Shown here: one piece after another, positions 1 to 64,000 of the stretch
Numbering within the stretch: the first letter of the stretch is position 1
Layout: each line of letters starts with the position of its first letter
Source of the DNA: Salipiger bermudensis
GTDB taxonomy: Bacteria; Pseudomonadota; Alphaproteobacteria; Rhodobacterales; Rhodobacteraceae
Assembly (NCBI RefSeq): GCF_019801965.1
Contig: NZ_JAHVIA010000003.1
Location: forward strand, 62,001 to 126,000
Length of the DNA: 64,000 nucleotides
Direction: 5' to 3'
Position numbers and translations under genes: made by a program
The notes under the pieces: model-generated
Told to the model about the DNA's origin: nothing
Database searches by the model: none
Seen by the model: only the letters and a program-made list of their open reading frames with translations

Positions 1-840
1 CGATCCCGAGAGGAAGAACTCCATGATCGATTGCGCCTGGCTGATGGTGAAGGCGGAGGCGATGGTGCCGAGCAGGCTGGCCGCGCCTCCGAAGACCACC
101 ACGAGGAAGGTGTCGACGATGTAGAGCTGGCCGGCGGTCGGCCCGGTCGAGCCGATCATCGTGAAGGCCGAGCCCGCGACCCCGGCGATGCCGCAGCCGA
201 TGCCGTAGGTCATCCGGTCGGTCCATTCGGTGTTGATGCCGACGGCGCCGGCCATGACGCGGTTCTGGTTGATTGCGCGGACCTGCTGGCCCCAGCGCGA
301 GCGGTACATCATCACGTAGACACCGACGGAAATGCCGATGGCCAGCACCATCACGAAGATGCCGTTGATCGGGATCTCGATCATGTCGGTCAGCGGCAGC
401 GACCCCATCATCCAGTCGGGAATCGTCACGCCGACCTCGCGGGCGCCGAACACCGAGCGATAAACCTGCTGCAGGATCAGGCTGAGGCCCCACGTGGCGA
501 GAAGCGTATCCAGCGGGCGCTTGTAGAGATGCCGGATCATCGCCCATTCGACGAACATGCCCAGCGCGCCGGCGGCTATGAAGGCGAGGATCATCGCGAT
601 GAAGAAATAGGCCGGGAACAGCGCCGGCAGCGCCTCGGCGAAGAAGATTGAGACCAGGTAGGTCACGTAGGCGCCAAGGATCATGAACTCGCCATGCGCC
701 ATGTTGATGACGCCCATCTGGCCGAAGATGATGGCCAGCCCGAGCGCCATGAGCACGAAGACTGAGAAGAGGATGAGGCCGGCGAAACCCTGCATCGCGA
801 AGATCGCGGTCAGCTCGCTCCAGCTGTAATCGGCAAACAT
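1..840 (-). CDS. urtB: Urea ABC transporter permease UrtB (3' end outside the window)
   Basis: Inner-membrane permease of the high-affinity urea importer UrtABCDE (branched-chain amino-acid/LIV-type permease family). The first 280 residues are present, beginning MFADYSWSELTAIFAMQGFA; the C-terminus lies beyond base 1. The sequence is a run of hydrophobic helices with the family signatures GLAIIFGQMGVINMAHGEF near residue 32 and a GIAGVAGS-type loop further on. The ATG at 838-840 is preceded by an AGGAAAG ribosome site. It follows urtA on the same strand after 154 bases that carry a strong hairpin, as is common where a binding-protein gene is expressed above its permease. Identification is confident; only completeness is limited. 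Confidence 0.93.
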   Translation of the reverse strand, partial: MFADYSWSELTAIFAMQGFAGLILFSVFVLMALGLAIIFGQMGVINMAHGEFMILGAYVTYLVSIFFAEALPALFPAYFFIAMILAFIAAGALGMFVEWAMIRHLYKRPLDTLLATWGLSLILQQVYRSVFGAREVGVTIPDWMMGSLPLTDMIEIPINGIFVMVLAIGISVGVYVMMYRSRWGQQVRAINQNRVMAGAVGINTEWTDRMTYGIGCGIAGVAGSAFTMIGSTGPTAGQLYIVDTFLVVVFGGAASLLGTIASAFTISQAQSIMEFFLSGS

Positions 841-916
841 GTGGTCAGCTTTCCTGTCGGGAGAGAACACCCGCGCGCCTGTCCCGACGCGGCGGGGGAG
901 GAGCAGGGAACGGTTG

Positions 917-945
917 GCCCGCGCCGAAGGGAAGACGGCGCGGGC
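917..945 (-). promoter_or_regulatory. Intergenic hairpin between urtA and urtB
   Basis: A perfect 10-bp GC stem (GCCCGCGCCG at 917-926, CGGCGCGGGC at 936-945) with a 9-base loop lies just after urtA and before urtB. No U-run follows, so it looks more like an mRNA-stabilising or partially terminating hairpin than a full terminator. In ABC importer operons such hairpins typically keep binding-protein mRNA in excess; that role is inferred here. Confidence 0.6.
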
Positions 946-994
946 ACCTTGCACAGGGTCCGGTCGGGGTTGCCCGGCCCTGCGCCCCTGCCTC

Positions 995-2266
995 TTACTG
1001 GTAACCCTCGGGGAAGGGGTTCGGCTCGACGAGGTCCGCGGTCTCGAAGACCACCTCGTACTGGCCGTCGGCCTGGGCCCGCCCGACGCGGGTCTTGGAC
1101 CACAGGTGGTGGTTCTCGTGCACCTTCACGTAGCCCTCCGGCGCCGAGGTCAGCTCGATGCCCGGGCTGGCCGCGCGCACCTTGTCGACATCGAAGGAGC
1201 CCGCCTTCTCGACCGCCGCCTTCCACAGCCACGGGCCGAGATAGGCCGCCTGCGTCACGTCCCCGATCACCATGTCGTCGCCCCACATCTCCTTGAAGGC
1301 GGCCACGAACTCGCGGTTGTTGTCGTTGTCGAGTGACTGGAAGTACTTCATGCAGGCGTAGGCGCCCTCGATGTTCTCGCCGCCGATGCCGCGGATCTCG
1401 TCCTCGGTCACCGAGATGGTGAGCAGCAGCGGGCTTTCCTTGGTCATGTCGATGCCGGCGGCCTTGAGCTGTTTGTAGAAGGCCACGTTGGAGCCGCCCA
1501 CGACGATGGCGTAGATTACGTCGGGCTTCTTCAGGCGGATCTTGTTGATCACCGAGTTGAACTGGGTGTGGCCCAGCGGGTAATACTCCTCGCCCACGAC
1601 CTTGCAGTCGGTGAGGAAGTTCTCGATGTGCTTGCGCGCGATCTTGTTCGAGGTGCGCGGCCAGATGTAGTCGGAGCCGAGCAGGTAGAAGCTCTTGGCG
1701 CCCTTCTCCTTGTTGACCCAGTCGAGGCCGGCGATGATCTGCTGCGTCGCTTCCTGCCCGGTGTAGATCACGTTCGGGCTCTCCTCGAGGCCCTCGTAGA
1801 AGGTCGGGTAGTAGAGGAAGCCGTTATACTGCTCGAACACCGGCAGAACCGCCTTGCGGGAGGCCGAGGTCCAGCAGCCCATCACCGAGGCGACCTTGTC
1901 GTTGACCAAGAGCTTCTTGGCCTTCTCGGCGAAGGTCGGCCAGTCGGAGGCGCCGTCTTCCTGAATGTACTCGATCTTGCGGCCGAGGATGCCGCCCTGC
2001 GCGTTGATCTGCTCGATGGCGAGCTTCTCGGCCTGAACCGAGCCGGTCTCCGAGATCGCCATGGTGCCGGTCACCGAGTGCAGGATGCCGATGGTGACGG
2101 TATCGTCGGTCACCGCGAGGCCGGTCGTGTTGACCTCTGCCGTCGGGTAATCCTGCGCCCGCAGGACCTTGGGTGCGAACAGCGATGCGCTCAGCGCGAC
2201 CCCGCCCGCAAGCAGGGCGCGACGCGATACGCCGTTGTTTTTTCTGGACTTATCGAAATCAGACAT
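995..2266 (-). CDS. urtA: Urea ABC transporter substrate-binding protein UrtA
   Basis: Periplasmic receptor that delivers urea to UrtBC; 423 aa, usual length. The N-terminus has a twin-arginine-type signal (SRRALLAGG at about residues 14-22, then a hydrophobic stretch and a likely cut after LRAQ), suggesting Tat export. The mature part is a Peripla_BP_5/LIV-binding-type fold, with DTVTIGILHSVTGTMAISE at its start, the GCWTSASRKAVLPV segment and a C-terminal HLWSKTRVG region typical of UrtA rather than amino-acid receptors. The ATG is preceded by AAGGAGG seven bases upstream. First gene of the urt operon, divergent from the NCS1-kinase gene with a 332-base shared upstream region. Confidence 0.95.
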   Translation of the reverse strand: MSDFDKSRKNNGVSRRALLAGGVALSASLFAPKVLRAQDYPTAEVNTTGLAVTDDTVTIGILHSVTGTMAISETGSVQAEKLAIEQINAQGGILGRKIEYIQEDGASDWPTFAEKAKKLLVNDKVASVMGCWTSASRKAVLPVFEQYNGFLYYPTFYEGLEESPNVIYTGQEATQQIIAGLDWVNKEKGAKSFYLLGSDYIWPRTSNKIARKHIENFLTDCKVVGEEYYPLGHTQFNSVINKIRLKKPDVIYAIVVGGSNVAFYKQLKAAGIDMTKESPLLLTISVTEDEIRGIGGENIEGAYACMKYFQSLDNDNNREFVAAFKEMWGDDMVIGDVTQAAYLGPWLWKAAVEKAGSFDVDKVRAASPGIELTSAPEGYVKVHENHHLWSKTRVGRAQADGQYEVVFETADLVEPNPFPEGYQ

Positions 2267-2598
2267 GGTGCCTCCTTGTCGGTCAATTTTGCTTGATCGG
2301 GGTTGTGGGCCCCCTTGACCTGAAGGCTGGCAGCTTTGTCGCCGGGCGCGTATACGTTGAATGACGTATATTCATGCGCGTTTTTCCACCTATCATTTTG
2401 ACCATGAACCGGAGCGCCACCGCAGGCGCGGAATCGCTCCGGAGACAACCGACAGGGAGTTCGGGAGAGCGCGAACGCGCCCGATGAGCTCGAGGACATG
2501 AGGACCGCGACAGCCACCGGACGGCGCCAAGGAGAGGCGCGCCCGGCAGCCGAGGGACATGCGCGGTCGAGGGAGGAGGGAATCGGCGAGGTAACCGC
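2267..2598. other. Divergent regulatory region, urtA / NCS1-kinase
   Basis: No gene is supported in these 332 bases. The region must hold the promoters of both the urt operon and the sensor kinase. Its most notable element is an AT-rich palindrome at 2351-2370 in otherwise GC-rich DNA. I looked for a sigma-54 (-24/-12) element towards urtA, as expected for NtrC-controlled urea uptake, and saw no convincing one. Confidence 0.6.
2351..2370. promoter_or_regulatory. Palindrome TATACGT-N6-ACGTATA, candidate operator
   Basis: Perfect 7-bp inverted arms (2351-2357 and 2364-2370) separated by TGAATG, about 85 bases upstream of the urtA start codon and 230 upstream of the kinase gene. The size and symmetry would suit a dimeric HTH regulator, most economically the LuxR-type response regulator encoded at 5945-6868. 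That assignment is inference; only the symmetry is seen. Confidence 0.45.
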
Positions 2599-5500
2599 AT
2601 GCTGGTCCCCTTTGACGCGACGGGTGAACGGCGGCGCTACAACCGCTGGGTCGCCAACGAGACGATCGAGGATTTCGCGCTGCGCTTCACCGCGCGGCGT
2701 GCACGGCGCTGGAGTTATGGCCGCGTGGCGAACACCGCGCTGGGGTCGATCTCGTTCCTCGCGCTCGAGGCCATCGGGGCCGCGATCACCCTGACCTACG
2801 GCTTCTCGCCGGCGATCATCGCGATCATGCTGGTGGGGCTGATCCTGTTCTTGACCGGGCTGCCGATCTGCTACTACGCCGCCCGCTACGGCGTGGATAT
2901 CGACCTGCTGACCCGCGGCGCGGGCTTCGGCTATATCGGCTCGACCATCACCTCCCTGATCTACGCAAGCTTCACCTTCATCTTCTTCGCCCTGGAGGCG
3001 GCGATCCTGGCGCTGGCGCTCGAGTTCTGCTTCGGGCTGCCGGTGATGCTGGGCTACGTGGTCTCGGCGCTGGTGGTGATCCCGCTGGTGATGAACGGCT
3101 TTACCAAGATCTCGGCCTTTCAGGCCTGGACGCAGCCGTTCTGGATCATGCTTCACCTGCTGCCCTTCGGGCTTCTGGCCTGGCACGGCTTCGATCTCGA
3201 GGTCTGGACCAGCTTCGGCGGGCGCGGCGACTCGCTGGTCACCGTGGCAACGGTGGGCGCCGCCGCAGGGGTGGCGCTGTCGCTGATCGCGCAGATCGGC
3301 GAACAGGTCGATTTCCTGCGCTTCCTGCCCGAGCCCGGGACACCGAAGGAGCGCCTGCGCTGGTGGGCGGCGCTGCTCGCCGCGGGCCCGGGCTGGAGCG
3401 TGCTCGGCGTGGCAAAGATGCTGGCGGGCTCGTTCCTCGTCACCCTCGCGGTGGCCTCGGGTGTGCCGGCAGCCGAGGCAACAGATCCCACCAAGCTCTA
3501 CTTCATCGCCTTCGATTACGTCCTGCCGCTGCCAATGCTGGCAATCGGGCTAACCGGAACCTTCGTCATCCTCAGCCAGATGAAGATCAACGTCACCAAC
3601 GCCTATGCCGGCTCGATCGCCTGGTCGAACTTCTTCTCGCGGCTGACCCATTCGCACCCCGGCCGCGTGGTCTGGCTGGTGTTCAACGTCGCCATCGCGC
3701 TGCTGCTGATGATCCTCGGGGTGTTTCACGCCATCGAATACATCCTCGCGCTCTATTCCCACGTGGCGCTGGCCTGGATCGGGGCGCTGGTGGCCGATCT
3801 CGTCATCAACAAGCCGCTTGGGCTCAGCCCCAAGGGCATCGAGTTCCGCCGCGCCCATCTCTACGACGTGAACCCGGTGGGCATCGGTGCGATGGGGCTG
3901 GGCCTGACGCTCTCGCTCATCGCCTTCCTCGGCGGCTTCGGCCCGCTGGCGCAGTCGCTCTCCTCCTTCGTAGCGCTGGCGGCGGCGCTGGTCGCGGCGC
4001 CGCTGATCGCCGCCCTGACGCGCGGACGCTATTACATCGCGCGGCCCGTCGTCGGCGCCGAAGACCTGCCCATCGATGCGCAGGGCACCTGCAGCTGCAC
4101 CGTCTGCGAATACCGCTTCGACCCGCAGGACATGACCGACTGCCCGTTCTACTCGGGCCCGATCTGCTCGCTCTGCTGCACGCTCGACAGCTCCTGCCGC
4201 GACGCCTGCAAGCCGCAGGCCCGGCTCGACACCATGACCGTGGCCACCATACGCCGCCTGCTGCCAGAGCGCGTGGCCAACGCGCTGATGTCGCGGCTGG
4301 CGCGGTTCATGATCGGGACGGCGGTGCCCGCCTCGGCCTTCGGCGTCGTGCTTCTGGTGATCCGGGCGCGGGCGGGGAGCGACAATTTCGACGCCGTGCT
4401 GACGGCGATCTTCTCGACCATGCTGGTGGTCATCGGCATCATCGTCTGGACCCTGATCCTCGCCACCGAGAGCCAGCACAAGGCGCGCGACGAGGCCGAC
4501 CTGCAGACACAGCGCCTCCTGCGCGAGATCCGCGCCCACGAGCGCACCGACGCAGCGCTTCAGGCCGCCAAGGAGAAGGCCGAGGCCGCGAACAACGCCA
4601 AGACCCGCTACATGGCCGGCATCAGCCACGAGCTGCGCACGCCTCTCAACGCGATCTACGGGTTTGCCCAGCTGCTCGAGCACGACCCCGACATGCCCGA
4701 CGGCCGGCGCGACGCGGTGCTGGCGATCCGGCGCTCCTCGGAGCATCTCGCCGGGCTGATCGAGAACCTGCTCGACATCTCCAAGATCGAGGCCGGCCGG
4801 CTCGAGATCAACCGCGACCGCATCAACCTGCCCTCGCTGCTCCGCCATGCCGCCTCGATCTTCGAGGGGCAGGCCCGCGCCAAGGGGCTCGATTTCGGCA
4901 TCCGCACCACCGGCGCGCTGCCGGAATGGGTCGATTTCGACAAGAAGCGCCTGCGCCAGATCATCATCAACCTGCTGTCCAACGCCATCCACTACACCGA
5001 GAGCGGCTCGGTGACGCTGCATGTCCATTACCGCAACGAGGTCGCGGTGATCGAGGTGGCCGATACCGGCATAGGCATCCCGCAAGACCAGATCGGGCGC
5101 ATCTGGTCGCCCTTCGAGCGGCTGCGCAGCAGCTCCGCCGCGGGCTCCGGCCTTGGGCTGACCATCACCAAGTTGCTGGTCGAGATCCTCGGCGGCGAGA
5201 TCACCGTCGAGAGCGAACCGGGCCGCGGCAGCTGTTTCACCGTCAAGCTGATGCTGCCCTCGGTGGCCGGCAGCCCGCTGCGGCCGCGGGCCGAGCAACT
5301 CGAGCGCGGCGGCGAGCTGCCCGTGGGCTACCTCGGGGCGCGCCGCACGGTGATGGTCGTCGATGACGATATCAACCACCTGCGCCTGCTCGAGACGGTG
5401 CTGCGCCCGCTCGGCTTTCTGGTGCAGGCGATGCCCGATGCCGAGACCGCGCTGCAGGTGCTGGGCGACGTGGCGCCCGATGTCTTCGTGCTCGATATCG

Positions 5501-5955
5501 ACATGCCCGGCATGGATGGCTGGCAGCTCGCCGAGCACCTGCGCGCCACCCCCGAGCATCGCACCACGCCGATCCTCATGGTCTCGGGCCACGCGCTCGA
5601 GGCCACCGAGCCGGTCGAGCGCAAGGGCCTGTTCGACGCCTTCATCGTCAAGCCCTACTCCATCGCCGACGCGCTCAACCGCATGGCCGGGATGATGAAG
5701 CTCGAGCTGGTCTACGAGCCGACGGTCAACGCGCCCACTGCCGCCGAGTCTGCCCTTGCCCCCGCCGTTCTGAGCCGCCTGTCGGAGCTCGTCGCCATCG
5801 GCCACGCGGCGGGGATCGCCCGCGAACTCAAGAGCCTCGAAGACAGCGGCAGCCTCGCCACCTCCCAGATCGAACGCTTCCGCGGACGCCTGCAGGAATT
5901 CGACATGCAGGGTCTCCAGCGCCTGATAGAAGAGATGAAACGCCATGCAGCCTGA
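2599..5955 (+). CDS. NCS1-transporter / hybrid histidine kinase fusion (sensor)
   Basis: 1118-residue membrane sensor. Residues 15-480 resemble the NCS1 nucleobase:cation symporter family (NRWVANETIEDFALRF start, about 12 hydrophobic segments). Residues 498-537 hold nine cysteines (C498, C500, C503, C515, C523, C526, C527, C533, C537), a possible metal or disulfide site. Two more membrane helices follow (about 570-622), then a coiled coil and HisKA with phospho-acceptor H677 (GISHELRTPLNAI), HATPase_c with N795, DTGIGIP and GSGLGL, and a receiver domain with acidic DDD near 923, acceptor D966 (VLDIDMPG) and K1018. The C-terminal 85 residues are helical and unassigned. It overlaps the response-regulator gene by 11 bases and diverges from urtA. 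By analogy with CbrA-type transporter-kinases it may couple substrate binding or transport to signalling; urea or a nucleobase is a guess from context. Confidence 0.88.
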   Translation: MLVPFDATGERRRYNRWVANETIEDFALRFTARRARRWSYGRVANTALGSISFLALEAIGAAITLTYGFSPAIIAIMLVGLILFLTGLPICYYAARYGVDIDLLTRGAGFGYIGSTITSLIYASFTFIFFALEAAILALALEFCFGLPVMLGYVVSALVVIPLVMNGFTKISAFQAWTQPFWIMLHLLPFGLLAWHGFDLEVWTSFGGRGDSLVTVATVGAAAGVALSLIAQIGEQVDFLRFLPEPGTPKERLRWWAALLAAGPGWSVLGVAKMLAGSFLVTLAVASGVPAAEATDPTKLYFIAFDYVLPLPMLAIGLTGTFVILSQMKINVTNAYAGSIAWSNFFSRLTHSHPGRVVWLVFNVAIALLLMILGVFHAIEYILALYSHVALAWIGALVADLVINKPLGLSPKGIEFRRAHLYDVNPVGIGAMGLGLTLSLIAFLGGFGPLAQSLSSFVALAAALVAAPLIAALTRGRYYIARPVVGAEDLPIDAQGTCSCTVCEYRFDPQDMTDCPFYSGPICSLCCTLDSSCRDACKPQARLDTMTVATIRRLLPERVANALMSRLARFMIGTAVPASAFGVVLLVIRARAGSDNFDAVLTAIFSTMLVVIGIIVWTLILATESQHKARDEADLQTQRLLREIRAHERTDAALQAAKEKAEAANNAKTRYMAGISHELRTPLNAIYGFAQLLEHDPDMPDGRRDAVLAIRRSSEHLAGLIENLLDISKIEAGRLEINRDRINLPSLLRHAASIFEGQARAKGLDFGIRTTGALPEWVDFDKKRLRQIIINLLSNAIHYTESGSVTLHVHYRNEVAVIEVADTGIGIPQDQIGRIWSPFERLRSSSAAGSGLGLTITKLLVEILGGEITVESEPGRGSCFTVKLMLPSVAGSPLRPRAEQLERGGELPVGYLGARRTVMVVDDDINHLRLLETVLRPLGFLVQAMPDAETALQVLGDVAPDVFVLDIDMPGMDGWQLAEHLRATPEHRTTPILMVSGHALEATEPVERKGLFDAFIVKPYSIADALNRMAGMMKLELVYEPTVNAPTAAESALAPAVLSRLSELVAIGHAAGIARELKSLEDSGSLATSQIERFRGRLQEFDMQGLQRLIEEMKRHAA

Positions 5956-6868
5956 ACGACATCTCCTTCCCACCGACCGCTCCATCGCCCTCGTCATCGA
6001 CGACGCGCCCGAGACCCTCGGGCTGGTCTCGGCGGCGCTGGAAGACAACGGCATGACCGTGCTCGTGGCCCGCTCCGGCGCCGAGGGTCAGGAGCTGGCC
6101 CGCCGGGTGCAGCCCGACGTGATCCTGATGGACGCGGTGATGCCTGGCATGGACGGGTTCGAGACTTGCCGCCGGCTCAAGGCCGCCGCCGATCCGATCA
6201 CCGCGCCGGTGATCTTCATGACCGGGCTGACCGAGCCCGAGCACATCCTCAAGGGGCTGCGCGCCGGCGGGGTCGACTACATCACAAAGCCGGTGATCGT
6301 CGACGAGCTGATCGCGCGGATCATCACCCACGTGCTCAACGCCCGCGCCATCAGCTCGGCCCGCACCGCGCTCGACCGCGCCGGGCAGAGCGTCCTGGCC
6401 TTCGGGCCGCGCGGCACGCTGAACTGGGGCTCGGCCGGCGCGATGGCGCTGCTGGCGCAGCCCGCCGCGCAGGCGCTGGTACAGGACGGCCGCGCCACGC
6501 CGCCCCTGTCCAACTGGCTGGCAGAGCTCGGGCGGCAGCCGCTCTCGGCGACCTCTGCCTATACCGCCGACGGCTTCGCGCTGAAATATCTCGGCGCCGG
6601 CCCCGGCGAGACCATGGTCTCGATCCGCGCCTACCAGGAGGGCCAGAACGAGCGCCGGCTGGAGGCCGAGTTCGGCCTGACCCGGCGCGAGGCGGAGGTG
6701 CTGTTCTGGCTGTCGCGCGGCAAGACCAACCGCGACATCGCCGAGATCCTCGATCTCAGCGCCCGCACGGTGAACAAGCATCTCGAGCAGGTGTTTCACA
6801 AGATGGGCGTCGACAACCGCACCTCGGCGGCGGTGATGGCCGACCGGGCGCTGCAGGCGGGGCTCTGA
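5945..6868 (+). CDS. Response regulator, REC + LuxR-type HTH
   Basis: 307 aa. An N-terminal receiver domain (ALVIDDAPET, phospho-acceptor D63 in ILMDAVMPGMDG, switch T93, K115 in ITKP) is joined by a linker of about 110 residues to a C-terminal GerE/LuxR DNA-binding domain (about 243-303, FGLTRREAEVLFWLSRGKTN ... RTVNKHLEQVFHKMGV). The start codon lies inside the end of the sensor kinase gene (11-base overlap), so the two are translationally coupled and are almost certainly cognate partners. The divergent urt operon and its own promoter are the obvious candidate targets (inference). The linker is longer than in a plain NarL protein and might hold an extra sensing or dimerisation segment. Confidence 0.9.
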   Translation: MQPERHLLPTDRSIALVIDDAPETLGLVSAALEDNGMTVLVARSGAEGQELARRVQPDVILMDAVMPGMDGFETCRRLKAAADPITAPVIFMTGLTEPEHILKGLRAGGVDYITKPVIVDELIARIITHVLNARAISSARTALDRAGQSVLAFGPRGTLNWGSAGAMALLAQPAAQALVQDGRATPPLSNWLAELGRQPLSATSAYTADGFALKYLGAGPGETMVSIRAYQEGQNERRLEAEFGLTRREAEVLFWLSRGKTNRDIAEILDLSARTVNKHLEQVFHKMGVDNRTSAAVMADRALQAGL

Positions 6869-6888
6869 GCCCAACCCGGGCCAGACGG

Positions 6889-6918
6889 AAAAGGGCGGAC
6901 CCGCAGGCCCGCCCCTTC
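6889..6918. terminator. Terminator between convergent genes
   Basis: GC-rich inverted repeat (AAAAGGGCGG ... CCCGCCCCTT) in the 78-base gap between the response regulator (+) and the phytase-like gene (-). The stem is imperfect; placement between two converging genes supports a bidirectional terminator. Confidence 0.5.
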
Positions 6919-6946
6919 CCGGAATTTCATGCCAATCGCGCGGCGA

Positions 6947-9106
6947 TCACTCGAGCTCGAAGGACCAGAAGAAGGTCTCGCCCGAGCTGTCGTCGACGCC
7001 GTCATTGTCGGTCGAGACATAGACGGTGCCCGCCTCGGTGATCGCCAGCCCCTCGACCTTGTCGACCACGTAGCCGCCCCAGCCCTTCAGGTCGGGGATC
7101 AGGTCGCGCACCTCTTCCTTGCTCACCACTGGCAGCTCGCCGCCCAGCGCCGCGGGCTGCATCTCGGCCAGCGGGATGCGGTAGACCTTCTTGGTCACCG
7201 CATTGGCGCCGATCTGGTTGTCGCGCTCGACGACGTAGACGTAATCGCCATGGGCGGTGATCTCCGACAGGCCGACCCAGCCGGTCTCCGGCGTGGCCTT
7301 GGCATAGCGCACGGCGCCCCATTCCCCGGTCTCGGGGGTGTAGGAGACCAGCTTGACGTGATCCGCCGGATCGTCGCCCCACTCGCGCTGCACCGCCATC
7401 CACAGCGTGCCGTCGACCATCGTCACCCCCTCGAAGCCGAAGCGCTTCTCGACGGCCAGCAGCTCGGCCGGCAGGGAGACCTCTTCCTCGATCTCGCCCT
7501 CGGCGCTCACGTGGTAGAGCGCGTGCGGCACGAGCCGGTCGCTGCGGCCCTCGGAGGCCAGCCAGAAACCGCCCTCGCCATCGGTGGTGATGCCCTCGAG
7601 GTCGAGCTTCTGCGCGTTGCGGCCCTTGCGGGTCACGTCGGTGGCCGCGACGATGCGCGCCGGGCTCTGCGACGGATCGATGGTGAAGATGCGCGGCTGG
7701 TAGCCGTAGAAGCTGTCATTGACGGCGTAGATCATGCCGTCATCGCCGGCGACCATGCCCGAGATCGCGCCCCAGCCAATCAGCTCGTCGGCGCCGTCCG
7801 AGGTCAGTGTCGGGTACTGCGCCGCGCCCTCGGCATACTCGTAGATCATCACGTGAGCGCGCACGCCGCCATCCTCGACGAGGTCTTCCTCGTTGGCGGT
7901 GACGAAGAGGTTGCGCTGCGGGATCGCCACGGCGCCCTCGGGGGCGATGCCCGAGGGCAGCAGCTGCTTGAGCACCGGCGCCGCCGGGTCGGTCATGTCG
8001 TAGACGCCGACCATCGAGGCGCGCTCGGCCAGCACGAAGAGGAAGGGAGTCTCGCCGAAACGCGCGAATTCCATGCCCTCGGGCTCGACGCCCTTGGCGT
8101 CGGAGCGCTTGTCCGGGTAGTGGCCGGCGCGGATCACCGCCTGCTCGAAGGTGATGCCGCTCTCGAAGACCTCGGTGCCGTCCTTGTGGAACACGGTGAA
8201 GCCGCGCGCCCCGCCATCCATGTCGCCCTCGTTGGCGATGGCGAAGTGGCTATCGTCGATCCACTGCACGCCATCGGGCTCGCGCAGGCGACCCTGCTGG
8301 CTCTCGGTGAAGAGCAGCGCGCCGCGCTCGTCGGTGGCGTCGATACCCTCGAGGTCGACCGCGCCGGCGGAGAAGTGCGACAGCACCTCGCCCGCCTTGT
8401 CCAGAACCACGATGTGGTTGTTTTCCTGCAGGGTGACGACGATCTCGCCGGCGCCGTTCACGTCGACGAACTCGGGCTCGGGATCTTCCGGTGCGATCTC
8501 TGCAAGGCCGGTGACATCGGCCTTCACGAGGCTGTCGCACGCGGCCACGCCATCGACCACGTCGAGGATCGCGACAAAGCCCGCGGGCATCTGCGGCACG
8601 CGGCCGTCACCCAGATCCTCGTCACGCTCGTTCTCGATGGCGATGGTGACGAAGCTGCCATCCTTGGCCATGGCGGTGCTGTCGGGCTGGCCGCCGAGGT
8701 CGCATTCGCCCAGCGTCTCGCCAGAGGTCGCGTCGATCATCACCAGCTTGCCCGAGGGATCGGTGTAGCTCTGGGAGGTGTTCACGCCGGCGAAGATGGT
8801 GTTGCCGGAGACGTAGACCGAGGTCGGCTCGCCATCGACGGCGATGTTGCCGAGCGGCTGCGGGTTGGCCGGGTCGGTGATGTCGATGCGGCCGATGACG
8901 CCGAGCGGGCTGTCGGTATAGACCAGCGTGTTGCCATCCTCGGTGGCGTAGATGATCTCGGCCGAGGTGACGCGCGCGCGGTCCTCGCCCTCGGCCATGT
9001 CGGCCGGGGTCGCGAAGGAGGCGATGCGGTTGAAGTTCATCTCGGCTGCGGCGGCGGTTGCCGACAGCGCCAGCGCCGAGGTGAGGCAGAGCGTGCGGAA
9101 GTGCAT
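6947..9106 (-). CDS. Secreted phytase-like beta-propeller protein (esterase-like activity of phytase family)
   Basis: 719 aa from the ATG at 9106, chosen because it gives a clean signal peptide (MHFRTLCLTSALALSATAAAA, cut before EMNF); an in-frame extension upstream to 9313 has no such signal. The N-terminal two thirds (residues about 30-430) reads as a beta-propeller of the choice-of-anchor-I type (repeated GxIxxxDxxxPxxP blades, GVEPEGMEF). The C-terminal part (about 440-719) matches the phytase-like domain (LDLEGITTDGEGGFWLASEG, FEGVTMVDG, VDKVEGLAI). Probably periplasmic or extracellular; related proteins are poorly characterised, and phosphatase activity is only suggested by the family name. 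Stands alone, convergent with the two-component system. Confidence 0.8.
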   Translation of the reverse strand: MHFRTLCLTSALALSATAAAAEMNFNRIASFATPADMAEGEDRARVTSAEIIYATEDGNTLVYTDSPLGVIGRIDITDPANPQPLGNIAVDGEPTSVYVSGNTIFAGVNTSQSYTDPSGKLVMIDATSGETLGECDLGGQPDSTAMAKDGSFVTIAIENERDEDLGDGRVPQMPAGFVAILDVVDGVAACDSLVKADVTGLAEIAPEDPEPEFVDVNGAGEIVVTLQENNHIVVLDKAGEVLSHFSAGAVDLEGIDATDERGALLFTESQQGRLREPDGVQWIDDSHFAIANEGDMDGGARGFTVFHKDGTEVFESGITFEQAVIRAGHYPDKRSDAKGVEPEGMEFARFGETPFLFVLAERASMVGVYDMTDPAAPVLKQLLPSGIAPEGAVAIPQRNLFVTANEEDLVEDGGVRAHVMIYEYAEGAAQYPTLTSDGADELIGWGAISGMVAGDDGMIYAVNDSFYGYQPRIFTIDPSQSPARIVAATDVTRKGRNAQKLDLEGITTDGEGGFWLASEGRSDRLVPHALYHVSAEGEIEEEVSLPAELLAVEKRFGFEGVTMVDGTLWMAVQREWGDDPADHVKLVSYTPETGEWGAVRYAKATPETGWVGLSEITAHGDYVYVVERDNQIGANAVTKKVYRIPLAEMQPAALGGELPVVSKEEVRDLIPDLKGWGGYVVDKVEGLAITEAGTVYVSTDNDGVDDSSGETFFWSFELE

Positions 9107-9236
9107 GGAAGGTCCCCTGTCTTGGTCCGGCAAGGCCATGCGCCCGCCGCGTAACGGCAGCGTGACAGGACGGTTAAGGATTTGCGAAACGCCGGGGTCG
9201 GGGCCGAGAAGCGGCCCGAAAGGGCCCGCCGAGGCG

Positions 9237-10025
9237 CTAGCCCAGAAGTCGCTCGATGATCGCGCTGTCGGGCTCGGCCAGCCCGTCGATGACGTTGAAA
9301 TGGTGTTTGCCATCTGCCACCACCACCGGGCAGGACCACGCCTCGCCCAGCCAGCGCGCCTGATCGAGAAAGACCGGCCGTTCCTCGGCGCCGACCCAGA
9401 CCGTCACCGGCCGCTCCGGCGGCGCCATCGCGACCGGGCTCTCCGCCCAGGCCTCGTCGGCGTCGAGCTGCAGCTTCTCGTTCATACCGGTCTGCATCAG
9501 CGGCCGCAGGTCCGAGAGCGGCGAGATCGGCATGACATGATCGACCCGCGCCGCGACCTCGTCCGGCAGCATCGCCGGGGCCAGCATCCGCGCCACCAGA
9601 TGCCCGCCCGCCGAGTGGCCGGCCAGCCGGATCGGCCCGTCGATCTCGCGCGCCGCCGCCGTCACCGCCGCGGCGATCTGCCGGGTGATGCCGGAGATCC
9701 GCACCTCGGGGCAGAGATCATACGAAGGCAGCGCCACCGCCCAGCCCCGCACCACCGCGCCGCCCGCCAGATGCGACCAGGTCTCGCGCCCGAACGCCAT
9801 CCAGTAGCCGCCATGCACGAAGACCAGCAGCCCCTTCGGCGCCCCCTTGGGCAAAAACAGGTCGAACCGCTCGCGCGCGCCTGCCCCGTAGGCAAGCCCC
9901 TCGCGCAGCCGCCCCTTTAGGGCCAATGCCTTGCGGTAACAGGAGGCCGCCTGCGTCCAGCGCGGAGGGTAGTCCTCGGCCTGCGCAATATATGGCCCGT
10001 TGGCATAGGCGTCGCTCAGGTCCAT
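9237..10025 (-). CDS. Alpha/beta hydrolase, arylformamidase-like
   Basis: 262 aa. Carries the oxyanion-hole motif HGGYW (about residue 71), the nucleophile elbow GHSAGGH and a C-terminal histidine (KHHFNVIDGL), the pattern of the esterase/lipase-like branch that includes kynurenine formamidase KynB-like enzymes. Cytoplasmic, no signal peptide. It diverges from the semialdehyde dehydrogenase gene at 10112 across an 86-base gap; no kynurenine-pathway gene lies nearby, so the substrate is unknown. The hydrolase class is confident, the specific reaction is not. Confidence 0.8.
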   Translation of the reverse strand: MDLSDAYANGPYIAQAEDYPPRWTQAASCYRKALALKGRLREGLAYGAGARERFDLFLPKGAPKGLLVFVHGGYWMAFGRETWSHLAGGAVVRGWAVALPSYDLCPEVRISGITRQIAAAVTAAAREIDGPIRLAGHSAGGHLVARMLAPAMLPDEVAARVDHVMPISPLSDLRPLMQTGMNEKLQLDADEAWAESPVAMAPPERPVTVWVGAEERPVFLDQARWLGEAWSCPVVVADGKHHFNVIDGLAEPDSAIIERLLG

Positions 10026-10111
10026 GGCTTTTCTCCCGGCTTAGACTAGACTTTCGTGCAAACAGATGCTCTGCCATGCCGCAACGTAAGACCATCCCCA
10101 AGGAGGATACC

Positions 10112-11593
10112 ATGCTGGATCAGACCGCAACCAATCTCCCGTCGCTTCTCGACGATCCCAGCCTCCTGCAGACCAAGGCCTACGTCAACGGCGAGTGGAT
10201 CACCGGCGCCGACGGCGAGTTCGAGGTCACCAATCCGGCCCGCGGCGACGTCATCGCCAAGGTCGCCAACCTCAGCCGCGCGCAGGTCGCCGGGGCCATC
10301 GACGGCGCCTACACCGCGCAGAAGAGCTGGGCCGCCTGGACCGCCAAGGAGCGCTCCACCGTGATGCGCAAATGGTTCGACCTGATCATGGCGAACCAGA
10401 AGGACCTGGCCACCATCCTGACCGCCGAGATGGGCAAGCCGCTGGCCGAGGCCGCGGGCGAGATCTCCTATGGCGCCAGCTTCATCGAGTTCTATGCCGA
10501 GGAGGCCAAGCGCATCTACGGCGAGACCATCCCCGGCCACCAGCGCGACAAGCGCATCATGGTGATGAAGCAGCCGATCGGCGTCGCGGCCTCGATCACG
10601 CCGTGGAACTTCCCCAACGCGATGATCACCCGCAAGGTCGCCCCGGCGCTGGCCGCGGGCTGCGCCTTTGTCGCCCGCCCGGCCTCCGAGACGCCGCTCT
10701 CGGCGCTGGCGCTGGCGGTTCTGGCCGAGCGCGCCGGCATCCCCGCGGGCGTTCTGAACGTGCTACCCTCCGACAGCGCCTCCGAGGTCGGCAAGGAGTT
10801 CTGCGAGAACCCCAAGGTCCGCAAGCTGACCTTCACCGGCTCCACCGGCGTCGGCCGCATCCTGCTGGCGCAGGCCGCCGACCAGGTGATGAAATGCTCG
10901 ATGGAGCTCGGCGGCAACGCGCCCTTCATCGTGTTCGACGACGCCGACCTCGATGCGGCGGTGCAGGGCGCGATCATGTGCAAGTTCCGCAACAACGGCC
11001 AGACCTGCGTCTGCGCCAACCGGATCTACGTGCAGGCCGGCGTCTATGACGCCTTTGCCGCCAAGCTGAAGGAGGCGGTCGCCAACATGAAGGTCGGCGA
11101 CGGGCTCGAGGACGGCACCGATCTGGGCCCGCTGATCACCGAGAAGGCGATCGAGAAGGTCCAGGACCACATCGCCGACGCCAAGTCGAAGGGCGCAGAG
11201 GTGATCCTCGGCGGCGGCTCGACCCTGCAGGGCCCGGGCTATTTCATCGAGCCCACCATCGTCACCGGCGCGACCCGCGAGATGAAGTTCTCCACCGACG
11301 AGACCTTCGGCCCGCTGGCCCCGCTGTTCAAGTTCGAGGACGAGGACGAGGTCATCGAGCTGGCCAACGACACCATCTTCGGCCTCGCCTCCTACTTCTA
11401 CGCCAAGGACCTGAGCCGCGTGTACAAGGTCGCCGAGGCGCTGGAATACGGCATCGTCGGCGTCAACACCGGCATCATCTCGACCGAGGTCGCCCCGTTC
11501 GGCGGTGTGAAGCAGTCCGGCCTCGGCCGCGAGGGCTCGCATCACGGCATCGAGGACTACCTCGAGATGAAATACGTCTGCCTGAGCGTATGA
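10112..11593 (+). CDS. gabD: NAD(P)-dependent succinate-semialdehyde dehydrogenase
   Basis: 493 aa, oxidises succinate semialdehyde to succinate (end of the GABA/4-aminobutyrate route). The start at 10112 is set by the ribosome site AAGGAGG at 10100-10106. Aldehyde-dehydrogenase motifs are present in order: PWNFP, the cofactor loop FTGSTGVGR, ELGGNAPFIVF with the general-base Glu, NNGQTCVCANR with the catalytic Cys, and the C-terminal GVKQSGLGREG. The GabD-like features are clear, although related semialdehyde dehydrogenases share them. The stop overlaps the next start (ATGA), coupling it to a small unknown gene. Confidence 0.88.
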   Translation: MLDQTATNLPSLLDDPSLLQTKAYVNGEWITGADGEFEVTNPARGDVIAKVANLSRAQVAGAIDGAYTAQKSWAAWTAKERSTVMRKWFDLIMANQKDLATILTAEMGKPLAEAAGEISYGASFIEFYAEEAKRIYGETIPGHQRDKRIMVMKQPIGVAASITPWNFPNAMITRKVAPALAAGCAFVARPASETPLSALALAVLAERAGIPAGVLNVLPSDSASEVGKEFCENPKVRKLTFTGSTGVGRILLAQAADQVMKCSMELGGNAPFIVFDDADLDAAVQGAIMCKFRNNGQTCVCANRIYVQAGVYDAFAAKLKEAVANMKVGDGLEDGTDLGPLITEKAIEKVQDHIADAKSKGAEVILGGGSTLQGPGYFIEPTIVTGATREMKFSTDETFGPLAPLFKFEDEDEVIELANDTIFGLASYFYAKDLSRVYKVAEALEYGIVGVNTGIISTEVAPFGGVKQSGLGREGSHHGIEDYLEMKYVCLSV

Positions 11594-11973
11594 CGAGCAA
11601 GCGCCGGCGCGGGGGGCCTCTCCCCGCGCCGCACCAGCTTCCCAAACCATCCGATCTAGAACGCTGGCGTGTCGCGGCCCATACCGGCGCGGGCAGCCCC
11701 TGGCTCCCGGTCGACCTCGCCGAGGCGCTGGTGCGCTACGGGCTTTATCACGGCGAAGGGCTGCGGATGATGGAAGCCGCCTCGCTGATGCTGCACGAAC
11801 CCCCGCGCGACGTGGCGTGGGAGATCATCGGCGCCGACAGCCCCGGCGAGAACTGGGACGACCACCAGGATCCCGAGCGCGCCTTTCGCCTGTTCCGCGC
11901 CAAGCTGCGCCGGGCGCAGGCCGAGGGCGCAAGGCTGCAATACAAGATCTGGCTCGGGCGCCGGAGCGGCTGA
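11590..11973 (+). CDS. Hypothetical protein coupled to gabD
   Basis: 127 aa, not recognised. Its ATG overlaps the gabD stop by four bases, so it is probably translated by coupling. The N-terminus is basic (MTSKRRRGG), the middle is helical with a LAEALVRYGLYHGEGL segment, and the C-terminus is rich in Arg/Lys (FRAKLRRAQAEGARLQYKIW). No signal peptide, membrane helix or cysteine motif. The coding frame is supported by the coupling and by a normal amino-acid composition. The function is unknown. Confidence 0.65.
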   Translation: MTSKRRRGGPLPAPHQLPKPSDLERWRVAAHTGAGSPWLPVDLAEALVRYGLYHGEGLRMMEAASLMLHEPPRDVAWEIIGADSPGENWDDHQDPERAFRLFRAKLRRAQAEGARLQYKIWLGRRSG

Positions 11974-11992
11974 CCCGCCGCGGGTCGCGCCC

Positions 11993-12382
11993 TCAGCCCT
12001 CTTCCGCCAACCCCTGCAGGATCGGGCAATCGGGCCGGTGATCGCCGTGGCAGGCCTCGACCAGCCGCGCCAGCGTGGCATGCATCTCGCGCAGCTGGGC
12101 GATCTTCTCCTCGATCTGCGCCAAATGCTCGGTCGCCAGCGCCTTGACGTCGGCGCTCTCGCGCGCCTCATCCTCGTAGAGCCCCAGCAGGGTGCGGCAA
12201 TCCTCGATGGTGAAGCCCAGCGCCCGGGCGCGGGCGAGGAAGGCGAGCTTGTGCAGATCCTGCTCCGAGAAGGCGCGGTAGCCGTTCTCGGAGCGCTGCG
12301 GACGCACCAGCCCGATATCCTCGTAGTAGCGGATCGTCTTGGCCGGGATGCCCGCCCGCTCTGCCACCTGTCCGATGTTCAT
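11993..12382 (-). CDS. cueR: Cu(I)-responsive MerR-family regulator CueR
   Basis: 129 aa. An N-terminal MerR winged helix ([20 protein letters not shown] ... [13 protein letters not shown]) is followed by a dimerisation helix and a C-terminal metal loop [11 protein letters not shown], whose two cysteines match the Cu(I)/Ag(I) ligands of CueR. Its start overlaps the copA stop (ATGA, 12379-12382), so it is the second gene of a copA-cueR operon and would be regulated by its own product. The likely operator is the 19-bp-spacer promoter at 14896-14926. Confidence 0.92.
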
Positions 12383-14865
12383 TCCGCCGCCTCCAGGGTC
12401 ATGGGCTGCGCCTTCGCCGTCTCACGCGCCGGCGCCATCACCGGCGCCAGCCGCCGCAGCCGCAGCGCGTTGGAGAGCACGAAGACCGAGGACAGCGCCA
12501 TGGCCCCCGCCGCCAGCATCGGCGACAGCAATAGCCCGAAGGCCGGGTAGAGCGCACCCGCTGCCACCGGCACCAGCGCGACGTTGTAGCCGAAGGCCCA
12601 GAACAGGTTCTGCCGGATGTTGCGCAGCACCGCGCCGCTGACATGGAACGCCTCGACCACCCCCGAGAGCTCACCCGAGACCAGCACGATATCGGCGCTC
12701 TCGATGGCGACGTCGGTGCCGGTGCCGATGGCGATGCCGACCTCGGCCTCGGCCAGCGCCGGGGCGTCGTTGATGCCGTCGCCGACGAAGGTCACCGGGC
12801 CGAAGCGCTCGCGCAGCGCCTTGACCGCCGCGAGCTTGCCCTCGGGCAGCACCTCGGCCTCCACATGGTCGATGCCCAGCTCGCCCGCGATGGCCTGCGC
12901 AGTGGCGCGTGTGTCGCCGGTGATCATCGCGACCTTGATGCCTTGCGCGTGCAGCGCCTGCACCGCCGCCTTGGCGCCGGGCTTGACCCGGTCGGCCACG
13001 GCAAAGACCCCGGCAATCGCGCCGTCGACGGCCACGAGAACCGGCGTCTGGCCAGCGGCGGCGATCTCGTCATGCGCTGATTCCAGCGGGCCGAGCGCGA
13101 TGCCCTCCCGCGCCATCAGCCGCTTGGCGCCCACCAGAAGTCTACGGCCCTCGACTGTTGCAGAGAGCCCGTGGCCGGCGATGGCCTCGCTACTCTCCGG
13201 CTGGCTCAGCGTGCCTTGCGCGGCGGCCTCAAGCGCGCGGGCGATCGGGTGCTCCGAGCCCTGCTCGGCGCTGGCCGCGAGGCGCAACACTTCGGAGGGT
13301 GCAAAACCGGGAGCGGCCTCGGAGCGCACCAGCGCGGGCTTGCCCTCGGTCAGCGTGCCGGTCTTGTCGAAGGCCACCACGCGGCTCGCCTCGAGGGTCT
13401 GCAGCGCGTCGCCCTTGCGGAACAGCACGCCGAGCTCGGCGGCGCGGCCCGTGCCGACCATGATCGAGGTCGGCGTGGCCAGCCCCATGGCGCAGGGGCA
13501 GGCGATGATGAGAACCGAAACCGCGGTCACCAGCGCATGGGTCAGCGCCGGCGACGGGCCGAAGACCATCCACGCGAGGAAGGTCAGCGCGGCGGCGGCG
13601 ATCACCGCGGGCACGAACCAGATCACCACCTTGTCGGCCAGCGCCTGGATCGGCAGCTTGGCGCCCTGCGCGTCCTCGACCATCGCGATGATCCGCGCCA
13701 GCATGGTGTCGCGCCCGACAGCTGTGGCGCGGAAGCTGAGCGCGCCCGAGCCGTTCACCGTGCCGCCCACCACCGTGTCGCCGGGGCCCTTGCCGACCGG
13801 AACGGGCTCGCCGGTGATCATGCTCTCGTCGATATAGCTGGTGCCGGCGATCAGCTCGCCATCGACCGCGATGCGCTCGCCAGGGCGCACATGCACCACG
13901 TCACCGAGCTGCACCTCGTCGATGGCGATCTCGGTGATCTGGTCCTTGCGTTCGATCCGCGCGGTGGCCGGGCGCAGCCCGACCAGCCGCTTGATCGCGG
14001 CGCCGGTGCGGCCCTTGGCGCGGGCCTCGAGGAAGCGGCCCAGCAGGATCAGCGTTACGATGACGCCGGCCGCCTCGAAATAGACCGCGCGAGTGCCTTC
14101 GGGCAGCAGTCCCGGCAGGAACAGCGCCACGGTGGAATAGCCCCAGGCCGCCAGCGTGCCGAGCGCTACCAGCGAGTTCATGTCGGGCGCGCGCTTGAGC
14201 AGCAGTGGCAGGCCGACCCGGTAGAAGCGACGTCCGGGGAAGGCCAGCACGGCGGTGATCAGCACGAATTGCAGCAGCCACGAGGCCTGCATGCCGATGC
14301 TGTTCATGATCAGGTCGTGAAAGCCGGGGATCAGGTGGCCGCCCATCTCGATGATGAAGACCGGCAGGGTGAGGGCGGCGGCAAGGGTCAGGTCGCGCCT
14401 CAGCGCACGATGCTCGGCGGCCTTGCGCGCCTCGTGCTCGGCGCTGTCATCGCCGGCGGGGCGGGCCTTGTAGCCTGCCTGCGCAACGACGCGGGCCAGA
14501 TCGGCGGCCTCTATGCTGCCCGCCAGCAGCGTCACCTCGGCGGTCTCGCTGGCGAGGTTGACGCTGGCCTTCAGCACGCCCGGCACCGCGTTCAGAGCGG
14601 TCTCGACGCGGTTCACGCAGGAGGCGCAGCTCATGCCCTCGATGGCGAGCCTCACCTGAGCCTCGCGCGCCGGGTAGCCGGCAGAGGCCAGCGCATCGCG
14701 CAGCGCCTGAACACCCGCCGAACCCTCGACCGTCGCCATACGGTTGGCGAGGTTGACGCTGGCTTCCTCGACGCCCGCAACGCCTGCGAGCGCCTTCTGC
14801 GCCCGGCCGGCGCAGCCGCCGCAGTTCAGCTTGGTCACTTCGAATCGGATCGGTTCCGCGGCCAT
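12379..14865 (-). CDS. copA: Copper-exporting P1B-type ATPase CopA
   Basis: 828 aa, exports Cu(I) from the cytoplasm. Two N-terminal HMA metal-binding domains have CGGC (C15/C18) and CASC (C80/C83). Eight membrane helices follow, with the CPC motif at 456-458, the actuator TGEPVPV (351-357), phosphorylation site D500-KTGT, the HP dipeptide in SEHPIARAL and the hinge [10 protein letters not shown]. The ATG is preceded by AAGGGAG. Transcribed with cueR from a promoter having the long 19-base spacer typical of MerR-family control. Confidence 0.96.
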
Positions 14866-14895
14866 GGCAGACTCCCTTCGTCTGGTCTGGACCGG

Positions 14896-14926
14896 GATAT
14901 AGTCCTTCCAGTGACTGGAAGGTCAA
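14896..14926 (-). promoter_or_regulatory. CueR-type promoter/operator of copA-cueR
   Basis: On the minus strand TTGACC (14926-14921) and TATATC (14901-14896) are separated by 19 bases, the over-long spacer that MerR-family activators require. Overlapping the spacer is a perfect palindrome, CCTTCCAGT-G-ACTGGAAGG (14904-14922), which matches the CueR box. It lies 31 bases upstream of the copA ATG. Confidence 0.88.
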
Positions 14927-14948
14927 GGGGCGGGTCGCGCGGCTTGCG

Positions 14949-15374
14949 TCAGTTCAGCACGCAGCGCTGCCGCAGGCGGCATTCGCCGCAGAGCAGCGGG
15001 AGGCCAACGCGCTCGGCGGTATTCACCAGCGTCAGCACATGCACCGGCGTGACCAGCATCGTCGCCTCGGCCAGCGCCTGCTCGCGGTCCTGTTCGGTGG
15101 CGGTGAGCACGAACCGCGCGATGGTGCGCTCGTCCTCGCTGCTGCTGGCGGCGCCCTGCTGCAGGATCAGCGGGCTGTGCCAGCCGTGGCGGGTCAGCAG
15201 CTCGGCCAGTTCGCCGAAGGCGCGCAGGCAGGCGCGGGCGCGGGTGAAACCGAGCGCATCGCGCAGCACTAGTTGCGCCGAGGCCTCGTCATCGTCGCGC
15301 CAGAGCCGCAGCAGATCGATGACCCAGCGCTCCGCTTGCCTCAGCTCGACGCGGTCGAACCGTTCATGTCGCAT
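14949..15374 (-). CDS. Hypothetical protein with C-terminal cysteine motif
   Basis: 141 aa, not recognised. Mostly helical and soluble, with no signal peptide. The C-terminus ends in LLCGECRLRQRCVLN: three cysteines spaced C-x2-C-x5-C could bind a metal or an Fe-S cluster, or simply be structural. It lies between rlmN and the copA promoter on the minus strand. About 75 bases upstream is a TGA-N9-TCA palindrome inside a possible promoter, which hints at iron or Fe-S control (inference). Confidence 0.65.
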   Translation of the reverse strand: MRHERFDRVELRQAERWVIDLLRLWRDDDEASAQLVLRDALGFTRARACLRAFGELAELLTRHGWHSPLILQQGAASSSEDERTIARFVLTATEQDREQALAEATMLVTPVHVLTLVNTAERVGLPLLCGECRLRQRCVLN

Positions 15375-15444
15375 GGAAACTCTCCCAGCCAGTGTCTTTG
15401 CACGACCGGGCTGCCCGGGGGGCGGGCTGGCTGGGTGAGTTAAT

Positions 15445-15463
15445 CCTGACTTTTTAAATCAGG
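15445..15463 (-). promoter_or_regulatory. TGA-N9-TCA palindrome, candidate Iron-Rhodo-box
   Basis: CCTGACTTTTTAAATCAGG is an imperfect palindrome containing TGA (15447-15449), nine bases, then TCA (15459-15461). This spacing is that described for Iron-Rhodo-boxes bound by Rrf2-type iron regulators in Rhodobacteraceae. A TTGACT at 15471-15466 (minus strand) could be the -35 of the 141-aa gene, placing the palindrome in the promoter spacer; the matching -10 is weak. It also lies just past the rlmN stop, so part of a terminator is an alternative. Confidence 0.4.
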
Positions 15464-15467
15464 TAAG

Positions 15468-16664
15468 TCAAGCGGCGCCGCTCGCGCCGGTTTCGGCGGC
15501 GATCTGGGCGCGGGACTTGCGGGCGCGTTCGGTGGCCGATTTGAGCTGACCGCAGGCAGCCATGATGTCCTCGCCGCGCGGGGTGCGGATCGGCGAAGCG
15601 TAGCCGGCCTTGTAAACGATGTCGGCAAAGCGCTCGATCCGCTCCCAGTCCGAGCGCTGGTAAGGCGCGCCGGGCCATTCGTTGAACGGGATCAGGTTGA
15701 TCTTGGCCGGGATGCCCTTGATCAGGTTCACCAGGCGGCGGGCGTCGGCGTCGCTGTCGTTCACGTCCTTGAGCATCACGTATTCGAAGGTGATGCGCTC
15801 CGAGTTCGACAGGCGCGGATACTCGCGCAGCGCGTTCAGCAGCGTCTCGATGTTCCAGCGCTTGTTGATCGGCACCAGTTTGTTGCGCACCTCGTCGGTG
15901 GTGGCGTGGAAGCTCACCGCCATCAGGCAGCCGATCTCCTCGGCGCATTTGGCGATCTCGGGCACGACGCCGGAGGTCGACAGCGTGATGCGGCGGCGCG
16001 ACAGGGCGATGCCCTCGCCGTCCATGGCGATCTTCATCGCGTCACGCACGTTGTCGAAATTGTAGAGCGGCTCGCCCATGCCCATCAGCACGATGTTCGA
16101 CAGCAGGCGCGGGCCACTCTCGCCGGTGCCGGTGCCGGGCTCGGGCCACTCGTCGAGATCGTCGCGCGCCAGCATGATCTGGCCGACGATCTCCCCGGCG
16201 GTCAGGTTGCGCACCAGCTTCTGGGTGCCGGTGTGGCAGAACGAGCAGGTCAGCGTGCAGCCGACCTGGCTCGAGATGCAGAGCGTGCCGCGGCCTTCCT
16301 CGGGGATGTAGACCACCTCGACCTCGTGGCCGCCGGCGATGCGCACGAGATACTTGCGGGTGCCGTCGACAGAGACGTTTTTCGAGACGATCTCGGGCAG
16401 CAAGATCTCGAAATGGGCCTCGAGCTTGGCGCGGTAGTCCTTGGCGAGATTGGTCATCTCGGCAAAGTCGCGAACGCCCCAGTGATAGACCCACTGCCAG
16501 ATCTGGTTGACGCGCATCTTGGCCTGCTTTTCCGGCGTGCCCATCTCGATCAGGGCAGCGCGAAGCGCCTCGCGGGTCAGGCCCACCAGGTTCAGCTTGC
16601 CGCTCTCGGGCAGCTTGCGGGGGATCGTCATCACGTCCTGCGTGATCGGCGCATCTGCGGCCAT
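15468..16664 (-). CDS. rlmN: Dual-specificity 23S rRNA/tRNA adenine-C2 methyltransferase RlmN
   Basis: 398 aa radical-SAM enzyme that methylates A2503 of 23S rRNA and A37 of some tRNAs. The Fe-S motif CTLTCSFC (C136, C140, C143) lies after [10 protein letters not shown]. The family segments [13 protein letters not shown] and [10 protein letters not shown] are present, and the C-terminal catalytic Cys lies in [10 protein letters not shown]-terminal helical domain as in other RlmN proteins. Monocistronic on the minus strand, 123 bases from alkB. Confidence 0.95.
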
Positions 16665-16788
16665 CTCGGTCGTCCTCTGTCTGAAGAAGACGCCCCTATA
16701 CAGGATTCGGCCAGAAAAACAAAGGCCGCGCTTGCCGGTGCCGCGCAGGATCGCGGAGCCGTGAGAACGGGCCTCCCGGGCCCGGCTC

Positions 16789-17394
16789 TCAGGTCACCAC
16801 GCGCAGGGTCAGGTTGATGCGCCCGCCCTGCGGCAGCAGCGTCGAGGAGCCGAAGCGGATGCGGTCGACGCCATGGTGACGCAGCCGCGCCTCGCCGCCC
16901 ATCACCACCACCGCGCCGGAGCGCAGCCAGACCGACTCGGTCTTGCCGCCGCGCTCGGTATTGCCCATGCGAAAGAGCCCGTCATCGCCCAGCGAGACCG
17001 AGACCACCGGGCAGGCGAAATCCGCCTCGTCCTTGTCCTGGTGCAGACCCATGCGGGCGCCCTCGCCATACCAGTTGATCAGACAGCATTCCGGCTGACG
17101 CGCGCAGCCCGCCACATCCTCCCAGATTGCCAGCACCTCGTCGGGGATCGGCGGCCAGTCCATGCCTTCGGGGTGGCGCGGCTCGTAGCGGTAGCCGCGC
17201 CGGTCGGTGACCCAGCCGAAACGGCCCGCCGCCGACATCCGCACCGACATTTTCTGTCCCCGCGCGGTCACCGGCTGGTAGAGCGGCGCGACGCGCAGGC
17301 AATCGCGCAGCCGATCAACAAGCGCCTCCTGCGCCGGGCGGTCAAGGTAGTCCGGGTAGATCCGGAAGCCGCGCTGTTCGATGTGATGTGCCAT
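16789..17394 (-). CDS. alkB: Alpha-ketoglutarate-dependent DNA dealkylase AlkB
   Basis: 201 aa from the ATG at 17394, preceded by GGAAG; a TTG six codons upstream is possible. Fe(II)/2-oxoglutarate dioxygenase that repairs 1-methyladenine and 3-methylcytosine. The iron ligands are visible as the H-x-D of GLHQDKDE and the distal His in LRHHGVDRI; the 2-oxoglutarate-binding R-x-N-x-T-x-R appears as RINLTLR at the C-terminus. Substrate-lid tyrosine/tryptophan residues ([13 protein letters not shown]) match AlkB. Divergent from dnaK. Confidence 0.93.
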
Positions 17395-17470
17395 GGCCAC
17401 TTTCTTCCGCAAAGGACGGGGCGTCGCAAAGAAAATCCCCGGATTCGCCGGATTCAGCCGTTGCAGGGCG

Positions 17471-17500
17471 CTTGCAGCGCTGAAACCCCCTCCTTATATA
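17471..17500 (+). promoter_or_regulatory. dnaK promoter, RpoH/sigma-70-like
   Basis: CTTGCAG (17471-17477), 14-17 bases, then CCTTATATA (17492-17500). Read as a heat-shock promoter this fits the alphaproteobacterial RpoH pattern CTTG ... CYTATNT; read as housekeeping it is TTGCAG-17-TATATA. Either suits dnaK, whose ATG is 112 bases downstream. Confidence 0.55.
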
Positions 17501-17612
17501 CCGTCCGAAGCCGCGAGGCCCCGGCCAAACGGCATCGCAATCAGCGGGGCTGGATGCCGTAATCGGGTCCGACGCCTCGTGTCATCGCCTTGAATTGGAA
17601 AGGGATCGAAGT

Positions 17613-19541
17613 ATGGGTAAAGTTATCGGTATCGACCTCGGCACCACGAACTCCTGCGTCGCCATCATGGACGGCAGCCAGGCGCGCGTGATCGAAAACG
17701 CCGAAGGCACCCGCACCACCCCCTCCATCGTCGCATTCGCCGACGATGAACGCCTCGTCGGCCAGCCCGCAAAGCGCCAGGCCGTCACCAACCCGGAAGC
17801 CACCATCTTTGCCGTGAAGCGCCTGATCGGCCGTCGCACCACCGACGCCGAGGTGACCAAGGATCAGGGCATCGTGCCCTACAAGATCGTCGACGGCGGC
17901 AATGGCGACGCATGGGTTGAAGCCAAGGGCGAGAAGTACTCGCCGTCGCAGATCTCCGCCTTCATCCTCGGCAAGATGAAGGAAACCGCCGAGAGCTATC
18001 TCGGCGAAGAGGTGACCCAGGCGGTCATCACCGTGCCGGCCTATTTCAACGACGCCCAGCGTCAGGCCACCAAGGACGCCGGCAAGATCGCCGGTCTCGA
18101 AGTCCTGCGCATCATCAACGAGCCGACCGCGGCCGCGCTGGCCTACGGCCTCGACAAGAAAGAGACCAAGACCATCGCCGTCTATGACCTCGGCGGCGGC
18201 ACCTTCGACGTGACCATCCTCGAGATCGACGATGGCCTGTTCGAAGTGAAGTCCACCAACGGCGACACGTTCCTCGGTGGTGAAGACTTCGACATGCGGA
18301 TCGTCAACTACCTGGCGGACGAGTTCAAGAAAGAGCACTCGGTCGACCTGACCAAGGACAAGATGGCTCTGCAGCGCCTCAAGGAAGCTGCCGAGAAGGC
18401 CAAGATCGAGCTGTCGAGCGCGACCCAGACCGAGATCAACCAGCCGTTCATCTCGATGGGCTCCAACGGCCAGCCGCTGCACATGGTCATGAAGCTGACC
18501 CGCGCCAAGCTGGAAAGCCTCGTCGGTGACCTGATCAAGAACTCGATCAAGCCCTGCCAAGCCGCTCTGAAGGATGCGGGCCTGTCCAAGGACGAGATCG
18601 ACGAGGTCGTGCTGGTCGGCGGTCAGACCCGGATGCCGAAGGTCATCGAAGAGGTGACCAAGTTCTTCGGCAAGGAGCCCCACAAGGGCGTGAACCCGGA
18701 CGAGGTGGTCGCCATGGGTGCCGCCATTCAGGCCGGCGTTCTGCAGGGTGATGTCAAGGACGTGGTTCTGCTCGACGTGACGCCGCTGTCGCTCGGCATC
18801 GAGACGCTGGGTGGCGTGTTCACCCGCCTGATCGACCGCAACACCACGATCCCGACCAAGAAGTCGCAGATCTTCTCCACCGCCGAGGACAACCAGTCCG
18901 CCGTGACGATCCGTGTCTTCCAGGGTGAGCGCGAGATGGCCGCAGACAACAAGCTGCTCGGCCAGTTCAATCTCGAGCAGATCCCGCCGGCGCCGCGCGG
19001 CCTGCCGCAGATTGAGGTGACCTTCGACATCGACGCCAACGGCATCGTCTCCGTGTCCGCCAAGGACAAGGGCACGAACAAGGAGCAGAAGATCACCATC
19101 CAGGCCTCCGGCGGTCTCTCGGACGAAGACATCGAAAAGATGGTCAAGGAAGCCGAGGAGAACTCCGAGAAGGACAAGGAGCGCCGCGAGCTCGTCGAGG
19201 CACGCAACCAGGCCGAGAGCCTCATCCACTCGACCGAGAAGTCGATGGAAGAGCACAGCGACAAGGTCGATCCGACGACCATCGAAGCGATCGAGCTGGC
19301 CGTTGCCGCGCTGAAGGAAGACCTCGAGAAAGACGACGTGAAGGCCGACAAGATCAAGGCCGGCATCCAGAACGTCACCGAGTCGGCGATGAAGCTGGGT
19401 GAGGCGATCTACAAGGCACAGGCCGACGCCGGCGACGGCGCGGACGAGCCCGAGGCCGCCGACGACAGCAACTCGAACGCCGGTGACGACGATATCGTCG
19501 ATGCCGATTTCGAGGACCTTGGCAACGACAAGCGCAGCTGA
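17613..19541 (+). CDS. dnaK: Hsp70 chaperone DnaK
   Basis: 642 aa cytoplasmic ATP-dependent chaperone. The start at ATG 17613 gives the canonical [15 protein letters not shown]; an upstream in-frame TTG would add six residues. Nucleotide-binding signatures are [27 protein letters not shown] and [12 protein letters not shown]; the linker VLLDVTPL, the substrate-binding domain and the acidic C-terminal tail (ending [13 protein letters not shown]) all follow. Followed by dnaJ after 80 bases carrying a strong hairpin, and probably transcribed from the heat-shock-type promoter at 17471. Confidence 0.98.
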
Positions 19542-19552
19542 GGCCGCGCGTA

Positions 19553-19602
19553 GGAACAGAGCGGGGGCCGGTCCGGATGCCGGGCCGGCCCCTCTCCGTT
19601 CC
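19553..19602 (+). terminator. dnaK-dnaJ intergenic hairpin (attenuator or stabiliser)
   Basis: A GC stem of about 11 bp (GGGGCCGGTCC from 19563 with GGGCCGGCCCC to 19593) is extended by outer arms GGAAC (19553-19557) and GTTCC (19598-19602). There is no U-run, so it probably limits read-through or stabilises the dnaK mRNA, giving more DnaK than DnaJ. dnaJ starts 20 bases later with its own GGAGG. Confidence 0.6.
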
Positions 19603-19621
19603 GGGATACAGGAGGGCATGA

Positions 19622-20776
19622 ATGTCCAAGCGTGACTATTACGACGTGCTCGGTGTCAGCAAAGGTGCCTCCGCGGACGAGATCAAGAAGGGCTATCGCA
19701 AGAAGGCCAAAGAGCTCCACCCCGACCGGAACGCCGACAACCCCGATGCCGAGAACCTCTTCAAGGAGGCCAACGAAGCCTACGACGTCCTGAAGGACCC
19801 GGAGAAGAAAGCCGCCTATGACCGCTTCGGTCACGCCGCCTTCGAGGGTGGCATGGGCGGCGGTGGCGGTCGCCCCGGCGGCGGCTTCCAGGGCCAGGGC
19901 GATTTCGCCAGTGCCTTCTCCGACGTGTTCGATGACCTCTTCGGCGATTTCATGGGCGGACGCCAGGGCGGCGGCGGGCGGCAGCGTGCCGCGCGCGGGG
20001 CCGACCTGCGCTACAATCTGCGCGTGACCCTCGAGGAGGCCTTCAACGGCCTGCAGAAGACGATCAACGTGCCGAGCTCGGTGCAATGTGACGAGTGCAG
20101 CGGCACCGGCGCCGAGGGCGGCGCCGAGCCGGTGACCTGTCCGACCTGTTCGGGCATGGGAAAGGTCCGCGCCACGCAGGGCTTCTTCACCGTCGAGCGC
20201 ACCTGTCCGACCTGCTCGGGCCTCGGCCAGATCATCAAGAACCCCTGCTCCAAGTGCGGCGGCCAGGGCCGGATCCAGAAGGAACGCGCGCTGTCGGTCA
20301 ACATCCCGGCGGGCGTCGAGACCGGCACCCGCATCCGCCTTGCCGGTGAGGGCGAGGCCGGGATGCGCGGCGGGCCTCCGGGCGATCTCTACATCTTCAT
20401 CGAGGTGAAGAAGCACGAGATCTTCGAGCGCGAGGGCAATGAGCTGCATTGCCGGGTGCCGGTGGCGATGACCACCGCGGCGCTTGGTGGCGACATCGAG
20501 GTGCCGACGATCGACGGCGGCCGCAGCCGGGTGAAGATCCCCGCGGGCAGCCAGTCGGGCCGCCAGATGCGCCTGCGTGGCAAGGGTATGCCGGCGCTGC
20601 GCGGCGGTGCCGCCGGGGACATGTTCATCGAGCTGGCGGTCGAGACGCCGGTCAACCTGACCACGCGCCAGAAGGAGCTGCTGCGCGAGTTCGAGGAGCT
20701 GAGTGAGGACAACAACCCGGAATCGCACAGCTTCTTTTCATCGGTCCGCAACTTCTGGGATTCGATGAAAGGCTGA
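19622..20776 (+). CDS. dnaJ: Hsp40 co-chaperone DnaJ
   Basis: 384 aa. J-domain with HPD at 33-35, a Gly-rich linker with many GG pairs (about 76-115), four zinc-binding CxxCxGxG repeats ([32 protein letters not shown]) and the C-terminal substrate-binding domains. Stimulates DnaK ATPase and presents substrates. Type I DnaJ of normal length. It shares the dnaK operon and is followed by a strong terminator at 20807. Confidence 0.98.
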
Positions 20777-20806
20777 TCAGGCGCGCCAAGCCCGACAGGA
20801 CAGCGA

Positions 20807-20834
20807 CAGGCCCGGAGGCATCCCTCCGGGCCTG
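20807..20834 (+). terminator. Intrinsic terminator after dnaJ
   Basis: Perfect 12-bp stem CAGGCCCGGAGG / CCTCCGGGCCTG (20807-20818 and 20823-20834) with a 4-base loop, followed by TTGCGTTTCG. Located 30 bases after the dnaJ stop. Its core CCCGGAGG/CCTCCGGG recurs in the terminators at 30261 and 30357. Confidence 0.8.
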
Positions 20835-20899
20835 TTGCGTTTCGCGGCCCGCGGATCGGGGTTAACCATATCTAAAGGCCGCTGCGGCAGGCTCACGCC

Positions 20900-21664
20900 A
20901 TGACACGGGATGCGCAGTTTTCGGAAACACAGACCTCGCTTTTCGGAGGAGACGAGGCCCCGGTCACGCCCGTCCCGGGCGGCAAGACCCTGCCCTCCTA
21001 CCTGCGCGATCATCGCGCCCGGCTGCGCCAGCGCTTCCGCGAGGGCGGCGCCGATGCCCTGCCCGATTACGAGCTGCTTGAGCTGGTGCTGTTCCGCGCC
21101 ATTCCCCGCCGCGACGTGAAGCCATTGGCGCGGGCGCTGCTCGACGCGTTCGGAGACTTCAACGGCGTGGTCTCCGCCCCTGAGCCGCGGCTGCGCGACG
21201 TGTCGGGCGTGGGCGAGTCGGTGATCACCGAGCTCAAGCTGGTGGAGGCGGCGGCGCACCGGCTGGCGCGCTCCCGCGTGCTTCAGCGCCCCGTGGTCAG
21301 CTCGTGGGATGCGCTGCTGAGCTATTGCCAGACCGCCATGGCGCACGGGCAGACCGAGCAGTTCCGCATCCTGTTTCTCGACCGCAAGAACGTGCTGATC
21401 GCCGACGAGGCGCAGGCGCGCGGCACGGTCGACCACGTGCCGGTCTATCCGCGCGAGGTGGTGAAGCGGGCGCTCGAGCTGAACGCCAGCGCGCTCATCC
21501 TGGTGCACAACCACCCATCGGGCGATCCGACCCCGAGCCAGGCGGATATCGAGATGACCGACCAGATCCGCAACGCCGCCGAGGCGCTGGGGATCACGCT
21601 GCACGATCACCTCGTCATCGGCCGCTCGCGCGAGCTGAGCTTTCGCGCCGAAGGCCTGCTGTGA
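20900..21664 (+). CDS. radC: RadC family JAB/MPN-domain protein
   Basis: 254 aa. An N-terminal helix-hairpin-helix-like region ([20 protein letters not shown] ... [10 protein letters not shown]) is followed by the RadC JAMM-like metallo-domain with the signature [14 protein letters not shown] and an upstream Glu. Named for DNA repair, but the biochemical role of RadC proteins is unsettled. Monocistronic, convergent with the OmpA-like gene. No promoter is obvious beyond the dnaJ terminator. Confidence 0.9.
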
Positions 21665-21690
21665 GCGGGCGAGGAGAGTCCGCAAGGGCT

Positions 21691-21726
21691 CGAGGAGCCC
21701 CTCCTCCGCCCGTGCGGGCGTCCTCG
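21691..21726. terminator. Possible bidirectional terminator, radC / OmpA-like gene
   Basis: Inverted repeat with inner stem CGCCCG-TG-CGGGCG (21707-21720) and outer CGAGGA ... TCCTCG, in the 63-base gap between two converging genes. The outer arms are asymmetric, so the call is tentative. Confidence 0.35.
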
Positions 21727-21727
21727 T

Positions 21728-23281
21728 TCAGCGCAGCCAGACCTCGACCCGCCGGTTCACCTGCCGGCCCCAGACCGTGTCATCGCAGGCCATCGGCATG
21801 GCCTCTCCGAAGGCCTCGATCCCGAGCTCGAGGTGGCGCAGATCCGCAGCCTCCGCCGCCTCGAGCACCGCCGCGCGCACCGCCCGCGCCCGGTCATAGG
21901 CAATCTCGAGATTGGCCTCCGCCGCGCCCTGCGCATCGGAAAACCCGACAAAGACCAGCTCGCGCCCGTCATACTCTCCAGCCTCCAGCGCGCGCGCCAG
22001 TTGCTGCACGTTCGAGCGCGATTGCGCGTCGAGCCCGCTCGAACCCGCCTCGAAGCGGAAGGACGTGGTCAGCCGCCGCATCGGCCCGAGCGTCGCCACC
22101 AGACGCTGCAAGCCGACGAGCCCCTGATCACCCTCCGCCACGACGATGGCGTTGGCCAGCCGGTCGCCCTGCTGGCCGAGCCCGATCTGTTCGGGCAGCT
22201 GGTCGACGAAGCCGGCACGTCGGATGACGATCTGCGCCGGCGTGCTGCGGGTATAGGCGAGAAACTCGCGCGCCAGCGCCGGCAAGCGGCGCGCCGGGAG
22301 GTAGAGAAACAGCGGCGAGGTCAGCGGGTAATCCTCGGTCTTGATGGCGGCACGGCTGCCGCGCAGCTCGAAGCCGCAAGGGCCGGTGAGGCGCAGCGGC
22401 TTGCCGCTGCCGATCTGCGCATAGCTCGCCAGCCCGAGCGCCAGCGGATCGCGGGCTACCGCATCCGCCAGCGCAGTCCCGTCGCGATGCCGCGTGATCT
22501 CGCCGCCGAAATCCCGCCCGGTGGGTCGCAGCAGGCGGTCCTCGATGCCCTGCGACACGCCGGATGTCGCGTTGCGCAGGTGCAGGACGATCGGTGCGTC
22601 GGCCCCTCCGAGCACCGACCAGTCGTCGACCTGGCCCGAGAGCACATCCGCCAGCGCCGCGAGCGAGATCGCCTCCACCGGGTTGCCTGACGCCACCACC
22701 GGGATCACCGCGTCGAGCGCCAGCACGCGGCTGCGGTTGGCCTCGGAGAGATCACCCAGCCCCGCCTCGCGCGCCGCAGCGCGCTCCTCGGGCCGGATCT
22801 CGCGCAGCGCCATGACCATGTCCGCCTCGTCATCGAGCAGGTCGCGGAACCCGTCTTCCGTGCTGGTCAGATGAAAGCCGAACCGCCCGACCACGCGCGC
22901 CTCCTCGGGATCGGTGAGGGTATAGCGGAACCGCCGGTCGCCAAGCGCCTCGCGTTCGGCCTGCAGGCCGTTGCGCTGCGCGAAGGCCTCGATCAGCGCG
23001 GGCATCAGCACCTCGCCGATGGTGGCGGAGCCCGAGACCCGCATCTCGGCAACGAAATCGGTGAGCGAGGGGCAGCCCGGCCCGTCGCAGAGCACGCCCG
23101 AGGCATCGACGGTCAGCTCGCCGTAGCGGGTTTCGATGCGATAGAACTCGCCGTCGAAGCCGAGCAGCGTGCCAGTAAGCTCGATGCCGCCATCCCGGGA
23201 GCGCAGCGCGATGTCCTGCGCCCAGAGCGGCGCGCCGGCAATGAAAAGTGCGGCGAAGATCGCCGCACGAACCAGTCCCAT
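21728..23281 (-). CDS. Solute-binding-like + OmpA fusion, periplasmic
   Basis: 517 aa. Signal peptide 1-22 (MGLVRAAIFAALFIAGAPLWAQ). Residues about 80-370 resemble a PstS-like type-2 periplasmic binding domain (SGSATIGEVLMPALIEAFA, ATSGVSQGIEDRLLRP). Residues about 395-517 are an OmpA-like peptidoglycan-binding domain (FRFEAGSSGLDAQSR, VGFSDAQGAAEANLEIAYDRARAV, GRQVNRRVEVWL). Such fusions could tether a phosphate-type binding domain to the cell wall; the ligand is unknown. Followed closely (20 bases) upstream by the 327-aa gene on the same strand, suggesting an operon. Confidence 0.8.
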   Translation of the reverse strand: MGLVRAAIFAALFIAGAPLWAQDIALRSRDGGIELTGTLLGFDGEFYRIETRYGELTVDASGVLCDGPGCPSLTDFVAEMRVSGSATIGEVLMPALIEAFAQRNGLQAEREALGDRRFRYTLTDPEEARVVGRFGFHLTSTEDGFRDLLDDEADMVMALREIRPEERAAAREAGLGDLSEANRSRVLALDAVIPVVASGNPVEAISLAALADVLSGQVDDWSVLGGADAPIVLHLRNATSGVSQGIEDRLLRPTGRDFGGEITRHRDGTALADAVARDPLALGLASYAQIGSGKPLRLTGPCGFELRGSRAAIKTEDYPLTSPLFLYLPARRLPALAREFLAYTRSTPAQIVIRRAGFVDQLPEQIGLGQQGDRLANAIVVAEGDQGLVGLQRLVATLGPMRRLTTSFRFEAGSSGLDAQSRSNVQQLARALEAGEYDGRELVFVGFSDAQGAAEANLEIAYDRARAVRAAVLEAAEAADLRHLELGIEAFGEAMPMACDDTVWGRQVNRRVEVWLR

Positions 23282-23301
23282 GAAGTGACCTCGATAGACC
23301 G

Positions 23302-24285
23302 TCAGTTGGTGGCGATCTTCAGGTCTTCGATGAGGTTTTTCAACACCAGAAAGTCACCAACGCTGTCGCAGGCTGGCAGGTCGAGGGTCAGGTCATGCAC
23401 CCGCAGGCCCGCCTCGCCACGAAGCTCCAGCGTCTGCGCCTCGACGGGTTTGCCGCAATTGGCGGCGGTCAGCTCGGCCTCGACGCTGACCGCGACCTCG
23501 CCGGACTTCTGAGCGGCGCCGGCCGGGAAACTGTAGATCTCGGCCATGCGCGGGGCGGCAGCGTCGGGGTTGCCGAGGCGGGTCAGGAAGCCGCCCACCC
23601 CCTTGGCGGTGCGGCCCATGTCACCGGCAGAGGCGGCCCAGACATGCCCCTCCGAGAAATAGTCGGCACCGAATTCGCGGGCGTGCAGCTGTAGCCCGGC
23701 CTGATCGCGCCATTGCAGGGCGACGCGATCGTAGAACGGCAGCGCCGGCACCTCGACGACCGCGGTGGCGCCGGCATCATTGTCGAAGGAGGCGATGAAC
23801 AGGGCCTTCTGCGCCAGCGCGGGCACGTCGATGGCGAGCTGGCCGTCGGGGCCGGTCAGCTCGGTGAACATCAGCCCGTGATGATGGATGGTGACGCGCT
23901 CCGAGGCAAAGCACGGCGCCCGCAGCGACAGCGCGACCATCGCACCGGCGCGGGCCTCGGCGGAAAGTGCGACGCCGCACTCCGCCACGGTGGCGAGAGC
24001 CGCGCGATCCTGCGGCGCTTCCGGCAGCGACGCGACCGGCTCGGAGACGGCCTTGGCGGCGGCGGGCTGGAGCGTCGCCAGCGCGCCGGCAAGATCCGGC
24101 GCCAGCGCGGCCTCGACCGGCAGGCGGGGCATCGCGGCGGAGGAGGTGTCGGTGATGTCGCTGACCACGACGCCGGCATCCTGCCCGGCCTTGCGCGACT
24201 GCGCTCCGCTCTGCATCACGAAGCCGATCGCCAGTGCGGCACAGACCGTCACCGCGGCAAGGAGATATGTCTTGAGCCGTGCCAT
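23302..24285 (-). CDS. Membrane-anchored periplasmic protein of unknown function
   Basis: 327 aa. A single N-terminal membrane helix (KTYLLAAVTVCAALAIGFVM, about residues 5-24) with a short cytoplasmic basic tail suggests a signal anchor. The rest is an Ala-rich linker followed by a mixed alpha/beta region with paired cysteines (C118, C143 region and two near the C-terminus, CGKPVEAQ and LPACDSVGDF) that could form disulfides. I recall similar genes next to secA in Rhodobacteraceae being called 'translocase', but see no translocase motif. Lies between the OmpA-like gene and the secA terminator. Confidence 0.6.
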   Translation of the reverse strand: MARLKTYLLAAVTVCAALAIGFVMQSGAQSRKAGQDAGVVVSDITDTSSAAMPRLPVEAALAPDLAGALATLQPAAAKAVSEPVASLPEAPQDRAALATVAECGVALSAEARAGAMVALSLRAPCFASERVTIHHHGLMFTELTGPDGQLAIDVPALAQKALFIASFDNDAGATAVVEVPALPFYDRVALQWRDQAGLQLHAREFGADYFSEGHVWAASAGDMGRTAKGVGGFLTRLGNPDAAAPRMAEIYSFPAGAAQKSGEVAVSVEAELTAANCGKPVEAQTLELRGEAGLRVHDLTLDLPACDSVGDFLVLKNLIEDLKIATN

Positions 24286-24377
24286 TGCACCCTCCGCTCG
24301 TTTTCAACCCGTTCCCTTGTGGAAAATCTATCGCGCTGAAAAAGGGCGCCGGTTGGGCGCAAGGAAGGAGTCAATTC

Positions 24378-24409
24378 GTCAGGTCCGACATGGATCTGTC
24401 GGACCTGAC
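24378..24409 (-). terminator. Terminator hairpin after secA
   Basis: Perfect 13-bp stem GTCAGGTCCGACA / TGTCGGACCTGAC (24378-24390, 24397-24409) with a 6-base loop, 14 bases beyond the secA stop on the minus strand. The U-run is weak, but stem strength and position support termination. Confidence 0.7.
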
Positions 24410-24422
24410 GGAGATCTTGTGG

Positions 24423-27170
<2,748 letters not shown>

Positions 27171-27360
27171 GCCTGCCCGTTCCTGTCTGACAAAGTCGTG
27201 TTCTCGTCGTGGCATCCGCTTGCCCGCCTCGAACACAGCCCATATGACACAGGGGAACGACCGGCCTTGCAGAGCCTTATGGGCATGTAAGGCTCGGCTC
27301 AGAAAGTGTCAACGCTGCCCTCGCGGGCAGTCCACGAAGGACCCGAAAGGACCTTATTCG

Positions 27361-28221
27361 ATGCGCAAAACCCTCACCACGCTCTCCGCCGTTGCCCTGG
27401 CCGCCACCCTCGCGATGCCGGCACAGGCCCAGGATCAGGCCGAGGAGATGGAGCTCGACACCGTCGTCGCGACCGTCGGCGGCGAAGACATCACCCTCGG
27501 CCACATGCTGATGGTCCGCACCACGCTTCCCGAGCAATACCAACAGCTTGGCGACGATGTGCTCTGGGATGGCATCCTCGATCAGCTGGTGCGTCAGGCG
27601 GCCCTCGCCCAAGACGAGAAGGCGGTCGAGACCAAGCGCGTGACGATTGCAATCGACAACGAGCGCCGCGCCCTGCTTGCGGGCGAAGTGGTCAAGGCGA
27701 TCGCCGAGGATGCGGTCACCGAAGCCGCCGTTCAGGCCACTTACGAGAGCAATTATCTCGGCGCCGCCTCCGGCATGGAGTTCAACGCCTCGCACATTCT
27801 CGTGGAATCCGAGGAAGACGCCCAGGCGCTGGTCGAAGAGCTCGAGGGCGGGGCGGATTTCGCCGAGCTGGCGCGCGAGAAATCCACTGGCCCCTCCGGC
27901 CCCAATGGCGGCGAGCTCGGCTGGTTCGGTCCCGGCATGATGGTCGAGCCGTTCCAGGTGGCGGTCGAGACCCTCGAGGTCGGCGCCGTCTCCGCCCCGG
28001 TGCAGACCCAGTTCGGCTGGCACGTGATCAAGCTCAACGACACCCGCACCAAGGAAGCCCCTGCGCTCGAGGAGGTGCGCGGCGATATCGAGACCATGCT
28101 GCAGCAGCAGGCGGTCGAGAAATATATTGACGAAACCCTCGCATCGGCGGAAGTCACCCGCATGGACAAGTCCGAGGCCGCGGTCTCGGCGCTTTCGAAC
28201 ATGCAGCTCCTGGAGGACTAA
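27361..28221 (+). CDS. Periplasmic parvulin-type peptidyl-prolyl isomerase
   Basis: 286 aa. The ATG at 27361 gives a signal peptide MRKTLTTLSAVALAATLAMP-AQAQ. N-terminal SurA/PrsA-like helical chaperone region, then a PpiC rotamase domain (FNASHILVESEEDAQAL, GPNGGELGWFGPGMMVEPF, TQFGWHVIKLND). Assists folding of secreted proteins. An in-frame extension to 26827 runs antisense to secA and is not credible. The argJ ribosome site lies inside its last codons, so the two are coupled. Confidence 0.93.
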   Translation: MRKTLTTLSAVALAATLAMPAQAQDQAEEMELDTVVATVGGEDITLGHMLMVRTTLPEQYQQLGDDVLWDGILDQLVRQAALAQDEKAVETKRVTIAIDNERRALLAGEVVKAIAEDAVTEAAVQATYESNYLGAASGMEFNASHILVESEEDAQALVEELEGGADFAELAREKSTGPSGPNGGELGWFGPGMMVEPFQVAVETLEVGAVSAPVQTQFGWHVIKLNDTRTKEAPALEEVRGDIETMLQQQAVEKYIDETLASAEVTRMDKSEAAVSALSNMQLLED

Positions 28222-29451
28222 TTGGCCAAGATCACGTCCGTTTCGCCCCTCGCCCCCGCCGCCTTCCCGGATCTTCCGGTGATCGAGGGGGTCCGCTTCG
28301 CTTCGGTCGCCGCGGGGGTCCGATATGCCGGGCGAACCGACGTGATGCTGACGCTTCTCGATCCCGGCAGCACCGTTGCCGGGGTCTTCACCCGCTCCGC
28401 CACCCGCTCGGCCAACGTGCTCGACTGCCAGTCGAAGATCGGCGGAGACAGCGACGCAGGCGCGGCGATCATCGTCAACTCGGGCAATTCCAATGCTTTC
28501 ACCGGCAAGGCCGGCGACGGCTCGGTGGCGGCGATCTGCGCCGCCGTTGCCAAGGCCACCGGCCTGCCCGAGGCGCGGGTCTTCACCAGCTCCACCGGGG
28601 TGATCGGCGAGCGCCTGCCGCATGACCGCATCATCGCCAAGGTCGACGATCTCGTGGCAGCGCTCGACGCCGGCAAGGGCGCCGAGGCGGCCCGCGCCAT
28701 CATGACCACCGACACCTTCCCCAAGGGCGCCTGCACCACCGTGGCGCTGCCCGGCGGCGAGGTGAAGATCGCCGGCTTCGCCAAGGGCTCCGGCATGATC
28801 GCCCCCGACATGGCGACGATGCTGGTCTACATCTTCACCGACGCCAAGGTGTCGCGCGGCGACCTGCAGACCATGGTCTCCGAGATCAACGACCGCAGCT
28901 TCAACTGCATCACCGTCGACAGCGACACCTCGACCTCCGACACCTTGCTGATGGGCGCCACCGGCGCGTCCGGCGTCGAGGTCACCCTGGCCGACAGCGA
29001 TTTCGCACAGGCGCTCGAGGGCGTATTCCTCGACCTCGCGCACCAGGTCGTCAAGGATGGCGAAGGCGCCACCAAGTTCGTGACCGTCAACGTCACCGGT
29101 GCGAAGACCGATGCCGATGCCCGCACCCACGCGCTGGCCATCGCCAACTCGCCGCTGGTCAAGACCGCCATCGCCGGCGAGGATCCCAACTGGGGCCGCA
29201 TCGTCATGGCCGTCGGCAAGTCCGGCGCCGCCGCCGACCGCGACAGGCTGACCATCCGCTTCGGCGACGTGCTGGTGGCCGAGAACGGCTGGGTCGCGCC
29301 CTCCTACAAGGAGGAAGACGGCGCCGCGCTGATGAAACAGCCCGAGATCGCGGTCAATGTCGATATCGGCCTCGGCGCCGGCAAGGCCACGGTCTGGACC
29401 TGCGACCTGACCCACGGCTACATCTCGATCAACGCCGATTACCGGTCCTGA
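28222..29451 (+). CDS. argJ: Bifunctional ornithine acetyltransferase / N-acetylglutamate synthase ArgJ
   Basis: 409 aa arginine biosynthesis enzyme that recycles the acetyl group. The start is TTG at 28222, immediately after the ppiC stop, with GGAGG at 28212-28216 inside ppiC; no better ATG exists near. The self-cleavage/nucleophile motif is MATMLVYIF (Thr of ATM-L), and the oxyanion STGVIGERLP and C-terminal LTHGYISINADYRS are typical. Placement after ppiC and before mutT is a conserved arrangement in the family. Confidence 0.96.
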   Translation: MAKITSVSPLAPAAFPDLPVIEGVRFASVAAGVRYAGRTDVMLTLLDPGSTVAGVFTRSATRSANVLDCQSKIGGDSDAGAAIIVNSGNSNAFTGKAGDGSVAAICAAVAKATGLPEARVFTSSTGVIGERLPHDRIIAKVDDLVAALDAGKGAEAARAIMTTDTFPKGACTTVALPGGEVKIAGFAKGSGMIAPDMATMLVYIFTDAKVSRGDLQTMVSEINDRSFNCITVDSDTSTSDTLLMGATGASGVEVTLADSDFAQALEGVFLDLAHQVVKDGEGATKFVTVNVTGAKTDADARTHALAIANSPLVKTAIAGEDPNWGRIVMAVGKSGAAADRDRLTIRFGDVLVAENGWVAPSYKEEDGAALMKQPEIAVNVDIGLGAGKATVWTCDLTHGYISINADYRS

Positions 29452-29458
29452 GCCCCTC

Positions 29459-29510
29459 CCTTCTCTGGTTCTGAAATACCTCGGGGAGTGCGAGGGGCAG
29501 CGCCCCTCGC
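29459..29510. repeat. REP-like palindromic element (copy 1)
   Basis: Between argJ and mutT. A tract TTCTCTGGTTCTGAAATACC is followed by a hairpin CGAGGGGC-AGC-GCCCCTCG (29491-29498, 29502-29509). Read on the minus strand it has the layout hairpin, then a GGTATTT-type tract, then AGAGAA, as in the arms at 58607-58717. I recognise this as a repeat type common in Rhodobacteraceae intergenic DNA. Confidence 0.55.
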
Positions 29511-29540
29511 CGGCCTGACCTCGCCACCGGGAGTTCCCAC

Positions 29541-29942
29541 ATGTCGAAGATCATCCTCGTCTCCGCCGTCGCGCTCATCGATCCCGACGGTCGCATCCTC
29601 CTGGCGCAGCGCCCGGAGGGCAAATCCATGGCCGGTCTCTGGGAGTTTCCCGGCGGCAAGGTCGAGCCGGGCGAGAGCCCCGAGGTCGCGCTGATCCGCG
29701 AACTGCAGGAAGAGCTGGGCATCGACACCTGGGAGAGCTGCCTCGCGCCGCTGACCTTCGCCTCCCACGCCTACGAGGGCTTCCACCTGCTGATGCCGCT
29801 CTTCGCCTGCCGCAAGTGGCAGGGTACGCCACAGTCGAAGGAAGGCCAGGCGCTGAAATGGGTGCACGCGCGAGAGCTGCGCGATTACCCGATGCCACCG
29901 GCCGACATTCCGCTGATCCCAATCCTGCGCGACTGGCTCTGA
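29541..29942 (+). CDS. mutT: NUDIX (deoxy)nucleoside triphosphate pyrophosphohydrolase, MutT-like
   Basis: 133 aa. The Nudix box GX5EX7REUXEEXGU is intact, running from GGKVEPGESPEV through LIRELQEELGID. Probably hydrolyses oxidised nucleotides such as 8-oxo-dGTP (family knowledge). The C-terminus ends PPADIPLIPILRDWL, as in the MutT/CTP-pyrophosphohydrolase group. Last gene of the ppiC-argJ-mutT run, separated from argJ by a REP-like element. Confidence 0.92.
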   Translation: MSKIILVSAVALIDPDGRILLAQRPEGKSMAGLWEFPGGKVEPGESPEVALIRELQEELGIDTWESCLAPLTFASHAYEGFHLLMPLFACRKWQGTPQSKEGQALKWVHARELRDYPMPPADIPLIPILRDWL

Positions 29943-30024
29943 GCGGCAGTTTGTCCAGAAATTTCTGCATTGCAGCGCGGAAAAACTCCCGAAAATGGCC
30001 CAGATGCTAGGTAATTAGGCGTAG

Positions 30025-30053
30025 TTGACAAAATTTGTTCTGGTTCCGTTAAC
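30025..30053 (+). promoter_or_regulatory. Possible promoter of the 42-aa gene
   Basis: Consensus -35 TTGACA (30025-30030), a 17-base spacer, then GTTAAC (30048-30053), in an AT-rich stretch upstream of the small gene. The -35 is perfect, the -10 poor. Confidence 0.4.
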
Positions 30054-30103
30054 GATTCGCCGGTATTCATATTTCTGTAATATCCGTATCGGGGAACACT
30101 GAA

Positions 30104-30232
30104 ATGCTGCGTACCATCATTCTTGGCAGCTGCGTCTCGGTTCAGGGCATTCTCGAGAAGAGTCTCCCTGACGGTCGCATTGCCGTTCGTGTCGGAAATC
30201 AGGTCTTTACCGGGAACCCGGTGGCAGCCTGA
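30104..30232 (+). CDS. Small 42-aa conserved-looking protein
   Basis: ATG at 30104 to TGA at 30230-30232, read directly from the sequence: MLRTIILGSCVSVQG, then ILEKSLPDGRIAVRVGNQ and VFTGNPVAA. I recall nearly identical small proteins in many Rhodobacterales genomes, annotated as hypothetical. It has its own possible promoter upstream and a perfect terminator downstream (30261), so it is an independent transcription unit. The pattern hints at a small beta-barrel-like strand set (GRIAVRVGNQVFTG). The function is unknown. Confidence 0.75.
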   Translation: MLRTIILGSCVSVQGILEKSLPDGRIAVRVGNQVFTGNPVAA

Positions 30233-30260
30233 ACCGAACGACAAGTTCTGAGTTCTGCTG

Positions 30261-30290
30261 AAAAGCCCGGAGGGAAACCTCCGGGCTTTT
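30261..30290 (+). terminator. Intrinsic terminator after the 42-aa gene
   Basis: Perfect 13-bp stem AAAAGCCCGGAGG / CCTCCGGGCTTTT (30261-30273, 30278-30290) with a GAAA tetraloop, ending in TTTT-CCATTTT. Textbook intrinsic terminator 28 bases after the stop. Confidence 0.9.
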
Positions 30291-30356
30291 CCATTTTCTG
30301 GCGGCCCCACGGCCTCTCTTCAACGCATGCGGGAACCACAGTTTCACGAAAACGAA

Positions 30357-30384
30357 AACACCCGGAGGTTTCCCTCCGGGTGTT
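30357..30384 (-). terminator. Intrinsic terminator after infB
   Basis: Stem AACACCCGGAGG / CCTCCGGGTGTT (30357-30368, 30373-30384). On the minus strand the loop is GAAA and TTTTCGTTTTCG follows. It ends the rimP-nusA-ylxR-infB operon and faces the near-identical terminator at 30261. Confidence 0.88.
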
Positions 30385-30420
30385 CCCGTGTCTGCGATGC
30401 GCCCGATGGCGGGCTGGCGA

Positions 30421-32943
30421 TCAGAGCGAGCGCTCGATCTCCTCGCGCTCGAAGATCTCGATGACATCCTGCGGGCGGACATCGTCGTAGTTCTCGAACG
30501 CCATGCCGCATTCCTGGCCCGACTGGACCTCTGCCACTTCGTCCTTGAAGCGCTTCAGCGTCTTCAGCGTACCCTCGTGGATCACCACGTTGTCGCGCAG
30601 CAGGCGGACGCCTGCGGAGCGGCGGGCAACCCCCTCGGTGACGAGACAGCCGGCGACCTTGCCGACATTGGAGACCTTGAAGACCTCCTTGATCTCGGCA
30701 TAGCCGATGAAGTTCTCGCGGATCTCGTTCGACAGCAGGCCGGAGGCCGCCGCCTTCACGTCGTCCACGAGGTCGTAGATCACCGAGTAGTAGCGGATCT
30801 CCACGCCCTTCTGGTTGGCGCTGTTGCGGGCCGGTGCGTTGGCACGGACGTTGAAGCCGATGACCGGACAGCCCGAAGCTTCGGCGAGGCCGATATCGGT
30901 CTCGGTGATGGCGCCCACACCGTAGTGGATCACCCGCACGCGGACCTCGTCGTTGCCGACCTTCTCGAGCGCCTGCACGATGGCCTCGGCCGAGCCCTGC
31001 ACGTCGGCCTTCACGACCACCGGCAGCTCGGAGACGTTCTCGTCGTCCTTGGCCTTCTTCATCAGCTGCTCGAGCGTCGTCGCGGCGCCTGCGGCGGCGC
31101 GCTTCTCTTTCGCGGCGTGCTCGCGGTATTCGGCGATCTCGCGGGCCTGCGCCTCGGTAGAGGTGACGTTGAGAACGTCGCCGGCCTCGGGCGTGCCGTT
31201 GAGGCCGAGCACCTCGACCGGAACCGAAGGACCGGCTTCCTGGACGCGCTCACCCTTGTCGTTGATCAGCGCACGGACCTTGCCGTACTGCTCGCCCACG
31301 ACGAAGATGTCGCCCTGCTTCAGGGTGCCGTTCTGCACCAGAACCGTGGCGACCGGGCCGCGGCCCACGTCGAGCTGGGCTTCGATCACGGCGCCTTCGG
31401 CGGCGCGGTTCGGGTTGGCCTTCAGTTCGAGAACCTCGGCCTGCAGCGCGATGGCTTCGAGCAGCTCGTCAAGACCCTGCCCGGTATGGGCCGAGACCTC
31501 GACATCCTGCACTTCACCGGACATCTGCTCCACGATCACCTCGTGCTGCAGCAGGTCGGTGCGGACCTTGGTCGGGTTCGCCTCGGGCTTGTCGACCTTG
31601 TTGATCGCGACGATCATCGGAACGCCGGCTGCCTTGGCGTGGCTGATGGCCTCGACGGTCTGCGGCATCACCGCATCGTCGGCCGCAACCACCAGCACCA
31701 CGATATCGGTCACCTGGGCGCCACGCGAGCGCATCGAGGTGAACGCCGCGTGGCCGGGCGTGTCGAGGAAGGTCAGGACGTCGCCACCCTTGGTCGTCAC
31801 CTGGTAGGCGCCGATGTGCTGAGTGATGCCGCCGGCCTCGCCAGAGGTGACGTTGGCTTCGCGGATCTTGTCGAGCAGCGAGGTCTTGCCGTGGTCGACG
31901 TGGCCCATGATCGTGATGACCGGCGGACGCGGCAGGAGATCTTCCGGCTTGTCGTCGACGGTCTTGATGACGTCCTCGACGTCGGCATCCGACACGCGGG
32001 TCACGCGGTGGCCGAATTCCTCGATGATCAGTTCCGCGGTGTCGGCATCGATCGACTGGTTCTGGGTCGCCATGATGCCGTTCTGCATCAGCGCCTTGAC
32101 CACGTCTGCGACGCGCTCTGCCATGCGGTTGGCCAGCTCGGCAACGGTGATCGCCTCGGGCAGCTGAACGTCACGGACGACCTTCTCGCGCTGCTGCGCA
32201 CCGCCCATCGCCTTCTGACGCGCACGCTCCTGCTTGCGCTTCATCGCGGCCATGGATTTCTGCCGGCCACCTTCGCCGCCGAGCGCCTGGTTCAGGGTCA
32301 GCTTGCCGGAGCGACGGTTGCCGTCGCCCCCGCGGCCACGACCGCCACGGCCACGCTCTTCGCGCTCGCGGTCGGCCTTGCGCTGCTGCGGCTGGCCCGC
32401 CGGGCCGCCTGCCGGAGCGCCGGCTGCGGGCTTGGCGCCGCCACGGGCTGCGCCGGCTGCCGGATCGGCCGCCGGGGCCGCGGCTGCGGCCTCTGCCTTC
32501 TTGGCAGCTTCCGCGGCTTCGCGGGCCTTGCGCGCCTCTTCCTCGGCTTTCGCCTTGGCGCGCTCTTCGGCCTCGCGCTGCTCGCGCTCTTTCTGTTCCT
32601 TCTCGGCGCGCATCCGCTCGCGCTCTTCGGCGCGGGCCTTTTCCTGCGCCTCGCGCTCCGCCTGCTCCTCGACCTCACGGGCCTTGGCGGCCTGCAGTGC
32701 CTTCAGGCGGCGTTCCATCTCCGCGTCGGAGATCCCGGCCGGGCGCTTGCCACCCGAGCCACCCGGCACACCGCCGGAGCCCTTGGCGCCACCGGCGCCG
32801 GGCTTGGGCACGACCACGCGCTTGCGCTTGGTCTCCACCACGACGTTCTTGGTCCGCCCGTGGCTGAAGCTCTGCTTCACGGATCCCGAACGGGGACCCC
32901 CGCCACGAACACCCAAAGTCTTCTTGCCGTCGTTATCGCTCAT
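30421..32943 (-). CDS. infB: Translation initiation factor IF-2
   Basis: 840 aa. A long basic/acidic, Ala/Glu/Arg-rich N-terminal region (about 1-320; [20 protein letters not shown] start) is followed by the GTPase core: G1 [10 protein letters not shown]3 DTPGHAAF, G4 NKVDKPEA, then domains II-IV with the fMet-tRNA-binding C-terminus. The charged N-terminal helical part is typical of alphaproteobacterial IF-2. Last gene of the rimP-nusA-ylxR-infB operon, 7 bases after ylxR. Confidence 0.98.
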
Positions 32944-32950
32944 TCAGCTC

Positions 32951-33604
32951 TTATCCTTTCCGGCGGCCCCTGCCGCCCCCGGCAGCCCCTGCTGCCGTCG
33001 CCGCGTCGGCCCTTCCGACGCGCAGCCCCTTCAGTCGTTGGGCTTCCTCTACAACACGTTTCGTGAGTCCACCAGCGCCAAGCGCCGCGTGTATCACCTT
33101 TTCCCGACCAAAGGCCAGCCCCAGCTCGTCCGCCGTGAGCCAGCCGATATAGGATCCCCATTGCGGGGTGGACAGCTTGGACTTGCCGCGGGTCGACCCG
33201 TCTTCGGCCTGAAGAAGCACATCGGCCTCTTCCTTGCCCAGCCAATCCTTGACCTTCTCGTAGCCAGAAACCGCGCCCCCCGACTTGCGGGCGAGGCTCA
33301 GCAGTTCGACCACCCGGCGGGCGAGCATCTGCTCGACCAGATTGGGCAGATCGTCGGGCACCGTGACCGGTGCCCGCGCGGCACGGGCAAAAAGCCCTTT
33401 GCTTGCAGCCTTCTCGAGCGCTGCCTTGTCCGACGACACCCAGATGCCGCGCCCGGGCAGCTTGCCTGCGAGATCGGGCACGACCTGATTGTCCGGCCCG
33501 ATCACGAAACGGATCAGACCGTTGGCGGGCTGCGTCTCGCCAGTGGCGATGCAGCGCCGCTCCGGACCATCGGCCCGGTCCTTGTCCCGGCCGCCCCGGC
33601 TCAT
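32951..33604 (-). CDS. RNA-binding protein, YlxR (DUF448) + L7Ae-like domains
   Basis: 217 aa from the ATG at 33604 (MSRGGRDKDRADGPERRCIA); upstream in-frame sequence lies inside nusA. Residues 15-90 are a YlxR domain (RRCIATGETQPANGLIRFV, GRGIWVSSDKAALEKA); residues about 105-190 resemble a ribosomal L7Ae/L30e fold (LLSLARKSGGAVSGYEKVKD). The C-terminus is Gly/Arg-rich. Sits 4 bases after nusA, in its conserved position. YlxR proteins bind RNA or nucleoid; the exact role here is not known. Confidence 0.9.
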   Translation of the reverse strand: MSRGGRDKDRADGPERRCIATGETQPANGLIRFVIGPDNQVVPDLAGKLPGRGIWVSSDKAALEKAASKGLFARAARAPVTVPDDLPNLVEQMLARRVVELLSLARKSGGAVSGYEKVKDWLGKEEADVLLQAEDGSTRGKSKLSTPQWGSYIGWLTADELGLAFGREKVIHAALGAGGLTKRVVEEAQRLKGLRVGRADAATAAGAAGGGRGRRKG

Positions 33605-33608
33605 CGGA

Positions 33609-35237
33609 TCAGACCTCTTCCTCGGTCTCGGACTCGTCACCTTCGCCCTCGACCTCTTCTTCGGCCTCGGCCACGAGCTCGTCGGGATCGACCCAGCCAA
33701 GCAGCACGCGCGCGGTCATGATGAGGTTCTGCGCTTCGGCGAGATCGACATCGAACTTCTCGAGCAGACCGTCATCCTTGACGCGCTCGCCGTCGACCGT
33801 GGTCCAGCCACCGGCCAGCTCCCAGTCTGCACAGGTGGCGAAATCTTCCAGCGTCTTCACGCCGTCTTCTGCCAGTGCCTCTACCATCTGGGGTGTCAGG
33901 CCGTCGAATTCAATAAGGCTGTCCTCGGCGCCGAGCTCGCGGGCGCGCTCGAGCGCCTTGCGGGCCTGCTCCTCGAGGAATTCGCGGGCGCGGGTCTGCA
34001 GCTCCTGCGCGGTGTCCTCGTCGACGCCGTCGATCACCAGCAGCTCGTCGAGCTCGACATAGGCGACCTCCTCGAGATTGGTGAAGCCCTCGGCAACCAG
34101 CAGCTGGGCAAAGAACTCGTCGAGATCGAGCGTGTCCATGAACAGCTTGGTGCGCTCTTCGAATTCCTTCTGACGGCGCGCCGACTCTTCTTCCTCGGTC
34201 ATGATGTCGATGTCGAGGCCGGTGAGCTGCGACGCCAGGCGCACGTTCTGACCGCGGCGGCCGATGGCCAGCGAGAGCTGCTCGTCGGGCACCACGACCT
34301 CGATGCGCTCGGCATCCTCGTCGAGCACCACCTTGGAGACCTCGGCCGGCTGCAGCGCGTTGACCAGGAAGGTCGGCATGTCCTCGTTCCACGGGATGAT
34401 GTCGATCTTCTCGCCCTGGAGCTCGTTGACCACGGCCTGCACGCGGCTGCCGCGCATACCAACGCAGGCGCCGACCGGATCGATCGAGCCGTCATAGGAG
34501 ATCACGCCGATCTTGGCGCGCGAGCCCGGGTCACGGGCCACGGCCTTGATCTCGATGATGCCGTCGTAGATTTCCGGCACTTCCATTTTGAACAGCTCGG
34601 CCATGAATTCCGGCGCGGTGCGCGAAAGGAAGATCTGCGGGCCGCGGGCCTCGCGGCGCACGTCCTTGATGTAGCAGCGGATGCGGTCGCCCGGGCGATA
34701 CGCCTCGCGGCCGATCTTCTCGTTGCGGCGCAGGATGCCTTCGCCACGGCCGATATCGACGATGACGTTGCCGTATTCCTCGCGCTTGACGGTGCCGTTG
34801 ATGATGGTGCCGTTGCGGTCCTTGAACTCGTCGTACTGGCGATCGCGCTCGGCCTCGCGGACCTTCTGCAGGATCACCTGCTTGGCCGACTGCGCCGCGA
34901 TCCGACCCATGTCGACCGGCGGCACTTCCTCGACATACTGGTCGCCCACCTTGGGATCGGCCATGTATTGCTTGGCCTGCTTCACGGTCAGCTCGGCCTG
35001 GTAGTTTTCGAGCTCTTCGTCCTCGACGACGGTACGCACGCGGGTGAAGGTGGCGCGACCGGTCTTGCGGTCGATCTTCACGCGGATGTCCATCTCGGAG
35101 CCGTAGCGCGACTTGGCGGCGCGCGCGAGGCTCTCTTCCATCGCCTCGATCACGAGCGCGGGGTCGATCATCTTCTCGCGGGCGACGGCCTCGGCCGTTT
35201 GCAGAAGCTCAAGCTGGTTGGCAGAGGTGATTGCCAT
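33609..35237 (-). CDS. nusA: Transcription termination/antitermination factor NusA
   Basis: 542 aa, binds RNA polymerase and modulates pausing and termination. The start [20 protein letters not shown] at 35237 follows a strong AGGAGG. N-terminal RNAP-binding domain, S1 domain (about 135-200), two KH domains ([18 protein letters not shown] and [15 protein letters not shown]), and C-terminal acidic helix-hairpin-helix repeats as in proteobacterial NusA. The acidic tail ends SETEEEV. Second gene of the rimP operon; because it affects termination, it is a natural feedback partner for the leader terminator at 35855. Confidence 0.97.
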
Positions 35238-35244
35238 TTTCTTC

Positions 35245-35832
35245 TTACTCCTCCTGAGCGGCCGCGTCGTCGGCCTGGATTTCGTCGAATTGGGTTTCGT
35301 CCACTTCCTGGGCCTTACGGGCACGCAGCATGTCGCGGATCAGGTCATCGGTGAGGATCAGCTTGGCGTCGCTGAGCCAGTCGAATTGCAGGCCGATGGT
35401 CTGCTCTTCGCCGCCCTCGCCCTCGATGTTGAACAGCACTTCGCCGCCCTCGGTCCCGGCGAGAACGCCGCGCCAGCGCTTGCGGCCGTCGATCATCTCG
35501 TGGGTTTCGATCTTGGCCTCGTAGCCCTCGTAGGTGTCGAAGTCCTTGAGCCGGGTCAGCGGCCGGTCGATGCCGGGGCTCGAGACCTCGAGCGTGTAGG
35601 CGTCGATGATCGGGTCCTCGACATCGAGCACCGCCGAGACGGCGGTCGAGATATCGGCGCAGTCATCGACCTCGATGCCGCCCTCGGGGCGTTCGGCCAT
35701 GATCTGCAGGGTTGCGGTCTTACCGCTCATCAGGCGCAGGCGCACGAGCTCGAACCCCAGGTCTTCGATGACCGGGGTGACGATCTCGGCGAGGCGCCGA
35801 TCGATGGCGGATTTGGCGATCAGGTCGGTCAT
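35245..35832 (-). CDS. rimP: Ribosome maturation factor RimP
   Basis: 195 aa, needed for 30S subunit maturation. Starts [18 protein letters not shown] at 35832; the open frame extends upstream through the leader, but that part includes the terminator hairpin. RimP N-terminal domain ([60 protein letters not shown]) and C-terminal SH3-like domain. Longer than E. coli RimP by about 40 residues at an acidic C-terminal tail. First gene of the operon, 7 bases before nusA. Confidence 0.95.
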
Positions 35833-35854
35833 GTGTCCGGGTCCGATTGAGCAC

Positions 35855-35877
35855 AAAAAAACGGGCGCGCGGCCCGT
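35855..35877 (-). terminator. Leader terminator (attenuator candidate) upstream of rimP
   Basis: On the minus strand ACGGGC-CGCGC-GCCCGT is followed directly by a run of seven T's (35861-35855). It lies downstream of the promoter at 35932-35960 and 23 bases before the rimP ATG, with no complete gene between promoter and terminator. A terminator inside an operon leader is the usual mark of attenuation. Confidence 0.75.
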
Positions 35878-35931
35878 CGATCTTTCCCGGTGGAACCTCG
35901 GGAGAGCCCCGACGCGCCGCTGTTGATAGGC

Positions 35932-35960
35932 CATATACGCGCCGGGATTCGATTCCGCAA
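35932..35960 (-). promoter_or_regulatory. Promoter of the rimP-nusA-infB operon
   Basis: On the minus strand TTGCGG (35960-35955), exactly 17 bases, then TATATG (35937-35932). Transcription would start near 35925, leaving a leader of about 90 bases before rimP that includes the terminator at 35855-35877. Confidence 0.55.
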
Positions 35961-36028
35961 GGGGGCGCGGCGTTCGGTGGGCGAAGAGAGCGGCGAGAGC
36001 AGCCGCGCCTTCGCCCCCCGGGCCGCGC

Positions 36029-36424
36029 TCAGGCGAAGCGCCCCTCGCGTGCCAGCACCTCGATCTGGTAGCCGTCGGGATCGGCCACGAAGAAGAACTT
36101 CGCCACCACATCGCCCGCCGGGGCGAACTCCACCAGCTTGCGCGGGTTCAGCCCCGCTTCGGTGAAGCGCGCATGCTCGGCCTCGAGATCCTCGACCGAG
36201 ACCGCGAGATGGCCGTAGCCGTCGCCGAGATCGTAGGGCTCGGTACGATCCTTGTTGACCGTCAGCTCGAGCTCGAAGCCGGTCTCGGCATTCGAGAGAT
36301 AGACCAGCGTGAACTCGGGGAAATCGAGCCGGTCGGCAACGGTGAGCCCGAAGGCCGTCTCGTAGAAGGCCAGCGAGCGGGCTTCGTCGAGCACCCGGAT
36401 CATGCTGTGGATTGCCTTGGCCAT
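36029..36424 (-). CDS. gloA: Lactoylglutathione lyase (glyoxalase I)
   Basis: 131 aa. Converts the hemithioacetal of methylglyoxal and glutathione to S-lactoylglutathione. The four metal ligands of the VOC fold are visible: His in AIHSMIRV, Glu in FELELTVN, His in GYGHLAVSV and Glu in GYQIEVLA. The ATG at 36424 is preceded by AGGA at good spacing; an ATG three codons upstream has its Shine-Dalgarno too close. Divergent from dapD. Confidence 0.93.
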
Positions 36425-36524
36425 GCGTCTCATCCTTTCCTGCGAAGGGCGACCTCGGGATGCGTTGCCGTGGGGCGGGCCGCCCGTTATAGGGCTGGAA
36501 ACCGGATCGCACGAGGAGACACAG

Positions 36525-37352
36525 ATGTCCAACGCACAGCTCGAAGCCGCCATCGAAGCCGCCTGGGAGGCGCGCGACGGCATCACCCCGTCGACCGGGG
36601 GCGAAACCCGCGAGGCCATCGAGGCCACGCTGCACGCGCTTGACAGCGGATCGCTGCGCGTCGCCGAGAAGCAGGACGACGGTAACTGGCACGTCAACCA
36701 GTGGGCCAAGAAGGCGGTGCTGCTCGGCTTCCGCATCAAGGACATGGAGATGCAGGACGGCGGCCCGCAGGGCAGCGGCTGGTGGGACAAGGTCGACAGC
36801 AAATTCAAGGGCTGGGGCGACAGCGAGTGGAAGGCCGCGGGCTTCCGCGCGGTGCCGAACTGCGTGGTCCGCAAGTCGGCCTACATCGCGCCGGGCGTTG
36901 TCCTGATGCCGTCCTTCGTCAACCTCGGCGCCTATGTCGACAGCGGCACCATGGTCGACACCTGGGCCACCGTCGGCTCCTGCGCGCAGATCGGCAAGGG
37001 CGTGCACCTGTCGGGCGGCGTCGGAATCGGCGGCGTGCTCGAGCCCATGCAGGCCGGGCCCACCATCATCGAGGACAACTGCTTCATCGGCGCGCGCTCC
37101 GAGGTCGTCGAGGGCGTCATCGTCCGCGAGGGCTCGGTGCTCGGCATGGGCGTGTTCCTCGGCCAGTCGACCAAGATCGTCGACCGCGAGACCGGCGAGG
37201 TCTTCTACGGCGAAGTGCCCCCCTACTCGGTGGTCGTCGCAGGCTCGATGCCGTCGAAGAACGGCATCAACCTCTACTGCGCGGTGATCGTGAAGCGCGT
37301 CGACGAGAAGACCCGCTCCAAGACCGGCATCAACGAACTGCTGCGCGACTGA
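36525..37352 (+). CDS. dapD: Tetrahydrodipicolinate N-succinyltransferase DapD
   Basis: 275 aa, lysine/diaminopimelate pathway (succinylase branch). Left-handed beta-helix hexapeptide repeats are visible ([40 protein letters not shown]), with the DapD segment [17 protein letters not shown]. The start at 36525 follows GAGGAG. Works with DapE (40936) downstream. Its stop overlaps the next gene's start by one base (TGATG). Confidence 0.97.
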
Positions 37353-37702
37353 TGCGCTGGGGCGCGACCCTCGCGCTCGTGGTGGCGGCCCTCCCGGCCG
37401 CCGCCGTCGCCCTTGAGGGGCTCTACCGTCCGGCCTACGACTGGGCCGACGGATGGGATTGCCGCAGCATCGGCCGCGAAGGCGGCGCGGTGGTGCTGAC
37501 CCCGAACGCCTTCATCGGCGTGGGCAGCCGCTGCTCTCTGGCCGACCCAACCGAGGTGCGCGGCATGCAGGCCAGGCTCTACGACGCCACCTGCCGCGAG
37601 GGCACGCGCGTCCGCACCGACCGGATCATGGTGCTGCGCACCGATGGCGGCATCGCCATCATCCGCGGCGGCGCCATCAGCCTTTTCGCCGCCTGCCCCT
37701 GA
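37352..37702 (+). CDS. Small secreted protein of unknown function
   Basis: 116 aa, not recognised. A signal peptide ([20 protein letters not shown]) precedes a mature domain of about 96 residues with four cysteines (C46, C65, C81, C115), which could form two disulfides in the periplasm. Its start overlaps the dapD stop (TGATG), so translation is coupled. The coupling and intact signal peptide support a real gene; the reason for its link to dapD is not clear. Confidence 0.7.
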   Translation: MRWGATLALVVAALPAAAVALEGLYRPAYDWADGWDCRSIGREGGAVVLTPNAFIGVGSRCSLADPTEVRGMQARLYDATCREGTRVRTDRIMVLRTDGGIAIIRGGAISLFAACP

Positions 37703-37769
37703 CCGGACGGAACCAACCGGCAAGATCCTTGTTTCCCTTTCGTTAACAGGAATTGAAGGGAACATTGCC

Positions 37770-38015
37770 ATGGGTCTTGGATTGATTGCATCCATCATTG
37801 TCGGCGGCCTCGCCGGCTGGATTGCCAGCATGATCATGAAGGCCGATACCGGTATCCTCTTGAACATCATTCTCGGCATCGTCGGCGCGGTGGTGCTCAA
37901 CTTCGTGCTCTCGCTGCTGGGCATCTACGCCGCCAACACCTGGGTGCCTCAGCTCATCGTCGGCATCATCGGCGCCAGCGCGCTGATCTGGATCGTTCGA
38001 AAAGTCCGAAGCTGA
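37770..38015 (+). CDS. GlsB/YeaQ/YmgE family stress-response membrane protein
   Basis: 81 aa, three membrane helices with the Gly-rich family pattern (ASIIVGGLAGWIASMIMK, GILLNIILGIVGAVVLNFVL, QLIVGIIGASALIWIVRK). Small inner-membrane proteins of the transglycosylase-associated family; role in stress is by family only. The start at 37770 has a GAAGGG ribosome site. The next gene begins four bases after its stop. Confidence 0.85.
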   Translation: MGLGLIASIIVGGLAGWIASMIMKADTGILLNIILGIVGAVVLNFVLSLLGIYAANTWVPQLIVGIIGASALIWIVRKVRS

Positions 38016-38019
38016 CCCT

Positions 38020-39051
38020 TTGATACAGGGTCTTTCGCTTCCGCTCCTGCTCGGGATCTTCGCCCTGGCAGGGGCCATTGTCGTGGCCGCCTCGATCCGC
38101 GCCACCAGCCTTGCCGACCTGCTCGCCGACCGGACGAAGCTCGGAGAGGCGATGGCGGGCGGCATCCTGCTCGGCGGCGCGACGTCGCTCTCCGGCGTCG
38201 TGGTCTCGGTCTCCGCGGCCTATGGCGGCGATGCCAGTTTCGCGGTGTCCAATGCCGTCGGCGGGATCGCTGCCCAGACGCTGTTTCTCGGGTTGGCCGA
38301 CCTTTTCTACAAGCGCGTCAACCTGGAACACGCCGCCGCCGAGCCGGCGAACCTGTTTCAGGCGGTGATGCTGCTCATCCTGCTGTCGATGCCGATTGCC
38401 GCCATGGCCGGGCCCGACATCGCCTATTTCGGCGTGTCGCCCGTCTCGCTCGTGATGTTTCTCGGCTATCTCTGGGGCGTGCGCCTGTCCTCGATCGTCG
38501 GCGAGCGTCCGATGTGGCGCCCTGTCGAGACCTCCGATACCCGCCGCGACGAGCCCGACGACGAAAACGATCCCGACGCCCCGGTGCTGCGCCCGGCCCT
38601 GCTCTTCGTCGGACTGGTCGTCATCATGGGTCTGTCGGGCTGGGTCATCAGCCAGGTCGCCGGGGTGCTCATCACCCGCTACGAGCTCTCCTCGAGCCTG
38701 GTCGGCGCGCTGATCACCGCGATCATCACCTCGCTGCCCGAGCTGGTCACCACCCTCGTCGCCGTGCGCCGCGGAGCGCTGCAGCTCGCCGTGGGCGGGA
38801 TCATCGGCGGCAACACGTTCGACACGCTGTTCCTGGTGTTCTCCGATGTCGCCTATCGCGACGGCTCGATCTTCCAGGCGGTGGGCGAGACCGATCTCTA
38901 CTGGTTGGCCACCGGCATGCTGATGACCGCCATCCTTCTTGGAGGGCTGATCCTGCGCCAGCGCGAAGGCCCGGCGCGGATCGGCATCGAGTCGGTGCTG
39001 CTGATCGTGATCTACTGCTGTGCCGTGGCGGTCGAACTCTTCGCGCCCTGA
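38020..39051 (+). CDS. Sodium/calcium exchanger (CaCA) family-like membrane protein
   Basis: 343 aa, about ten hydrophobic segments in two halves split by an acidic loop (DTRRDEPDDENDPDAP, about residue 168-184). The second half has the CaCA-type alpha-repeat TAIITSLPELVTTLVAVRRG ... IGGNTFDTLFL; the first half carries its counterpart (GGATSLSGVVVSVSAA, SNAVGGIAAQTLFLG). The start is probably TTG at 38020, four bases after the previous stop, as no ATG occurs before residue 45; the ribosome site is weak. The ion specificity is unknown. Confidence 0.8.
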   Translation: MIQGLSLPLLLGIFALAGAIVVAASIRATSLADLLADRTKLGEAMAGGILLGGATSLSGVVVSVSAAYGGDASFAVSNAVGGIAAQTLFLGLADLFYKRVNLEHAAAEPANLFQAVMLLILLSMPIAAMAGPDIAYFGVSPVSLVMFLGYLWGVRLSSIVGERPMWRPVETSDTRRDEPDDENDPDAPVLRPALLFVGLVVIMGLSGWVISQVAGVLITRYELSSSLVGALITAIITSLPELVTTLVAVRRGALQLAVGGIIGGNTFDTLFLVFSDVAYRDGSIFQAVGETDLYWLATGMLMTAILLGGLILRQREGPARIGIESVLLIVIYCCAVAVELFAP

Positions 39052-39125
39052 GCTTCGAGGGCGCGCGGGGCTTGACTCGCCGCCATGCCTGCCGCATCCC
39101 GCCCGAAACGCGGGAGACGGCAGGC

Positions 39126-39458
39126 ATGGCCAGCAAGAAACCATCGAGACAGCAGGTCTACACCCTTTTGGTCGAGGTCGGCCGCAAGGCGGGCGACGGG
39201 CTGCCCGACAAGTCCACCGGCGCGGCGCTGATGTGCTATGCCAGCGGCGTCGACGAGGCCGAGGCGGTGCGCGAGACCGTGGCGATCCTCAAGCAGGCAG
39301 ATTTGGCCCCGCTCGACGTCACGGGCTACGGCACCGAGGAAGAGCGCCGGGCGCAGGGCCACGAGATCGAGGCCGACGAGCAGGAGCTGATGGCGCGCGC
39401 GCTCGAGGAGAATTCCGTCATTGTTGCGCAGGTCACCCCGTTCTTCGACAAGGACTGA
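39126..39458 (+). CDS. Hypothetical protein
   Basis: 110 aa, not recognised. Starts MASKKPSRQQVYTLLVEVGR at 39126 with GGGAG upstream. Soluble, helical, acidic in the second half (EADEQELMARALEENS). No motif or signal seen. Its downstream pair of strong AT-rich hairpins (39467-39519) gives it a clear transcript end, which supports expression. Confidence 0.6.
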   Translation: MASKKPSRQQVYTLLVEVGRKAGDGLPDKSTGAALMCYASGVDEAEAVRETVAILKQADLAPLDVTGYGTEEERRAQGHEIEADEQELMARALEENSVIVAQVTPFFDKD

Positions 39459-39466
39459 GGTCGCCG

Positions 39467-39519
39467 AAGAAAATTAGCCAATTTTCTTGGACCGAAGATT
39501 TTTCGGACGAAAAATCTTC
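39467..39519. terminator. Tandem AT-rich terminator hairpins
   Basis: Two perfect hairpins in succession: AAGAAAATT-AGCC-AATTTTCTT (39467-39488) and an 11-bp stem GAAGATTTTTC-GGAC-GAAAAATCTTC (39494-39519). Placed between converging genes (39126 plus strand, Hint protein minus strand), so probably bidirectional. Confidence 0.75.
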
Positions 39520-39531
39520 AGAGCGCGCCGG

Positions 39532-40605
39532 TCAGGCGACCCGCGCCTGCGCCAGTGTGATCGCCTCGAACGGATGCAGGATCTGGTAGCCCGCGCGGTG
39601 CTGTTCGGGCAGCAACGCGCTCGGACAGTCGGCCAGCAGCGAGGCGGCGAGATGCGCGCGCGAGCGCCGCAAACGGCCGACATAGAGGCTTTCGAGCGCC
39701 GCCCCCCCGGCCATCACCGCATCATGCGCCGGCAGCAGCAGCTGGTGATAGCGCAGCGTCATTGCCCCCACCTCGCGCACCGCCGCAAAGCCGTTGGCCA
39801 GGCTGAGCGCCGGCACCAGCACCGCTTCGCGTCCGAACAGGTACTCGACCTCAGAGCCGCCGATCACCAGGCGCTGATGCGGTGACACCACGAGATCTCG
39901 GGTCAGGCCGAAATAGGGCGCGCGCAGCCGCACCGGCGTAAAGGAGCCGAGCGCCGGCACCACGCGGCTCACCCGCTGCAGAACCGGGGCGGCGCCGCCA
40001 CAGCGGGTCCGGACGGTGTCGCCGCTCTGCAGTTCTGCCACCGGGCGGGGCCCCTCAGGGGTCTCCACCGGCACGCGCCCGGTCAGGGAGGGCGTCGGCC
40101 CCACCGGCTCGATCTCGTCGGAGGCCGCGAAGAAGATCACGTCGGGATCGGTGCGGCAGAGCTGCGGCCGGTGCACGAGGTTTGACAGGTCCGCGAGCAG
40201 GAGCGGCGGTGGCGGCGGGGTCTCGCGGAGCGCCGTGCAGTCGCTTTCCGGCCGCTCGAGCGCCAACTGGCCCCAGCGCGCGGTCGAATCCCAGCTGAAG
40301 GTCACGCGCAGGATATCGGTGCGGGCATCGTCGGGATATTGCAGCAGCGTGTGGAAAGCATCTTCGCCCTGGCTCATCACCAGCACGATGCTGCCATTGG
40401 GCAGCGCCTGGAGCGAGAGCCCGCCGGGCCAGGGATGCTGGCGCTCGAAGGCCAGCAGGGTCTGTGGCCGGCCTTCGGCCGAGAGCCGGGTCTCGATCAG
40501 CAGCGACCCCTTGGCCAGGAGCGCGTCACGTGGGCGCCCTCCGGCGTCGAACACGCGGTCATCGGTCCAGCGCCTGCCCTCGCCCGAGATAGCGATCCAG
40601 CTCAT
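39532..40605 (-). CDS. Hint-domain protein
   Basis: 357 aa from the ATG at 40605 (MSWIAISGEG, GGAGC upstream). Residues about 173-320 are a Hint_2-type domain (TGRVPVETPEGPRPVAELQS, GDTVRT, VVSPHQRLVIGG), the module type found in hedgehog/intein-like self-processing proteins and very common in Rhodobacteraceae. The usual Cys at the domain start appears to be Ser173 (PSLTG), so self-splicing or cleavage is uncertain. The N-terminal 170 residues contain a Trp/Asp-rich beta region and a poly-Pro stretch; not recognised. No signal peptide. Confidence 0.75.
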   Translation of the reverse strand: MSWIAISGEGRRWTDDRVFDAGGRPRDALLAKGSLLIETRLSAEGRPQTLLAFERQHPWPGGLSLQALPNGSIVLVMSQGEDAFHTLLQYPDDARTDILRVTFSWDSTARWGQLALERPESDCTALRETPPPPPLLLADLSNLVHRPQLCRTDPDVIFFAASDEIEPVGPTPSLTGRVPVETPEGPRPVAELQSGDTVRTRCGGAAPVLQRVSRVVPALGSFTPVRLRAPYFGLTRDLVVSPHQRLVIGGSEVEYLFGREAVLVPALSLANGFAAVREVGAMTLRYHQLLLPAHDAVMAGGAALESLYVGRLRRSRAHLAASLLADCPSALLPEQHRAGYQILHPFEAITLAQARVA

Positions 40606-40935
40606 GCTGCGCGATGCTCCGCGCGGCCATGACGTGAAGAAACCCCTGCCGTATTCATGCCTGTCACCCTGCCCGCGACACGTGCTGCCCGCAGCCGACC
40701 GGATCCGCCCGCGGCGTGGTCTGACACCGGCCTCCGGACGCTTCGGATCGCCGCCCCGCTTCGGGCAGTCTTGCCCCTTGTCCTGAGGCAATCCCTACCA
40801 CGCACGCCGGTTTCAGGCCAGATCGATTGTCCTGTGACATAGCTGCTCTGCGCACGCCGCCCCGCGCGGACGCAGGGTTTGCCCTTGCGCCCGTGTCGGG
40901 GTAGCCAAAGCCGAGACACAGCAAGGAACCGTGCC
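40606..40935. other. Gap, Hint gene / dapE
   Basis: 330 bases between divergent genes. I see no supported gene, no strong hairpin and no convincing promoter pair. It must hold the promoters of both flanking genes. Confidence 0.5.
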
Positions 40936-42081
40936 ATGACGATCGACCCCGTCGCCCTCACCGCCGATCTCATCCGCTGCCCCTCGGTGACGCCCGAGGA
41001 GGGCGGGGCGCTGGTGCTGCTGCAGACGCTGCTCGAAGAGGCGGGGTTCACCTGCACCCGCGTCGATCGCAACGGCACCGCCAATCTCTACGCCCGCTGG
41101 GGCGCGAAAGGCCACGCCCGCAGCTTCGGCTTCAACGGTCACACGGATGTGGTGCCGGTGGGCGACGCGGCAGCGTGGAGCGCCGATCCCTTCGGCGCCG
41201 AGATCCGCGACGGGGTGATGTTCGGGCGCGGCGCCACCGACATGAAATCCGGCGTCGCGGCCTTCGCCGCCGCCGCCGTCGATTTCGTCAAGGACACCCC
41301 CCCCAACGGCGCCATCGTGCTGGCGATCACCGGCGACGAGGAGGGCGATGCCACCGATGGAACCGTGGCGCTGCTCGACTGGATGGAGCGCCAGGGCGAG
41401 CGCATGTCGGTCTGCCTTGTGGGCGAGCCGACCTGCCCCTCCGAGATGGGTGAAATGATGAAGATCGGCCGCCGCGGCTCGCTGTCGGCCTGGTTCACGG
41501 TGACAGGCAAGCAGGGCCACGCCGCCTATCCGCACCGGGCGCTGAACCCGATGCCGGCGATGGCGCGGCTGATGGACCGGCTCGCCTCGCACGAGCTCGA
41601 CACCGGTACCGATCATTTCGACGCCTCGACGCTGGCGGTGGTCACCATCGACACCGGCAACACGGCGACCAACGTGATCCCGGCGCAGAGCCGCGGCACC
41701 GTCAACATCCGCTTCAACGACACCCATACCGGTACGGCGCTCTCGAACTGGCTGCGTGAAGAGGCCGGCAAGCTGGATGCCGAGTTCGGCACCCGAACCG
41801 AGGTCGCGATCAAGATCTCCGGCGAGAGCTTCCTGACCCCGCCGGGGCCGCTGTCGGATCTGGTCGCGGCGGCGGTCGAGGCCGAGACCGGGCGCAGGCC
41901 GGAGCTCTCGACCTCGGGCGGCACCTCGGATGCGCGTTTCGTCAAGGATCATTGCCCGGTGGTCGAGTTCGGGCTGGTCGGCAAGACCATGCATCAGGTC
42001 GACGAGAACGTGCCGGTGGCGCAGATCGAGAGCCTCAAGGCGATCTACACCCGCATCCTGCGCGATTATTTCGCACGCTGA
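40936..42081 (+). CDS. dapE: Succinyl-diaminopimelate desuccinylase DapE
   Basis: 381 aa, M20 zinc hydrolase that releases LL-diaminopimelate for lysine and peptidoglycan synthesis. Metal-site motifs are [25 protein letters not shown] and [12 protein letters not shown]; substrate region [20 protein letters not shown]-terminal [20 protein letters not shown]. The start at 40936 follows AAGGA. Pathway partner of dapD 3.6 kb upstream, but in a separate unit. Confidence 0.96.
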
Positions 42082-42170
42082 GACCCCTTTCCTGAGGCCC
42101 TGCAGGGAACATCTCTGCCGCCCGCCCGGTTGATCCTGCGATGAGCAATGGGCCGAGGAAGGGCAGCGCG

Positions 42171-43571
42171 ATGGCGGATCTCACATGCGACGTGGCAATT
42201 ATTGGGGCCGGCACCGCCGGTCTCGCGGCCGAGCGCAACGCCCGCAAGCACGGCGCAAAGACGCTGCTGATCGATCCGAGCTTCTCCGGCACCACCTGCG
42301 CCACCGTGGGCTGCATGCCCTCCAAGCTGCTGATCGCCGCCGCCCGCAACGCCCACGGCGCCCGGCAGGCAGGGCTCTTCGGCATCGAGACGGGCGAGGT
42401 CGCGATCCACGGCAAGGCGGTGCTGCGCCGGGTCCGCGAACACCGCGACCGCTTCGCGCAAGCCACCCGTGCCAGCATCATGGACCTGCCCGACGAGATC
42501 CGCGTACAGGCCCGCGCCCGGTTCACCTCCGCGAGCACGCTCACGCTGGATGACGGGCGCACCGTCGCGGCGGGCGCGGTCATCATCGCAACCGGCTCGA
42601 GCCCGATGGTCCCGGGCCCCTTTGCCAAACTTGGCGAGCTGGCGCTGACCAACGAGACCATCTTCGAGCTTGAAGACCTGCCCGAAAGCCTCGCGGTGAT
42701 CGGCGGCGGCGTCATCGGGCTGGAACTGGCGCAGGCGATGGCACGGCTCGGCGTCCGGGTGGCGCTGTTCGACCAGCAGGAGACGCTGGCGCAGGTGCGT
42801 TGCAAGAAGGTCCACGCGGCGCTGAGCGAGGCCATGGCGCAGGAAATGGACCTGCATCTCGGCACTGACCCCAAGCCGTCGGAAGAGGATGGGCGCGTGC
42901 GCATCGACTGGGATGGCAACGCCGAGACCTTCGACAAGGTGCTGGTCGCCACCGGCCGGCCGCCGAATGTGAGCGACCTCGGGCTAGAGACCACGGGCCT
43001 CGACCTCGATGACAAAGGCATGCCCGGGATCGACCCTGAGACCATGCAATGCGGCGATGCGTCGATCTTCATGGCAGGCGACGCCAATGCCGGCCGCCCG
43101 GTGCTGCACGAGGCCTCCGACGAGGGCGCGATCGCCGGGCGCAACGCCGTCGCCTACCCGGCGCTGGTGCGCTCCGAGCGCAAGGTCAATTTCGCCATCA
43201 CCTTCACCGAGCCGCCTCTGGTCGCGCTGGGCGACAGCCCCGATGACAGCGCAAAGATCGGCAGCGCGGATTACGCTGATCAGGGCCGCGCCAAGGTCGA
43301 TGCAGAGAACACCGGCCTCGCCCGGCTCTACGCCGCGGCCCCCGATGGGCGGCTGATCGGGGCCGATCTGTTCTGCCCAGGCGCAGATCACATGGGCCAT
43401 CTGCTGGCGCTCGCCATCGGCCAGAAGATGACCGCAGGCGACCTGCTCGACATGCCGTTCTACCATCCGACGCTCGAGGAAGGGCTGAAGGGCGCGCTGC
43501 GCGAGATCTGCCATGCGGTGCCGCTCAAGGTGCCCGGCGATCACGACACCGGCAACCCGCCGGGCGTCTGA
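42171..43571 (+). CDS. Dihydrolipoyl dehydrogenase-like flavoprotein
   Basis: 466 aa. FAD-binding GAGTAGLAAERNARKHG, redox-active disulfide CATVGC (in TTCATVGCMPSK), NAD-binding GGGVIGLELAQAMARLG, second FAD motif SIFMAGDANA and the dimer-interface His-Glu pair HPTLEEGL are all present. The start MADLTCD at 42171 is favoured over MSNGPRK at 42141 by GAGGAAGGG. No pyruvate or oxoglutarate dehydrogenase genes are near, so it may be a paralogue acting on another disulfide partner. Confidence 0.88.
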   Translation: MADLTCDVAIIGAGTAGLAAERNARKHGAKTLLIDPSFSGTTCATVGCMPSKLLIAAARNAHGARQAGLFGIETGEVAIHGKAVLRRVREHRDRFAQATRASIMDLPDEIRVQARARFTSASTLTLDDGRTVAAGAVIIATGSSPMVPGPFAKLGELALTNETIFELEDLPESLAVIGGGVIGLELAQAMARLGVRVALFDQQETLAQVRCKKVHAALSEAMAQEMDLHLGTDPKPSEEDGRVRIDWDGNAETFDKVLVATGRPPNVSDLGLETTGLDLDDKGMPGIDPETMQCGDASIFMAGDANAGRPVLHEASDEGAIAGRNAVAYPALVRSERKVNFAITFTEPPLVALGDSPDDSAKIGSADYADQGRAKVDAENTGLARLYAAAPDGRLIGADLFCPGADHMGHLLALAIGQKMTAGDLLDMPFYHPTLEEGLKGALREICHAVPLKVPGDHDTGNPPGV

Positions 43572-43660
43572 GCGATAATTTCCCCGCTGCGCCTCTGTCC
43601 CGCCGGCAAAATCGCCAGAATCGCCATGACGGGGACGGTGCGCCGTGCTAGCTCAGGGCC

Positions 43661-45973
43661 ATGAGCAAACTGCCGACCAAACCGGATATCCTCGACTGGA
43701 TCGCCGCCAACCCGACCCTCACCTCCAAGCGCGACATTGCCAAGGCTTTCGGCATCAAGGGCGCGGCGCGGATCGACCTCAAGCGCCTGCTCAAGGAGCT
43801 GGAGCACGAGGGCCATCTGGAAAAGCGCAAGAAGACCTATCGAGACCCGGACCGCCTGCCGCCCGTCACCGTGCTGCAAATGAAGGCCGTCGACGGGAAC
43901 GGCGATCTCTTCGCGCAGCCGCTGGAATGGCATGGCGAGGGCGTCGAGCCCACGGTGCTCTTCGTGCCGCGCGCCACCGATCCGGCGCTTGGCGAGGGCG
44001 ACCGCATCCTCGCGCGGCTGCAGGTGGTGCACGAGGCCGACCACAATTACGAGGCACGGCTGATCCGCCGCATCGGGGCCAGCCCGCTCAAGGTGGTGGG
44101 GATCTTCCGCAAGGGCGCCGAAGGCGGCCGTATCCTGCCGATCGACAAGGGCTCCGACAAGGAATGGACCGTGGCGCCCGACGCCACCCACGGCGCGCAG
44201 GATGGCGAGTTGGTCGAGGCCGAGCAGGCCGGGCCGCGCGCCACCCGGATGGGTCTGCCGCGGGCGCGCATCGTCATGCGTCTCGGCGATCCCACCGCGC
44301 CCAAGGCCGTCTCGCTGATCGCCATCCACCAGCACGGCATCCCGGATGACTTCCCCGAGAAGGTGCTGGCCGAGGCCGACGCGATGAAGCCCGCTGGCCT
44401 CAAGGGCCGCACGGACCTGCGCGAACTGCCGCTGGTCACCATCGACCCGTGGGACGCGCGCGATCACGACGACGCCTGCTTCGCCGAGCCCGACGAGGAC
44501 CCGAAGAACCAAGGCGGCCACGTGATCTGGGTCGCCATCGCCGACGTGGCGCATTACGTGCGCCCGGGCTCGGAGCTCGATCGCGAGGCGAAGAAGCGCG
44601 GCAATTCGAGCTATTTCCCGGACCGTGTCGTGCCGATGCTGCCCGACCGGCTCTCAGGCGACCTCTGCTCGCTGCATGAGGGCGTGCCCCGCGCCTGCAT
44701 CGCGGTGCGCATGGTTATCGATGCCGAGGGCAACAAGAAATCCCACAAGTTCGTCCGCGGCCTGATGCGCTCGCCCGCCTCGCTGAACTACCAGGAGGTG
44801 CAGGCGGCGGTCGACGGTGAGCCCAACGACAAGACCGGCCCGCTGCTCGAGCCGGTGATCCAGCCGCTCTACGCCGCCTATGCGGCGCTGCGCGAGGCCC
44901 GCGCCCGACGCGAGCCGCTCGATCTCGACCTGCCCGAGCGCAAGGTGGTGCTGAGCGAGGAGGGCAAGGTCACGTCCGTCAACTTCGTCGAGCGCCTCGA
45001 TGCGCACCGGCTGATCGAGGAGTTCATGATCCTCGCCAATGTCTGCGCTGCCGAGACCCTGATCGCCAAGCGGACGCCGCTGCTGTTCCGGGTCCACGAG
45101 GAGCCGCCGGCGGACAAGCTCGAGAGCCTGCGCGAGACCGCCGACGCCGCGGGGCTGACGCTGGCCAAGGGGCAGGTGCTGAAGACCGCGCACCTCAACC
45201 GTCTGCTGCATGACGCCGCCGGCAAGGAAGAGGCGGAGCTGATCAACATCGCGACGCTGCGCAGCATGACGCAGGCCTATTACTCGCCGAAGAATTTCGG
45301 CCATTTCGGCCTCGCACTGCAGAATTACGCCCATTTCACCTCGCCGATCCGACGCTACTCCGACCTCATCGTGCATCGCGGCCTGATCAAGGCGCATGGC
45401 TGGGGTGATGACGGGCTGAGCGAGCACGAGATCGAGACGCTGGAGCAGACCGCGCAGCATATCTCCGACACCGAGCGCCGCTCGATGATGGCCGAGCGCG
45501 ACACCAATGACCGCTACCTCGCCGCCTTCCTCTCCGATCGCATCGGCGCCGAGTTCGGCGGGCGGATCAGCGGCATCGCCAAGTTCGGCGTGTTCGTGAA
45601 GCTCGACGAGACCGGGGCCGATGGGCTGGTGCCGATCCGCAACCTCGGCAACGAGTATTTCCATTTCGACCGCGAGGCGGGGACGCTGATGGGCGCCGAT
45701 ACCGGGATGATCATCGCGCTGGGGCAGCGGGTGCGGGTCAAGCTGGTGGAGGCCGCGCCGGTCACCGGCGGCATCGCGCTCGACCTGCTCGAGATCGAGG
45801 ATGCCGAGATCCCGCAGGGGCGCGGCTCGGGCCGGCCCGGGCGCGGACGGGCGCGCGGGCCCGGTGGGCGCGGTCGCCCGGGCGGGCCGCCGCGCCGCAA
45901 GGAGGCCAAGGCCAAGCGCAAGGACGCCAAGGTCAAGCGCAAGGTCACCCGGCGGCGCAACACCAAGAGCTGA
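43661..45973 (+). CDS. rnr: Ribonuclease R
   Basis: 770 aa 3'-5' exoribonuclease for structured RNA and RNA quality control. N-terminal winged helix and cold-shock-like regions, RNB catalytic domain with the metal-binding DPWDARDHDDACF and the HIWVAIADVAHYVRPGS-like segment, then a C-terminal S1 domain (FGGRISGIAKFGVFVKLDE) and a very basic tail (RKEAKAKRKDAKVKRKVTRR). The latter is typical of RNase R. Upstream of rppH, another RNA-turnover gene on the opposite strand. Confidence 0.96.
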   Translation: MSKLPTKPDILDWIAANPTLTSKRDIAKAFGIKGAARIDLKRLLKELEHEGHLEKRKKTYRDPDRLPPVTVLQMKAVDGNGDLFAQPLEWHGEGVEPTVLFVPRATDPALGEGDRILARLQVVHEADHNYEARLIRRIGASPLKVVGIFRKGAEGGRILPIDKGSDKEWTVAPDATHGAQDGELVEAEQAGPRATRMGLPRARIVMRLGDPTAPKAVSLIAIHQHGIPDDFPEKVLAEADAMKPAGLKGRTDLRELPLVTIDPWDARDHDDACFAEPDEDPKNQGGHVIWVAIADVAHYVRPGSELDREAKKRGNSSYFPDRVVPMLPDRLSGDLCSLHEGVPRACIAVRMVIDAEGNKKSHKFVRGLMRSPASLNYQEVQAAVDGEPNDKTGPLLEPVIQPLYAAYAALREARARREPLDLDLPERKVVLSEEGKVTSVNFVERLDAHRLIEEFMILANVCAAETLIAKRTPLLFRVHEEPPADKLESLRETADAAGLTLAKGQVLKTAHLNRLLHDAAGKEEAELINIATLRSMTQAYYSPKNFGHFGLALQNYAHFTSPIRRYSDLIVHRGLIKAHGWGDDGLSEHEIETLEQTAQHISDTERRSMMAERDTNDRYLAAFLSDRIGAEFGGRISGIAKFGVFVKLDETGADGLVPIRNLGNEYFHFDREAGTLMGADTGMIIALGQRVRVKLVEAAPVTGGIALDLLEIEDAEIPQGRGSGRPGRGRARGPGGRGRPGGPPRRKEAKAKRKDAKVKRKVTRRRNTKS

Positions 45974-46078
45974 GGCCGCGCGTTCCGAGCTTTTTGAGAG
46001 CGCCGCCTACCCCCTCCGTGATGGAGCACGTGGGAGGCGGCGCGATCGGCTCGGGAGATCAGGCGCTTCTGAGCGTGT

Positions 46079-46561
46079 TCAGAGGTGTTCGCGGAAGGCG
46101 CTCAGCACCTTCTCGTAGACCTCGCGCTTGAACGGCACGATCTGCCCCACCACCTCGTCCGCCGCCAGCCAGCGCCAGGTCGAGAACTCGGGATGCTTGG
46201 TGGCGATGTTGACCTGATCATCGGAGCCGTGGAAGCGCAGCAGGAACCATTTCTGCTCCTGCCCGCGATAGCGCCCCTTCCAGATCCGCGGCACGATGTC
46301 ATGCGGCAAGTCGTAGGGCAGCCACTCCTCGGTCTCGGCTTCGATGCTGACCAGATCCGAGATCACCCCCGTCTCTTCCCAAAGCTCGCGCAGGGCCGCG
46401 TCGCGCGGGGCCTCGCCCTTGTCGACACCGCCCTGCGGCATCTGCCAGGCCGGCACCTCGCTGTCGATGCGCTGGCCGACGAAGACCTCGTTGTCGGCAT
46501 TCACGAGCATCACGCCGACGCAGGGGCGGTAGGGGAGCTTGGCGATGTCTTCGGGGGTCAT
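46079..46561 (-). CDS. rppH: RNA 5'-pyrophosphohydrolase RppH
   Basis: 160 aa Nudix enzyme that removes pyrophosphate from mRNA 5' ends to start decay. N-terminal [20 protein letters not shown] and Nudix box from [11 protein letters not shown] through [10 protein letters not shown]; then [19 protein letters not shown] as in RppH/IalA. Follows ctpA on the minus strand but is separated from it by a terminator at 46586, so it is a separate unit. Confidence 0.95.
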
Positions 46562-46585
46562 GGAGCGGCCTCGTGCAGAAAGAAG

Positions 46586-46609
46586 AAGGGCGGGGAAATC
46601 CCCGCCCTT
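46586..46609 (-). terminator. Intrinsic terminator after ctpA
   Basis: Perfect 10-bp stem AAGGGCGGGG / CCCCGCCCTT (46586-46595, 46600-46609) with a 4-base loop; on the minus strand it is followed by CTTCTTTCTG. It ends the gpmI-envC-ctpA operon 8 bases after the ctpA stop. Confidence 0.82.
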
Positions 46610-46616
46610 GTCCGTA

Positions 46617-47963
46617 TCACTCGAGGTTCTCGGTTTCGAGCACCGTCAGCCCCTTGAGGATGTCGATCGCGTAGGCGAGCTGGTAATCCTCCTCGCGCAG
46701 CGCCGCGGCCTGCTCGGCCTGCTCGCGCTCGGCCTCGATCTGGCGGATTTCCTCTTCCGTGAGGCTGTCATTGTCGAGACGGCCGCGCAGATCGGCCTCG
46801 GAGCGGCTGAACGGGTTCGTCGCCTCCTCCTCGCCGTCATCGGGGCGCGGGCGCGGCTGCTCGACGACGATGTCGGGCGACACGCCGAGCGCCTGGATCG
46901 AGCGGCCCGAAGGCGTGTAGTAGCGCGCCGTGGTCAGGCGCATGGCGCCATCGCCACGCACCGGCATCACGGTCTGGACCGAGCCCTTGCCGAAGCTCTT
47001 GGTGCCCACGACCACCGCGCGACGGTGATCCTGCAGCGCGCCGGCGACAATCTCGGAGGCCGAGGCGGAGCCGCCATTGATCAGCACGACCATCGGCTTG
47101 CCGCTGGCCAGATCGCCCTCGGTGGCGTTGTAGCGGTCACCGTCCTGCGGGTCGCGGCCCCGGGTCGAGACGATCTCGCCCTTGTTGAGGAACGCGTCCG
47201 AGACCTTGATCGCCTGGGTCAGCAGGCCGCCCGGGTTGTTGCGCAGATCGAGCACAACGCCGTTGACCGCGTCGAGACCGCCGGCCTCTTCGATGCGCTC
47301 CGCGAGGCCCTCGGAGAGGTTCGGGAAGGTCTGGTCGTTGAAGGTGGTGACGCGCAGCACCACGGTGTCGCCCTCGAGACGGGTGCGCACGGCGGTGAGC
47401 TTGATGGTGTCGCGGGTGATGGTGACGTCGAAGGGCTCTTCCTCGCCCTCACGCGCCACGGTGATGACGATGTCGGAGCCCACCGGGCCGCGCATCAGGT
47501 CGACCGCCTCGTCGAGGGTCATGCCCAGCACGCTTTCGCCATCCACGTGGGTGATGAAATCGCCGGCCTCGATGCCGGCCTCGAAGGCGGGCGTGTCGTC
47601 GATCGGCGAGACCACCTTGACGAAGCCGTCTTCCTGCGTGACCTCGATGCCGAGACCGCCGAACTCGCCGCGCGTCTGCACGCGCATGTCCTCGGCATCG
47701 TCGGGCGCGAGGTAGCTCGAGTGCGGATCGAGCGAGGTCAGCATGCCGTTGATCGCCGCCTCGATCAGATCGCCCTCGTCAACCTCTTCGACATATTGCG
47801 CACGGATGCGCTCGAAGATGTCGCCGAACAGGTCGAGCTGTTCGTAGACGCTGCCCGACTTCTCGGCCTCCTGCGCCAGGAGCGGCCCGACAAACTGCGT
47901 TGTCGCGACGACGCCGGCGACCGTGCCACCGAGCGCGGCCATCAGAAACTTGTTCATGCCCAT
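46617..47963 (-). CDS. ctpA: C-terminal processing peptidase CtpA (S41)
   Basis: 448 aa periplasmic serine protease. N-terminal signal/anchor ([20 protein letters not shown]), PDZ domain (about 95-180, [20 protein letters not shown]), protease core with catalytic Ser301 ([14 protein letters not shown]) and Lys326 (SFGKGSVQ). The C-terminal 90 residues are acidic. One base after envC, part of gpmI-envC-ctpA. In other proteobacteria Ctp proteases degrade peptidoglycan hydrolases, which suits its EnvC neighbour. Confidence 0.95.
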
Positions 47964-47964
47964 A

Positions 47965-49080
47965 TCATCCCTTGTCGCTTGCGAACCACGTGAGCGGGTC
48001 CACGGGCCTGTCGCCCTGTCTGACCTCTATATAGAGCGTTTCCGTGCGTCCAGCGCCACCCCCTTCAACAGATGGTGACGGGTCGTTTCCCGGCGCGATA
48101 CGCCCCATCAGCCCGACCGGGCTGCCCGCGGGCAGGACTTCGCCGGTCTGGCCGTAGATCACGTCGAGCCCGGCGAGCACGAAGAGCAGGTCGGGCTGGG
48201 GCTCGAGAATCGTCACTAGCCCGTAGTCGAGCAGCGGCCCGCTATAGCGCACGGTGGCCGCCGTGGGGGTGGTGACCAGCGCCTCGGGCAGGGTCGCGAC
48301 GACGATGCCGGGCCGCGTGACGCCGGCGGCATCGGCCTCGCCGGCGCGGCGCAGGATCTCGCCCTGCACAGGCATCTCGAGCCCGCCCTTGCGATCGTCG
48401 ATCGGTGGCAGCTGGGTGCGGGTCTCGTCCTCGGTGATCTGCGACAGCCCGCTGGCGAAACCTTCCAGCGTCTCGGTCGAGGAGATCAGGATCGCGGTGC
48501 GGATCGGATCCTCGGTAAAGCGCCTCGGCAGATCGGTGCGGTCGGCCACCGCCTGGCTGAGCTCGGTGCGGGCCTCCTGCACGCCGGTCAGCCCCTGCTG
48601 AAGCGTCTCGGCGGCGCTCTGCTGCAGGGCCCGCAGCGCCGTGACCTCGTCGAGATCGGCGCGCAGGGCACGGGCCTCGGCATTGAGCCCCGGCGTCACC
48701 GCAGCCAGCATCATCCCGGCCCGCGCCGCGCCGACTGGGCCGTCGGGGTGCAGCATGGCGCCGGGTGCCGCGCGACCGCCCATGCTCGAGAGCACGCCCA
48801 GAAGTTGGGCGATCTCGGCCTCTTGGCTCTGCAGCCGGCGGCTCAGCTCGGTCTCGCGAATGGCGGCATCGCGCAGCCCGTCGCGCATCGCGGCGAGCCC
48901 CGCCTCGTAGGCCTTCACGGTGGTGGTCAGGGCCCGCACCCGGTCGCGCGCGCTTTCGGCGCGGTCGAGCTGCCGCGAGGCCTCCTCGAGCGCCCGTGCG
49001 GCCTCGCGCGCGGCGGCACCCGGATCCTGCGCCAGGACCGGGGCGGCGAGCAGTGACAGGATCAGCGTGAGCCGCAGCAT
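47965..49080 (-). CDS. envC: EnvC-like murein hydrolase activator (degenerate LytM)
   Basis: 371 aa. Signal peptide MLRLTLILSLLAAPVLAQ, a long coiled coil (about 25-215, AAREAARALEEASRQLDRAE start), then a C-terminal M23/LytM-like domain. The zinc-binding residues expected of an active M23 peptidase are missing: the HLS position reads LAG (LLFVLAGLDVIYG) and LHFE reads LYIE. It is therefore probably an activator of amidases in cell division, like EnvC, not an enzyme. Start overlaps the gpmI stop by one base. Confidence 0.88.
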   Translation of the reverse strand: MLRLTLILSLLAAPVLAQDPGAAAREAARALEEASRQLDRAESARDRVRALTTTVKAYEAGLAAMRDGLRDAAIRETELSRRLQSQEAEIAQLLGVLSSMGGRAAPGAMLHPDGPVGAARAGMMLAAVTPGLNAEARALRADLDEVTALRALQQSAAETLQQGLTGVQEARTELSQAVADRTDLPRRFTEDPIRTAILISSTETLEGFASGLSQITEDETRTQLPPIDDRKGGLEMPVQGEILRRAGEADAAGVTRPGIVVATLPEALVTTPTAATVRYSGPLLDYGLVTILEPQPDLLFVLAGLDVIYGQTGEVLPAGSPVGLMGRIAPGNDPSPSVEGGGAGRTETLYIEVRQGDRPVDPLTWFASDKG

Positions 49081-50594
49081 CAGTCGATGAGGCTCTTCCC
49101 GGTCATCTCCTCGGGCTGGTCGAGGTTCATGAGCTGCAGCAGCGTCGGCGCCACGTCGGCGAGCCGGCCGTCATGCACCGTCGCGCCCTCGGGGCCGCCG
49201 AACAGGATCACCGGCACGAGATTGGTGGTGTGGGCGGTGTGCGGCCCGTCGGTGGCCTCGTCCCACATGGTCTCGCAATTGCCGTGATCGGCAATCACCA
49301 CCATCGCCCCGCCGGCCTTCTCCAGCGCCGCGACAACCTTGCCGAGCCCGTCATCAACCGCCTCGCAGGCCTTGATCGCAGCGTCGAGATCGCCGGTATG
49401 GCCGACCATGTCGGGGTTGGCGAAATTGGTGACGATGAGATCGTAGCCGGCCTCGATGGCCTCGACGAATTTCTCTGCCACCTCGGGCTCCGACATCTCG
49501 GGCTGCAGATCGTAGGTCGCCACCTTGGGCGACTTGGGCATGAAGCGGTCCTCGCCCTCCTCCGGGGTCTCCTTGCCGCCGTTGAGGAAGAAGGTGACGT
49601 GCGGATATTTCTCGGTCTCCGCGAGGCGGAACTGGCGCAGCCCGTGCTTGGCCACCCATTCGCCCAGCGTGTTGACGATCTCGCGCTTGGGGTAGGCGGT
49701 GGTCATGTAGGCGTTGTGATCGTCGGAATACTCCACCATGCCGAGCAGCGCCGAGAGCGCGGGCTTGTCGCGCTCGAACCCGTCGAAGCCCGGCTCGCCG
49801 ATGGCCTTGAGGATCTCGCGCGCGCGGTCGGCGCGGAAGTTCATGCAGAAGAAGCCGTCGCCTTCCGCGAGCCCTGTGTAGCCCTCGATCACCGTGGCCG
49901 GGATGAACTCGTCGGTCTTGCCGTTGGCGTAGCTCTGGCTGACGGCGGTCACCGGGTCGGGCGCGGTCTCGCCCCTTGCAAGGATCATCGCCTCATAGGC
50001 CTGCTCGACCCGCTCCCAGCGGTTGTCGCGGTCCATGGCGTAGTAGCGCCCGATAACGGTGCCGATGGAGGCGCCCTCGGGCAGGCTGTCGTTCAGGTCC
50101 TTCACGAAGGCCTCGCCGGATTTCGGCGCCACGTCGCGGCCATCGGTGATCGCGTGGATGACGACCTTGCAGCCGAGATCGGTGAGCATCTTCACACCGG
50201 CCTTGATGTGTTCGATATGGCCATGCACGCCACCATCCGAGACAACGCCCATGACATGCGCGGTGCCGCCGGCCTCGGTGACCTTGGCAGCAAAGGCCTT
50301 GATCGCGTCGTTGTCGAAGAAGGAGCCGTCCTCGATGGCCAGGTCGATCTGGCCGAGATCCATCGCCACCACGCGGCCGGCGCCGATATTGGTGTGGCCC
50401 ACTTCCGAGTTGCCCATCTGCCCCGAGGGCAGGCCCACATCCGGCCCGAAGGTCACCAGCGTGGCATGCGGGCAGGAGGCGTAGAGCTTGTCCATGGTGG
50501 GGGTTTTGGCGAGCTTCGGCGCGTTGAACGCCTCCTCGTCGCGCAGGCCCCAGCCGTCGAGAATGGTCAGGACAACGGGTTTCGGCGTGGTCAT
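49080..50594 (-). CDS. gpmI: 2,3-bisphosphoglycerate-independent phosphoglycerate mutase
   Basis: 504 aa, Mn-dependent glycolytic/gluconeogenic enzyme. N-terminal metal/phosphatase motif LTILDGWGLRD, catalytic Ser in MGNSEVGHTNIG, SDGGVHGHIEH and the C-terminal metal sites VDDGLGKV and VIADHGNCETMWD. First gene of gpmI-envC-ctpA, with TGATG overlap to envC. The ATG lies 9 bases after an AGGAGGG-like site. Confidence 0.97.
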   Translation of the reverse strand: MTTPKPVVLTILDGWGLRDEEAFNAPKLAKTPTMDKLYASCPHATLVTFGPDVGLPSGQMGNSEVGHTNIGAGRVVAMDLGQIDLAIEDGSFFDNDAIKAFAAKVTEAGGTAHVMGVVSDGGVHGHIEHIKAGVKMLTDLGCKVVIHAITDGRDVAPKSGEAFVKDLNDSLPEGASIGTVIGRYYAMDRDNRWERVEQAYEAMILARGETAPDPVTAVSQSYANGKTDEFIPATVIEGYTGLAEGDGFFCMNFRADRAREILKAIGEPGFDGFERDKPALSALLGMVEYSDDHNAYMTTAYPKREIVNTLGEWVAKHGLRQFRLAETEKYPHVTFFLNGGKETPEEGEDRFMPKSPKVATYDLQPEMSEPEVAEKFVEAIEAGYDLIVTNFANPDMVGHTGDLDAAIKACEAVDDGLGKVVAALEKAGGAMVVIADHGNCETMWDEATDGPHTAHTTNLVPVILFGGPEGATVHDGRLADVAPTLLQLMNLDQPEEMTGKSLID

Positions 50595-50789
50595 GTGGGA
50601 GGCCCTCCTGATGCGGTCAGGGCAGGCTTAGCAGGGTTGGGGGGGGATGTGGAGAGGACGCGGCGCCGCGCGGCCGGGATGGTCTTCTTGGCGCTGATGT
50701 TTGCCCAAGGTCGGGTCAGCGGAGCGAGCCGTGAAGGCCCGGGCCGCAGCGCGCGCTTACCGGTCGGATTAACTCAACCTTCGGGCCGG

Positions 50790-51133
50790 TCCGACGCCGG
50801 GTAGAAAGCGGAAGCCGCGCAAACGCCGGACCGTGGTATTGCGCTCTGCCTGTCGAACCTCCTGATTCATCCCGGCCAAATCCTAAAGTCCTCGACACGC
50901 AGCGCTGACGTCACCAAAGCGCCAGTCCGTGAAGCGGGACACGAGATCGCCCCTCCCCCCGAGCCTGCCGGACGCCGGACCAATAGAGCGAGCCGCGCAA
51001 GCGCCGGACCGTGGTTTGGCGCTCTGCCCGCCGAACCTCTCGATTTATCCCGGCCAAATCCGAAGGACCTCGACAGGCAGCGCTGGTGTCACCAAAGCGC
51101 CAGACCGCGGGGACGGTCCGGCGCTTGCGCGGC
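50790..51133. repeat. Duplicated, inverted-repeat-bounded intergenic element
   Basis: Two diverged copies of about 143 bases occur 178 bases apart (shared stretches include GCCGGACCGTGGT, CATCCCGGCCAAATCC-like and GTCACCAAAGCGCCAG). The second copy is bounded by perfect 21-base inverted arms at 50992-51012 and 51113-51133 (GCGCAAGCGCCGGACCGT and its complement). An internal TGGCGCT/AGCGCCA pair adds to the fold. It could be a MITE-like remnant or a structured RNA. No coding capacity is supported. Confidence 0.65.
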
Positions 51134-51180
51134 GCCCTTCGGGCTTGATTCCGCGCTGGGGCGTTGTTCGGACGTAAGAA

Positions 51181-51204
51181 AGGCGGGACGTTTCCGCCCC
51201 GCCT
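51181..51204 (-). terminator. Intrinsic terminator after carB
   Basis: On the minus strand AGGCGGGGCG-GAAA-CGTCCCGCCT (10-bp stem with one G-T pair, GAAA tetraloop) is followed by TTCTTACG. It lies 108 bases past the carB stop. Confidence 0.7.
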
Positions 51205-51311
51205 CATCTTAATTTCCTTCGCAAACGACCTTAAGAGGCGTTTCACTCCAAGTGTTCTGATCCATGAAGCGCCCCGTTTGGCGTCGCTTCACCTAGCTTC
51301 CGTTCGGGGCT

Positions 51312-54644
<3,333 letters not shown>

Positions 54645-55359
54645 GTCTCGACCTCTGACTTGAGCGTATTCCGGGGCGTTTCAGGCGGGCACGGCAAAGC
54701 GGCGGAGAGAGTCGCTGCTGCCCGCAAATTGTCGTGCGTTATAGAGATCGGAAGGCGCGCTGCAACCCCATACCGTTCGCGCTGTCGCGGGCCGGCGCGA
54801 AGAATTTTCGGACGAAAATTCTTGCCGCCTGACGTAGGGGCCGCCGGCACCGCGGCGATCGGGCAAGGCGCACCGCCTGAGCGCGAGCCGGAGGCCGAAG
54901 GCACTCTTGGAGCCCCGCTCGAAAGTTGCTTCACCGGCAACGAGATAGACGCGCCCGAGCCGGAAGGCGCGCAGCACACGCCGCGCGCGCAGCTCCGGTA
55001 GCGCTGCCGTGAAACGGGTACGGTCTGCGACCATGCCGCGCGTCGCAGGCCCCGCCCTTGGCCATTGTCTCGTCGATCGCACCGCCGGAGACTCCCGGAG
55101 ATGTCGCCACGCCGGACGCAGGGCACGGCGGGCCACCAAGGGGCGGCGGTCAGATGCAACGCATCGCGCCGAGCTCACGCAAGGGCGATTCCCTCCCCCG
55201 AGAACGGCGCCCCAAGCATCCCGAAACCGGCCCCGGATCACGGCCAGGACCGCCCCTGCCGGGTTTTCGCCAAGATAGCGGCCCCATTCCCTTGACTTCC
55301 GGGCCTCCGCGCGGTGTATCGGCGCCTAACTTTCCAGCATCTTCCAAAGGGCTCCCGAT
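54645..55359. other. 715-base gap, carB / aspS
   Basis: Divergent promoters of carB and aspS lie here. A long open frame on the minus strand (54681-55241) has no recognisable domain and Arg/Ala-rich shadow-like composition, so I do not call it. The only clear structure is the hairpin at 54800-54823. Confidence 0.5.
54800..54823. repeat. AT-rich palindrome with GGAC loop (orphan)
   Basis: Perfect 10-bp stem AAGAATTTTC-GGAC-GAAAATTCTT. It shares TTTTCGGACGAAAA with the terminator hairpin at 39494-39519, but no gene I can support ends here. It may be a repeat-family member or the terminator of an unrecognised transcript. Confidence 0.6.
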
Positions 55360-57141
55360 ATGCACGCCTACCGCACGCACACCTGCGCCGCGCTGACCAA
55401 GGAGAACGTCGGCGAGACCGTCCGTCTCTCGGGCTGGGTCCACCGCATCCGCGATCACGGCGGCATCCTGTTCATCGACCTGCGCGACCATTACGGCATG
55501 ACGCAGGTGCTCTGCGATCCCGACAGCCCGGTCTTCGCCGAGGTCGAGAAAGTCCGCTCCGAATGGTGCATCCGCATCGACGGCACCGTGAAGGCGCGTG
55601 ACGCCGATCTGGTAAACCCCAAGCTGCCCACCGGCGAGATCGAAGTCTTCGTGCGCGACATCGAGGTGCTCGGCACCGCGAAGGAGCTGCCGCTGATGGT
55701 CTTCGGCGAGCAGGAATACCCCGAGGAAACCCGCCTGCGCTATCGCTACCTCGACCTGCGCCGCGAGGAGATGCAGCGCTCGATGACCCTGCGCTCCGAC
55801 GTCGTCGCCTCGATGCGCCGCCGCATGTGGGACAAGGGCTTCCGCGAGTACCAGACGCCGATCATCACCGCCTCGTCGCCCGAGGGCGCGCGCGACTTCC
55901 TGGTGCCGAGCCGTCTGCACCCGGGCAAGTTCTACGCGCTGCCGCAGGCGCCGCAGCTGTTCAAGCAGCTGATCATGGTGTCGGGCTTCGACAAGTATTT
56001 CCAGATCGCCCCCTGCTTCCGCGACGAGGATCCGCGCGCCGACCGCTCGCCCACCGATTTCTACCAGCTCGACATGGAGATGAGCTTCGTCTCCCAGCAG
56101 GACGTGTTCGACACGATCTCGCCGGTGATCGCGGGCGTCTTTGAAGAGTTCGGCGAGGGCGCCAAGGTCGACGATCCCGCGAGCTGGCCGCAGATCCCCT
56201 ATAACGAGGCGGCGCTGAAATACGGCACCGACAAGCCCGACCTGCGCAACCCGATCGAGATGCAGGACGTCTCCGAGCATTTCCGCGGCTCCGGCTTCGC
56301 GATCTTCGCCAAGCTGCTCGAGCAGGACGGCACCGAGATCCGCGCCATCCCCGCCCCCACCGGCGGCTCGCGCAAGTTCTGCGACCGGATGAACGCCTTC
56401 GCCCAGAAAGAGGGTCTGCCCGGCATGGGCTACATCTTCTGGCGCGACCAGGGCGAGGGCCTCGAGGCCGCCGGCCCGCTGGCCAAGAACATCGGCCCCG
56501 AGCGCACCGAGGCGATCCGCCAGCAGCTGGGCCTCGGCGTCGGCGACGCGGCGTTCTTCCTCGGCGGCAAGGCGGCGAGCTTCCAGCGCGTCGCCGGCAA
56601 AGCCCGCGACGTGATCGGCGAGGAGCTCGGCCTGACCGAGAAGAACCGCTTCGCCTTCGCCTGGATCGTCGACTTCCCGATCTACGAGAAGGACGAGGAA
56701 ACCGGCGCGATCGATTTCGAGCACAACCCGTTCTCCATGCCGCAGGGCGGGGCCGAGGCGCTCGAGGGCGACCCGCTGGCGGTCAAAGGCTACCAGTACG
56801 ACCTCGCCTGCAACGGCTACGAGCTGGTTTCGGGCGCGATCCGGAACCACAAGCCCGAGGTCATGCTGAAGGCCTTCGAAATCGCCGGCTACGGCGAGGA
56901 CGAGGTCAAGAAACGCTTCGCCGGCCTCTACACCGCGTTCCAGTACGGCGCCCCGCCGCACGGGGGCTGCGCCGCCGGCATCGACCGCATCGTGATGCTG
57001 CTGGCCGGCACCTCGAACATCCGCGAGGTCATCATGTTCCCGATGAACCAGCGCGCCGAGGACCTGATGATGCAGGCCCCTTCCGAGCCGAGCTCGGACC
57101 AGCTCATGGAGCTGTCGCTGCGGGTGATCCCGCAGGAGTGA
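55360..57141 (+). CDS. aspS: Aspartate-tRNA ligase
   Basis: 593 aa class II synthetase. N-terminal OB-fold anticodon-binding domain ([20 protein letters not shown]), class II motif 2 ([20 protein letters not shown]), bacterial-type insertion (about 290-420) and motif 3 ([16 protein letters not shown]). Many alphaproteobacterial AspRS also charge tRNA-Asn for GatCAB; this cannot be decided here. Followed by a strong terminator at 57164. Confidence 0.97.
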
Positions 57142-57163
57142 GGCCGCAGGCTTGCGACTGACC

Positions 57164-57190
57164 AAAGGGCGCCTGCGGGCGCCCTTTTTC
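57164..57190 (+). terminator. Intrinsic terminator after aspS
   Basis: Stem AAAGGGCGCC / GGCGCCCTTT (57164-57173, 57178-57187) with a 4-base loop, continuing TTC, giving a five-T run within CCCTTTTTC. 23 bases after the aspS stop. Confidence 0.85.
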
Positions 57191-57394
57191 GTGCCCTGCC
57201 CTGCGCCGCCACGCGGTCGCGCAATTTCACTTGCCAAACCCGCCGGCCCGCAGCATCTTCGCCCCGGGCAGGCGATGGCGTCGCCGGTGCCGCCAAGGCA
57301 TGCCCGAACTCACCTGTCCTGCACGCCGGGACCTTGCTTTGCCACTGCGGCAGGGTCGGGTCCGACCCTCCGCGACTTCAAAGGAGGGCCTCAC

Positions 57395-58597
57395 ATGGAC
57401 CGCCCCGAATTCTACCGTTTCCACCAGGGCGACCGCGTCCTGCCGTTCGCGCCCGAGGAATATGACGCGCGCCTCGAGGGGCTGCGCGCGAGCATGGACA
57501 CCGCCGGTGTCACCGCCTGCGTCTTCACCTCGATGCACAACATCGCCTATTACTCGGGCTTCCTCTATTGCAGCTTCGGCCGCCCCTACGCGCTGGTGGT
57601 GACCGAGACCGAGAGCGTCACGATCAGCGCCGGCATCGACGCCGCGCAGCCCTGGCGCCGCTGCCACGGCGACAACATCACCTATACCGACTGGGCCCGG
57701 AACAACTACTGGCGCGCGATCCGCTCGGTGACCGGCGAGGGCGCGGCCATCGGCTTCGAGGGCGATCACCTGACGCTGGTGCAGCGCGACCTGCTGGAAG
57801 ACTTCCTCAAGCCCTCGGTGACGCTGGACATCGCACCGGCGACGATGCGCCAGCGGATGCACAAGTCCGCCGCCGAGATCGCGCTGATCCGACAGGGCGC
57901 GCAGGTTGCCGATGTCGGCGGCTACGCCATCCGCGAGGCGATCCGCGAGGGCGCGCGCGAGGTCGACATCGCCATGGCCGGACGCGATGCGATGGAACTG
58001 GAGATCGCGAAGCGTTTCCCGGATGCCGAGTACCGCGACACCTGGGTCTGGTTCCAGTCGGGCATCAACACCGACGGTGCCCACAATCCGGTGACCGCGC
58101 GCAAGCTCGCACGCGGCGACATCCTGTCGCTCAACACCTTCCCGATGATCTCGGGCTATTACACGGCGCTGGAACGCACGCTCTTCGTCGGCGAGGTCGA
58201 CGACGCGTCCCTGAAGATCTGGGAGGCCAACGTGGCGGCGCATGAATACGGCATGTCGCTCCTGAAGCCCGGGGTAAGCTGCGCCGAGGTCACTAGGGCG
58301 ATCAACGCCTTCTTCGCCGAGCGCGACCTGCTGCAATACCGCACCTTCGGCTACGGCCACTCCTTCGGCGTGCTGTCGCATTACTATGGCCGGGAGGCCG
58401 GGCTCGAGCTGCGCGAGGATATCGACACGGTGCTCGAGCCCGGCATGGTGATCTCGATGGAGCCGATGCTGACCCTCCCCGAGGGCACGCCCGGTGCCGG
58501 CGGTTACCGGGAGCACGACATCCTGGTGATCACCGAAACCGGCAACGACAACATCACCGGCTATCCCTACGGCCCGGCGTTCAACGTGGTCGGCTGA
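57395..58597 (+). CDS. Creatinase (creatine amidinohydrolase), M24 fold
   Basis: 400 aa from the ATG at 57395, set by AAGGAGG at 57380. Hydrolyses creatine to sarcosine and urea. The sequence follows Pseudomonas creatinase closely as I recall it: SMHNIAYYSGFLYCSFGRP, IDAAQPWRR, FQSGINTDGAHNPVT with the catalytic-position His230, and FGYGHSFGVLSHYYGREAG. These motifs distinguish it from Xaa-Pro peptidases of the same fold. Monocistronic between aspS and a REP-like pair. Urea released would be a substrate for urease or export; the urt importer at the window start is a thematic neighbour only. Confidence 0.9.
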   Translation: MDRPEFYRFHQGDRVLPFAPEEYDARLEGLRASMDTAGVTACVFTSMHNIAYYSGFLYCSFGRPYALVVTETESVTISAGIDAAQPWRRCHGDNITYTDWARNNYWRAIRSVTGEGAAIGFEGDHLTLVQRDLLEDFLKPSVTLDIAPATMRQRMHKSAAEIALIRQGAQVADVGGYAIREAIREGAREVDIAMAGRDAMELEIAKRFPDAEYRDTWVWFQSGINTDGAHNPVTARKLARGDILSLNTFPMISGYYTALERTLFVGEVDDASLKIWEANVAAHEYGMSLLKPGVSCAEVTRAINAFFAERDLLQYRTFGYGHSFGVLSHYYGREAGLELREDIDTVLEPGMVISMEPMLTLPEGTPGAGGYREHDILVITETGNDNITGYPYGPAFNVVG

Positions 58598-58606
58598 GAC
58601 CGGATC

Positions 58607-58717
58607 GGGGGCGCTGCCCCCGTCCGCGTGGGGCGCGGACTCCCCCGGGATATTTTCGGCCAGAAGAAACCGGGGCAAGCGCTCCTGGCTTCTCTTCGTC
58701 AAAAATACTCCCGCCGG
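58607..58717. repeat. REP-like inverted pair (copies 2 and 3)
   Basis: Hairpins GGGGGC-GCT-GCCCCC (58607-58621) and GTCCGCG-TGGGG-CGCGGAC (58622-58640) lead into GGGATATTTTCGGCCAGAAG (from 58648). An inverted partner tract CTTCTCTTCGTCAAAAATAC lies at about 58689-58717. Two elements in opposite orientation between converging genes, same family as 29459-29510. Confidence 0.6.
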
Positions 58718-58851
58718 AGGAAGGCCGGACCTCCCCGTTCGCACCGGATCCCGGCAAAGGCGTCAGGCCGGCCAGGACCGTGAGCCGCCACCGCGAGGTG
58801 GCGGCGAGGCAACCAGTGCGGCCGCAAGGTCGCGCCGCCTGGCAGGAGGGC

Positions 58852-59220
58852 TCAGCCGCGCTCGAGCATCCGGCCAAGGCCGCGACCGCCGAGGATGTGC
58901 ACGTGCAGATGCGGCACCTCCTGGACGCCGTTCTCGCCGGCATTCGAGATCATCCGGAAGCCGTCGGCCTCGACCCCCTTCATCGCGCAGACCTTCGCGA
59001 TGGCGCGGGTGTAGTCGATGATCTCCGCATCCGAAGCGTTGGCGGCGAAATCGTCGTAGGTCACGTAGGCGCCCTTGGGGATCACAAGCACGTGGATCGG
59101 CGCCTGCGGCCGGATGTCGTTGAAGGCGAGGCTGTGCTCGGTCTCGAGCACGGTATCATTGGGGATCTCTCCCCGCAGGATCTTGGCGAAGATGTTCTGG
59201 GGGTCGTAGGTGTAGGCCAT
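58852..59220 (-). CDS. HIT family nucleotide hydrolase (HinT-like)
   Basis: 122 aa. The histidine triad HLHVH (in VPHLHVHILGGRGLG) and N-terminal IFAKILRGEIPNDTVLE are typical of the HinT purine-nucleotide phosphoramidase branch. Normal length, cytosolic. Lies 7 bases downstream of the glycosyltransferase gene on the same strand and may be cotranscribed, although a functional link is not obvious. Confidence 0.93.
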   Translation of the reverse strand: MAYTYDPQNIFAKILRGEIPNDTVLETEHSLAFNDIRPQAPIHVLVIPKGAYVTYDDFAANASDAEIIDYTRAIAKVCAMKGVEADGFRMISNAGENGVQEVPHLHVHILGGRGLGRMLERG

Positions 59221-59227
59221 TCTATCC

Positions 59228-60805
59228 TCAATCGACGAACAGGTTTTCGGTGTTGGCGAGCGTGCGGGCGGTATCCTCGGGCAGGCTCAGGAAGGCCGCG
59301 AGGGCCCGCGCGTTGACATCGGGCGGATCGATCTCGCGCATGCGCAGGTGATTGTCGAACTGGGCGTCGCGGATGCGGTCGCTCTCGTGCAGCATGTCGT
59401 TGCGCAGCGTCGGCAGCAAGCGGTTCAGCGTCTCCGTTGGCGTCCGCTCGCCCGCCAGCCCGGCCCGCATCGCGTGGCCCCGGAGATATGCGTCGCTGAA
59501 CTGGCACTCGATCTCGAGCAGGCGCGACACCGACCGGTCGCGGCAGAAATCCTCGAGCAGGTCGAGATTCTGCGGATCTAGGCAGATCACCAGCCGCTCG
59601 CTCTCGTAGAACTCGAACAGCATGCGCATCATCGCGCGCCGGTGGCGATGGCGCTTGCTCATGCTTGACTGGATACCGCCGAGATCGGGCAGCTCGCAGC
59701 CCTCCTCGTTGAACAGGTACTCGATGCAGGGAATGTTGGTCTGCGCCCGGATGCGCTCGGCCAGGCGCTTGGCCACGTGCCACTTCTTGCACACCACGAT
59801 CAGCAGCTCGCGCTCGCGCCCCAGCGAGCTCTCGGCCTCCCAGAAGCGCGGCGCGAAGCGGCGTCCGATCCGCCCCTTGCCGGTCAGGAAGCGAAACAGC
59901 GACTGGCCCTCGTTGGAAATCTGGTAGCTTACCCCCTCGGAGGCATAGAGCACGCCCAGGCGCCGCTTGAGCTCATGCGCCTCCGGGCTGATCTTGCGGG
60001 CGAAGAGGTAATCCTGCGCCAGCAGCAGATCGTAGTGGTCGTTGTAGAACACCACCGGCATGCCGTAATCGGTGAACATCAGGAAGGTCAGCGAGCGGCT
60101 GTCGATCTCGCGCTCCGGCACAAGATGGCGCACCAGCGTTTGGAAGAAGGTCTCGTCGGGGATCCAGGTGCTGCGGAAGAAGCGCAGCACGTCGGGCCTG
60201 TCGCGGCAGAAGGCGAGCATCGCCTCGATGCTGCGCCGGCGCAGGCACCACCATTGCGAGCCGATCATCACCTCGATATCCGCCGGGATTCGGCGCGTCA
60301 GGCCGAGCCGCTTCTGAAGCTCGAACATCGCGTAGAAGCGCTTCTTCTGGGTGCGCTCGTTGAACCAGTGACGGTAGACCAGCCGCTCCTCCTTCCAACC
60401 TGTCTTGATCCAGTCGGAATGGAAGTAATCGAAGCTCTCGATGTAATCGACGTCGCGCCGGTCGAGGAAGTCATGCGCGTATTCGGCCGATTTGATCGCC
60501 ATGCAATCGCCCGAGAGCATGTAGAAATGCGACGCACGCGGAAACGCCTCTGCCGCCGTCTCGATGGCGTTCAGCGTCGCCTGCACGAGGCTCCACTCGC
60601 CCCAGCCGCATTTCACCCGACGCTTGGCGAAGGCCACGCTGGGATTGTCGGCCAGTGCGCTGCGGATCTTGTCGTAATCGGCTTGCGAGGCGCGGGCGTC
60701 GAAATGGATCGCCATGTAATCGCCCACGGCGGTCAGGCTCTGCGCCTGCTTGATGACGGCGTCAGGATCCTTGTGACACAGGAGGATGAAGGCAATCTTT
60801 GCCAT
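59228..60805 (-). CDS. Core-2/I-branching-type N-acetylglucosaminyltransferase, two-domain
   Basis: 525 aa from the ATG at 60805 (MAKIAFILLCHKDPDAVIKQ). Residues 1-290 match the beta-1,6-N-acetylglucosaminyltransferase-like GT14 group (ILLCHKDP, HFYMLSGDCMAIKS, MIGSQWWCLRRRSIEAML, WIPDETFFQTLV). The rest is a second domain (about 300-525) of a type attached to such enzymes in Rhodobacteraceae (DUF5927/5928-like). Probably acts on a surface polysaccharide. Divergent from a sulfotransferase, which supports a shared glycan-modification role. Confidence 0.82.
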   Translation of the reverse strand: MAKIAFILLCHKDPDAVIKQAQSLTAVGDYMAIHFDARASQADYDKIRSALADNPSVAFAKRRVKCGWGEWSLVQATLNAIETAAEAFPRASHFYMLSGDCMAIKSAEYAHDFLDRRDVDYIESFDYFHSDWIKTGWKEERLVYRHWFNERTQKKRFYAMFELQKRLGLTRRIPADIEVMIGSQWWCLRRRSIEAMLAFCRDRPDVLRFFRSTWIPDETFFQTLVRHLVPEREIDSRSLTFLMFTDYGMPVVFYNDHYDLLLAQDYLFARKISPEAHELKRRLGVLYASEGVSYQISNEGQSLFRFLTGKGRIGRRFAPRFWEAESSLGRERELLIVVCKKWHVAKRLAERIRAQTNIPCIEYLFNEEGCELPDLGGIQSSMSKRHRHRRAMMRMLFEFYESERLVICLDPQNLDLLEDFCRDRSVSRLLEIECQFSDAYLRGHAMRAGLAGERTPTETLNRLLPTLRNDMLHESDRIRDAQFDNHLRMREIDPPDVNARALAAFLSLPEDTARTLANTENLFVD

Positions 60806-60989
60806 TGAGGGAACCGTCTGCCCTAATTTTGGCCGCTCCACTCCGTTGATAAAGCCGAACGGGCGTTGAAGAAACCGGGTTTGTCTGATTTTTTGCGATC
60901 ACAGGCGCATAACAATTCATCAGGCGTTGGCGCACGACGCGTCGTGAACAGGCTGCGCGACCAAGGCGCGCATACGGGAGGCAGGGCAG

Positions 60990-61808
60990 ATGGGGTTTCC
61001 GGGCACGTGGATGACCGAAAGCGAGAGCGTGGTGTATCGGGTGGTGCCGAAATGCGCCTGCTCGACGATCGGCCAGATCATGTATTACTCCGATCACGGC
61101 CGGTTCTATGACGGCGATATCCATGACGCGCAGGAAGGCCTGCACAAATGGGGGCGCGACGACAGCCAGCCGATCATCCGGGCCAACGTGAAAACCCACG
61201 CCTCCTATGCCTTCAGCTGCGTGCGCAACCCCTACACCCGCGTGCTCTCGAGCTTCTTCGACAAGATCTGCGGCATCCAGCGCAACGGCAAGCGCTACCG
61301 CGGCAATCTGGTGCCGCTTCTGGTGCAGAAATACGGCATCGAGGTTGGCGGCGAGGACGGCAAGGACGAGTTCGATCAGGTCCGCAGCTTCCGCCGCTTC
61401 CTGCTCTTCGTGCGCGATACCATCCGCTGGCGCCGCCCGATGGAGCCCGACATCCACTGGTCGGCGGTCTCGGGCCATGTCTCGACCTTCATCGTCAATG
61501 GCGGGCGCTACGACCAGATCTTCTGGACCGAGAAGTTCAATGACGGCATGCAGGCGGTGCTCGACAACATCCGCACGCCGCACGCGGTCGATCTTTCGGC
61601 GATCCCGCGTTTCAACGAGTCCGAGGGCCACGGACCAAAGCGGCTGCATCCGGTGGAGGACTATTTCGACGACCTGTCGATGCATCTGGTCTACGAGATC
61701 TACAAGCGCGACTTCGAGCTCTTCAAATACGATTTCGAAAACCCGGCCAACAAGCTGCCGATCGGCGAGATCGACCTCGACGAGGTGCACGCCAAGCTCG
61801 GCGACTGA
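60990..61808 (+). CDS. Sulfotransferase family protein
   Basis: 272 aa. The PAPS-binding motifs of the carbohydrate sulfotransferase (Sulfotransfer_2) family are visible: VPKCACST at 19-26 (5'-phosphosulfate loop) and CVRNPYTRVLSSF at 77-89 (3'-phosphate loop). No signal peptide, so cytoplasmic. The ATG follows GGGAGGCAGGG. Divergent from a GlcNAc-transferase gene and followed by an acyltransferase on the opposite strand, suggesting sulfation of an exported glycan; the acceptor is unknown. Confidence 0.85.
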   Translation: MGFPGTWMTESESVVYRVVPKCACSTIGQIMYYSDHGRFYDGDIHDAQEGLHKWGRDDSQPIIRANVKTHASYAFSCVRNPYTRVLSSFFDKICGIQRNGKRYRGNLVPLLVQKYGIEVGGEDGKDEFDQVRSFRRFLLFVRDTIRWRRPMEPDIHWSAVSGHVSTFIVNGGRYDQIFWTEKFNDGMQAVLDNIRTPHAVDLSAIPRFNESEGHGPKRLHPVEDYFDDLSMHLVYEIYKRDFELFKYDFENPANKLPIGEIDLDEVHAKLGD

Positions 61809-61821
61809 GCGCGGCAGAGGC

Positions 61822-62841
61822 TCAGCCGGCGGGGCGGAGCGGCGTCCGGGCAAAGGCCCGGCTGCGCAGCGCCTCGACCGGGAGCACGATGGCCAGCGTC
61901 AGGATCAGCAGCCAGAGGAACACCAGCGGCGCCCAGCGCGGCGCGTAGACCAGGGGCTGGGCGAAGTAGTAGCAGAGGAACGGGTGCACCAGCCACAGCG
62001 GCAGGGCACGCTGTCCGATGAAGGCGAGCGCCGCGGTCGGAGCGCGGCGCAGCCCGATCAGCCGATGCAGCAGGATCAACGAGGCGGGACAGCTCAGGAT
62101 CAGCCACGGCGTCATCGCTTTCGGCGCGGCGAGCTCGACCGCGACCGTCCCGGCGACGAGCAGGATGGCGGCCCGCAGCGGGGTCAGCGCGGCGCGCATG
62201 CGCGGCAGATCCTGCGTTGCCAGAACCACGCCGAAGACGAACGGGAGTTGCCAGATCAGCAGGTTCGCAGGCGTCAGCACCGGAAGGCGCAGCCCGGCCA
62301 CGTCGAGCGCCGCTCCCGCCACGAAGGCCAGCAGGCAGCTGGCAAGCAGCGCCCCCGGGCGGCGGCCCAGAGGCACGAGGAACGGTGAGAGCAGCAGGAG
62401 CAGCAGGTAGACCTCGGCGAACCACCATTCGTAGGCATAGTCATGCCGCAGGGCGAGCGCATTGGTGACCAGCCGCACAGGCTCCACCGAGAAGCGTGGG
62501 CCGCGGCCGGTCATCACGTCGCCGAAGAACACCGCACCGATGCCGATCAGCAGTGCGAAATAGACCCAGTAGGCCATAAAGAAGCGCCGCACCCGTCTCA
62601 ACGTCGCGGCCCGGTCGACAGCGCCGCTTGCGGCAAGCCCGTAGCCGGTGAGCAGCAGGAAGAGCGCAACACAGACCTTGCCATAACGGCCGATCATGTA
62701 GTCGAGCGGCAGCCCCGGCACCGTAGAGACATAGGCGGCCGGCGGATGGATCAGGGTTGGCAGTCCAAAGAGGTGATGGGCAAACATCAGCAGGACGGCG
62801 AGGCCCTTGAGGATCAAGGCCTGATGCAGCGTGATGGTCAT
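61822..62841 (-). CDS. Acyltransferase-3 family membrane protein
   Basis: 339 aa, about ten membrane helices. The N-terminus (LHQALILKGLAVLLMFAHHL, with the paired His of the family), FLLLTGYGLA and the C-terminal ALPLWLVHPFLCYYFAQPLV are characteristic of OafA/NodX-type O-acyltransferases. Likely acetylates or acylates a surface polysaccharide or lipid. Converges with the sulfotransferase gene (14-base gap). The substrate is not indicated. Confidence 0.85.
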   Translation of the reverse strand: MTITLHQALILKGLAVLLMFAHHLFGLPTLIHPPAAYVSTVPGLPLDYMIGRYGKVCVALFLLLTGYGLAASGAVDRAATLRRVRRFFMAYWVYFALLIGIGAVFFGDVMTGRGPRFSVEPVRLVTNALALRHDYAYEWWFAEVYLLLLLLSPFLVPLGRRPGALLASCLLAFVAGAALDVAGLRLPVLTPANLLIWQLPFVFGVVLATQDLPRMRAALTPLRAAILLVAGTVAVELAAPKAMTPWLILSCPASLILLHRLIGLRRAPTAALAFIGQRALPLWLVHPFLCYYFAQPLVYAPRWAPLVFLWLLILTLAIVLPVEALRSRAFARTPLRPAG

Positions 62842-62925
62842 CTTTGGCTCGTCTCCGCCTCAACCCGGTGCGCCCGACGATGCCACGCAAATGCCTGCAG
62901 ACAAAGCGCGTTGATGCCCGAACGC

Positions 62926-63528
62926 TCAGTCCGCGAGATCGTCAGCCGGGCTGATGGGGAAAAAGGCACCCGAGGACCAGACCCCGAACCAGCGCGCGCC
63001 GTCCTGCTCGTGCTCGGTGCCGAGCTCGACCAGCCGGTAGAAGCTCTTGCGATCGATCAGCGCCTCGAGATTGGCGCGCACCAGAACGTAGGGCGAGGGC
63101 TCGCCAGTCTCGGGATCGGTGGCGACGCGGATCGGGTGATCCGGGCCCGCGACCGCCTCGTCGCCCACATGGGTGCGGAAGGTCAGGACCTGCGCCGCGC
63201 CTTCCCCCTCGGCCTCGAAATCCGTGGCGACGAAGGGCGCATCCTCGACGGTGATTCCCACCTTCTCGACCGGCGTGACGAGCACGTACTCCTCGCCGTC
63301 CTTGCGAAGGATCGACGAGAACAGCTTGACCATTGCCGGTCGCTCGATGGGCGAGCCGAGGTAATACCACGTCCCGTCCCGGGCGATGCGCATGTCGATA
63401 TCGCCCAGAAAGGGCGGGTTCCACTTGTGAACCGGGGGCAGCCCGCGGCCTTCGATGGCGCGTGCGGAGGCAGCGAGCCCGTCTGCGGAGGGTGTCACGG
63501 AATTTTGTGCCGTCATTGCTTTTGCCAT
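62926..63528 (-). CDS. DUF1285 family protein
   Basis: 200 aa from the ATG at 63528 ([18 protein letters not shown]); an alternative ATG at 63516 is possible. The conserved DUF1285 blocks are visible: [20 protein letters not shown] with [20 protein letters not shown] just after, and [12 protein letters not shown]. Cytoplasmic proteins of unknown function. Divergent from moxR (57 bases), an arrangement I recall as common in alphaproteobacteria. Confidence 0.85.
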
Positions 63529-63585
63529 TTTCCAAGCCCGGGATAGAGTTGACTCGTAAACAGGGTATTTCAAGGGAGTCAGCGC

Positions 63586-64000
63586 ATGGCCGAGGATCTG
63601 GTCGCGGAGATCGAAGCGCTCGAGGAGAAGCTGGCCGAAGCCAAGCGCGCCATCAACAGCCGCTTCATCGGGCAGGAACGGGTGGTCGACCTGACGCTGG
63701 CCTCGCTGCTCTGCGGTGGCCACGCGCTGCTGATCGGCCTGCCCGGCCTCGGCAAGACCCGCCTCGTCGAGACGCTGTCGACGGTGATGGGGCTCAACGG
63801 CAACCGCATCCAGTTCACCCCCGACCTGATGCCCGCCGACATCCTCGGCTCCGAGGTACTCGAGACCGGCAGCGACGGCTCGCGCGCTTTCAAGTTCATC
63901 CCCGGCCCGATCTTCTGCCAGCTGCTGATGGCCGACGAGATCAACCGCGCCTCGCCGCGCACCCAGTCGGCGCTGCTGCAGGCGATGCAGGAAAAGGTGG
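63586..64000 (+). CDS. MoxR-family AAA+ ATPase (3' end outside the window)
   Basis: The first 138 residues are present; the rest lies past base 64000. Walker [13 protein letters not shown] and Walker [21 protein letters not shown] are clear MoxR signatures. AAGGGAG precedes the ATG at 63586. MoxR proteins act as chaperone-like ATPases and usually lead an operon with DUF58 and von-Willebrand-type membrane proteins; the continuation is not visible. Confidence 0.92.

Follow-up and report, generated by a model that had tools for sequence, protein, structure and literature searches.

Salipiger bermudensis encodes, in the 64,000-nt stretch of DNA analysed here (the window), a hybrid sensor histidine kinase with an N-terminal transporter module of the NCS1 fold and, coupled to it, a LuxR-type response regulator; both genes are divergent from urtA, the first gene of an operon for an ABC importer and a formamidase (Table 1). 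We consider it likely that the two proteins constitute a dedicated two-component system that senses a small primary amide and, via an operator upstream of urtA, activates the urtABCDE-formamidase operon. Sequence comparison across relatives of the locus supports the view that sensor, regulator and operator are co-inherited and serve the uptake and hydrolysis of amides or urea.

Table 1 Features of the urtA-kinase-regulator locus (window positions).
Feature	Position	Strand	Basis
urtB, cut by the window edge	1..840	-	Start codon by inspection
urtA, substrate-binding protein of the amide-type class	995..2266	-	Pfam, TIGR03407, comparison
Predicted operator, inverted repeat TATACGTTGAATGACGTATA, centre 94 bp upstream of urtA	2351..2370		Dyad comparison
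Hybrid sensor histidine kinase with N-terminal NCS1-fold transporter module, 1118 aa	2599..5955	+	Pfam, AlphaFold model, fold searches
NCS1-fold transmembrane module, residues about 21-476	2659..4026	+	AlphaFold model and fold searches
Cys-rich module, residues 500-538, Cx2C...CP...ICSLCC...CxDxCK	4096..4212	+	Alignment
Predicted helices 566-591 and 597-646	4294..4536	+	Model secondary structure
HisKA, phospho-acceptor His677	4600..4797	+	Pfam, alignment
HATPase_c	4939..5256	+	Pfam
Receiver domain of the kinase, Asp966	5350..5676	+	Pfam, alignment
Response regulator: receiver (Asp63), linker of ~120 residues, LuxR-type HTH	5945..6868	+	Pfam, alignment

The complete HisKA/HATPase/receiver chain that the first-pass annotation had described as fused to a transporter module was recovered by the Pfam scan (HisKA, HATPase_c and receiver), and the coordinates agree with the 11-base overlap between the kinase gene end and the regulator gene start and with the divergence from urtA. 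His677 and Asp966 are invariant in all 128 aligned kinases of more than 1030 residues; 13 partial or redundant kinases were left out of the alignment, and kinases of 1030 residues or fewer also out of the phospho-acceptor counts. Asp63 of the 307-residue regulator is likewise invariant (125 of 125 aligned regulators, after those outside 251-379 residues had been dropped). Together, kinase and LuxR-type regulator possess HisKA, HATPase, receiver and HTH domains and the invariant phospho-acceptors of a two-component system. The C-terminal tail of the kinase was considered as an Hpt domain and rejected, since residue 1069 (His in the window) is a histidine in 53 of the 128 sequences and a tyrosine in another 53. 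The eight cysteines of the Cys-rich module are invariant in 128/128 aligned kinases, and among 200 genomes searched this module was confined to the present kinase family. The model predicts two helices after this module; they are likely membrane helices, and the second would extend towards the kinase. Downstream of the regulator, a convergent gene (6947-9313) encodes a product with a Phytase-like domain.

Fold searches with the AlphaFold model of the transporter module returned NCS1 proteins as the best matches, over about 400 residues of CodB and Mhp1 (kinase residues 23-476 and 21-513, respectively) at an identity of 15-17%, and SLC5-fold chains ranked below the NCS1 chains. At the level of profiles, neither the window protein nor any of 36 aligned rows matched PF02133 (NCS1) above the Pfam cut-off or the SSF (SLC5) domain, and sequence search returned no solved relative of the module. 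The earlier description of the module as NCS1-like hence stands for its fold, and direct assignment by Pfam was negative, the module lying below PF02133 detection; CodB and Mhp1 share the fold but, unlike the window protein, are not fused to a kinase. The closest unfused relative above the PF02133 cut-off that we saw, at locus L201 (9249-14281), is not a member of the kinase family. It is an NCS1 transporter whose gene adjoins those of a carbon-nitrogen hydrolase, an AmiC/UrtA-type binding protein and an AmiR-type regulator, which makes it a candidate amide transporter; this context, a single case, is consistent with amide binding by that branch of the NCS1 fold.

Transporter-fold modules are likewise fused to histidine kinases in CrbS/CrbR, CbrA/CbrB and RpuS/RpuR. 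In the available parts of the published reports, CrbS (acetate) is a hybrid kinase whose LuxR-type partner CrbR depends on an inverted repeat upstream of the genes it controls (PMC5715377), and CbrA (PMC13022988) and RpuS are fusions of an SLC5 transporter to a kinase. The CbrA-type logic proposed for the window protein is upheld, with one difference from CrbS, CbrA and RpuS in the module, which is NCS1-like and not SLC5, and a second, probable one in the linker, where a Cys-rich module lies at the position of STAC, a family not listed in the whole-protein Pfam scan of the kinase. From CrbR, the window system differs in operator sequence and in having amide and urea genes as targets. The literature covered, most subscription journals lying outside it, yielded neither an NCS1-kinase fusion nor a role for this regulator. 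To our knowledge, NCS1 is the second LeuT-fold transporter family among kinase fusions.

Beyond the window edge, urtB is followed in the same orientation of the contig by urtC, urtD, urtE and fmdA, the only FmdA_AmdA gene in the genome (FmdA, 612 bits against PF03069). The urea importer that the first-pass annotation had placed beside the kinase is thus part of the picture: the link to urea genes is real, and the kinase's own neighbour is a formamidase operon, urtABCDE-fmdA. The genome encodes a second UrtA (C1:201412), which is canonical and 40% identical to the window UrtA, and urease genes are present elsewhere. With 550 bits, the window UrtA exceeds the curated cut-off of TIGR03407 (492.75), which also accepts the UrtA of locus L106; because this profile accepts both UrtA classes, the window protein cannot safely be called a 'urea transporter'. 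In 63 columns, 119 amide-type sequences are separated from 41 canonical UrtA at at least 90% in each class, and the residues shared by canonical UrtA are missing from the window UrtA; its Phe156 corresponds to Gln in the three solved chains compared, two of them labelled urea. Judging from these sequences, the annotation 'urea transporter' is probably wrong for amide importers. Operon composition and the separate UrtA class make a short-amide cue (formamide) at least as likely as urea in the window system.

A formamidase or amidase is likewise combined with an ABC importer for amides in Methylophilus fmdCABDEF and in AmiC/AmiR systems. As far as the available portions of the sources go, the Methylophilus fmd cluster is induced by formamide and urea and a putative positive regulator is named (PMC10781810; FmdB in PMC13209695), other amidase operons are controlled by AmiC/AmiR, and formamide import was suggested in 2026 for urtABCDE beside a formamidase in P. 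veronii (both PMC13209695). In contrast to the systems with FmdB or AmiC/AmiR, the window operon adjoins a membrane two-component system.

Of 398 evenly drawn Pseudomonadota genomes, 52, the window genome among them, contained the module at E <= 1e-20. Within the order of the window, 6 of 148 genomes, again including its own, carry the module at at least 52% identity, and four further genomes carry only a 25-29% relative. All 57 other loci of the phylum draw were taken with their flanks, 56 of which belong to the family after L201 was set aside, and neighbour tables were made by tblastn with set thresholds. The regulator is present at 54 of these 56 loci. Formamidase, amidase, urease or urt genes were also found at 54: amide-type urtA with fmdA at 35 (20 of them also with an AmiE-type amidase), fmdA with amiS at two, urease at seven, urease with canonical urtA at four and canonical urtA at six. 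The two loci with none are L156, whose contig of 66 kb ends close to the kinase start, and L200, where the whole contig measures 4.8 kb. The proposed link to urt and urease genes thus extends to the orthologues. Among the best 80 of 272 relatives from a contig scan, 78 carry at least one amide or urea gene; of the remaining two, L081 is a contig of 5 kb, and L084 is a genuine exception, no amide or urea gene being found within about 10 kb. Counts of the two sets are kept separate because they share at least one locus (L099/L166).

Annotated plasmid records showed similar layouts and, in addition, variants with fmdA and AmiS/UreI without urt beside the kinase, or with urt on the far side and no formamidase seen. 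At the Klebsiella locus L020, a nitrilase-type formamidase follows urtE, where others have FmdA, and a further gene, of the FmdA family, is located some 10 kb past the regulator side; at L091, an AmiF-like gene lies past the regulator. Klebsiella accounts for 342 of the 531 matching plasmid records, and clpK and hsp20 genes are near the locus on the L020 record. Two records named Acinetobacter phage (H91 and H92; 329 and 379 kb) contain a module relative of 53% identity and may be plasmids.

Typical NCS1 transporters bind nucleobases, hydantoin or allantoin, and the fold of the module would suit a sensor for one of these compounds to which the adjacent urt genes are incidental. Set against the 54 of 56 loci linked to amide or urea genes, and against an operator common to amide-type and canonical urtA promoters (see below), such a sensor is barely plausible. 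Among the ligands first suggested, urea fits the linkage, and allantoin and nucleobases found no support in neighbourhoods tabulated for amide and urea genes.

The operator emerged from 118 divergent urtA-kinase regions, in which the commonest 5-base dyad, ATACG-N8-CGTAT, is exact in 83 and present with up to two mismatches of 10 in 114 (110 of 114 distinct regions); five base shuffles gave no dyad above two occurrences. Column conservation is 0.86 inside the repeat versus 0.46-0.47 in the flanks, and the repeat is centred a median of 95 bp from urtA, on its upstream side (94 in the window). With at most one mismatch, ATACGTNNNNNNACGTAT occurs at one place in the 4.83-Mb genome, as an exact match at window positions 2352-2369; this uniqueness alone is weak, as a reversed control pattern matched two places. 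Shuffles ignore common descent, so three further operator tests matter. A weight matrix (threshold 12), which found 0 matches in 410 kb of one shuffle, matched within about 160 bp upstream of canonical urtA at 8 of 13 urea-linked loci (L103, L178, L180, L181, L187, L188, L189 and L191). At this threshold, no match preceded canonical urtA at L095, L177, L179 and L186, and L101, also below it, has a variant dyad, TACGCC-N6-GGCGTA. From 46 UrtA matches in the family of the window, we took 29 new loci and added L106. None of 29 canonical urtA promoters (28 genomes and the second copy of the window genome; their short flanks showed no kinase) reached a score of 5, the best being 4.2, and the single amide-type urtA of this draw, with a kinase adjoining, scored 29.6 at 96 bp.

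The third test came from S. meliloti, the sequence of which was left out of matrix building and where SMb20609/SMb20610 belong to the family. The sole matrix match above 8 in 19.6 kb lies about 105 bp before canonical urtA (SMb20605, judged by position), three genes away from the kinase. In the accessible part of the literature, SMb20609 is a functionally uncharacterised, PhaR-controlled histidine kinase and SMb20610 a response regulator (PMC12542648). In NC_003078, the sequence that matches the kinase family begins 105 bp past the PhaR site published for SMb20609, and the layout recurs at the ml59 locus. Differing from the window, this pair is linked to canonical urt, with no formamidase within the 9-kb flanks. 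The pSymB copy (L203) adjoins genes for a dicarboxylate symporter and dctD.

Elsewhere, the operator was less regular. Two of eight urease-only loci (L100 and L198) have a matrix match, both near the kinase start, and the other six have none at all; L023, where kinase, regulator and urt are present, gave no operator match either. A strict sigma-54 pattern was found before urtA in 0 of 118 regions, and no sigma-70-like promoter was found in the window urtA-kinase region. In one urea-linked clade (L101, L103, L188 and L189), the operator has TACGCC or GCGTA halves, and the recognition helix of the regulator reads ATVKK (L101, L189) or RTVHK (L188) in place of RTVNK, a possible co-change of operator and helix.

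We further compared the modules in a 91-row tree (quick IQ-TREE, SH-aLRT support only). The urea-linked label requires at least five changes on the starred branches, compared with a shuffled mean of 19.2, so association of the sensor with formamidase on the one hand, and with urease or canonical urt genes on the other, arose repeatedly. L023, without fmdA, was labelled amide on its UrtA score alone (46% versus 43% identity). The basal four rows (L016, L022, L193 and L196), of about 870-890 residues and without C-terminal receiver, gave no match to the window-type regulator and no operator; all are beside fmdA, three also with an AmiS-type gene. Helices 1, 3, 6 and 8 are nearly unchanged between amide- and urea-linked members, and the sequence is therefore silent on which ligand binds; no column separates the urea-linked clades by one residue. 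Residues 394-396 in TM10 (window 3778-3786), beside the invariant Trp393, differ in several urea-linked clades and are a possible specificity position, a weak pattern picked from all columns and not evidence alone.

These conserved core helices and repeated label changes would also suit a module that senses urea specifically in all members, with urea serving as gratuitous inducer at formamidase loci whose importer carries both compounds. This reading, which overlaps with the one we prefer, seems rather unlikely to us: 37 of 56 loci have fmdA, none of the 37 has urease within the flanks taken, and four genomes (G300, G363, G380 and G503) keep two paralogues, the first in a formamidase cluster and the other in a urease cluster. 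Formamidase, amidase and urease all release ammonia. The inducer could be such a nitrogen product, for instance ammonium, instead of the substrate, and Amt-kinase fusions exist (PMC12918730, available part). With NCS1 as best fold match and L201, the closest PF02133-positive relative, among amidase genes, we consider a product sensor clearly improbable. The ammonia sensor GrtK/GrtR was considered as a relative of the window system and rejected on its published domain description.

In the preferred mechanism, the transporter-fold module, transporting or not, would bind a primary amide of small size, with formamide and/or urea as the likeliest candidates. The conformational change would then reach His677 via the Cys-rich module and the helices behind it, with Asp966 and Asp63 as later phosphate acceptors, and the regulator would bind the inverted repeat and activate urtA; we infer this ligand and route, and activation rather than repression, from the comparisons above. 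A dedicated amide/urea sensor is favoured by the composition of the adjoining operon, the linkage in the family, the split paralogues, the repeated label changes, the operator in amide-type, urea-linked and S. meliloti urtA promoters and its absence from the controls, the nitrilase-type formamidase in FmdA's place at L020 and the amidase-type neighbours of L201. Counted against it are L084, 5 of 13 canonical-urtA loci, the six urease-only loci, L023 and the missing sigma-70-like promoter. More tentatively, and with slightly more doubt than confidence, we propose that the NCS1-fold protein is the direct receptor for acyclic amides (urea, formamide), with a possibly metal- or redox-sensitive Cys-rich module and its own two-component system.

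If true, this would be a new class of transporter-receptor, regulating amide and urea scavenging in about one-eighth of the sampled Pseudomonadota genomes. The comparison also suggests that many 'urea transporter' annotations may be amide importers. A widespread orphan sensor family gains a predicted ligand class, operator and regulon, and paralogues that serve formamidase and urease within one genome offer a natural experiment on sensor specificity.
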